31,664 bases of DNA from a virus: positions 1 through 31,664 of the IMG/VR virus record IMGVR_UViG_3300021438_000053; one strand, written 5' to 3'. Below the pieces are notes generated by a model that worked only from the letters and a program-made list of their open reading frames with translations, had not been told where the DNA came from and did not search any database. Of the stretch, positions 1 to 31,664 are shown in pieces. Numbering within the stretch: the first letter of the stretch is position 1; each line of letters opens with the position of its first letter. Position numbers and translations under genes: made by a program.

Positions 1-607
1 CTGGAACATATAGCGGGCGCGGGTCGGGCAAACCCACCCAACGCCACTCCCGCGCACCCGTCTCAGCGTGCTGGCAGAAGGTCACGGGCAAAATTTCCTT
101 GCCCCCGTCCGAGGTCACGAAACGCCAAATAAACCCTGCCAGCTCGCCCGACGCGGTGCGATACGTCCATGTGGCGGCGGGCTTGCCGCGCACCAGATGC
201 GCCACGGGCGGCACAGGCGCATCCGCTGGCACAGGCACGATAGGTGACCACTCGCTGCGTGGCTTGCTGGCGGTTTTCACCACCGCCACCCGCTGCACAG
301 GCGTGGGCGCGGTGGTGTTCATCCCCAACTGATCCGCCACCGCCTGCGCAGCCTCAAGCTGCGAGCCGCCAAACAAATAGGCATACAGGCTGATTGCGTC
401 GCCGCCCTTGTCGTCCGTCGCGAAATCCGCCCATGCGCCCGTGCGTAAATTGACCTTGAAGCTGCCAGATTTTGCGTCCGAGCGCGTCGGATTGCGCGCC
501 ACCCACTCATGCCCATCGCAGCGACCGTCTATCAGCCAGCTCGACACCAGCCCATCCAGCGCATTGCGCGCTGCCTCTGCCACCTGCTTAAAATCAATCC
601 GCGCCAT
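1..607 (-). CDS. Phage replicative primase/helicase, N-terminal part (runs off the window)
   Basis: The 202 visible residues match the N-terminal region of the large phage primase proteins that go on to toprim and helicase domains. The first ~35 residues are helical. Then come a GHEWVARNPTRSD segment and a basic/aromatic GSFKVNLRTGAWADF segment leading to DKGGDAISLYAYLFGG, the usual zinc-finger-like primase head. A Pro-rich linker (about residues 115-140) leads to a second typical block (TWTYRTASGELAGFIWRF, then SDGGKEILPVTF). The protein is expected to prime and unwind phage DNA. The ATG at 607 follows the upstream ORF stop by one base (TGA-G-ATG), so translation is probably coupled. The 3' end lies outside the window, so the catalytic domains cannot be checked. 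The family call comes from recall of related phage proteins. Confidence 0.75.
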   Translation of the reverse strand, partial: MARIDFKQVAEAARNALDGLVSSWLIDGRCDGHEWVARNPTRSDAKSGSFKVNLRTGAWADFATDDKGGDAISLYAYLFGGSQLEAAQAVADQLGMNTTAPTPVQRVAVVKTASKPRSEWSPIVPVPADAPVPPVAHLVRGKPAATWTYRTASGELAGFIWRFVTSDGGKEILPVTFCQHAETGAREWRWVGLPDPRPLYVP

Positions 608-608
608 C

Positions 609-719
609 TCAAGCCCCCGCCAACAGCGTCGGTGCGTGTTCCACCGCCGAGCGCAGCGCATCCAGCCCGCCCTCCGCGTCGTGCGCAGTTTTATGAATTG
701 AAATATCTAATTCGTCCAT
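609..719 (-). CDS. 36-residue ORF coupled to the primase
   Basis: This short ORF starts MDELDISIHKTAHDAEGG and ends LLAGA. A strong ribosome-binding site, GGGAGGGG, lies 4-10 bases upstream of the ATG, and the stop is one base before the primase ATG. Those two points are the main reasons to believe it is translated. The peptide is acidic at the N terminus with a helical C-terminal half and no cysteines or membrane segment. I do not recognise a family. It may be a small replication accessory protein, or simply a leader peptide that delivers ribosomes to the primase start. Confidence 0.6.
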   Translation of the reverse strand: MDELDISIHKTAHDAEGGLDALRSAVEHAPTLLAGA

Positions 720-808
720 GTTTACCCCTCCCGAATACAACCGTTGCCGACCCGTCTGTGCGGGTTTAGGCTGAAATTATGAAAACCGCCGAAGCCAAAC
801 CCTGCCCC

Positions 809-844
809 AAAAAAAATGCCGCCCCGCATGAGGTACGGAGCGGC
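809..844 (-). terminator. Strong leftward intrinsic terminator or attenuator
   Basis: On the minus strand GCCGCTCCG pairs with CGGGGCGGC (nine pairs, one T-G), with a 9-base loop, and is followed at once by A then eight Ts. It lies between the leftward YdaS-like gene and the leftward primase operon, so it would stop early transcripts unless antitermination occurs. A minus-strand ORF (977 to 777, 66 codons) runs straight through the hairpin and could be a leader peptide, but it shows no recognisable family. Apart from that ORF, I see no gene in 720-992. Confidence 0.7.
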
Positions 845-992
845 ACAACTCAGCCGTGGAGGCCGAGACTTCACTCAGGGAGGAGCGTGAAGACCGAAGG
901 GCGCGCATCACCGCGCCCACAAAAAAAGAGGGTAGCCACCCCCGTGATAGGATGGAGTTCTCACGCAACCAACCCACACAAAGAGGCCACCC

Positions 993-1220
993 ATGACCAT
1001 CAATTTAGACTCACACCGCATGACCATCCCCTGTCCGCACTGCGGCGAAGCATTCCAAGAAAACATCGGTCGGCTCAAACAAGACCCGCAACTCACTTGT
1101 CCGACCTGCGACAAAACCTTCACTGTGGATGCGCACCAACTGCGCGCCCAGCTCCATGCGCTGAAACAAACCGAAGAGAACTTCGGGCGGGAGCTTCAGC
1201 GCATCTTCAAACAACGCTAA
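993..1220 (+). CDS. Small zinc-ribbon protein
   Basis: The 75-residue product has two CxxC knuckles, CPHC at residues 14-17 and CPTC at 36-39, separated by a short basic linker (IGRLKQDPQ). This is a four-cysteine zinc ribbon, followed by a helical tail rich in Gln, Leu and Glu. Proteins of this design (ribbon plus C-terminal helix) are common, uncharacterised phage genes. The ATG has AGAGG eight bases upstream. It lies opposite to its neighbours, inside the leftward early region, so the leftward transcript is antisense to it. No convincing promoter is visible just upstream. A minus-strand ORF over the same bases (1277 to 1011) overlaps the YdaS-like stop and is a weaker candidate. The cysteine pattern decides for the plus strand. 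Confidence 0.7.
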   Translation: MTINLDSHRMTIPCPHCGEAFQENIGRLKQDPQLTCPTCDKTFTVDAHQLRAQLHALKQTEENFGRELQRIFKQR

Positions 1221-1273
1221 AACCCGCGCCACAGAGGCCTCATCGGGGACGATATGCACAGTTTTTGAATCCA

Positions 1274-1555
1274 TCACTCCACCGCCTTCACAGGCTCAGC
1301 GCACTCGCACTCAGGAGCCGGGCCGAACACATCGGGACGCAAGTCGTAGCGCGTCACCGCGCCCTGCGTGATGTCCTCGATGGCGCGGCAGTGCTCGGCA
1401 GGCGGAACAGGAGAGGAAGACCGCAGCCATTTCCATACATACTGCTGTTTCACAGCTACCGAAGGATCGCCGTTGGCTGCGTGCCAGTGAGTAATCTTTT
1501 TCGCCAATGCGTTTTGCCCGCCCGCGATTTCGACTGTTTTGAGAAGATGTGTCAT
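1274..1555 (-). CDS. YdaS/Cro-like helix-turn-helix regulator
   Basis: The 93-residue protein has the YdaS/Cro-family signature: an N-terminal helix-turn-helix (MTHLLKTVEIAGGQNALAKK, then QQYVWKWLRSSSPVPPAEHC) followed by the very typical CRAIEDITQGAVTRYDLRP and VFGP. Members bind operators in phage immunity regions and act like Cro. The gene is divergent from the CI-like repressor gene and starts eight bases beyond a promoter -10 box, so the mRNA has almost no leader and there is no Shine-Dalgarno sequence. The insert THWHAANGDPSVAVK between the two helices is longer than in most relatives. It should bind the 14-bp operators at 1567-1604 and 2707-2744 and favour the lytic state; that role is inferred from position. 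Confidence 0.8.
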   Translation of the reverse strand: MTHLLKTVEIAGGQNALAKKITHWHAANGDPSVAVKQQYVWKWLRSSSPVPPAEHCRAIEDITQGAVTRYDLRPDVFGPAPECECAEPVKAVE

Positions 1556-1563
1556 GCCCGAAC

Positions 1564-1591
1564 TTTACACCTCAAGATGTAATCGTGTCAA
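1564..1591 (-). promoter_or_regulatory. Leftward early promoter (PR-like)
   Basis: On the minus strand a consensus TTGACA (1591-1586) is followed after 16 bases by TGTAAA (1569-1564). TAAAGT at 18 bases is an alternative. Operator 1 lies in the spacer and operator 2 abuts the -35 box. The Cro-like ATG is only nine bases beyond the -10, so the transcript is leaderless or nearly so. Confidence 0.7.
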
Positions 1592-1604
1592 CACCTCAAG
1601 ATGT
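1567..1604. promoter_or_regulatory. Two operators between the divergent repressor and Cro-like genes
   Basis: The 14-mer ACACCTCAAGATGT occurs twice, at 1567-1580 and 1591-1604, identical and 24 bp apart start to start. Each is an imperfect palindrome (ACACCT / AGATGT). Its reverse complement, ACATCTTGAGGTGT, matches the two sites at 2707-2744. The pair overlaps the -35 region of the leftward promoter and abuts the -35 of the rightward one, as expected for repressor/Cro operators. Confidence 0.8.
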
Positions 1605-1631
1605 TTGACCAGAATCGAGAGGTTGTATAAT
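1605..1631 (+). promoter_or_regulatory. Repressor promoter (PRM-like), leaderless transcript
   Basis: TTGACC (1605-1610) and a perfect TATAAT (1626-1631) are 15 bases apart; TTTGAC shifts this to 16. The expected start is at about 1638-1640 and the repressor ATG is at 1641, so the mRNA would begin at or just before the start codon. This is like lambda cI mRNA made from PRM. The -35 box directly follows operator 2. Confidence 0.7.
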
Positions 1632-1640
1632 TTCGCGAAC

Positions 1641-1975
1641 ATGAATTTAGCCAACCGAATCAAAGCCGCACGCAGCCATGCTGGGCTTACGCAAATGGAG
1701 TTAGCAAAGAAAATTGGCTTGCCCCAACAGGTGATTTCAAAACTAGAAAATGGGTGCAACAAGAAACGGCAGCGATTGTTAAAATCGCTGTGGCCTGCAA
1801 AATAAATCCTGTCTGGCTGGACAGCGGGGAGGGTGAAATGATTGGTTATGGTCTGGATAAAAAAATTCAATCGGTTTGCATGGCAATGCAAACCATGCCC
1901 GAATACAAAAAAGACCTGCTTGTCCAAACCAGTTTTGCGCTTACTGAATCAACCAAACAAAATGGAACGCAATAA
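1641..1975 (+). pseudogene. CI-like phage repressor with a one-base frameshift
   Basis: The first frame encodes MNLANRIKAARSHAGLTQMELAKK and on to QQVISKLENG, a standard XRE helix-turn-helix repressor head of about 37 residues. That frame then runs into unrelated sequence and stops at 1805. The continuation typical of the family (QQETAAIVKIAVACKINPVW, then LDSGEGEM and a short C-terminal tail) is in another frame and stops at 1975. Adding one G to the GGG run at 1752-1754 joins the two without loss and gives a 111-residue protein, a normal length for a short repressor without a peptidase domain. This could be a real inactivating mutation or a homopolymer sequencing error. The repressor would bind the four 14-bp operators and maintain lysogeny. 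Confidence 0.75.
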
Positions 1976-2007
1976 TGTTTTTCAATTTCCCAAGAAGGTA
2001 AAAAAAG

Positions 2008-2352
2008 ATGCTTAATTTCATACACTTTTTATCTTACGCGCTGGTTTTTTTATTTTTTTACTACACCTATAAAATAATAAGAGGATTTTTTTTAAAAGAC
2101 GGACGAATCAGCAAAGCAGGCGCGATGATCTGTCCAAGTTGCGGAACACAAGGCGATCCAACTACCATCACCAAAGGCTCGCTAGGTGTCGAGATTCTGC
2201 TTTGGATTTGTTTTTTAGTGCCTGGTTTAATTTATTCAGTTTGGCGCACATCGACTAGGTACAAAGCGTGTCCAAGCTGTCAACACGCGCCGATGCTAGG
2301 AATTAACACCCCCAATGGAAAAATACTGGCTGAAAAATTTAGTAATTCTTAG
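2008..2352 (+). CDS. Membrane-associated zinc-ribbon protein (LITAF-like layout)
   Basis: The 114 residues hold an N-terminal transmembrane helix (about 5-20, FIHFLSYALVFLFFYY). A CPSC knuckle at about 42-45 follows, then a second hydrophobic stretch (about 64-78, EILLWICFLVPGLIYS), and a second CPSC at about 89-92. The order knuckle, hydrophobic hairpin, knuckle resembles the LITAF-type domain, in which a zinc site holds a membrane-dipping segment; that comparison is by layout only. The start has GAAGG ten bases upstream. It lies directly after the repressor on the same strand and its base composition is AT-richer than the late genes. Both facts suit a gene expressed in the lysogen, for instance one changing the host envelope or excluding other phages. 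Function is unproven. Confidence 0.65.
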   Translation: MLNFIHFLSYALVFLFFYYTYKIIRGFFLKDGRISKAGAMICPSCGTQGDPTTITKGSLGVEILLWICFLVPGLIYSVWRTSTRYKACPSCQHAPMLGINTPNGKILAEKFSNS

Positions 2353-2635
2353 TATTTTTTTAACAGCAACAGCAACAGCCTACGCACTGCCCCGCGATGC
2401 GGCGCAAACGCACGCGTTTCGGCGCGACCACCCATGCCCCAGCACAGGCAAGGTCAAAGGGGCTTGCCCAGGCTATCAAATTGATCATGTCATGGCTTTG
2501 ATGAACGGGGGTGAAGACCGTCCCGACAACATGCAATGGCTTTCGGTCGAGCGGCACAAAGCAAAAACTCGAAAAGACCGCGCCCTATGTAAAAAATCCT
2601 ACCGCTGTAAATCTGCGCGATGGCGCAAAAAATAA
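2315..2635 (+). CDS. Exported small HNH nuclease
   Basis: The 106-residue product starts with a Sec-type signal (MEKYWLKNLVILSIFL, then TATATAYA as a likely cleavage site). The mature part contains the HNH core: CPSTGKVKGACPGYQIDHVM (DH of the first motif), GGEDRPDNMQWLS (Asn) and ERHKAKTRKD (final His). Relatives are small secreted or periplasmic HNH proteins seen in many Proteobacteria and prophages. The ATG overlaps the preceding gene by 38 bases; a later start would cut the signal peptide. Four further cysteines at the ends (CKKSYRC and CPSTG/ACPG) could form disulfides in the periplasm. A plausible role is degrading incoming DNA during lysogeny, which is inference. A strong terminator follows at 2663. 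Confidence 0.75.
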   Translation: MEKYWLKNLVILSIFLTATATAYALPRDAAQTHAFRRDHPCPSTGKVKGACPGYQIDHVMALMNGGEDRPDNMQWLSVERHKAKTRKDRALCKKSYRCKSARWRKK

Positions 2636-2662
2636 ATCCTCCCGCAGCCTAAAAACCAATCG

Positions 2663-2690
2663 AGCCGCCTGAAAAAATTCAGGCGGCTTT
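2663..2690 (+). terminator. Intrinsic terminator ending the immunity operon
   Basis: AGCCGCCTGAA (2663-2673) and TTCAGGCGGCT (2678-2688) form a perfect 11-bp stem with a four-A loop, then TTT. The symmetric stem also works for leftward transcripts. The arm contains GCCGCCTGAA, one base from GCCGTCTGAA, the core of the neisserial DNA-uptake sequence, which in those genomes often occurs as such inverted pairs at gene ends. Confidence 0.8.
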
Positions 2691-2706
2691 CCGTTTGAAT
2701 AAAAAA

Positions 2707-2749
2707 ACATCTAAAGGTGTTGACAAGAAAACATCCAAAGGTGTTTAAT
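2707..2749 (+). promoter_or_regulatory. Rightward early promoter with two operators (PL-like module)
   Basis: ACATCTAAAGGTGT (2707-2720) and ACATCCAAAGGTGT (2731-2744) are 24 bp apart. They match the operators at 1567-1604 read on the other strand. TTGACA (2720-2725) and TTTAAT (2744-2749) form a promoter with an 18-base spacer. The -35 directly follows the first operator and the -10 overlaps the end of the second, exactly the layout of the leftward promoter at 1564-1591. It should drive the rightward accessory operon and be silenced by the same repressor. Confidence 0.8.
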
Positions 2750-2782
2750 ACCCCCATGCCGCACCTAACAGGAGATTCAAAA

Positions 2783-3016
2783 ATGAAAACGCTTGAAGTA
2801 ATTCTTACCCAAACCCACGACTTAAAACCGCTGGCAGTGATTAAAAATCTACCTGGGCTGGATGCCGAAATGACTCCAAGCCAGATGCGTCGACTGGCCT
2901 TTGCGTTGCAATCTGCTGCGAACGACTGCGAAAGCCTAAAAACAGGCAAGTTATTTAAAAAAAATATGCTGGTTGAATACGCAAAAAATATGCTGGTTGA
3001 ATACGCTTTGGAATAA
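2783..3016 (+). CDS. Small phage protein, first gene of the rightward operon
   Basis: The 77-residue product begins MKTLEVILTQTHDLKPLAVI and contains NLPGLDAEMTPSQMRRLAFA followed by ADDCE-like AANDCES. I recall this pattern (short beta strands, then LPGL.AE.TP.Q and a helix) from uncharacterised phage early proteins. AGGAGA lies eight bases before the ATG. It is the first gene behind the operator-controlled promoter, so it is probably made immediately after induction. The C terminus carries a doubled octapeptide (KNMLVEYA twice) produced by a 24-bp tandem duplication at 2959-3006, which looks recent because both copies are identical. Function unknown. Confidence 0.65.
   Translation: MKTLEVILTQTHDLKPLAVIKNLPGLDAEMTPSQMRRLAFALQSAANDCESLKTGKLFKKNMLVEYAKNMLVEYALE
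2959..3006 (+). repeat. Perfect 24-bp tandem duplication
   Basis: The unit AAAAAATATGCTGGTTGAAT plus ACGC occurs twice head to tail (2959-2982 and 2983-3006). It keeps the reading frame and adds eight residues to the end of the preceding CDS. Slippage during replication is the likely cause. Confidence 0.9.
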
Positions 3017-3404
3017 AAAAATTTTGGTGATCGCGCAGGCTGATGCGCACGGAGTGAAGCGGAGTAGATCGTGCGAACACCCAATCGGCACGGCGAAGCG
3101 GGCGGGTAGAAGTGGGGTGAGGCCGCCAAGTGGGAGATCAGCACCCACCACCAAAAATGACACGGCGAAAGAGCCGCGACCGCTGGCAGTGCGAAAGAAG
3201 CCAGCCGATTCAGGCGCGTGAAGCCTGACGATTTAATTCGGTGCAGAGCCAGCAATGGCAACGAACGCGCAATCAAGACTGCACGAGATTGCGATGCAAG
3301 CGGTGAGGCAGTAAACGCGCCAAGAGAACGTCTGGAGAGCAGCAGCACCGCAATACGACGTGACGGCTCGGAGAGACGAGCAACGATTAAATCACGAGGC
3401 GAAA
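3017..3404 (+). other. 388-base gene-free stretch, possible structured RNA
   Basis: No reading frame here shows a family match or a convincing ribosome-binding site. The plus strand is poor in T and rich in A and G. Several local stems can be drawn: GCGCA/TGCGC (3033-3048), CGTGC/GCACG (3070-3092), GCTGGC/GCCAGC (3182-3205), TCAGGC/GCCTGA (3210-3228) and GTGCAG/CTGCAC (3241-3284). The stretch is transcribed from the operator-controlled promoter, between its first small gene and the zinc-repeat gene. It could be a noncoding RNA, an antitermination (nut-like) leader, or the decayed remains of genes. Confidence 0.4.
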
Positions 3405-3707
3405 ATGGCTACAGCAACCCAAAAATTCGGCTGCCCAGAATGCGGAAAATGGCACGACGGCGAATACGCAGCGATGGATTGCTGCGACATCCAGGTCACC
3501 ATCGGCTGGGAATGCGACCACTGCGAGGCGGTACACAAAAAGCAGGAAGAGGCCGAAAAATGCTGCGCGGACAAATTTATCTGTCGCACCTGCGATTTGG
3601 CTTGGGAGTCTCCAGAAGAGGCCAGCAATTGTTGCGGTATCCCGTCTGGGTGGCCAACCCCCGCTGAATTGGAAAAAGCTGGTCAGCAGCGCATCGAGGG
3701 ATTATGA
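3405..3707 (+). CDS. Protein of three tandem CxxC...CC zinc repeats
   Basis: The 100-residue protein is built from three units of about 25-30 residues, each CxxC followed 12-16 residues later by a CC pair: CPEC...DCC, CDHC...KCC and CRTC...NCC. The second and third also share an acidic EEAE/EEAS helix before the CC. Each unit has the four cysteines needed for one zinc knuckle, so it probably binds three zinc ions. The upstream GTG at 3360 gives an extra 15 residues of no interest; the ATG at 3405 has GAGG six bases upstream and is preferred. It is the first of a run of overlapping genes (its stop overlaps the next ATG). Nucleic-acid or protein binding is likely, but no named family was recognised. 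Confidence 0.7.
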   Translation: MATATQKFGCPECGKWHDGEYAAMDCCDIQVTIGWECDHCEAVHKKQEEAEKCCADKFICRTCDLAWESPEEASNCCGIPSGWPTPAELEKAGQQRIEGL

Positions 3708-3874
3708 AAACCTACCTCGCCACGCTCACCCTGCCCAACCAGCCGCCGCGCAACATCGAAGTGCGCGCTACCTGTGCGGTGATGGCAGCGCATCAAATTT
3801 TAGACACCGAAGAATTTCGCACCCCAGACGGGAAAATCCCCAAGGGCACAACTTTGAAAGTGAGGGAAAAATGA
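3704..3874 (+). CDS. 56-residue coupled phage ORF
   Basis: Product begins MKTYLATLTLPNQPPRNIEV and ends TTLKVREK. Its ATG overlaps the preceding stop (ATGA), and its own stop overlaps the next ATG with the purine stretch GTGAGGGAAAA serving as ribosome-binding site. Two beta strands and a central Ala-rich helix are predicted by eye. It shares a design with the next ORF: an opening beta strand followed by xRNxxxxATxxMxAH. The two may therefore be diverged duplicates. Function unknown. Confidence 0.55.
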   Translation: MKTYLATLTLPNQPPRNIEVRATCAVMAAHQILDTEEFRTPDGKIPKGTTLKVREK

Positions 3875-4029
3875 AACATTTTGTCGTGACCCTGATTTAC
3901 GACTCCGAGCGCGTGGTGCGCAACGTCATCGCACCCACAGCAATGCAGGCTCACCTGATTGGCGCGAGCATGATGCCCGATGTGGCGCGGCAATTCGCCA
4001 TTATCTGCAAGCCAGCCAGGGGGATGTGA
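3871..4029 (+). CDS. 52-residue coupled phage ORF, similar in design to its upstream neighbour
   Basis: Product begins MKHFVVTLIYDSERVVRNVI, continues APTAMQAHLIGAS and ends CKPARGM. The start overlaps the previous stop (ATGA), with GAGGGA just upstream. The strand-RN-x-(I/V)-x-A-x-x-A-x-x-AH pattern repeats that of the 56-residue protein before it. The two lie back to back with no gap, as after a tandem duplication. Function unknown. Confidence 0.55.
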   Translation: MKHFVVTLIYDSERVVRNVIAPTAMQAHLIGASMMPDVARQFAIICKPARGM

Positions 4030-4151
4030 TGCGTTCGTTGCTCAAAAAATTTCGCCGCTCCGCCCAGTTTTTTCGTGACTATTTTTATTTTCGCCGACTC
4101 ACTTTTCGGCACTCGGATGCAGTCGAACTGGCGAGGAGGACGCTGAAATGA
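4029..4151 (+). CDS. 40-residue basic, aromatic phage ORF
   Basis: Very basic and aromatic: MRSLLKKFRRSAQFFRDYFY, then FRRLTFRHSDAVELARRTLK. The layout (basic amphipathic head, YFYFRRLxFRxSDAVxLAR) is one I recall from short conserved phage proteins of unknown role. It starts at TGATG with the preceding gene and ends at ATGA with the next, so it is locked into the coupled operon. The composition suits nucleic-acid or membrane-surface contact. Confidence 0.5.
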   Translation: MRSLLKKFRRSAQFFRDYFYFRRLTFRHSDAVELARRTLK

Positions 4152-4525
4152 ATTTGCGAAAAAAAATCTACGACCACATCGCGCAGAATTTTTCGACGGG
4201 GACATTCACGGCGCGAGACGTGCCGAGATTTGGCTATGCGGAGCTGGCAAAAAAACAAATTTTGCACTCGATGATACACCAATACCAATTGATCAAAGTG
4301 GTCAAAAAATCCCCCTCCCGCGCAGAGGGCGGCGGGCGGTGGCTGAACGTGTATCAGGTCGCGGATTTGGGCGAAATACAAGCCTATCAGCCCCGCCCAG
4401 ACTTATCAAAAAGCGCGCTCGCCGACCTGAAAACCAACGCGCAAATCGAATGTGCCAATCGGCTGTTCGCAGCCATGAACTGGGGAGCAAAACATGCGCA
4501 AAAAATGCCATCGCCGCGCCCGTGA
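4148..4525 (+). CDS. Winged-helix-like phage protein
   Basis: 125 residues. The N-terminal half (MNLRKKIYDHIAQNF, then FTARDVPRFGYAELAKKQIL and a wing-like VVKKS...GGGRWLNVYQV) has the length and pattern of a winged-helix DNA-binding domain, with an opening helix, a recognition helix and a beta wing. The C-terminal half is helical and ends NRLFAAMNWGAKHAQKMPSP. Its last ~18 codons lie in the first copy of the 64-bp repeat. The same tail is encoded again before the gene at 5093, which suggests this gene originally abutted and overlapped that one. Start: GAGGAGGAC about nine bases before the ATG, overlapping the previous stop. Confidence 0.6.
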   Translation: MNLRKKIYDHIAQNFSTGTFTARDVPRFGYAELAKKQILHSMIHQYQLIKVVKKSPSRAEGGGRWLNVYQVADLGEIQAYQPRPDLSKSALADLKTNAQIECANRLFAAMNWGAKHAQKMPSPRP

Positions 4526-4534
4526 AATCAAAAT
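4471..4534 (+). repeat. Left copy of a 64-bp direct repeat
   Basis: This copy begins AGCCATGAACTGGGG and ends GTGAAATCAAAAT. It matches 5070-5133 at 62 of 64 positions. It contains the end of the winged-helix-like gene and the first ~13 codons (ATG at 4494, MRKKCHRRAREIKI) of the gene that is complete at 5093. After the repeat the frame stops within three codons, so this copy holds only a truncated start of that gene. Confidence 0.9.
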
Positions 4535-4567
4535 CCATAATTGAATTACATTGAAAGCGAGGGAAAA

Positions 4568-5071
4568 ATGAAGGAAATAAAAAGTAATAATACAGCAACT
4601 GGCGAGCAAGGCGCAGCATCCGCAACTGGCGAGCAAGGCGCAGCATCCGCAACTGGCGAGCAAGGCGCAGCATCCGCAACTGGTTACCAAGGCGCAGCAT
4701 CCGCAACTGGTTACCAAGGCGCAGCATCCGCAACTGGTTACCAAGGCACGGCATCCGCAACTGGATACCGAGGCGCGGCATCCGCAACTGGCGACCGAGG
4801 CGCGGCATCCGCAACTGGATACCAAGGCGCGGCATCCGCAACTGGATACCAAGGCGCGGCATCCGCAACTGGCATGGCATCTATTGCTGTCTCAACTGGG
4901 CAATATGGCTGCGCACAGGCCGCCGAAGGATGTGCAATCTGTCTTGTTTATCGGGGCAAAGACGGCAACATCTTGCATATACGCTCAAGCAAGGTCGGCG
5001 ATAACGGAATTAAGGCCAATCACTGGTATACCTTGGGAGCAGATGGCGAATTTATTGAGAATGGAATCTAG
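4568..5071 (+). CDS. Nonapeptide-repeat protein with a C-terminal DUF7666-like domain
   Basis: The 167-residue product starts MKEIKSNNT and then has ten tandem copies of a nine-residue unit ATGxxGAAS (xx = EQ, YQ, YR or DR), residues about 10-99. One degenerate unit (ATGMASIAV) and a globular tail follow: GCAQAAEGCAICLVYRGKDG, then IKANHWYTLGADGEF. The tail matches the domain I know from phage and actinobacterial repeat proteins (DUF7666). Short Gly/Ala/Ser repeats of this kind stack as a beta-solenoid. The ribosome-binding site GCGAGGGA lies just before the ATG at 4568. The gene is the whole content of a 599-bp segment bounded by 64-bp direct repeats, so it looks like an inserted cassette. 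The 27-bp DNA repeats are likely to vary in number. Confidence 0.7.
   Translation: MKEIKSNNTATGEQGAASATGEQGAASATGEQGAASATGYQGAASATGYQGAASATGYQGTASATGYRGAASATGDRGAASATGYQGAASATGYQGAASATGMASIAVSTGQYGCAQAAEGCAICLVYRGKDGNILHIRSSKVGDNGIKANHWYTLGADGEFIENGI
4595..4864 (+). repeat. Ten 27-bp tandem repeats inside the CDS
   Basis: The unit begins GCAACTGG and ends GGCGCAGCATCC; each copy encodes ATG, two variable residues, then GAAS. Copies 1-3 are identical, 4-5 are identical, and 9-10 are identical, which points to recent slippage or unequal exchange. A minus-strand reading of the same repeats is a shadow. Confidence 0.95.
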
Positions 5072-5133
5072 CCATGAACTGGGGGACAAAACATGCGCAA
5101 AAAATGCCATCGCCGCGCCCGTGAAATCAAAAT
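5070..5133 (+). repeat. Right copy of the 64-bp direct repeat
   Basis: It differs from 4471-4534 at two adjacent bases (GGGGAGC versus GGGGGAC). This copy leads into the complete downstream gene. The period between the copies is 599 bp. Confidence 0.9.
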
Positions 5134-5497
5134 TCCCATGACCCGCGACCTATGCGACCAGTTCGCGCAGGAGCTGCGCTTCGGCTTAATGGCAGCAAAA
5201 CTTGGGCATCTGGGGAAAACCAATTTTGACCGCATCGGTGCAGCGTTTAACGTGCTGTGGGCAGCGTTCTACCGCAGTCCGCCCAAAGACGGCAGCGTCC
5301 TGCCTGTGCTTGAGGGCGCGATGCGCGCCATGAATCAAGTTGCCGCACGTGGTGATGCGACAGGGAAATGGATTTTGAACACGCTCGAAATCGCCACTGT
5401 CGCCGCCGCGATTGAACGCGTCGAGAGTGCAATGCAGACACTCACCGTCAACGATTTATACCGCGCCCGATGCGATGTAATGGAGATGGCGCAATGA
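5093..5497 (+). CDS. Conserved phage accessory protein, mostly helical
   Basis: 134 residues: a basic head (MRKKCHRRAREIKIPM) followed by an all-helical body with FGLMAAKLGHLGKTNFDRIG, then FNVLWAAFY and LPVLEGAMRAMNQVAARGD. I recall this arrangement (basic RR..H/R..R head, then paired helices with an alternating RAM.QV motif) from uncharacterised proteins of phages of Betaproteobacteria. The ATG lies inside the right 64-bp repeat. Before the insertion the upstream gene would have overlapped it by about 33 bases, giving coupled translation; now the repeat-protein gene stands in front. It ends at CAATGA, overlapping the next start. Function unknown. Confidence 0.6.
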   Translation: MRKKCHRRAREIKIPMTRDLCDQFAQELRFGLMAAKLGHLGKTNFDRIGAAFNVLWAAFYRSPPKDGSVLPVLEGAMRAMNQVAARGDATGKWILNTLEIATVAAAIERVESAMQTLTVNDLYRARCDVMEMAQ

Positions 5498-5760
5498 CCG
5501 AAATCACCCTGTTCGGCAGCACCTTTGTGCTGGTCTTTGCCCTAGGCCTGCAATCACTAAATGTCAACAACCGACATTTTATCGCGGCGGCGTTTACTAG
5601 CTTTTTCATTGGCGGCGGGCAATTGGTCTTATTCAAACTCGCCCCGAACGCCAGCACCAGCGAGTGCGCGGCGTTTTTGCTCGGTGGGCCATTCGGCATA
5701 ACGGCGAGCATGTGGGCGTACCCACGGTTGGTGCGGATTTTGAAACGAGGGGAAAAATGA
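5494..5760 (+). CDS. Small inner-membrane protein, three predicted helices
   Basis: 88 residues with three hydrophobic segments: about 7-22 (FGSTFVLVFALGLQ), 31-52 (FIAAAFTSFFIGGGQLVLFK) and 63-78 (AAFLLGGPFGITASMW). A basic end follows (RLVRILKRGEK). The pattern (GLQ.LNVN.....AA..TS..IG..Q..L, then LLGGP.GI..SM) is one I recall from phage accessory operons next to methyltransferase genes. Start overlaps the previous stop (ATGA); stop overlaps the methyltransferase start (AAATGA). Exclusion of other phages or anchoring of a complex are possible roles, but nothing in the sequence decides. Confidence 0.6.
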   Translation: MTEITLFGSTFVLVFALGLQSLNVNNRHFIAAAFTSFFIGGGQLVLFKLAPNASTSECAAFLLGGPFGITASMWAYPRLVRILKRGEK

Positions 5761-6509
5761 ATGAGCTGGATATTCAGCGCAGCGATGATTCAGGCTTACG
5801 AGAACTCGCATTGTTCGCAGGCGCGGGCGGAGGAATCCTTGGGGGGACATTGCTCGGCTGGCGAACCGTATGCGCAGTTGAACGTGATGGCTACGCCGCA
5901 CAAGTTTTGGCACAACGACAAAACGATGGAATTCTCTCGCCTTTCCCAATTTGGTCTGACGTGTGCAATTTTGACGGAAGGCCATGGAGAGGAATTGTTG
6001 ATGTCATTTCGGGCGGCTTTCCCTGCCAGGACATTAGTGTCGCAGGTAAAGGAGCTGGAATTACAGGGGCGCGCAGCGGACTCTGGAAAGAAATGGCAAG
6101 GATTATTGGCGAAGTTCGACCCCGTTACGTATTCGTGGAAAACAGCCCAAGGCTCACTTCTCGCGGACTTGGAACAGTCCTTGGAGACTTGGCCTCGCTC
6201 AGGTTCGATGCGGAATGGGGAGTGTTATCAGCAGCCGATGTTGGCGCGCCGCATCTCAGAGAGCGAATCTGGATTCTTGCCAAACAACGAGACATTTTTT
6301 CACACTCCGAACACCACGGGGATGGATGGCGGAAGCAACAGCAGGAAGGCGTTGAAAAAAAGAACGTTACAATTCCCAACCCCAACCGCACACAATGCCA
6401 AAGAACACAACAGCCCGAGCGAATCCACCAGGAATGCTCCGACATTGGCAACTCATGCTGGTGGAATTCTGAACCCGATGTGGGTAGAAGGTTTAATGGG
6501 GTGGCCTAA
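5757..6509 (+). CDS. dcm: DNA (cytosine-5) methyltransferase, truncated: motifs I-VIII only
   Basis: The 250-residue product has, in order: motif I, the SAM-binding loop ELALFAGAGGGILGG (about 16-30); motif IV with the catalytic cysteine in ISGGFPCQDIS (Cys90); motif VI as ENS (128-130, usually ENV); and motif VIII GAPHLRERIWILA (163-175). It then runs into the variable target-recognition region and stops at FNGVA. The missing end (SRVDRLKAIGNGQVP, motifs IX-X) is encoded 454 bp downstream, beyond an HNH-gene insertion. Joining GTGGCC at 6501-6506 to TCTAGG at 6961 restores one frame exactly. Motif X completes the SAM pocket, so the fragment alone is probably inactive unless the two parts assemble, as in natural two-subunit enzymes such as M.AquI. 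The start overlaps the upstream stop. It may protect phage DNA from restriction. Confidence 0.85.
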   Translation: MNELDIQRSDDSGLRELALFAGAGGGILGGTLLGWRTVCAVERDGYAAQVLAQRQNDGILSPFPIWSDVCNFDGRPWRGIVDVISGGFPCQDISVAGKGAGITGARSGLWKEMARIIGEVRPRYVFVENSPRLTSRGLGTVLGDLASLRFDAEWGVLSAADVGAPHLRERIWILAKQRDIFSHSEHHGDGWRKQQQEGVEKKNVTIPNPNRTQCQRTQQPERIHQECSDIGNSCWWNSEPDVGRRFNGVA

Positions 6510-6528
6510 AGATTGGACTTGCTTGAAT

Positions 6529-6566
6529 CCCATTAGTCATGTATGGTATCTGCCATGGCTAATGGG
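6529..6566 (+). promoter_or_regulatory. Hairpin covering the HNH ribosome-binding site
   Basis: CCCATTAG (6529-6536) pairs perfectly with CTAATGGG (6559-6566), and inside it CATG (6538-6541) pairs with CATG (6554-6557). The GGG at the end of the 3' arm is part of the GGGAGGA ribosome-binding site (6564-6570) of the HNH gene. The folded RNA should limit its translation. Similar sequestering hairpins are known for T4 homing nucleases. Confidence 0.7.
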
Positions 6567-6574
6567 AGGAACAA

Positions 6575-6946
6575 ATGATAAAGAAACAAGAGCAAGAGAA
6601 GCAATGCGAATATTGCGGATCGGTCATGTTGCGGAAGAGGTATCAGGGTCGATTGGAAGACTTGTCAGCATTCCAGAGGCGGCGATTTTGCTCTCTGAGT
6701 TGTGCGAACATGCGAACCGACCTAACGAAGCACGGATATTCATGGCGTGCGAGGAAGCACTTGAAGAAGAAATGCGAGGCGTGCGGATACAGCAGGGCAT
6801 TGCAAGCACATCATCAGGATCAAAACATCAAGAACAACGAGAAGGAGAACATTCAGACGCTCTGCAAGCACTGTCACGACTTCTGGCATACTACGGCCAA
6901 GAGGCTTGGAAAGATGGTAGCTGGGAGAATGGCATCCCTCGTGTAG
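6575..6946 (+). CDS. HNH endonuclease, homing type
   Basis: 123 residues. The N-terminal half has a zinc site CEYC (11-14) with CSLSC (39-43). The C-terminal half is an HNH core: CEAC (67-70), ALQAHHQDQN (His79/His80), ENIQTLCKHCHDFWH (Asn92, Cys97, Cys100, His101). It would cut intron- or insertion-less target DNA and promote spread of the element. The start has GGGAGGA four bases upstream, partly hidden in a hairpin. It sits within the methyltransferase gene and is the only gene of the 454-bp insertion. The enzyme is much shorter than IscB-type proteins and has no RuvC part. Nuclease family assignment is firm; homing behaviour is inferred from its position. Confidence 0.85.
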   Translation: MIKKQEQEKQCEYCGSVMLRKRYQGRLEDLSAFQRRRFCSLSCANMRTDLTKHGYSWRARKHLKKKCEACGYSRALQAHHQDQNIKNNEKENIQTLCKHCHDFWHTTAKRLGKMVAGRMASLV

Positions 6947-6952
6947 CAACCA

Positions 6953-7065
6953 GGGTGGCCTCTAGGGTGGACAGACTTAAAGCCATTGGAAACGGACAAG
7001 TTCCTCTCGTGGCAGCAACTGCATTCAAATTATTGCTCAGAAGGATAAAGCAAAATGAACATTAA
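6953..7065 (+). pseudogene. Detached C-terminal end of the cytosine methyltransferase
   Basis: The frame GVASRVDRLKAIGNGQVPLV, then AATAFKLLLRR, is the classical motif IX-X region of a C5 methyltransferase. It is separated from its N-terminal part by the 454-bp HNH insertion and is in a different frame (shift of one). There is no good start codon with a ribosome-binding site. Expression would need splicing, a frameshift, or an unrecognised start such as GTG at 6943. The stop overlaps the next gene. Confidence 0.8.
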
Positions 7066-7270
7066 CGACGACCCACTCGCAGTATGGGGCGAAGGCGCAC
7101 TCACTGCGGTACGCGCAATGTCACGCAAGGAGCTGGAAGTTCGGTTGCTAGATGCTTGGGAAGCCCTCGAACGGCTCGAAGAATCTGTGGATATGGCAGA
7201 CACAGAATTAACTGAAATGCGCACCAGAATGGTTCTGGTGAGCGAATGCGCGAAGCCCAGCTCCAACTAG
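7055..7270 (+). CDS. Small acidic helical phage protein
   Basis: 71 residues: MNINDDPLAVWGEGALTAVR, then MSRKELEVRLLDAWEALERL and a coiled-coil-like ESVDMADTELTEMRTRM. The opening (DPLAVWGEGALTAVRAM) is one I recall in small uncharacterised phage ORFs. AAGGATAAAG precedes the ATG, which overlaps the methyltransferase stop. Its last ~8 codons overlap the integrase remnant in another frame. The C terminus may therefore be chimeric, made when a recombination event joined this gene to the end of an integrase gene. Confidence 0.6.
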   Translation: MNINDDPLAVWGEGALTAVRAMSRKELEVRLLDAWEALERLEESVDMADTELTEMRTRMVLVSECAKPSSN

Positions 7271-7344
7271 GCCACACAGGCATGGCGATGACGGAACACT
7301 ACGTCCGCGCCCGACAAGGTCAAAAGACCACCCCAACGCGGTGA
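7246..7344 (+). pseudogene. int: 3' remnant of a tyrosine-recombinase integrase
   Basis: This frame reads REAQLQLGHTGMAMTEHYV, then RARQGQKTTPTR and stop. LGHT...MTEHYV is box II of tyrosine recombinases, with the conserved LGH and the catalytic tyrosine in HYV. The charged tail ending in TPTR is a common integrase C terminus. The same frame is closed by a stop at 7213-7215, so only about 33 codons remain and the Arg-Lys-His-Arg catalytic core is absent. It lies directly upstream of the probable attP, which is the normal place for an integrase 3' end. Confidence 0.75.
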
Positions 7345-7410
7345 GAATTTTACGAATTGCGGACTGAAATCAGAATTGCGGACTGAGACAAACACACAAA
7401 CGCCCCGCTA

Positions 7411-7419
7411 TGCTAGAAT
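7411..7419 (+). promoter_or_regulatory. Extended -10 promoter of a tRNA gene
   Basis: TGCTAGAAT (TG-N-TAGAAT) lies 10 bases before the first base of the tRNA-Ser 5' half. This is the style of tRNA promoters in Betaproteobacteria. The -35 region is not clear. Its presence means that the phage carries host-like sequence upstream of the tRNA as well. Confidence 0.5.
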
Positions 7420-7429
7420 CCACGCCCTC

Positions 7430-7468
7430 GGAGAGGTGGCAGAGTGGTCGAATGTACTTGACTCGAAA
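7430..7468 (+). pseudogene. 5' half of tRNA-Ser(CGA), probable att core
   Basis: Sequence matches tRNA-Ser from the first base: acceptor strand GGAGAGG, TG, the D arm GGCAGAGTGGTCGAA, anticodon stem strand CTTGA and the loop CTCGAAA with anticodon CGA (7464-7466). Directly after the loop the match ends: CCTCC stands where TCAAG is needed. No variable arm, T arm or 3' acceptor strand follows. It is therefore not a working tRNA gene in this form. Confidence 0.8.
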
Positions 7469-7643
7469 CCTCCCCCGCCTTTGGCTTGCTCAAGCCGCCC
7501 AGTTCAAAATTCCAGTCCGCAAAATGAAAAAAACGCACCACGTCCAGATGCGGGTCTCGCTGCATTTTGCGGACTGGAACGCTTGCCGTTCGTCCTGAAA
7601 AATCTACCGTTCGTCGGCTAGTTGAAAAAAGTTTAAAAATCGC

Positions 7644-7671
7644 TTTACTTTAGGCGCAACGCGCCTATAAT
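7644..7671 (+). promoter_or_regulatory. Promoter with a perfect 17-bp palindromic operator
   Basis: TTTACT (7644-7649) and a perfect TATAAT (7666-7671) are 16 bases apart. The spacer is almost filled by TAGGCGCAACGCGCCTA (7651-7667), two perfect 7-bp arms around AAC, which runs into the -10 box. A dimeric repressor bound there would block the promoter. The regulator is not identified; it is unlike the 14-bp CI/Cro operators. It serves the genes at 7730-8587. Confidence 0.75.
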
Positions 7672-7729
7672 AAAAACCGTCGGCACAACGCAGATACCGC
7701 GCCTCGGGAACAGGGGCTGGAGAAATAAA

Positions 7730-7969
7730 ATGAAAAACCAAAACTTCAACTTCGTAGCAGCGGAACTTGTAAAAAGTGCTCCAACTCAAAAAGCGGTAGA
7801 CTTTGCGAACAAAGTCATCGGTCAAATCGAAGCTCGCGGAGACGATTGGATCGAAGCCAATATTGAGGAACTCGGCTTAAAATTCTTCCGCATAGACTGC
7901 GACACCGTTGCACCAGTTTCTGATAATAGAATTTTCTGGATAACAAAATTTCAGGTTGCTCTTTATTAA
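7730..7969 (+). CDS. 79-residue protein of unknown function, first gene behind the palindrome promoter
   Basis: Begins MKNQNFNFVAAELVKSAPTQ, is mainly helical to about residue 50 (KAVDFANKVIGQIEARGDDW, IEANIEELGLKF), then ends in strand-like FRIDCDTVAP and RIFWITKFQVALY. GGAGA lies seven bases before the ATG. No cysteine cluster, signal or membrane segment. It is AT-richer than the following two genes. The tightly controlled promoter suggests a product that is harmful or needed only briefly. I do not recognise a family. Confidence 0.65.
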   Translation: MKNQNFNFVAAELVKSAPTQKAVDFANKVIGQIEARGDDWIEANIEELGLKFFRIDCDTVAPVSDNRIFWITKFQVALY

Positions 7970-7977
7970 AAAATAAC

Positions 7978-7996
7978 GCCTGGTCGCAAACCAGGC
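7978..7996. terminator. Intergenic hairpin, leftward terminator-like
   Basis: GCCTGGT and ACCAGGC form a perfect 7-bp stem with a 5-base loop. On the minus strand it is followed by GTTATTTTTTT, a weak terminator tail. On the plus strand there is no T run, so rightward transcripts should pass. It could shield the end of the 7730 gene's message. Confidence 0.45.
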
Positions 7997-8013
7997 ACTT
8001 CTAGGAGATCGCC

Positions 8014-8367
8014 ATGTCAATTCAATCACGCATCAAGCAGGAAAAAGCCTGCTCCGTCATTCAACTGACGGAGGTCGAGAAAGACCTCTACACAGGCTGT
8101 GGCTGGAAGCTAGCAAGATTTGAAAACGGCGCGCTCGTCGCGCTGTTCGACCCGCTCGACACGGTCGAGTATCGAGAAGACATGCAAGGGATGGCGGATG
8201 AGGCCTTACAAAATGCCACGGCGTGGCTGGCGAATGCCGAAGGCGAGGTGTGGCTGGTGATGTGTTCGTGCTACGAATTGTGTGAGCCGCGCCGCATCAC
8301 GCTCACCGATGTGGGAGCGTTGGCGAAGCTGGCGCGAGCGATTGGGGAGGCAGTGCGCGATGTCTAA
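8014..8367 (+). CDS. 117-residue cytoplasmic protein of unknown function
   Basis: Start is well supported by TAGGAGA eight bases upstream. The sequence opens MSIQSRIKQEKACSVIQLTE and has strand-rich middle parts (GCGWKLARFENGALVALFDP). An acidic helix EDMQGMADEALQNATAWLAN and VWLVMCSCYELCEPR follow, then a helical end. Five cysteines are present, including CSC and LCEP, but not in a clear metal-binding pattern. Its stop overlaps the ATG of the helix-turn-helix gene, so the two form one unit. No family recognised. Confidence 0.65.
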   Translation: MSIQSRIKQEKACSVIQLTEVEKDLYTGCGWKLARFENGALVALFDPLDTVEYREDMQGMADEALQNATAWLANAEGEVWLVMCSCYELCEPRRITLTDVGALAKLARAIGEAVRDV

Positions 8368-8587
8368 TCATCCAAACCGAGGGCGCGGTTCGGCGGAGCG
8401 CAACCCCACGCCGCAAGAAGTGGCAGAGCTGCGCAAGGCGCACGGTCTAACACAGACCGAAGCCGCTGCGCGCTGGATGACCAGCATCAACGCCGTGAAG
8501 TGCTGGGAGGCGGAGCAAGGAACTCAGAACCATCGCCGTGTCCACCCGTTGATGTGGTGGGCGATGCAGCGAATTTTAAGGGAGTGA
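8360..8587 (+). CDS. Small helix-turn-helix regulator
   Basis: 75 residues. After a basic head (MSNHPNRGRGSAERNPTP) comes a compact helix-turn-helix: QEVAELRKAHGLTQTEAAAR, WMTSINAVKCWEAEQ, and MHPLMWW-like HPLMWWAMQRIL. The GLTQTEAA and W..WE pattern is typical of small XRE-type phage proteins. The start ATG (8360) overlaps the upstream gene's end; GGAGG is eight bases or so before it. It may control the palindrome promoter of its own operon at 7644, a guess from position. It ends 12 bases inside the 3' end of the spanin gene on the other strand, so the early-type rightward and the late leftward transcripts collide here. Confidence 0.7.
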   Translation: MSNHPNRGRGSAERNPTPQEVAELRKAHGLTQTEAAARWMTSINAVKCWEAEQGTQNHRRVHPLMWWAMQRILRE

Positions 8588-9043
8588 GCGATTCAGCCGC
8601 GCTGCGTCTATGTTCAGTTGGTCGGCCTCACCGAAGAGGTCGCCAGCGCGTCCTTGAAGTCTTGCAAAGCTCGCGTCCACTCGCTCTGAAAGTAGCCTGC
8701 TGGCTTGGTCGCTATCGGCGGTGGTGACACCTCTGGCGGGCAGGTTGCAGAGGGTGGGGATGTGGAGTTGCAGGCTGCGCAGGTCAGCAGCAAGATGATT
8801 AACGGTGGCTTGGTCATGGTCGTGGATGTCCTGTGCGAGTTGGATGGTGTGGGCGCGACGCGCTTGGTCGGCGAGGCGATCGTTTTGCTCGGCGATGACG
8901 GCTTGCGCAGCACGGGCGCGAGCCGCGTCCCATTGGGCTTGGCAGCGGTCGTAGCCGAAATTGTGGGCTTGCCACAGGGCGGCGAGAAAGGCTGCCGCAC
9001 CCAGTAGATAGGGGGCGGCGCGCAGCAAAATCAGTGGATTCAT
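8576..9043 (-). CDS. Rz-like inner-membrane spanin (i-spanin)
   Basis: 155 residues with an N-terminal membrane anchor (about 5-24, ILLRAAPYLLGAAAFLAALW) and a long periplasmic helical part (AQWDAARARAAQAVIAEQND, then QLAQDIHDHDQATVNHLAAD). This is the standard i-spanin layout. It works with the outer-membrane lipoprotein Rz1, whose gene lies inside it in another frame, to fuse inner and outer membranes at the last step of lysis. The ATG overlaps the holin-like gene stop (ATGA). It is the last gene of the late operon. Confidence 0.8.
   Translation of the reverse strand: MNPLILLRAAPYLLGAAAFLAALWQAHNFGYDRCQAQWDAARARAAQAVIAEQNDRLADQARRAHTIQLAQDIHDHDQATVNHLAADLRSLQLHIPTLCNLPARGVTTADSDQASRLLSERVDASFARLQGRAGDLFGEADQLNIDAARLNRSLP
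8614..8817 (-). CDS. Rz1-like outer-membrane lipoprotein (o-spanin), nested in Rz
   Basis: 67 residues, wholly inside the Rz-like gene in a shifted frame, as in lambda. It has a short lipoprotein signal (MTKPPLIILLLTCAAC, lipidated Cys at 16 or 13) and then a proline-rich mature part (SPPSATCPPEVSPPPIATKP) typical of Rz1. The same frame is open further upstream, but the internal ATG at 8817 gives a proper signal peptide. It should sit in the outer membrane and bind the i-spanin C terminus. Confidence 0.8.
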   Translation of the reverse strand: MTKPPLIILLLTCAACNSTSPPSATCPPEVSPPPIATKPAGYFQSEWTRALQDFKDALATSSVRPTN

Positions 9044-9264
9044 TTTGGCTCTGTCCCTTCTTTGAGTTTGAGCGCAGCCCCCAGGCTGACGAACATCGCG
9101 CCCACGCCGATGCCGAATTGCTGCAAGTCAAATGGCTGGGCGTGCACCACCACGCTATACACGCACAGGCCTAGACCGACGGCGAATGACACCACCGCCA
9201 GCACTCGCGCCACGTCGTGGGTCTCGTTGTCGATGCCCGTGAGGATGTGGGTCAGCCAACGCAT
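9040..9264 (-). CDS. Holin-like small membrane protein
   Basis: 74 residues with two transmembrane segments, about 20-40 (VLAVVSFAVGLGLCVYSVVV) and 50-65 (FGIGVGAMFVSLGAAL), and a charged tail KLKEGTEPK. Length, topology and position just before Rz match small phage holins, which pierce the inner membrane to time lysis. GGGGAGCAGGT precedes the ATG. The stop overlaps the Rz-like start. An alternative is a holin accessory (antiholin) role shared with the membrane protein at 9689. Confidence 0.7.
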   Translation of the reverse strand: MRWLTHILTGIDNETHDVARVLAVVSFAVGLGLCVYSVVVHAQPFDLQQFGIGVGAMFVSLGAALKLKEGTEPK

Positions 9265-9686
9265 ACCTGCTCCCCTACGATGGTCAAGACCAGCTCGTCG
9301 CCGCCGAGATTGGCCTCAAATTCCGCCACAGCGACCTTGCTGGACAGCACGGCGAATTGCCCATCCAGCACGCCCACAGACTTGCCCAGCGCGATGCAGC
9401 CGAGCAACTGGGCGCGGCGACCTTGCGCTGCGTCGCCCATAAAATTTGCCGAGTGAATCTCAATCATCGACCGCCCAGGCACGCCAACTACCTGATAGCA
9501 CTCGCCGTGCTTGGGCGAGGTGATCCAGCGACATGGATACTCGCCCGCAGGGATGCAGCTCACGCCGTGCGCATTGTTTTTCCACGGCAGCTCGCCCGTG
9601 GCGAACTGCGTCCCGTCGTCCAGGGTGAGTGTGCCGAACGTACCATCGGCGGTTGGGGATTGTCGAATCAGGGTTGCGTGCCGCAT
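9252..9686 (-). CDS. DUF5675 protein in the endolysin position
   Basis: 144 residues from the second of two ATGs. The AAGGAG site is only two or three bases from the first ATG (9692) but eight from this one. The conserved features of DUF5675 are present: SPTADGTFGTLTLDDG, ELPWKNNAHGVSCIPAGEYP, VPGRSMIEIHSAN (His78) and LLGCIALG (Cys97). The H...GCI arrangement recalls the catalytic His and Cys of YkuD-type L,D-transpeptidases; that is my inference. No muramidase, amidase or transglycosylase gene is seen elsewhere, so this is the best candidate for the peptidoglycan-active protein. It overlaps the holin-like gene by 13 bases. Confidence 0.7.
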   Translation of the reverse strand: MRHATLIRQSPTADGTFGTLTLDDGTQFATGELPWKNNAHGVSCIPAGEYPCRWITSPKHGECYQVVGVPGRSMIEIHSANFMGDAAQGRRAQLLGCIALGKSVGVLDGQFAVLSSKVAVAEFEANLGGDELVLTIVGEQVCVG

Positions 9687-9688
9687 TA

Positions 9689-9985
9689 TCATTTCTCCTT
9701 ATTTTCCAGCGCGCCAACACGGCGCGCCAGATCTGCCAGTCGCTGATCCACCAGCCGCGCATCGCGCTCGGCATCGTGGGCGGTGTATTTTTCAGCGCGG
9801 AACTCAATCATCTGCCCCGCCATACTGTCCATCTTCGTGCTGAGCGAGGATGCCCACCAAATCACGCCGCCCGTCTGCAAGGCCAGCGTGATGATGAGGG
9901 CAATCGGGACGTGCTTGTCCACCTGCCAACGCCCATCCCCATCACGGCGTTCGTCGCCGTCCCACTCGTCTGATTTTTTTTGCAT
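9689..9985 (-). CDS. Membrane protein with C-terminal coiled coil, lysis region
   Basis: 98 residues: a charged cytoplasmic head (MQKKSDEWDGDERRDGDGRW), one membrane segment (about 26-46, VPIALIITLALQTGGVIWWA), then a helical, heptad-like tail (EFRAEKYTAHDAERDARLVD, QRLADLARRVGALENKEK). Proteins with this plan are common in phage lysis cassettes and may act as a second holin or as a regulator of one. The ATG at 9985 has TAGGG immediately upstream; the longer reading frame upstream has no signal. It ends two bases before the DUF5675 start. Confidence 0.65.
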   Translation of the reverse strand: MQKKSDEWDGDERRDGDGRWQVDKHVPIALIITLALQTGGVIWWASSLSTKMDSMAGQMIEFRAEKYTAHDAERDARLVDQRLADLARRVGALENKEK

Positions 9986-9987
9986 CC

Positions 9988-10281
9988 CTACACCCCTATC
10001 GAATTTTCGCAATGGTCTTTTTGCAGCCAATCCAGCACCCGACACAGCACACACGCCCAGCCGCGCCCCTCCTTGCGCAACCGCCCTGCGCGGCTGCTGA
10101 TGGTTTCGTCCTCAGAGCCACCTGTGGCGGCGTTGCCGAGCTGGTCGAGAGCCAGCACGATGCGATGGGCGCGATCGCCGTCGGGCGAAAAAATCGCCGC
10201 CAACACCAGCCACGCGCTGGCGATGCTCACGCCAATCAATCCGACGGAGAGGAAGAGGAGGAGCAGCAGACGTTTTTTCAT
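9988..10281 (-). CDS. Conserved phage membrane protein near the lysis genes
   Basis: 97 residues. A signal-like or anchor segment (MKKRLLLLLFLSVGLIGVSI) leads to a conserved cytoplasmic or periplasmic part: LALDQLGNAATGGSEDETIS, SRAGRLRKEGRGWACVLCRV, LDWLQKDHCENSIGV. I recall the signature ETISSRAGR...GW.CVLCR.LD...HC..S from many uncharacterised phage proteins of the same genome position. The three cysteines and the histidine (CVLC, HC) could bind metal. The ATG overlaps the upstream gene's end (GTTATGA). Function unknown. Confidence 0.65.
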   Translation of the reverse strand: MKKRLLLLLFLSVGLIGVSIASAWLVLAAIFSPDGDRAHRIVLALDQLGNAATGGSEDETISSRAGRLRKEGRGWACVLCRVLDWLQKDHCENSIGV

Positions 10282-10853
10282 AACCACACCACCGCATCCA
10301 CCTGTGCCGAGGTCGTCGCCGCCTGCACGGCAGCCTTGAGCGCAGAGCATTTGTACAAATTGGTCTGCTTCCAGCGCACGCCGTCGAAAAACACCTGTTG
10401 AATCTGCACAGCGGTGTGGAGTCGCTCGGTTTTTAACCCAGCCGTGTCCGCGCATTTGTACGGCATGTCTATGCCTGCGCCCTTCGCGCCGATGAGATTG
10501 AGCTGGTCTTCGATATTGCTATCGTAGGTATGTGGCACGCCCAGTGCCGCGCTGACGAAGCCGCCCACAATCGCGGCTTGACACGCGGCGTTGAGCTGCT
10601 CGATGTGGTAGGACTTCTCCAGCGCGAGCTGCGCATCCAGCTCGGCTTGGGATTTTGGGGTGATGGCAAGGCTGCCATCTGGATTTTCAGCCCAGTTAAA
10701 CAGCAGCGCGTCGGGCGGGATTGGGTCTGGGACGTAGCTCACACCCAGCGCAGCCAGTTGCTCAGGGCTGGCCTGCGTCCAAAAAATCGGTGGGTAATTC
10801 ACCCCGCCGATTTCCACCACGCCACGAATTTTTAAGCCTTGGTGCAAATACAT
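10278..10853 (-). CDS. DUF4376-type tail-associated protein
   Basis: 191 residues. The C-terminal ~110 match the DUF4376 pattern, which follows tail-fibre genes in many phages: a helix INAACQAAIVGGFVSAALGV, then HTYDSNIEDQLNLIGA, MPYKCAD, ERLHTAVQIQQVFFDGV and a final helix KAAVQAATTSAQVDAV. The N-terminal ~70 residues are short strands (IGGVNYPPIFW, LGVSYVPDPIPPD) like the start of fibre-assembly proteins. GGAGG precedes the ATG. A role in fibre assembly or as the last fibre subunit is likely from position. Confidence 0.7.
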   Translation of the reverse strand: MYLHQGLKIRGVVEIGGVNYPPIFWTQASPEQLAALGVSYVPDPIPPDALLFNWAENPDGSLAITPKSQAELDAQLALEKSYHIEQLNAACQAAIVGGFVSAALGVPHTYDSNIEDQLNLIGAKGAGIDMPYKCADTAGLKTERLHTAVQIQQVFFDGVRWKQTNLYKCSALKAAVQAATTSAQVDAVVWL

Positions 10854-10865
10854 TTTTTTGCCTCC

Positions 10866-11465
10866 TCACAAATACCAACCTGCGTTATAGCCAGTTGGGA
10901 CAGCCATGAAAAATGGGGTTGCGCCGAAATTCACCGTCACTTGCGACCCCGATGACTGAGTGCTGTAAAAGCCGACGAATGGGAAATACGTGCCTGCCGT
11001 AATCAAGCTGATGTTCGCGTAATTTGCCCCGTTGCCATACAGGCTTAGCGTTTTTGCATCCAGGTCAAGGGCAAAACCCAAGACCATGTTGGCAATTTGT
11101 TGGGTCGCATGGCTGGCGGAAACCACTGCATTTTTGTAGGTAGAGCCGCCTGGCATATCCGTCACAGCAGGGTTATAACCTGACGGATTCGCCGTTAAAC
11201 TGGAAGCCGAGGTTGCGATGCCCAGATACATCCACGGGTTGACTGCGACCCCATCCAGCTTCGCCTCCCAGTACCACTTGCCAGATGATTTGCCCTGAGT
11301 AGCGCGAACCGATTTGTAACTCGCTCCAGTGGTTGGGAAAACGGTCAGGTTGCCATTGCTCAGGGTCATCGCTGCCGCCTTGTCGGCTGGGTTCAGCGTC
11401 GCGTAAATTTTTGGCGTACTGCGCGGCATCAACGCCGCCGCTGCCAGCATCATTGCGCTGCTCAT
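10866..11465 (-). CDS. Tail protein with a SPRY-like domain
   Basis: 199 residues from the ATG at 11465, which overlaps the upstream stop; the frame is open further but without a signal. After a hydrophobic N terminus (MSSAMMLAAAALMPRS), a SPRY-like beta-sandwich follows: GNLTVFPTTGASYKSV, GKSSGKWYWEAKLDG (GKWYWE is the signature strand), YLGIATSAS, MVLGFALDLDAKTLSLYGNG and the last strands to GWYL. SPRY-like domains in phages occur on receptor-contact proteins. It lies in the fibre cluster downstream of the tail hub, so host recognition is the likely role. Confidence 0.7.
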   Translation of the reverse strand: MSSAMMLAAAALMPRSTPKIYATLNPADKAAAMTLSNGNLTVFPTTGASYKSVRATQGKSSGKWYWEAKLDGVAVNPWMYLGIATSASSLTANPSGYNPAVTDMPGGSTYKNAVVSASHATQQIANMVLGFALDLDAKTLSLYGNGANYANISLITAGTYFPFVGFYSTQSSGSQVTVNFGATPFFMAVPTGYNAGWYL

Positions 11466-11860
11466 GGCTCTTGCGCCAAGCCGATGCAGTCCCACTTCGC
11501 CGAGGCCGAGTCGTACTGCATCATCAACCGCATCGCCTTGCCTGCCACGGTCGTGGTCGGTAAGGTCGCCCCTGCCGACGCAAAGATGACGTTCCAAGCC
11601 AATGCCCGCGCCGTGCCGTTGTCGGCAAGGCAATACTCCAGCAATTGCGAATCTACAGGCGTACCAGTGGGCGCGGCAAAAGTACAAGCCTGTGCCAGCG
11701 CGGTGATGCGATACACGTCAGTCGTATCGACACTGACCGCACCCGTGGCGGTATCGGCAACGGAGGTGGTGCGCGGCAACACGGCGAGCTGCAAGGCATC
11801 GCCGCTGGCCATTTCGCCTAGCACCCCAGCATTCAAAACGAGCGGTTTTTTGATCCCCAT
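11462..11860 (-). CDS. Tail fibre-type structural protein, small
   Basis: 132 residues, beta-rich: MGIKKPLVLNAGVLGEM, TTDVYRITALAQACTFAAPT, then LLEYCLADNGTARALAWNVI and GKAMRLMMQYDSASAKWDCI. The pattern (L.YRL.DNGTAR.L.W...F, then LPTTTV.GK...L...Y....AKWD) is a module I recall at the tips of many phage tail fibres. No clear ribosome-binding site is seen, so it may depend on coupling with the gene before it, seven bases away. Receptor or fibre-tip role inferred. Confidence 0.65.
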   Translation of the reverse strand: MGIKKPLVLNAGVLGEMASGDALQLAVLPRTTSVADTATGAVSVDTTDVYRITALAQACTFAAPTGTPVDSQLLEYCLADNGTARALAWNVIFASAGATLPTTTVAGKAMRLMMQYDSASAKWDCIGLAQEP

Positions 11861-11866
11861 GATTTT

Positions 11867-12376
11867 TTAAGCCAGCACGATGGGGCGATTGCTTTGAAAA
11901 TTCACCGCCGTCGCCGACACCGCGAAGCCGATGCACTGCGCGACGTTGCCCGCGCCCGTGGGGGCAGCAGTGCCACCCTGTCCAGCGGTGGTCTGGAGGT
12001 ATACAACCCCAGCAGTCTGGCCTGTGACAGCGGTATTCGTCCCCTCGAAATAGACCGTGGCAGCCGCCGACGAAGCCACGGCAGCCAGCACAAAGCCGTG
12101 CGCTTCTTTGCCCGCCGCCGTTGCGTCCGCCTTACGCACTGAGGGCGTGCCTGCGTTGTTCCACACACTCACATAATCTCCTGCTGATAAAGCCTCGGAG
12201 GCCGTCAGCGTGGCTGTGTCCGCGCCGATGCCCACAGGCATCATCTGCAATGCCAGACGACCAGCGGCATCTAGGGCGGGGATTTTGCCTGCGTCCGCTG
12301 CGCCAGCGGAGGTCTGGGTTGCGGCAACCTCGGTCAGGTTGCCCGCGTTGTTTGCGATGTATTTTTGGCCAGCCAT
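11867..12376 (-). CDS. Phage structural protein with a fibre/decoration-type module
   Basis: 169 residues: MAGQKYIANNAGNLTEVAAT, QTSAGAADAGKIPALDAAGR, LALQMMPVGIGADTATLTAS, EALSAGDYVSVWNNAGTP, ATVYFEGTNTAVTGQTAG, VYLQTTAGQGG and a final AVNFQSNRPIVL. The order (GAGDAGK..ALD..GR, MMPVGIG.D, AGD.V...N, V.LA.V...A) is a compact beta module common in virion fibre and capsid-decoration proteins. GGAG is six bases before the ATG. It may trimerise; no catalytic residues are evident. Confidence 0.65.
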   Translation of the reverse strand: MAGQKYIANNAGNLTEVAATQTSAGAADAGKIPALDAAGRLALQMMPVGIGADTATLTASEALSAGDYVSVWNNAGTPSVRKADATAAGKEAHGFVLAAVASSAAATVYFEGTNTAVTGQTAGVVYLQTTAGQGGTAAPTGAGNVAQCIGFAVSATAVNFQSNRPIVLA

Positions 12377-12391
12377 GGTGAATCTCCTTTT

Positions 12392-13225
12392 TTAGTTGAT
12401 GAACAGCGGGGTCTTGGGGTGCAGCAAAATTTTGGTGGAGGTGATGGCGTAACCCATCACCAGCGCAAAGGCAGCAGGTGCGACAGGAACGGCTTGGGTG
12501 AGCAAGCCGTTTGCGCCGAGAAACAAGGGTAGGTCGGGTGTCCAAGCCCACGTTGGCTCGGTTAATTCGCCCGCGAATTGCACCGTGGCAGGCGCGCCTG
12601 ATACCGCCGCACCCGTGGTGATGCCTGCAATGGCGAGCGCGTGCGCGGCAACGCTGTTGCTGGCAGGAATAGCCTGCCCACTCGCATCCGTGGTGACCAC
12701 CAGATGCCCGCCGACCGACACTGCGGCGGTGAGCTGCATGGTGTTTGCCGCCGCTTGCGATGTCCCTGCCAATTGCCCCAGCAGGGTCTTTTCGGCGGGC
12801 GTGAGGTGGACGGCGGCATTGCCGATGTGGGCATCCAACACGCTGATTTGCTGCGGGGTGAGCGGGGTACCGCCCGCCATAAATTCGACCCACGTCAGCG
12901 GCGTGCTGCCCTCTGGCACGTTGCCTCGAAAATCGCGCACGGAGGGGTGGTGGACGCGGCAGGCGTACTGGGTGGCAACATCGCCACGGCTGTTGGGCCA
13001 CAGCGCGAGGGGCTGCGCAGGGTGCGCGGCGGAGCGCAAAATTCCATTCGCGTCGGTCACGGCGTACACCGTGCCGACGATGCGTTCGCCAGTGAGAGCG
13101 TCCCATACGTCGATTGGGCGACCGTCAATTCCGACGATGACAAATTCAACCGTTTTATTGACCAGCGGCGCGCCGTCGGGGGCGAGCAGGGGGCTTGCCC
13201 CTGCGTCTAAAATTCTGGTAATCAC
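12392..13225 (-). CDS. Tail fibre or baseplate protein
   Basis: 277 residues with a GTG start overlapping the upstream stop (GTGA). The N-terminal ~110 residues form a domain with MITRILDAGASPLLAPDGAP, EFVIVGIDGRPIDVWDALTG, TDANGILRSAAHPAQPLALW and TQYACRVHHPSVRDFRGNVP. This looks like a virion-attachment domain. A helical middle (SVLDAHIGNAAVHLTPAEKT, LLGQLAGTSQAAANTM) and a Ser/Ala/Gly-rich C-terminal stalk to KTPLFIN follow. No tail-spike enzyme motif is seen. Position after the tail-hub gene supports a fibre role. Confidence 0.65.
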   Translation of the reverse strand: MITRILDAGASPLLAPDGAPLVNKTVEFVIVGIDGRPIDVWDALTGERIVGTVYAVTDANGILRSAAHPAQPLALWPNSRGDVATQYACRVHHPSVRDFRGNVPEGSTPLTWVEFMAGGTPLTPQQISVLDAHIGNAAVHLTPAEKTLLGQLAGTSQAAANTMQLTAAVSVGGHLVVTTDASGQAIPASNSVAAHALAIAGITTGAAVSGAPATVQFAGELTEPTWAWTPDLPLFLGANGLLTQAVPVAPAAFALVMGYAITSTKILLHPKTPLFIN

Positions 13226-13803
13226 GCGGCCTCCAAAATCAAATAGGCGATGGTGCTGGTGTCGGCGGAGCTGGTGGAGGCGATGCTAAAGCCTGTCCCA
13301 GCGGTGCGGCTGGTGCTTAAAAATCCCTGCGTTCCGCCCGCTGTGTGGACGCTCAAAAAAATTCTGCTGTTAGCGGTGATGGCGGCATTCACCACGGTCG
13401 CCGCCCCTGCCACCAGCGTGGTGAGGCCTTGCACCCCGTCGCCCATGTCGCAGCGGTGGTCGGTGTAGCTGGTGATGCTGCCTGCCCCCGTCACCACGGT
13501 GTAGAGCGGTTTGCGCCCTGCTGTGTAGCCCGTGGTGTTGGTGGACACCACCCCAGCCGCCGTGGCCTCGATGTAATTTGTTGCGCTCGCGGCGAGCGTG
13601 AGCGCGCCGTTCGCCACCGCCACCAGCGCGCCGTTGTTGGCTACTACTCCGCCATAGTATCCCCACACCAGCCCGCTGGTGGTGGACTGGCGACGACCGT
13701 ACAGCATGGCGGGCGAGGCCGCGTCAAATAAAGCGTTGGCAGTGATTTCCTTGCCTGCTTGCGCCTGTGCGAGCAGGTCTAGGGTGGTGGTGCTGTTGGA
13801 CAT
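13222..13803 (-). CDS. Tail fibre-region structural protein
   Basis: 193 residues: MSNSTTTLDLLAQAQAGKEI, TANALFDAASPAMLYGRRQS, TTSGLVWGYYGGVVANNGAL and a Ser/Thr/Ala-rich C-terminal half with AAATVVNAAITANSRIFLS and FSIASTSSADTSTIAYLILE. The head (L..AQ..KE.TAN.LFDAASPA..YGR) is a known start of fibre-type proteins. The latter half has the shape of a repetitive beta fibre end. GAGG precedes the ATG, and the start lies directly after the tail-hub gene's stop. Fibre or appendage role inferred. Confidence 0.65.
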   Translation of the reverse strand: MSNSTTTLDLLAQAQAGKEITANALFDAASPAMLYGRRQSTTSGLVWGYYGGVVANNGALVAVANGALTLAASATNYIEATAAGVVSTNTTGYTAGRKPLYTVVTGAGSITSYTDHRCDMGDGVQGLTTLVAGAATVVNAAITANSRIFLSVHTAGGTQGFLSTSRTAGTGFSIASTSSADTSTIAYLILEAA

Positions 13804-13806
13804 TTT

Positions 13807-16800
13807 TTACCTCGTGATGGTGGCGGTGAGGGGGTAGCCGCGCCCCGTGGTCGCGCTAAGTTGATAAATCCGCAAGTACAGGGTCGATTGCAGCCCGCCG
13901 AAATCTGTCACTTGCTGCGCGGCGGAATAGGCCACGCTGGGCGCGTTGCCGTGCAAAGTGCGCTTGAGCGCAGCGCGGCTCGCGTCGCCGAAAATCTCGA
14001 TGTCGTAAGCCTCGACTGCCTCGCCCAGTGGCGCATCCACGCTGTCGCGCCATTCGCCGCCGAGTCGGGTGCGGCGCGTCCAGCCCAGTGTCCAGTCGCC
14101 CGTGGCGGCGATGCTGCCCGTAATGCCCACGGGCGATAGGCAACGCAGATTTACGGCTCGATAGGCAAAAGCGCGGTTGCTGTCCGCGCTGATTTTGTCG
14201 CCGTTGGTGATGCCGCGATACGATTTTTCGAGGCCGATTTGATTGAGATTGGTGCTGACAAATCGCAGCCCCGCGCTCGCCAGCAACACCAGCGTGTCGC
14301 CCGTCTGGTGCAAGCCAGTCGCCCATTCCGTACCCATGCGCCCGCGCAGCAGGTCGGTCAAAACGTAACTGCCATCGAGCTGCTGCACGCAGTTTTGCGC
14401 GGCGATAATTTCCCAGCGCGTATCCGCGCCGTAGGCAAAATAATTTGCCCCGCCCAGCATCGCGCCCTCGGTCACGCTGGCGAGCGTCGCGCCGTGCAGC
14501 AGGGTCACGGCGAGCCGCGATGCCTTGTCAATCAGCAACCCGTCGTGCGCAGCGAGAGGCGCGCCCGTCGTGCCGATTGTGCTTCCAGGCGCACCGAAGC
14601 CTTGCAGCGCGTTCCAGGTCTGCCCCGCATCGGGGCTGCTGTAAACCACACCACCGCTCCAGCCAGTCTCCAAGCCCGTCATCGCAATGGGAAAGCCCGC
14701 CATGTCGTAAATGTCTTGTAGCAGCGGCACGTCCAACAGGACGTAGCTGGCCAGCCCCGCATGGGTCAGCACCTGCCCCGTGGACGCGCCCTCCGCACCC
14801 AAGGAAGTGGGCGAATACACGGCTGGGTTGTGGTATTTCGCGACGCACTCCACCCGCCCATCCGAGGTGTAATTCACGCTCACCAGCCGCAGCACGTAGG
14901 TTGCCGAGGGCGTGACGATGGTCACGATGTCGGCAGGCTCTAGGTGATTGTAGGTAGGCGGCAGCTTGAAACTCACGTCACAACGCTCCAGCCAATACAG
15001 GTACAGGAGCATCTCCGCCTTTTGGGCGGCCTCGGCGGCGGTGAACACCACTGGCAAATCCAGCGCGGTGAGGCTCACCGCATCGGTGTTCAGCCGCTCG
15101 GCATACTGCTCGGAAACGTCATATTCGCGCGAAAAATCCAAGTGCTTAACGCTGACTTTTTTGGGCAACATCGAATCCATTTCGCGCACGTTGGTGAGCT
15201 GAACACCCTCGGCCTGCCCCGCGCTGCGCGCATCCAGCTCGCCATAGTCGATGGTGGCGACTGACGTGCCGCCACGCGGCTTGAACGCGATGGTGTAGCC
15301 GTGCTGGATTACGTCAAAAGGGAACGCGCCTTGCAGGGGTTGCAGCCCTGAGCGGATGCTGGCAACCGACCCAATTCGGAATCCGCGAACCGAGGCCGTG
15401 AGCGCGGTCACGTCAAAATCTGCGGGCGCGAGCAGGGCGGATTGAGTGATTTCATGCGTAATCAATTCCCCCAAGCCGACTGGGTTTAGACCGAAGCCAG
15501 AGTGAGTGAGAGTGATTCTGTTCAGCGCGTACAACGTCTGGTTCGGTCTGAGCGCGCTCACCCAGATGCTGGATTCGGCAACATCCAAACAAATTCCGCA
15601 CCCCGCCACGCTGCCGAGTGAAAAATTCGTTTTCGCCCGCGATGCCAGGTCGATGCGCCATAAATTGTTCCAATCCGATACCCATACCGAGTTAGAGATT
15701 GGTTCAAAAATCATTTTTGCGGGCTGAAAAAATCCGCTCAACCCGAACCACAGGTTCGTGGTGGTATTAAAAAAATCTACGCTCGCCCCGACTCCGCTAT
15801 CCAAATGGGAAATTCCGAGCAGGCCATCTGCGATGCAAATTCCGTTCGGCGTTTTTGTCGGATTGGAAACTCCGACCCCTTGATAACGAATCCATTCTGT
15901 CGTTCCACCGCCAATATAGCCCGCAGACGCTGGTGTAGTGGAGGTTGGAGCAATCGGATACATCGAATCGAACCAGCCACCCTGACCGCTATTGGCAGTC
16001 CAGAATGCTGATTTTGATGTGTGGATGGAGGCGTAGCAGACCCTCGAAAATGAATTTCCATATACGTTATTTCGGTCAATCCAATAAATGCGCTCGTTTT
16101 TTTTGTCGAAAGCCAAATCGGTTGGGCGCGGGCCATAACTGTTTGGGTCACTCCCGTTGTCCATCACGGCGATGTAATCGCGCTCAATTCCCGTTGCGAC
16201 ATCAAAAGCCTGTATCGCATTTGTGCCCTGAATGACGTTGCCGCCGAAATTCTGCGTGGCAATCCACACCGAATTGGTCACATCGTCGAATACGATGTCC
16301 GCGCCGTAGCCGCGCAGCGAAATATTGCTGATTGAGCCAGTCGCGACATCCAGCCTGTAAGCTGTGGGAGCGTTAATCACCAACGCCCAAACGGATTTAG
16401 ATTTCGGCTCAAAAATGCAACGCCCGCCGTTAAATGTCGGGCCAGCGACAGAAATTTGATTGGTCGTTTTGTTAAATTTTACCAAGCCGCCGTAATGCGA
16501 AATCCAAATCGAATTTGTGATAGGGTCGAAGGCCAGCCCATTCACGTTGTTGGCAACGAGACTGGGGAATTCGGTCACCTCAAATGGCTGGTGCGCCCAG
16601 GTGTAGCTGTTCACCACCTCGACTTTGACCTGCGTACCTGCCAGCGAATTGCCGTAATTCGCCAGCGGCAAATCCTTAAAAACCAAGTACGCTAGCCCGC
16701 GATAGGCGGGGGTATTTGCCACGCCCAGCGTGGCCTGCATTCGGGTGTCTGCGGCTTGGGTTTCGGAGCCTGTATGCAGGGCAAAATAGGTCTGCGCGGC

Positions 16801-17256
16801 GTTGCTGGCGGCGATGGCGGATGGGTCGTTCGACCCCGCGTCGTACCACAACTTTCCGCCCAGCCAGATGCGCCGCACGCCCTGAATTTCGCCCTCGCAC
16901 AAGCCCACCGCGAAGGTCGCGTAGTAAGAAAAAGTGGTCTGCGTCGCCCCACCGCCGCCGCCTTTTCCACCACCCTGTGCCTGCTCGGTGGCGACCTCTT
17001 TCAGCGCATTATTTTCCAGCCAAAATACATTGCCCAGAATCGCCGTCGTGCCATACACGCGGGGGATGACCGCGCCGTAGGTGGCGGTTTGCTGAGTCAA
17101 ATCGCCAAGACGTGGGCCGACGCTGTGCGGGGCTTTGGGCGGGTTGAGAATACCCTCCGCCATCGAGCCGTAGCCGTAGGCTTGGAATGCGAGCTGCGCG
17201 TTTCCACCCGTGACAAAAAACGTCGCGGCGGCGGCGACCGTGCCGACCACGCTCAT
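13807..17256 (-). CDS. Tail hub/tip protein (Phage-tail_3, GTA-like) with an inserted beta-propeller
   Basis: 1149 residues. The first ~215 (GDLTQQTATYGAVIPRVYGT, GGGGATQTTFSYYATFAVGL, LPLANYGNSLAGTQVKVEVV) and residues ~600-1149 (PADFDVTALTASVRGFRIGS, GAFPFDVIQHGYTIAFKPRG, VSVKHLDFSREYDVSEQYAE, LEPADIVTIVT) are the usual halves of the large siphovirus/gene-transfer-agent tail-tip protein. Between them, residues ~220-590 repeat a strand pattern six times: LAFDPITNSIWIS, IFEPKSKSVWALV, IVFDDVTNSVWIAT, LAFDKKNERIYWID, IFEPISNSVWVSD and ICLDVAESSIWVS. This is a six-blade beta-propeller of the NHL/SMP-30 type. The propeller DNA (about 15.5-16.6 kb) is visibly richer in A and T than both flanks, so it was probably added later. 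It may bind a surface sugar or receptor. Confidence 0.8.
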   Translation of the reverse strand: MSVVGTVAAAATFFVTGGNAQLAFQAYGYGSMAEGILNPPKAPHSVGPRLGDLTQQTATYGAVIPRVYGTTAILGNVFWLENNALKEVATEQAQGGGKGGGGGATQTTFSYYATFAVGLCEGEIQGVRRIWLGGKLWYDAGSNDPSAIAASNAAQTYFALHTGSETQAADTRMQATLGVANTPAYRGLAYLVFKDLPLANYGNSLAGTQVKVEVVNSYTWAHQPFEVTEFPSLVANNVNGLAFDPITNSIWISHYGGLVKFNKTTNQISVAGPTFNGGRCIFEPKSKSVWALVINAPTAYRLDVATGSISNISLRGYGADIVFDDVTNSVWIATQNFGGNVIQGTNAIQAFDVATGIERDYIAVMDNGSDPNSYGPRPTDLAFDKKNERIYWIDRNNVYGNSFSRVCYASIHTSKSAFWTANSGQGGWFDSMYPIAPTSTTPASAGYIGGGTTEWIRYQGVGVSNPTKTPNGICIADGLLGISHLDSGVGASVDFFNTTTNLWFGLSGFFQPAKMIFEPISNSVWVSDWNNLWRIDLASRAKTNFSLGSVAGCGICLDVAESSIWVSALRPNQTLYALNRITLTHSGFGLNPVGLGELITHEITQSALLAPADFDVTALTASVRGFRIGSVASIRSGLQPLQGAFPFDVIQHGYTIAFKPRGGTSVATIDYGELDARSAGQAEGVQLTNVREMDSMLPKKVSVKHLDFSREYDVSEQYAERLNTDAVSLTALDLPVVFTAAEAAQKAEMLLYLYWLERCDVSFKLPPTYNHLEPADIVTIVTPSATYVLRLVSVNYTSDGRVECVAKYHNPAVYSPTSLGAEGASTGQVLTHAGLASYVLLDVPLLQDIYDMAGFPIAMTGLETGWSGGVVYSSPDAGQTWNALQGFGAPGSTIGTTGAPLAAHDGLLIDKASRLAVTLLHGATLASVTEGAMLGGANYFAYGADTRWEIIAAQNCVQQLDGSYVLTDLLRGRMGTEWATGLHQTGDTLVLLASAGLRFVSTNLNQIGLEKSYRGITNGDKISADSNRAFAYRAVNLRCLSPVGITGSIAATGDWTLGWTRRTRLGGEWRDSVDAPLGEAVEAYDIEIFGDASRAALKRTLHGNAPSVAYSAAQQVTDFGGLQSTLYLRIYQLSATTGRGYPLTATITR

Positions 17257-17657
17257 GGCTGCACGAACCGATAAATTTTGACCACGCGGGCGCGCCAGTC
17301 GTCATCCAGATGATGCTCGACCACTTGCCCGATGGCGGAGTAGCTGTGAATCAGCCCCTCGCCCGTGCAAATTCCAACGTGCTGCGGGTCTGCGTCAAAA
17401 CGCATCAGCAGCACGTCGCCCGCCTGCGCGACCGCCACGGCTTGCAGGCAAATCTGCGCGTCAAGCGCGGCCTGCAAAATGCCTGATGGATTTCGCCCGT
17501 AGCCAAAATGATCCACGTGCGGCAAGCCCAGTCGCTGCGCAACGTGGATTACCACGCCGATACAATCGAGCGACACGGTGGCGAGGCGACCTTGATGCCG
17601 AAACGGCGTGCCTAGGCACTCGCGAGCGTAAGCGAGGATGTCGTCTGGTCGAATCAA
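17253..17657 (-). CDS. NlpC/P60 tail-tip peptidase
   Basis: 134 residues of the NlpC/P60 cysteine-peptidase fold: ILAYARECLGTPFRHQGR, the catalytic-cysteine motif SLDCIGVVIHVA (Cys about 32), QAGDVLLMRFDADPQHVGIC (catalytic His in QHVGI) and LIHSYSAIGQVVEH. This is the counterpart of the lambda K protein and GTA gp14, located at the tail tip. It probably cuts cell-wall peptides to let DNA pass. It overlaps neighbours at both ends by ATGA, between the DUF2163 gene and the tail-hub gene, the standard place. Confidence 0.85.
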   Translation of the reverse strand: MIRPDDILAYARECLGTPFRHQGRLATVSLDCIGVVIHVAQRLGLPHVDHFGYGRNPSGILQAALDAQICLQAVAVAQAGDVLLMRFDADPQHVGICTGEGLIHSYSAIGQVVEHHLDDDWRARVVKIYRFVQP

Positions 17658-18487
17658 TTCAGGCCTCGCTGCGTGTACTGGCTGGTGGTTGGAACGTGGG
17701 TGAATCCGCCAAAATTCAGCACGTTGTTAAATTTGTCGCGGCAATCTTGCAGCCGCTTGCGACACCCTGCGACGAGGCTGTAGGCATCGCCCACGGCGGG
17801 GGCGTAATAAAACGGCTCGTACAGTTCGACCGAGCCGTCGAGGGCGTAGGCTTTAATTTCCAAAGGCTTCAAGCCCGCGTTCGCGCCGCTGGTGAATTGC
17901 AGCGTGCCTTGCGCAAAATAGTCCGCCGCCTCTGTGCGGCCTGCCAGACGCAAAATGTAAGGGCTGGCGACACTAGCGACCGCGCCCGTCACGGTGTAGG
18001 CAGCGAGATTGATTTTGCATCCTGCGAATTCCTGCCCGCCCAGCCGCTTCGGGCAGGCGGCGGTGTACGTTTTGCCAACCGACTGGTTGAGCGCGTCCAC
18101 CAGAGCCATTTCTTCGATTTTGTAACGCTGATCCAGCAAGTGCGTTTTGCCAAAAATGCTCGCGGCAATCGGCTCGAAATCTTCCACAGGCGCGGCCCAG
18201 TCGCAGGCAAAAAGATAGCAGCGGGCGTTGTCAAAAACGCCCGACTGAATCTGATCCACCCCGATGCCTGCCAGCCCCGCGATGCCCTCCACATCCACCA
18301 TCGCAGGGGAGAGCGTGGAGCTGGCGGAATAGCCCGTAAAATCGTACCCAGACGAGGACAAATACACCGCGCCATTGCCCATCGCGAGGTCGCGTGGATA
18401 CTGCGTGAGGCGAATGGGCGCGCCGATTTTCGGCACGATGCGCAGGCAAAATGTGCGACGTTCTAGGGGGGCGACTTGAGGCTTCAT
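17654..18487 (-). CDS. DUF2163 tail protein (GTA gp13-like)
   Basis: 277 residues: an N-terminal block FCLRIVPKIGAPIRLTQYPR, YDFTGYSASSTLSPAMVDVE and IQSGVFDNARCYLFACDWA of DUF2163. A C-terminal BR0599-type domain follows with YTAACPKRLGGQEFAGCKIN, PLEIKAYALDGSVELYEPFY and GDAYSLVAGCRKRLQDCRDK, then NFGGF. The conserved cysteines (C..R.G...C, GC.K....C) are all there and probably bind metal, as in the family's iron-sulfur-type tail protein described for lambda gpL. It forms part of the tail hub between distal-tail protein and tail-tip peptidase. Confidence 0.85.
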   Translation of the reverse strand: MKPQVAPLERRTFCLRIVPKIGAPIRLTQYPRDLAMGNGAVYLSSSGYDFTGYSASSTLSPAMVDVEGIAGLAGIGVDQIQSGVFDNARCYLFACDWAAPVEDFEPIAASIFGKTHLLDQRYKIEEMALVDALNQSVGKTYTAACPKRLGGQEFAGCKINLAAYTVTGAVASVASPYILRLAGRTEAADYFAQGTLQFTSGANAGLKPLEIKAYALDGSVELYEPFYYAPAVGDAYSLVAGCRKRLQDCRDKFNNVLNFGGFTHVPTTSQYTQRGLN

Positions 18488-19116
18488 GGATTCAAAATCT
18501 CAACCAGGGCGATGGTTTGTAATTCGCGCACATTCGGGTCAATTTGATGCACGAGCAGGTCGGTGTCGAAGCGCACGGGCAAATCGAATTCGCAGCCGCC
18601 AGTGACTACGCCCACGGGGGCGACTGTGAAAGTCACGATGCCCGTGGTGGTGTCCACTGACCAGCCAGAATTTTGCACTACACCAGCAACGGCAATTTTC
18701 ACCGTGCCAGCCACAGGTTTAAACAATGTCCTGACGGGTTTTCCGATGTTCAGCGCAGCATTGCCACCGCCGTAGCGTTTAACGAGGCGGAAGGTGGTGC
18801 TGGTGAGCTGAACAAGGGGCTCGTCTTGCGCGGTTGGGGGCAGGGTTTGCGCATTGGTGGAAAAATCATCTAGGCACTTCGCTCGAAACCCCGCGAAACG
18901 CCCGTAAACGCGGTGGTATAAATCCATCACCAGCGTCCACAGATTGCCCGACTCCGTGGTGAAGGCGATGGAGAATTGGCGTGCGGGGAATGGGTGGACG
19001 AGACGACGATATTCGTTGCCCGACGAGGTACGCGAAATTTGCACGTTGTACATGTCCGCCCAGCTCGCGCCTAGCCGTGCGCCCACTGGGATGCGCTCTT
19101 CCAAGAAATTAGGCAT
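18484..19116 (-). CDS. DUF2460 distal tail protein (GTA gp12-like)
   Basis: 210 residues with the DUF2460 pattern: FLEERIPVGARLGASWADMY, NEYRRLVHPFPARQFSIAFT, LVMDLYHRVYGRFAGFRAKC, LDDFSTNA, then LVKRYGGGNAALNIGKPVRT, GWSVDTTTGIVTFTVAPVGV, GCEFDLPVRFDTDLL and the end IALVEILNP. The family caps the tail tube and joins it to the hub. It overlaps the tape-measure gene by eight bases and the DUF2163 gene by ATGA. Length is normal for the family (about 205-215). Confidence 0.85.
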   Translation of the reverse strand: MPNFLEERIPVGARLGASWADMYNVQISRTSSGNEYRRLVHPFPARQFSIAFTTESGNLWTLVMDLYHRVYGRFAGFRAKCLDDFSTNAQTLPPTAQDEPLVQLTSTTFRLVKRYGGGNAALNIGKPVRTLFKPVAGTVKIAVAGVVQNSGWSVDTTTGIVTFTVAPVGVVTGGCEFDLPVRFDTDLLVHQIDPNVRELQTIALVEILNP

Positions 19117-21619
19117 ACCGTTGCGCGCCTCCCATCATGGCAAGGGCTTGGCGTGCGCCAGCCCCTGCGGCTTGACGAATCTCGCTCAAATTGCCTGTGC
19201 TAGAGCTGACATTTACGACCAAATTGACCGCACCACTTTTGCCTGTGTTTTGTGCAGCAGGAACGATTTTTTCACCTTGATGCACCACGGCGAGCATGTC
19301 TTGCGGCACGTAATCCGTGCCCGCCGCGAACTTCGGCACGAAGGACGAAATCGCCGAAATGATGCTGCCGAATCCCCCTCCATCGCTGGAGGCAGCAGAG
19401 GGCGTAACATCGCTCGCTTTCACTGCACCGCCCATCCATTCAGCCATTGGCTTGGTGATGCTTTGTTGCACTTGGATGCGGATAAAATCTGCAACGATAC
19501 TATCGGCGAGCGATTTAAAATCAAGCTTGCCAGTCTGGACAAAGCTCACCAGCGAATCTTCCATGCCCTTAAACGCCTTGCTGAAAATGGCGTTGGTCTG
19601 CGCGGCGGTGTTGGTGACCCCATCTAAATATGTGTTCATGGCATTGCTCGCGCCTGTCGCCCATGCCCGTTCGGAATCCCACTTGGCTTTGTTGGTTTCG
19701 AGCATTTTTTTAGTGGCATCGTCATTCGCTTTCATCATCGCCAAAGTCTCTTCGACCATCAGCGCGCCCATCGCTTTGGTCTTAGCATTCAATTCGTCAA
19801 TCAATTTGAGTTCAGCAGCACGAGAAATGTTGAGCTGCTGCGACTCGAATGCGGAAAGCCCTACCGTGGCGTTCTGCGCAGCAAAAGCTTCGGTCTGTTT
19901 CAGCAGCGCGGCGGTGTAATCTTCCACCATGCCCACGCCCTGCGCGGCGCGAGCTTGATCGTCGAGCTTTTGCATCGCCTCGGCAGCGGCACGGCTGGCA
20001 TTCACCATCGCCACCGATTCCTGCACGCTGAGCGCGCCGAATTCTTTGGTTTTAGCGATCATGTCGTCTTGCAACTTCGTCTCTATTGCCCGCGCATTGG
20101 TGAGCTGTTTTTGCTCCAGTGCGCTTTTGCCGATGAGTTCGACTTGGAAGGCATACGACTCGTTTTGCTTGTCGAGGCTGGCGGTGAATTCAGCCAACAT
20201 TTTTACGCTCTGCGCGTCGCGCCACTGCCCCAGCGAGGCGCGCACGTCGGTTTGATTGCTGCTTACGCCTGCGGCGGCGTTTTTCTTCGCGGCTTCGGCA
20301 ATTTTTGAATTCCATTCACCCATCGCCCCGCCGTCGGCTTTAGCACGAGCCGTATCGAGCGAGTTAATCAGTGCGTCAAACGCATTGGTTTTTGCCGCGC
20401 CCGCCCCAGCACCAGCCTTGATGAAATTGTCCAGAACGGATTTATCAAGGCCACCACCTGAAAAAGTCATACCGAAACTTTTTGCCAAATCGCGCTGTGC
20501 GGCCTGCTGAATGGCGACGCTCGAATTGGCATACGCCTGCTGCACCGCCAGGCTGCGCGCTGTAAATTCGGCTTCGGTTTTGAGCTTTTCGTCAGAAGAT
20601 TTTTTGACAGCGGCAGCGACGTTTTCATTGGCGTTTAAAACGCTCGATTCCCACGCATCGAATGCTTTACGCGATGTTTCTGCGTCCGCGACCATTGCAC
20701 TATGAATTGCGCCAGCACCACTAAAATCTAGTTGTGCGATTCGTGCGGCTTGGGCGGCAATTCCGCCCATCTCGTTTCCCACTGCTTTCAGCACAAAAGA
20801 CGTATTCCCGCCCAATACCACCACCGCTTTTAAGGCTTCAGCTAACGGTTTAAATCCGTCGTTTGCCAATTCTGCGCTTTTCGTTTTGGTGTCTAAAAAA
20901 TCTGATGCCAAAATCTGCAAAGTCGGCACCAAATCAACCGCAATTTGCGTTGCAACCCCTTGCGAAGCAACGTGCAATGCGTCTAGGGTGTCGTTAAAAC
21001 GGTTCATCTGGTCGGCGATTTCGGGGGTGACACGGGCTAATTTCGCCCCCTGCTCCACCACCTCTCCGATTTTTTGCCCACCCTGCCCCAGCAATGAGGC
21101 AGCATCTTGCCAAGATTTGCCCAGAGCTTTTGCCATCACCGCAGCGCGTTGCTGTGGGTCTTCGATGCTGACGAACACATCGGAGAGCTGTTTGAAAGCC
21201 TCGATTGGGTCTTTGGCAGTCACCCCCAAAGCCGCGTATTCGGCGGCGTTTGCGCCAATGTTTTTGGATAAAAAATTAACCGCTTTAGCGGCACTGTCGA
21301 GGTCTGAGCCGCTCTGCTTGGAAGCGAGGGCAAGGCCTGACAACTGGGTGACGGCAATGCCTGTCGAGACATTCAAGTCATTCAGATGATCGACCGCGTC
21401 GATCGAGCCTTTGACCATGCCCACGAACATGGTTGCGCCGAATCCAGCCGCTAAGCCAGTGACCATGTTTTGGATTTGGCGGTCGATTTTGTTTAGGTGG
21501 CGTACAACTTCCTCGGAGTTTTTTTGCGCGATGTAAACCATTTTTTCGCAGCCCGATACAAAATTCGCAATATTTGCATCGACCGTGACACTAAGCCCCC
21601 CAAGTCCTCCGATTGGCAT
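19109..21619 (-). CDS. Tape-measure protein, lambda gpH-like C terminus
   Basis: 836 residues. The N-terminal ~230 residues are helical with one hydrophobic patch (MVTGLAAGFGATMFVGMVKG). The middle is coiled coil. Two similar units of ~75 residues stand at about 480-560 and 560-640 (LDKQNESYAFQVELIGKSAL...KTKEFGALSVQES and LLKQTEAFAAQNATVGLSAF...KTKAMGALMVEET). The C-terminal domain has AFKGMEDSLVSFVQTGKLDF, KSLADSIVADFIRIQVQQSI, as in lambda gpH. It sets tail length (836 residues would suit about 120-130 nm) and is ejected with the DNA. AGGAG lies seven bases before the ATG. The gene follows the chaperone fusion stop. Confidence 0.9.
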   Translation of the reverse strand: MPIGGLGGLSVTVDANIANFVSGCEKMVYIAQKNSEEVVRHLNKIDRQIQNMVTGLAAGFGATMFVGMVKGSIDAVDHLNDLNVSTGIAVTQLSGLALASKQSGSDLDSAAKAVNFLSKNIGANAAEYAALGVTAKDPIEAFKQLSDVFVSIEDPQQRAAVMAKALGKSWQDAASLLGQGGQKIGEVVEQGAKLARVTPEIADQMNRFNDTLDALHVASQGVATQIAVDLVPTLQILASDFLDTKTKSAELANDGFKPLAEALKAVVVLGGNTSFVLKAVGNEMGGIAAQAARIAQLDFSGAGAIHSAMVADAETSRKAFDAWESSVLNANENVAAAVKKSSDEKLKTEAEFTARSLAVQQAYANSSVAIQQAAQRDLAKSFGMTFSGGGLDKSVLDNFIKAGAGAGAAKTNAFDALINSLDTARAKADGGAMGEWNSKIAEAAKKNAAAGVSSNQTDVRASLGQWRDAQSVKMLAEFTASLDKQNESYAFQVELIGKSALEQKQLTNARAIETKLQDDMIAKTKEFGALSVQESVAMVNASRAAAEAMQKLDDQARAAQGVGMVEDYTAALLKQTEAFAAQNATVGLSAFESQQLNISRAAELKLIDELNAKTKAMGALMVEETLAMMKANDDATKKMLETNKAKWDSERAWATGASNAMNTYLDGVTNTAAQTNAIFSKAFKGMEDSLVSFVQTGKLDFKSLADSIVADFIRIQVQQSITKPMAEWMGGAVKASDVTPSAASSDGGGFGSIISAISSFVPKFAAGTDYVPQDMLAVVHQGEKIVPAAQNTGKSGAVNLVVNVSSSTGNLSEIRQAAGAGARQALAMMGGAQRYA

Positions 21620-21622
21620 TTT

Positions 21623-22326
21623 CTACTCCTGTCCAAAAATAGTGAGCGCGAGCAATTTGCTGTGCGCGTCTTTGTCTGCCAGCTCGATGACGGGCGGGCG
21701 CATGTCTGCGCGGGGAGGCGCGATTAGGTGCGGCATAAAATCGGCAGCGTTGGCAAATCCCGCATCATCGGCGCGCTGCATTCCTGCGTAATTCGCGAGG
21801 GTGGCACAGATCTGTCCGCCGATAAATTCTTGATGTAGACCGCCGAACGGCTCGATTTCGGCGTAGGCATACCAATCCGCCATCTGCTGCGCGGTGAGCT
21901 GCGCAAGTAGGTGGTCTGGGTGAGCGTAGCCTAGGGCAAGGGCGAGCCTGAATTGGAAGCTGCGCTCAGGTCGCCCTCGGAGTTTTTTACGGTGTCGCCG
22001 TGTGCCGCACCCAGCCCATTCAGCGTTTGCGCGGTTTCAAATACTCGCGCCAAGACGGCAGAATTCTTTTTGCCAAGCTCGATAAATTCTTCCTCAGCGA
22101 ATAGCCGATTGCCTGATTCATCCACCAAGCAGACCGCCAGCAGTCGTTCGCGCAGGCTGGTTTTGAGCGCGCCAGATGCGTCTCGAATAGAGACTTGGAA
22201 GGCCTCCATGTCGAGCGCGTTGAGTTCGCGCACATATACTGTGCCGCCCCATTCTGGAACTTCGCAGGAGATGGTCTTTAGGTCTTGCGCAGCGAGGATG
22301 TCGGCGCGGGTAAGAATTTTGCTCAT
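21623..22326 (-). CDS. Tail assembly chaperone fusion (gpG-T type) made by -1 frameshifting
   Basis: Reading the gpG-like frame from 22326 and slipping back one base at A-AAA-AAC (21988-21982) joins VKN to LRGRPERSFQFRLALALG, then YAHPDHLLAQLTAQQMADWY and AEIEPFGG, ending TIFGQE at 21623. No stop intervenes. FRLALALG...L...M..W.AY...EPFG is the gpT/DUF4035-type second chaperone domain, which has no start site of its own. The fusion would be about 234 residues and binds the tape measure and tail-tube protein during tail assembly. The shorter frame from 21883 begins at an internal Met and has no ribosome-binding site. Confidence 0.85.
21931..22326 (-). CDS. Tail assembly chaperone, gpG-like unshifted product
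   Basis: 131 residues: MSKILTRADILAAQDLKTIS, EVPEWGGTVYVRELNALDME, AFQVSIRDASGALKT, ERLLAVCLVDESGNRLFAEE, then FIELGKKNSAVLARVFETAQ and a short tail ending NSGSPLP. This is the phage tail-assembly-chaperone fold (first part of G/GT), placed between tail-tube and tape-measure genes as expected. ACAGGAAAAATC precedes the ATG. Most ribosomes finish here; a minority shift at 21988-21982 to give the longer form. Confidence 0.85.
   Translation of the reverse strand: MSKILTRADILAAQDLKTISCEVPEWGGTVYVRELNALDMEAFQVSIRDASGALKTSLRERLLAVCLVDESGNRLFAEEEFIELGKKNSAVLARVFETAQTLNGLGAAHGDTVKNSEGDLSAASNSGSPLP
21982..21988 (-). promoter_or_regulatory. Slippery heptamer for programmed -1 frameshift
   Basis: Minus-strand codons GTA AAA AAC contain A AAA AAC in the X XXY YYZ phase, an established -1 slippery sequence. 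It is about 55 bases before the gpG stop, and the -1 frame from here encodes the gpT domain without a stop. Confidence 0.85.
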
Positions 22327-22337
22327 GATTTTTCCTG

Positions 22338-22778
22338 TTATTTTTTTGGGTTAAGTTTTTCAGCTTCGAGCGGGATGCGCTTTGCCAAATAATCTCGAAT
22401 TGCCTCGACCGCGCTCATTTTTTTTGCCTCAAATGCGGGGCGAAAAAATGGGTTGGCTGGCTGGTGCGCGGTGCCGAATTCAAGGAATCGCCAATAAAAT
22501 GCTTTGCGTCGAACCGAGACGACGTACACCGTTTTGCGCTCGTTGGATTCATTGCGTAAAAAGCTCTGCCTCACCGATTTGCGCAACGTGCCAGGTGGCG
22601 GATGCCCTTTGCTTACGTCGCCGTGGAATTCTGGAGCGCGCTGAATCACTTCTTTGCGGATAACGGTCGCGCCCGCATTCACCGCCCCGCGCAGCACGTT
22701 GCGGCTGACGGCACGAGGCAACTCTTGCAGTGCGCGAGCCAGCTCCGCCAGCCCCTCGATTCGCACGGTTTGCGACAT
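22338..22778 (-). CDS. HK97 gp10-like tail completion / head-tail protein
   Basis: 146 residues with the HK97-gp10 pattern: IEGLAELARALQELPRAVSR, NVLRGAVNAGATVIRKEVIQ, RAPEFHGDVSKGHPPPGTLR, KSVRQSF, then RKTVYVVSVRRKAFYWRFLE, FGTAHQPANPFFRPAFEAKK. The FLEFGT....A.PF.RPA signature is complete. The family completes the tail-head interface. Usually the gene lies between the head-closure and tail-terminator genes. Here it lies after the tail-tube gene, so the order has been changed. The start abuts the tail-tube stop by two bases. Confidence 0.85.
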   Translation of the reverse strand: MSQTVRIEGLAELARALQELPRAVSRNVLRGAVNAGATVIRKEVIQRAPEFHGDVSKGHPPPGTLRKSVRQSFLRNESNERKTVYVVSVRRKAFYWRFLEFGTAHQPANPFFRPAFEAKKMSAVEAIRDYLAKRIPLEAEKLNPKK

Positions 22779-22780
22779 GA

Positions 22781-23422
22781 TTATGCGCGGGTGACCGCAC
22801 CCGTGATGCCGATGTCCATGCTTGGAACTTTGACTTTTTGATCCACGCCCCCGCTAGTACCGAAGCGTTTTACATAGCCTGAAAAAGTCGCTGTTGAAGC
22901 ATTAGGCAGGGTGAGGCGGAAGCTCTTTTTTGCCACCGTGTCACGCGCCAACAGGCAGGCTGCTTGCCCAGGGTCGGACAAGTCCTGATCCAGCGTTACG
23001 GTGAATTGACCTGAGCGCGGAATGCCCATGATGAATTCGTTGGCGGTACTAGACAAATTCGTCACATCGATTTCGGCCGCTTGCCCGTCGAAGCCGCTGA
23101 ACGTGTCCAAATTGTTGACTTGCGTCCACGCCTGCGGGGTGGCCGTGCCGCCGCTGGTGTAGGCGGCGAAGGCCGTAGAATCAACGCCCGCCAGCGCGAC
23201 GGTGTTGGGCGTGGTGTATTGCACCACGTAACTGGAACCGTTGATTTGGGTCATGCCAGAGACGCTGGCGATTGTGACAACATCGCCTTTCGAGAATCCG
23301 TGCGCAGTCATTGTTACTACGCAAGGATTCGACTGCGTAATGCCCGTGATATTTTTTGCCGCACCAGTGCCAGTGGCGATTTCGAGTTTACTGCCTTGCG
23401 CTGAAATTGCTGTAGATGCCAT
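22781..23422 (-). CDS. Major tail tube protein with an inserted small beta domain
   Basis: 213 residues. The tube fold is seen in AISAQGSKLEIATGTG, then DTFSGFDGQAAEIDVTNLSS, ANEFIMGIPRSGQFTVTLDQ, DLSDPGQAACLLARDTVAKK, FRLTLPNASTATFSGYVKRF and SMDIGITGAVT. Between the first strand and the tube core lies an extra domain of about 65 residues (PCVVTMTAHGFSKGDVVTIA, GSSYVVQYTTPNTVALAGVD), a small beta domain found on other virion proteins. It probably projects from the tube surface. The ribosome-binding region TCGAAAGGAAAAATC is nearly identical to those of two other abundant virion genes. Confidence 0.85.
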   Translation of the reverse strand: MASTAISAQGSKLEIATGTGAAKNITGITQSNPCVVTMTAHGFSKGDVVTIASVSGMTQINGSSYVVQYTTPNTVALAGVDSTAFAAYTSGGTATPQAWTQVNNLDTFSGFDGQAAEIDVTNLSSTANEFIMGIPRSGQFTVTLDQDLSDPGQAACLLARDTVAKKSFRLTLPNASTATFSGYVKRFGTSGGVDQKVKVPSMDIGITGAVTRA

Positions 23423-23440
23423 GATTTTTCCTTTCGATTT

Positions 23441-23788
23441 TTAAAGAGTTGACCAGATGGAGAAGTCGAGCATGACTCGGTGCAGCTTGACATCAGGCTC
23501 GTACAGCATCTGGTCGGTGAGCTTGATGTTGGTGAAACTTGCGTTCGCCATCGCGGCGGTGATGTTTTTGCCCAATGCAGCGGCGGCAGCGTAGTTGTTG
23601 GCATATCCGCTGACCTGAATGCGCGTGTTTTGTAGATTGCTCGCGCCGCCTAAGGTGTTGCTGGTGGTGGAAACAACCGACTGATAAATAATGTAGGGCG
23701 CGGCTTCGCCCTGTTTCGCGACGGCGGGATATACCTTGCCTGCTACCAGCACGGTGAGCGCGTTAAATAATTGCTCTTCCAGCGTCAT
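23441..23788 (-). CDS. DUF3168 tail terminator protein
   Basis: 115 residues with the DUF3168 pattern: LEEQLFNALTVLVAGKVYPA, VAKQGEAAPYIIYQSVVSTT, LQNTRIQVSGYANNYAAAAA, LGKNITAAMANAS, then EPDVKLHRVMLDFSIWSTL. The Y.IY..VS......G......R.QV..Y......A..L motif is typical. It caps the finished tail and joins the head, like lambda gpU. It lies between the head-closure and tail-tube genes. The start is five bases beyond the upstream stop. Confidence 0.85.
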   Translation of the reverse strand: MTLEEQLFNALTVLVAGKVYPAVAKQGEAAPYIIYQSVVSTTSNTLGGASNLQNTRIQVSGYANNYAAAAALGKNITAAMANASFTNIKLTDQMLYEPDVKLHRVMLDFSIWSTL

Positions 23789-23792
23789 CGCA

Positions 23793-24137
23793 TCAGCCCT
23801 GATTTAGACCTTCGCTCGCCAGCAGCAGCAGCTCGCGATTGCGCTCGCCTTGATTGAGCGCGCCAGTGATGTTGAAGATACGCGAGCCGTACACCACGCG
23901 CATGGCGGCGATGGCTTTGGGGTTGGCAAAAATCGCCTGCCAACGAATCACCAGCTGATGCGTGACCTCGCTCTGCACGGATTGCGCGGCAAGCAGCTCA
24001 CGCCCTGTGAGCGGCTCAATCGCTGCCCACACCGTGGCAATGGTGACCCAGGTTTCAAGCTGCCCACCGATTGCATCCTGCCCCGCATTGCGCTGCTGTA
24101 TGGCAACGCGGCGGTTCATCGCGCCTGCGCTAGGCAT
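23793..24137 (-). CDS. Head closure protein, SPP1 gp16-like
   Basis: 114 residues: GAMNRRVAIQQRNAGQDAIG, GQLETWVTIATVWAAIEPLT, GRELLAAQSVQSEVTHQLVI, RWQAIFANPKAIAAMRVVYG, RIFNITGALNQGERNRELLL. The order (N..V.IQ.R....D..GG....W.....VWA.I.P..G.E...A......V.H.I..R) is diagnostic of the head-tail joining family PF05521. It closes the connector channel after packaging. The start overlaps the connector gene by one base (stop TAA/ATG). Confidence 0.9.
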   Translation of the reverse strand: MPSAGAMNRRVAIQQRNAGQDAIGGQLETWVTIATVWAAIEPLTGRELLAAQSVQSEVTHQLVIRWQAIFANPKAIAAMRVVYGSRIFNITGALNQGERNRELLLLASEGLNQG

Positions 24138-24709
24138 TAAAACGTCACCACCCGAAATGGGTCGAGCAGGCTGTCAACGAAAGGCATCTCGACCATCTGA
24201 GCGCGCTGAATGATTTCGATTTCGGCACGATGTTCGTACATCGAGCCGATACGTAATTTCATCCACTGTTTGATACCTTCTGGCACAGCAGATGCGTCGC
24301 CGTAACCAGCGACAAACTCAATCCGAACCGAGCCAATTTGCGGCACAGGTATTGGCCAGATTTTGCCGAATACAGGCGTAATACGTGCAGGCTCGGTGCT
24401 GGCATCTACGACATAATCGCTGGTCGGCATGGTCTGCCAGATGCCCGCAAAGTCGAGATATTGGATACTTGTCACGGAGGCGACTGGGCTTTTATCCAAC
24501 TTGATTGAGCGCGGGAACGAATCCAGCGTGAGCCGCCAACGGGCAGTGATGAGCTGGCGACATGTACGCATTTCAGCATATTGGCGCGACGCACCAATCA
24601 GCGCGCTAATCAGCGCGTCATCATCGGAGAAATCGACGCGCAGATGCGCCTTGGCTTCTTCGCGCGAAATTGGCTCTTCGACTGGCGTGCTGAGTAGCTG
24701 GTAAGCCAT
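24137..24709 (-). CDS. Head-tail connector (gp6 / phiE125 gp8-like)
   Basis: 190 residues: AYQLLSTPVEEPISREEAKA, HLRVDFSDDDALISALIGAS, RQYAEMRTCRQLITARWRLT, LDSFPRSIKLDKSPVASVTS, IQYLDFAGIWQTMPTSDYVV, then VRIEFVAGYGDASAVPEGIK and a helical end. This is the phage gp6-like adaptor fold that sits below the portal (HK97 gp6). All core segments are present, including the EA..HLR.D helix and AGYG....P..I strand-helix. GC content is like its neighbours. It begins three bases after the small acidic gene. Confidence 0.9.
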   Translation of the reverse strand: MAYQLLSTPVEEPISREEAKAHLRVDFSDDDALISALIGASRQYAEMRTCRQLITARWRLTLDSFPRSIKLDKSPVASVTSIQYLDFAGIWQTMPTSDYVVDASTEPARITPVFGKIWPIPVPQIGSVRIEFVAGYGDASAVPEGIKQWMKLRIGSMYEHRAEIEIIQRAQMVEMPFVDSLLDPFRVVTF

Positions 24710-24711
24710 GA

Positions 24712-24954
24712 TTATTCAGCAAAGCTGGGCGTATCACCCGCAGCGATGCTCTCTTGTGCAGCTTCAGCTTCCTGCTGCAAGCGCAAGGCTTCGGCGGCTT
24801 CGGCTTCCATCTCTTTTTTGTTTTGCTTAATCAATTCTGCGAACCCCAACGCGATGCAGCGCGTGGTTTCGGTAGTTTCTGGGTAGGTTTTGCCTGCGGC
24901 GAATTTAATCTCGCCTGCTTCGCAAAAATCAGAATGAAATTTTACTTTTGCCAT
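24712..24954 (-). CDS. Small acidic head-region protein
   Basis: 80 residues: an N-terminal strand-rich part (MAKVKFHSDFCEAGEIKFAA, GKTYPETTETTRCIALGFAE) and a long acidic helix (KKEMEAEAAEALRLQQEAEA, AQESIAAGDTPSFAE). GGGGA stands before the ATG. Small proteins of this shape often lie between capsid-type and connector genes. The helical half could act as a scaffold or as a connector helper. No named family recognised. Confidence 0.65.
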   Translation of the reverse strand: MAKVKFHSDFCEAGEIKFAAGKTYPETTETTRCIALGFAELIKQNKKEMEAEAAEALRLQQEAEAAQESIAAGDTPSFAE

Positions 24955-24994
24955 TTTTATCCCCTAGTGAGCGGGGTTGCCCCCGCCCGTTGGA

Positions 24995-25435
24995 TTAAAT
25001 TACTTGAACGACGGCGGCTTGGTTTTGCGTGGACGCTGGCATGTTGCCGTTGCCAGCCAGTACGCTGGCAGACACCAAGCTGGCTGCGCCACCAACGGTG
25101 ATGCTGACGTTGAAATAGGCGAAGCCTGCGTTCACGTCTAGTTCGTCAGCGCGCAAGCCGATGATGGCTTGCTTGTTGTCGCCTGTGGCCTTGACGATTT
25201 GCGTGATGGCTTTGCCTGCCACGTCTTTTGCGCCTGCGCCGCCCGCGCTGGTGGCTTGCTGGATTTTTGCGTCCACAGTCGCAGCCGTTCCCAGCACGCC
25301 CGTTTGCACGGTGGCTTGGAAGCGTTCAAAATTTGCCGCTGAAATCCAACCAGATGAGACCGTTCCAACACCTTGGGAGACTGGGTCAATAGAGCCAAGC
25401 AGGGCTAGGCGTTCAGAAATCTTTGAATTCAACAT
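24995..25435 (-). CDS. Head-region structural protein downstream of the capsid gene
   Basis: 146 residues: MLNSKISERLALLGSIDPVS, QGVGTVSSGWISAANFERFQ, ATVQTGVLGTAATVDAKIQQ, ATSAGGAGAKDVAGKAITQI, NKQAIIGLRADELDVNAGFA, YFNVSITVGGAASLVSASVL. I recall this family (SERLAL.G.IDP, T.DAK..QA....G.G.KD..GK.ITQ, NLRADELDV) right after capsid genes of siphophages. A decoration or minor capsid role is likely. The start region TCGAAAGGAAAAAAC is almost the same as that of the tail-tube gene, so it is probably strongly expressed. Confidence 0.7.
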   Translation of the reverse strand: MLNSKISERLALLGSIDPVSQGVGTVSSGWISAANFERFQATVQTGVLGTAATVDAKIQQATSAGGAGAKDVAGKAITQIVKATGDNKQAIIGLRADELDVNAGFAYFNVSITVGGAASLVSASVLAGNGNMPASTQNQAAVVQVI

Positions 25436-25443
25436 GTTTTTTC

Positions 25444-25496
25444 CTTTCGATTTTTAAGGGTGATAGTGACGAGCTGACCGAAGTCGGCTCATGTCT
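25444..25496 (-). other. Hairpin after the capsid gene
   Basis: On the minus strand GAGCCGAC-TTCG-GTCAGCTC folds into an 8-bp stem (one mismatch) closed by a TTCG tetraloop between C and G, about 20 bases after the capsid stop. No T run follows, so it is more likely an mRNA stabiliser than a terminator. Confidence 0.45.
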
Positions 25497-26777
25497 CTAT
25501 CGCGCCGCCAGCGTAACGAAGTGGCTGCGGGTATTGTTGGACTTCGGCGGCACAACTGGCTTGCTCAAAATCGGCTTCCCATTCATGCGGAAGGTGAAGC
25601 GGAAGGCGAGCGCATCAGCATCGAAATACAGGTGCATCGAGGTGGCGGTCTGGATTCCGCCAGCCTTTGTGATGGTGCGGTAGCCTTTCAGCGATACCAA
25701 ATTCAAGTCACCTTGCGAACTGAATGCGTTGGCGTGTTCGCTCAAAATCAAAGGCCGACCCTTCAGCATTCCATACGCGCTTCCAGAGGCAGAATTGTTC
25801 GGCAGGTAAATCGGATAGCTTCCGAGCGTCATGGATTCCAAGGCAGACAAAATGTCTGGGTTGGCAATCCAGACCGCATTTTTCAGCTCTCCAACCAAGA
25901 GACGGCTCACCATGTTGCTCAAGTTGGTTGGGGAGAGCGTACCTGTGGCTTGGGAGGCATCCTTTGCCTGAATTACGGCGGCGGGCGAATTCAGCGCGCC
26001 TAGCGGCTTGCCTGCACCATCGCCAAAGAGGATTGCTTCGTTCATCTTGTATGCCATGCGCTCTGGCGCGACGTTTTGCAAGTACGAGCCCAACGCAAAA
26101 CCGTCTTCCACCAGCTCGCTGGTGGCTGGTACCAAAGCCATCATTTTGTGCAAGCTGAGTGTGTCGCTGGCAAGCTGAATTTTCGATTCGGCAACTTGCC
26201 GCGCCTCGCTTTGCCAGTAGGTCTGCACGCCTGCGCCGCCCCACGGTGTCGATTCGTCCTTGGGGAAAATCATGCTGTTCCCGCTGATCTCGGTGTTTTG
26301 GGTAAGGGGCAAGAGGCTATCTTCACCCAAAGACAGGCGGAAAATTTCAGCAGAAAATTCGGGCGGAATGGCAAATCCGCCGTCAGAACCCGTTCCTTCG
26401 TTGTTAAATGTCCCAGGCGCAACAGCAGAAAATCCCAGCCGCGCATCTGCTTGGGCATGATGGCCAGAACTTTTTGCCACAGCCTTTGCAAAGTCGCCCA
26501 GTGAGGCAAAGCCGCGCTTCGGATCTTGTGTGATATTGTCCGTCACCGTGATGCCTGCCTGCGCGCCTTCGGTGCGCACTTCTTCGGCAATCAACACATG
26601 TTCGCGGTCGATGGCGGCATTGGTGGATTCGATGGTGGCGCGATAGGCTTCAAACGCGGTCACTTCTTCGGCGGTTAAATCGCGACCTTCTGCGTCAGCC
26701 TTATTAGTCAGAGCGCGAGCTGCTTCCACAGCCGCGTGTTTGCGAGCATTTAGCTCACGAAGTTTTTTTGCGTGCAT
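25497..26777 (-). CDS. HK97-family major capsid protein
   Basis: 426 residues from the ATG at 26777 (AAAGGAAAAAATC upstream); the frame is open 12 codons further without a signal. The first ~100 residues are a helical delta/scaffold domain (KKLRELNARKHAAVEAARAL, FEAYRATIESTNAAIDREHV). The HK97 fold then follows: GSDGGFAIPPEFSAEIFRLS, IFPKDESTPWGGAGVQTYW, LASDTLSLHKMMALVPATSE, LVEDGFALGSYLQNVAPERM, AYKMNEAILFGDGAGKPLGA, VWIANPDILSALESM and GRPLILSEHANAF. The delta domain is expected to be cleaved at about residue 100-120 by the S49-type protease encoded next to it. Confidence 0.9.
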   Translation of the reverse strand: MHAKKLRELNARKHAAVEAARALTNKADAEGRDLTAEEVTAFEAYRATIESTNAAIDREHVLIAEEVRTEGAQAGITVTDNITQDPKRGFASLGDFAKAVAKSSGHHAQADARLGFSAVAPGTFNNEGTGSDGGFAIPPEFSAEIFRLSLGEDSLLPLTQNTEISGNSMIFPKDESTPWGGAGVQTYWQSEARQVAESKIQLASDTLSLHKMMALVPATSELVEDGFALGSYLQNVAPERMAYKMNEAILFGDGAGKPLGALNSPAAVIQAKDASQATGTLSPTNLSNMVSRLLVGELKNAVWIANPDILSALESMTLGSYPIYLPNNSASGSAYGMLKGRPLILSEHANAFSSQGDLNLVSLKGYRTITKAGGIQTATSMHLYFDADALAFRFTFRMNGKPILSKPVVPPKSNNTRSHFVTLAAR

Positions 26778-26800
26778 GATTTTTTCCTTTTTCGAGATGT

Positions 26801-26821
26801 AAAAAACCCGCAAAGCGGGTT
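26801..26821 (-). terminator. Intrinsic terminator upstream of the capsid gene
   Basis: On the minus strand AACCCGC-TTT-GCGGGTT is followed by TTTT, a full rho-independent terminator only ~25 bases before the capsid start. It lies between protease and capsid genes within an otherwise continuous operon. A further hairpin (CCATCG...CGATGG, 26846-26873) lies just before it. Partial termination, RNA processing or antitermination are possible. Confidence 0.7.
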
Positions 26822-26899
26822 AGGTTTTTTGCTACTCACTGCCAGCCATCGGGCTGCGCTCTGCGCTCGATGGAGCGAGGTGCGGTGTTTTGTTGGGAA

Positions 26900-27823
26900 T
26901 TAACCCAAAATCGAGAGTTCGCGCTGGGCGCGGGCAAGTTGCGGAGCAGTGCGCGTGGATTTGGCTTGCTTTTGCATTTTTCGCAGCACGTCGTCAAATG
27001 TGGCGATGCCGTCCACCATTTTTGCCGCGAGGGCGGCATCTGCACCGAAACAACGCCCTTGCCCCATATCGTTACGCACCGCATCGAGATTCACACCACG
27101 CCCCTTTGCCACGGCCTTGATAAAAGCGGTGTAATAGTCGTTGGTGCGCGATTGCAAAAATTCTTGTGCTTCCGCGCCAAGGGGCGCGTACCCGTTGCCT
27201 TCTGTTTTGTGCGCGCCAGCCTGAATAAACGTGGTCTTAATTCCCTCTGCTTCCATGTAAGCAGAGCAATCCTGGTGCATCATGTAAACGCCGATGCTGC
27301 CCACTTCACCGCCAGGGGTGACGTAAAATTCTGAGGCTTGCGCGCCAATCCAATAGGCCGCCGAAGCTGCAAGGCTGTTGGCAATGGCGACGATGGGCTT
27401 TTGTCCACGGGCAGCGAAAATTTCGGCCGCCAATTCGCCCACGCCATACACATTGCCACCAGGCGAGTCGATGTCGATAAGAATCTGCCCGATACTGTCG
27501 TCGGCAAGGGCTTCGCGCAGCGCGTTGCTGAATTTTTGGGTAGAGGTAGCACCTGCCCCAGAGAGATCGTCCAGCATGTTGCCGCGCTGCGTGATCACGC
27601 CGTACAGCTTAAGCACCGCAATTCCACCGCTGCTGGCGAGCTGAGTAGATTGGCTGCGCGCAGCACGGGCGGTTTTATCTGCCTCGATGCTCGCCAAAAC
27701 ATCATGCGTCGCCGCCTGACCACTTGCCCAGCGGTGCAGCACGCTGGAATAGGTGGCCAAACGCTCAGGAATGACTGCCCAATGGGTGTTGAGGGCATCG
27801 GCAAGCAAAATTGAGCGGTTCAT
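26900..27823 (-). CDS. S49/SppA-type capsid maturation protease
   Basis: 307 residues from the ATG that overlaps the portal stop (ATGA). The S49 fold is seen in IAVLKLYGVITQRG, QILIDIDSPGGNVYGVGELA, PIVAIANSLAASAAYWIGAQ (catalytic Ser in AASAAY), ASEFYVTPGGEVGSIGVYMM, HQDCSAYMEAEGIKTTFIQA, GAHKTEG (catalytic Lys) and GRCFGADAALAAKMVDGIAT. It cleaves the capsid delta domain and scaffold inside the procapsid. The C-terminal ~30 residues (LRKMQKQAKSTRTAPQLARA) are basic and may be the scaffold-docking part. Length and position between portal and capsid are standard. Confidence 0.9.
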   Translation of the reverse strand: MNRSILLADALNTHWAVIPERLATYSSVLHRWASGQAATHDVLASIEADKTARAARSQSTQLASSGGIAVLKLYGVITQRGNMLDDLSGAGATSTQKFSNALREALADDSIGQILIDIDSPGGNVYGVGELAAEIFAARGQKPIVAIANSLAASAAYWIGAQASEFYVTPGGEVGSIGVYMMHQDCSAYMEAEGIKTTFIQAGAHKTEGNGYAPLGAEAQEFLQSRTNDYYTAFIKAVAKGRGVNLDAVRNDMGQGRCFGADAALAAKMVDGIATFDDVLRKMQKQAKSTRTAPQLARAQRELSILG

Positions 27824-29280
27824 GTGGCTTTTCCTAAAGTTAAAAGTGCTGTGGCTAAATCTGACTCCGAGCGCGAGGCCGCCACAGGGCTGGTAAGCCA
27901 AGCCTCGGCAGCCGCAAGCGGCACAGCGAGCGATTCGGCAATCAGGCTTGCGCTTAAATCACCCGACTTCGCCATGCGACGGGCGAGGCGGGCGGCGTTA
28001 CCAGCGATCAGCGAATTCATGCGTAGCGCGGCGGGGTCATCAGTTTCATCTTGATCCAGCGGGTTAGCTGGTTCGCTGGCTTCGGCATCGTCTTCTGCGT
28101 CTTCTAGGGCTGCGTTGTCGCCCAAGTTTAATGGGCGTAGCGGCTCGTCCAAGCCTTCCAGCGGGTTCAAATTCTCGGCGATGCGGGCTTCGTTGCGGGT
28201 GAGCCAGCCATTTTGCACGCCGCTGCTGTAATAGTTCGAGCGGGCGGAGGTATCCCCGCGTAGTAGGTTGGCAAAATCAAACTCGGCTTCTAAATCTTCG
28301 CCATCCAACAGCAAATCAGCCTCGATGCTAGCTTCCCAGCGTTCCGCCCAAGGGGTCATCGTGTTTTGCACAAAATCCCGCGACTGCTGCTCGATGTTGT
28401 TGTTGGTGGCGCGACTTAGATCGCCGATTAAATGCGGCGGAACGCGAAAAATTCGGGCGATTTCGGCAATCTGAAACTGACGAGTTTCGAGAAACTGCGC
28501 ATCGTCGTTGCTGATTTCGGCGGCGTGATATTTCATGCCGTGTTCCAGCACGGCGAGTTTTCCGCGATTGATGCCGCTTTGCGTTTCTTGCCACGAATCT
28601 TTGAAGGATTTTTTTGTTGCAGCGTCTTTAAAATTACCAGGGAACTCAATCCAGCCGCCAGACGGCTTGGCATCGTTGGCATAAAATCGAGCGGCGTATT
28701 CTTGCGCTGACATGCCTACGCCCAAGTTGTCGCGAGCCAACTGAATTGGGTTTAAACCAATAATTCCATCGAGCGAAATCCCGCGCAAATGCCACATATC
28801 TCCCCGCGCTAAAATCTGCGTTTTGCCAAATCGGTCGGTGACGTGGTAACGATAGTTGTTCGTGGGCATCATTTCGATACGCACAGAATCAGGGTGGAAT
28901 GGGATAAGGGCGGTGATTTCGCCGCGATAATTCGCGATGATTTGATTGTAAGCGTTGCCGCGCATGGCTAAATGCGCTTGCATCATTTCGCGCCACTCAA
29001 AAGCATTTTGAAATTCATTCGGGCGAACCGCCAACAGGCGATAAAGCCAGTGGTCGGTCACCAATTCTTTGCCGCCGTTGCCTGTTTTTCGATACAGAAC
29101 GAAGGGCAGCATAGCGAATGTCTCTGACAGCACTCGCACGCAGGCATACACCGCAGAAAGCCGCAGGGCATTATCTGCGGTGATTCGCGCACCTGATAGG
29201 CTGCGCGAGCCAGTCGGCTCAAACCAAAAATCACCCCAAGGGGATTTATCTTCGGCTTTGAAAAACGCGGAGAAAATCAC
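27820..29280 (-). CDS. Portal protein, HK97 family
   Basis: 486 residues from a GTG at 29280 (AAAGGGA upstream), which overlaps the upstream gene's stop. The HK97 portal pattern is complete: ALRLSAVYACVRVLSETFAM, LPFVLYRKTGNGGKELVTDH, EWREMMQAHLAMRGNAYNQI, MWHLRGISLDGIIGLNPIQL, AARFYANDAKPSGGWIEFPG, LAVLEHGMKYHAAEISNDDA, FLETRQFQIAEIARIFRVPP, HLIGDLSRATNNNIEQQSRD, SYYSSGVQNGW-like NYYSSGVQNGWLTRNEARIA. An acidic C-terminal tail (EDAEDDAEASEPANPLDQDE) and a helical end follow. It forms the 12-fold ring through which DNA enters. The long upstream open frame in front of the GTG is noncoding for this protein because the 52-residue gene uses that DNA. Confidence 0.9.
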   Translation of the reverse strand: MIFSAFFKAEDKSPWGDFWFEPTGSRSLSGARITADNALRLSAVYACVRVLSETFAMLPFVLYRKTGNGGKELVTDHWLYRLLAVRPNEFQNAFEWREMMQAHLAMRGNAYNQIIANYRGEITALIPFHPDSVRIEMMPTNNYRYHVTDRFGKTQILARGDMWHLRGISLDGIIGLNPIQLARDNLGVGMSAQEYAARFYANDAKPSGGWIEFPGNFKDAATKKSFKDSWQETQSGINRGKLAVLEHGMKYHAAEISNDDAQFLETRQFQIAEIARIFRVPPHLIGDLSRATNNNIEQQSRDFVQNTMTPWAERWEASIEADLLLDGEDLEAEFDFANLLRGDTSARSNYYSSGVQNGWLTRNEARIAENLNPLEGLDEPLRPLNLGDNAALEDAEDDAEASEPANPLDQDETDDPAALRMNSLIAGNAARLARRMAKSGDLSASLIAESLAVPLAAAEAWLTSPVAASRSESDLATALLTLGKAT

Positions 29281-29435
29281 GAATTCCCTTTCAGCAGGAC
29301 GATTTCTAGCAGGGTGAGGGTAATTAAACTCGCGCCTGCGACAATTAGCCCAATAGCTGCGCCATATAACGCGAACGTACCCGCACAAATCATCAGCCAA
29401 CCCGCCAGCATGGTTAGGTCAAAAAGTTTTTTCAT
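29277..29435 (-). CDS. 52-residue membrane protein between terminase and portal
   Basis: Product MKKLFDLTMLAGWLMICAGT, FALYGAAIGLIVAGASLITL, TLLEIVLLKGNS: two hydrophobic helices with a short basic start. The start overlaps the terminase stop (ATGA) and the stop overlaps the portal GTG, so it is fully embedded in the packaging operon. Tiny membrane proteins between terminase and portal genes are common in siphophages; their function is not known to me. Confidence 0.7.
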   Translation of the reverse strand: MKKLFDLTMLAGWLMICAGTFALYGAAIGLIVAGASLITLTLLEIVLLKGNS

Positions 29436-31156
29436 AAGACCATCAATTCGTAGTCGTCGCCTATTGTGAGCGTAGTGTGTTGCTGCTTACCCATCGCCCG
29501 CCCGATGGCCATGATGGCTGCCACCACGCCGTCCACGCGCCCTGTGGATTTTTCTTTTGTCACTTTTCGATTCCCCGCAGGGTCAGTTTGCACCACGGCA
29601 TTTGCTGCGCACCAGGTCATCACTGGGTTACCGTTATGGCGCATGTTTTGCCCGATGATCAAGCGTTCAAATTCGTCCACGGCTGGGGCCATGTCTTTAA
29701 ATCCCTGCCCGAAGGGTACGAGGGGCAGGCTGATGCCTTCCTGATCCAATAACATTTTGAAATCTTCGATGCGCCAGCGGTCGTAGGCGACTTCTTGCAA
29801 GTCGAACATTTCAGCCAGCGCGGCAAGTTCGATGGCGACGGCGAGTTTGTTAATAGCGCGCCCTGGCATCGTGCGCAAATGCCCTGCGTCGCGCCACACC
29901 AGATATGGAACGCGATCTTGACTGGCTTTTTGATGCAGCCCATCGTCTGGTAGCCAAAACCAATTCAACAGTCTCCAATGCGGGTCGCTGTCGTCTGGCT
30001 CGAATACCAACGCCAGCGCGGTCAAGTCTTGTGTGCTGGACAAATCCAGCCCCGCCCAACAACGCCGACCACGCAAGGCTTCTGTCTCGAATTTTTCGAG
30101 GCAGGCAAACCACGCATGTCCCGCAATCCAAGGATTCTCGGAGGCAACCCATTGGCAAAAATTTAAGCGACGCACGATTGATTCTTTGGCAGGCATCCCC
30201 CGCGCCTGCGTGACTTGCTCGCGCAAATATTTCAGCCCAGGCAAGCCAGCGGATAGGCTGGGATTAACTTTGTGCCAACATTTTTCGTCTTTGAGCGGGT
30301 CTTCGTTTTCGTCCAGCGCGCAAATGTAGGCAAAAAAGCTGTCGTCATTCGCGCTTTGCGCGGCTACTTTCGAGCCGTAATCGTGGTACTGCCAACACAC
30401 TGAGTTTTTGTCGTGACCACTGTTGGTAATCATCAAAATCAGGGCTTGGCGACGGCTTTTTGTGCCAGCTCGCAGCATTTCGACGACATGACCATTGCGG
30501 TGTTCGTGAATTTCGTCGAGCAAAGCAATGTGAGGGCGCGGCCCCGATTGCCCATCGTCAGCCGAAATCGGTCTAAAAAAGCTGCCCGATTTCAGATAAG
30601 CCAAATTCCAGACGCTCTCTCCTAGCCCAGATTTTTTAATCACCCCCCGCAGAGCGGGAGACTGGTCAACCATCGCGACTGCGTCGCGAAACAGAATCAT
30701 CGCCTGGTCTTTTTTAGTGGCAGCAGCGTAAATTTCAGCACGCGCTTCGCCATCTGCGACCAAGCCGTACAGACCAATTCCAGCGGCGAGAGGACTTTTT
30801 CCGCTGCCTTTCGCAGTCTCGATATAAACCATGCGGAAACGGCGAAATCCGTCCGCGCCTTTCCATCCAAAAATCGAGCCGACGATAAATCCTTGCCAGA
30901 GGAGCAACTCGTATGGATTGCCCTCAAATTCCCCACCATTCAGGAAAAGCACATCGCGAAAAAATCCAATGGCGCGAGCGGCGGATTTTTTGTCAAATAC
31001 TAGCCCGCGTTCTTTGCCATTTTTTAAATCATCTAAATGCCGCTGACATGCGGCTCGCACGTGCGGGCCTGCTATTATTTTTCCTTTTGCAACTGATCGA
31101 GCGTAGGCTGTTGTCGGGTCAGTTGAGATACTGCGATGCGGGGTCTGTGTTGCCAA
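29432..31156 (-). CDS. terL: Terminase large subunit
   Basis: 574 residues starting at a TTG (31156) with GGGAGACC upstream. No ATG fits better, and the overlap with terS is 38 bases. The ATPase part has Walker A ETAKGSGKSPLA (about 113-124) and Walker B HIALLDEIHEH (about 209-219) with the coupling motif MITNSG. The nuclease part has CWAGLDLSSTQDLTALALVF, VAYDRWRIEDFKMLLDQEGI and STGRVDGVVAAIMAIGRA, supplying the acidic residues that bind metal. It pumps and cuts the phage genome. The family is HK97-like (Terminase_1). Related enzymes cut at cos or pac sites; which one applies cannot be told here. Confidence 0.95.
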   Translation of the reverse strand: MATQTPHRSISTDPTTAYARSVAKGKIIAGPHVRAACQRHLDDLKNGKERGLVFDKKSAARAIGFFRDVLFLNGGEFEGNPYELLLWQGFIVGSIFGWKGADGFRRFRMVYIETAKGSGKSPLAAGIGLYGLVADGEARAEIYAAATKKDQAMILFRDAVAMVDQSPALRGVIKKSGLGESVWNLAYLKSGSFFRPISADDGQSGPRPHIALLDEIHEHRNGHVVEMLRAGTKSRRQALILMITNSGHDKNSVCWQYHDYGSKVAAQSANDDSFFAYICALDENEDPLKDEKCWHKVNPSLSAGLPGLKYLREQVTQARGMPAKESIVRRLNFCQWVASENPWIAGHAWFACLEKFETEALRGRRCWAGLDLSSTQDLTALALVFEPDDSDPHWRLLNWFWLPDDGLHQKASQDRVPYLVWRDAGHLRTMPGRAINKLAVAIELAALAEMFDLQEVAYDRWRIEDFKMLLDQEGISLPLVPFGQGFKDMAPAVDEFERLIIGQNMRHNGNPVMTWCAANAVVQTDPAGNRKVTKEKSTGRVDGVVAAIMAIGRAMGKQQHTTLTIGDDYELMVL

Positions 31157-31640
31157 AAAGGTCTCCCTGCAAACTCACCACCACGCGGGTGCGCGCTGAT
31201 GGGCTGAGTCCGAACTGCTGCAAATATTTGTGGCAATCCTCCATCGCTCGGTTGGCGATGGCGAGATAGGGATTCTGTATTGGATACCCCGATGGAGCTT
31301 TAACCAAAAGTCCGTCCCCGCCTTTTTCGCGCATCTCTGCAATTTTCTTTTCTGCTTCCTGCCAACGACCGTAGGATTGGCAGTACAACGCCAGCGCGGC
31401 AGTGTCGATTTCGGTAATGAGACGATAGGTCAGCAGCAAGGGGGTGATTCGCATCCATTCTGAGCGAGCCTCGGCGGTGAGGTGTGACGGGCAATCTGGA
31501 ATTCCAACCAATGGGGATACATCATCTTTTTTAACAGGTCTGCGTCCAGGATTGCCCTTGATGATTTTTAAATTTGTTGGGGCAGGAGCTCTACCTGGCT
31601 TCACTTGATGCAACCTCGTTGAATGTTCTGCCGTCGCCAT
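31119..31640 (-). CDS. terS: Terminase small subunit, P27 family
   Basis: 173 residues: a basic head (RLHQVKPGRAPAPTNLKIIK, GNPGRRPVKK), then ECP-like VGIPDCPSHLTAEARSEWMR, ITPLLLTYRLITEIDTAALA, LYCQSYGRWQEAEKKIAEM, and the tail part PSGYPIQNPYLAIANRAMED, CHKYLQQFGLSPSARTRV. P.HL...A...W.......L...GL....D..AL..YC..Y..W..A and G...NP.L.....A........FGL.PS.R.R are diagnostic of the P27 family. It recognises the packaging start site. The ATG at 31640 is preceded by an odd 11-base G run on the coding strand and no normal ribosome-binding site, so the start is uncertain. Confidence 0.9.
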   Translation of the reverse strand: MATAEHSTRLHQVKPGRAPAPTNLKIIKGNPGRRPVKKDDVSPLVGIPDCPSHLTAEARSEWMRITPLLLTYRLITEIDTAALALYCQSYGRWQEAEKKIAEMREKGGDGLLVKAPSGYPIQNPYLAIANRAMEDCHKYLQQFGLSPSARTRVVVSLQGDLFGNTDPASQYLN

Positions 31641-31649
31641 CCAAAATTG

Positions 31650-31660
31650 CCCCCCCCCCC
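31650..31660. repeat. Run of 11 C at the window edge
   Basis: Eleven C (G on the coding strand) lie 10 bases upstream of the small terminase start and four bases from the end of the sequence. Such a run so close to an end is often an assembly or amplification artefact. It could also be a real slippage-prone tract. Confidence 0.6.
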
Positions 31661-31664
31661 AGTA

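Follow-up and report, generated by a model that had tools for sequence, protein, structure and literature searches.

Among the 3919 islands mapped by Islander, 3760 carry a 3' tDNA fragment and 159 a 5' fragment (PMC4383910). In an archaeal recombinase review, use of the 5' half is described as seldom seen in bacteria, citing Williams 2002, and the pTN3-like integrases of Thermococcales are given as a 5'-half case in which element DNA drives expression of the rebuilt tRNA, citing Cossu 2017 (PMC8371274). The loss of integration functions by deletion from a temperate line has been described for mycobacteriophage TM4 (PMC3203893).

The window analysed here is a stretch of 31,664 bp corresponding to the whole IMG/VR record IMGVR_UViG_3300021438_000053. 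An earlier note on this DNA had described an attP built on the 5' half of a tRNA-Ser beside an integrase stump, and all its parts were found at 7246-7579. The features of the region are as follows.

7055 to 7270, + strand: 71-codon ORF from the ORF list, entering the stump in another frame
7246 to 7344, + strand: what is left of the integrase C-terminus (32 codons and the TGA stop), including the catalytic LGH and Y region
7357 to 7366, + strand: TTGCGGACTG, arm site 1; with site 2 it forms the compact pair on the tRNA side
7376 to 7385, + strand: TTGCGGACTG, arm site 2 and second member of the compact pair, at a distance of 19 bp
7409 to 7419, + strand: TATGCTAGAAT, a weak candidate for an extended -10 preceding the tRNA half
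7430 to 7468, + strand: tRNA-Ser(CGA) 5' half from base 1 to the end of the anticodon loop, 39 nt, 39/39 identity to complete genes
7462 to 7468, + strand: anticodon loop CTCGAAA, presumed 7-bp overlap and crossover, where identity to host tRNA genes ends
7510 to 7526, - strand: proximal arm of the wide inverted pair, with CAGTCCGCAA at 7513-7522, perfect 17-bp inverted repeat
7563 to 7579, + strand: distal arm of the wide inverted pair, with TTGCGGACTG at 7567-7576, perfect 17-bp inverted repeat

The existence of the 5'-fragment islands means that the polarity of the window is already on record, as the minority kind, and the window is an additional case of a rare, previously recorded arrangement. 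As in these islands, where the host 5' fragment is displaced (PMC4383910), the element has the 5' part of the tRNA. The Islander islands are integrated and an integrase was required, whereas the window presents an unintegrated attP with a deleted integrase. The pTN3-like elements are archaeal, their integrase gene is split by integration and its promoter drives the tRNA (PMC8371274); the window belongs to a bacterial element and its attP lies downstream of the integrase gene. TM4 lost attP along with the integrase (PMC3203893), while the window keeps it. A siphophage family represented by the viral loci L003 and L160 shares with the window the sequence of the remaining integrase codons, anticodon-loop targets and TTGCGGA arm sites, but most of its members have a tRNA 3' half and an intact integrase. 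The best explanation, which is considered very probable, is that the attP in the window comes from a siphophage, temperate now or in the past, and was built for this anticodon-loop integrase family, with the 5' half of tRNA-Ser(CGA) on it and the integrase gene deleted to 32 codons.

From 31 kb down to about 9 kb, the window is occupied by leftward siphophage genes (terminase, HK97-type head and tail). The left 8 kb is filled by small early genes, among them those for a C5 methyltransferase, an HNH endonuclease, a YdaS-like regulator and a short HTH protein, and the attP region sits between these and the head and tail block. End repeats are absent and the leftmost gene extends past the contig edge, indicating that the contig is probably incomplete. 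The methyltransferase homology is split over two overlapping frames (5664-6509 and 5761-7065) and is thus frameshifted or disrupted; the HNH endonuclease ORF (6575-6946) lies inside the methyltransferase region, 5664-7065. The repressor-like HTH protein (1638-1805) counts 55 codons, lacks a C-terminal domain and is encoded opposite the YdaS-like regulator (1274-1555); the lysogeny switch of the phage may have decayed as well. A 176-aa protein (4541-5071) with short repeats ATGYQGAAS matches tail-fibre-like families despite its location among the early genes.

The arm sequence TTGCGGACTG is present in four copies in the window, which cluster within 220 bp; about 0.07 would be expected by chance in its 31,664 bp. 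Three copies are on the + strand (7357, 7376 and 7567) and one on the - strand (7513-7522). As had been proposed, the first two are direct repeats and the other two are part of a 17-bp inverted repeat. The tRNA half also has the extent that was claimed for it. A complete tRNA-Ser(CGA) matching its 39 nt was identified in a viral contig which includes host flank (L004), and the same 39 nt were detected in the complete tRNA-Ser(CGA) of two genomes among those listed from 399 sampled in the order of Paracidovorax. No tRNA-Ser 3' half was detected anywhere in the window. When the window 5' half was joined in silico to a host 3' half, the product was called as tRNA-Ser(CGA) by ARAGORN. The crossover is presumed to take place within the CTCGAAA loop, by analogy with an integrated relative, the G179 prophage (see below).

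The remaining part of the integrase gene was said to be cut down to about 33 codons and consists of 32 codons and a stop, from ATG at 7246 to TGA at 7342-7344 (sequence MREAQLQLGHTGMAMTEHYVRARQGQKTTPTR). It shows 72% identity over 32 residues to the integrases of L105 and L146 (E 4.9e-10 to 3.5e-9). The stump was not called by Pfam or PHROGs and was recognised only by comparison with full-length relatives. Comparison with full-length family integrases gave no other significant integrase homology in the window, and neither a full-length nor a second integrase gene is present there. The homology starts at 7225-7246 and the reading frame does not open until shortly before 7246, placing the break at about 7215-7245. 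No relative of the 7055-7270 ORF was found among the viral contigs. The phages collection gave no DNA match to positions 7000-8000, and no close relative spanning attP was reached via tail, terminase and flanking-gene relatives; the ancestral intact integrase of the lineage was therefore not seen. With its integrase truncated, autonomous integration of the phage is unlikely unless an intact copy exists elsewhere. Such a copy could lie in the unseen part of the genome, given the missing end repeats and the gene running off the left end. We infer that the loss is real and that the phage probably no longer integrates by itself, as read from one probably incomplete metagenomic contig.

Full-length relatives of the stump do exist. 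A scan for spaced arm pairs led to L003 and L005. In L003, both direct sites recur at the 19-bp spacing of the window, directly after a full-length tyrosine integrase gene and before tRNA-Leu(TAA), and L005 has the same arm sequence beside a related full-length integrase (49-53% identical). When the alignment of both was used as query, 80 loci were obtained in viral contigs. The family corresponds to PF00589 and phrog_1, and integrases of Pseudomonas and Mannheimia phages belong to it. The arm-pair pattern gave 77 loci in genome contigs, nearly all of them chance or simple repeats, and the sole clearly related one was L041 (Pseudomonas sediminis), with arms beside tRNA-Leu(TAA). Downstream of the integrase, most readable family loci have part of a tRNA, which stops at the anticodon loop; where the contig continues into the host, the tRNA is complete. 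According to the earlier note, relatives with the same arms but without the tRNA half would speak against the attP; the relatives with TTGCGGACTG arms keep a tRNA or a fragment, of tRNAs other than that of the window and in both polarities.

The order compact pair, tRNA fragment, core, wide inverted pair is displayed by all 18 attP sites, window included, in which two or more arm sites could be read to either side; this is a description, the arm motif having been defined with these sequences known, and no blind test. The compact pair, on the side of the tRNA fragment, is either direct (18-21 bp apart) or palindromic (7-10 bp). The two sites of the wide inverted pair on the other side are in most cases separated by 51-64 bp, and the proximal one points to the core. 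Extra motif matches were seen on the wide-pair side of L095, L108, L150 and G179. The sites are distributed as follows.

3' half, reversed (n=7): L099, L107, L110, L144, L155, L169, L171
3' half, forward (n=5): L095, L104, L164, L170, L172
5' part (n=6): L108, L149, L150, L160, G179, window

The 3' half is the majority form among family members. L149, L150 and L160 hold the 5' half of tRNA-Arg(TCT), and L108, which is the same locus as L005, the 5' part of a tRNA. The arm sites of the window (>15 >34 on one side, <172 >225 on the other) follow the same layout as the 17 other sites, with the TTGCGGA core. The tRNA fragment of 39 nt ends at CTCGAAA, the 5' part of the tRNA being present and the 3' part absent, and what remains of the integrase, 32 codons, matches the family at E 5e-10. 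The stump, the arm sites and the layout belong to a real integrase family which recombines in the anticodon loop. The stump is too short for placement in a tree, so that its position within the family is uncertain.

That 5'-half attP sites work is demonstrated by one integrated relative. The search of the 399 genomes from the order of Paracidovorax revealed in G179 an integrase (248642-249634) with 64% to that of L160. The prophage ends at a complete tRNA-Arg(TCT), which begins at 250519; the 5' half of this tRNA recurs as a perfect 43-nt copy at 206787-206829. The prophage covers 43.7 kb between the complete tRNA and the displaced host 5' half; the same phage is also present in IMG/VR, as L138. 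The DNA upstream of the two 5'-half copies is unrelated, and the arms are palindromic beside the complete tRNA gene and inverted after the fragment. Taken together, this means that the tRNA is composed of the prophage 5' half and the host 3' half. The proposal that integration rebuilds the tRNA in this way gains support for the window by homology to the G179 outcome. No integrated copy of the window phage or of a close relative was found at tRNA-Ser(CGA), and integration of the window phage itself is supported by homology only. In L347 (G253:C23:22547 and 22692), a detached tRNA-Ser(CGA) 5' half with its own upstream region is located 145 bp before a complete tRNA-Ser(CGA), which might be the leftover of a collapsed 5'-half element.

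By comparison with G179, the attP of the window would once have worked in the same manner: integration would join the phage 5' half of tRNA-Ser(CGA) to the host 3' half, the tRNA would be rebuilt at one end of the prophage, and the host promoter and 5' half would be displaced to the other end. Phage DNA upstream would then drive the rebuilt tRNA. A prophage bringing the front half also brings the DNA driving the tRNA, so that a host tRNA could fall under the control of phage DNA. The tRNA-type promoter announced in the earlier note is weakly supported; TATGCTAGAAT resembles an extended -10, no good -35 was seen for it, and it was not called by the consensus promoter scan. A phage-supplied promoter for the rebuilt tRNA is plausible, with this weak element as the candidate. 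A further sequence, AACCCGCATGAATnCT, was tried as source of the promoter-like sequence and rejected, the window match being not above shuffled controls. About 10 family attP sites (e.g. L149, L150, L110, L171 and G179) have AACCCGCATGAATnCT close to the core with matches that exceed shuffled controls; it is possibly the site of a directionality or host factor.

The loss of the integrase could be an artefact of assembly or of the population, most genomes of the phage having an intact gene; a single metagenomic contig is at hand, and no close relative spans 7055-7344. This is unlikely, albeit with an appreciable chance of being right: the frame of the stump ends at a normal stop, a short distance ahead of arm site 1 as is the case in the relatives, and upstream lies ordinary phage DNA with methyltransferase and HNH genes, as found before the integrase of Mannheimia phage 587AP2. 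The tRNA half and arm sites of the window are unmutated, from which it follows that the integrase was lost recently or that the site is used in trans. If attP were intact and in use through an integrase borrowed from another prophage in the same cell, one with TTGCGGACTG arm specificity, this would explain why the arm copies are identical and the tRNA half intact at 39/39 although the integrase is gone, and L003 and L005 have full-length integrases next to identical arms. The outcome of a recent deletion would be indistinguishable, no such co-resident prophage is known and no lysogen of the window phage was found, which makes use in trans quite unlikely.

A prophage of the 5'-half type leaves the displaced host 5' half at one of its ends, and the tRNA half of the window might be such host DNA, next to the remnant of another element. 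A simple boundary is contradicted by the family layout, with arm sites to the left and right of the tRNA half, and phage genes are found in both directions; the one arrangement that would fit is a tandem double prophage, the inner junction of which equals attP. Host DNA is thus a highly improbable source. Group I introns typically interrupt tRNA genes at the anticodon loop, which is also where the window sequence departs from the tRNA. A tRNA gene split there by an intron, or a split tRNA, was nevertheless rejected and has a negligible probability, as the window holds no tRNA-Ser 3' half and no intron family among its Rfam matches, and the arm layout explains the sequence. The preferred reading remains an attP of the anticodon-loop family with a deleted integrase.

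Within this family, polarity has flipped at least two times with the arm geometry unchanged, which is new here. A maximum-likelihood tree was built from 38 integrases; two changes of the 5'-half label are required on it, and the branches with good support are by themselves enough to force two. The clade with the tRNA-Arg 5' half (L149, L150, L160 and L138) has L148 as its sister, which carries the 3' half of the same tRNA-Arg(TCT). For tRNA-Ser(CGA), use with a conventional 3' half is seen in L171 and in a G257 element (L193/G257). The window would be a further polarity change, though its stump is too short for the tree. A fixed arm layout with a switching tRNA half was not met in the open-licence papers searched. 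As the simplest mechanism, the integrase may bind the inverted-repeat anticodon stem in either direction, and the non-palindromic loop would fix the direction once a lineage is established. A reading that combines a near-palindromic arm usable both ways, repeated flips including an independent one in the window, and a window attP still integrated in trans by the integrases of co-resident TTGCGGACTG-arm prophages is, as a whole, rather unlikely. Since the tRNA half switches sides while the arm layout stays fixed, what sets polarity at a symmetric tRNA arm becomes directly testable. At tRNA-Ser(CGA) of G257, two family attachment sites about 6.7 kb apart (L359 and L360, G257:C1:1351489-1358335) each comprise a tRNA 3' half and arm sites, which suggests a small element or a tandem array.
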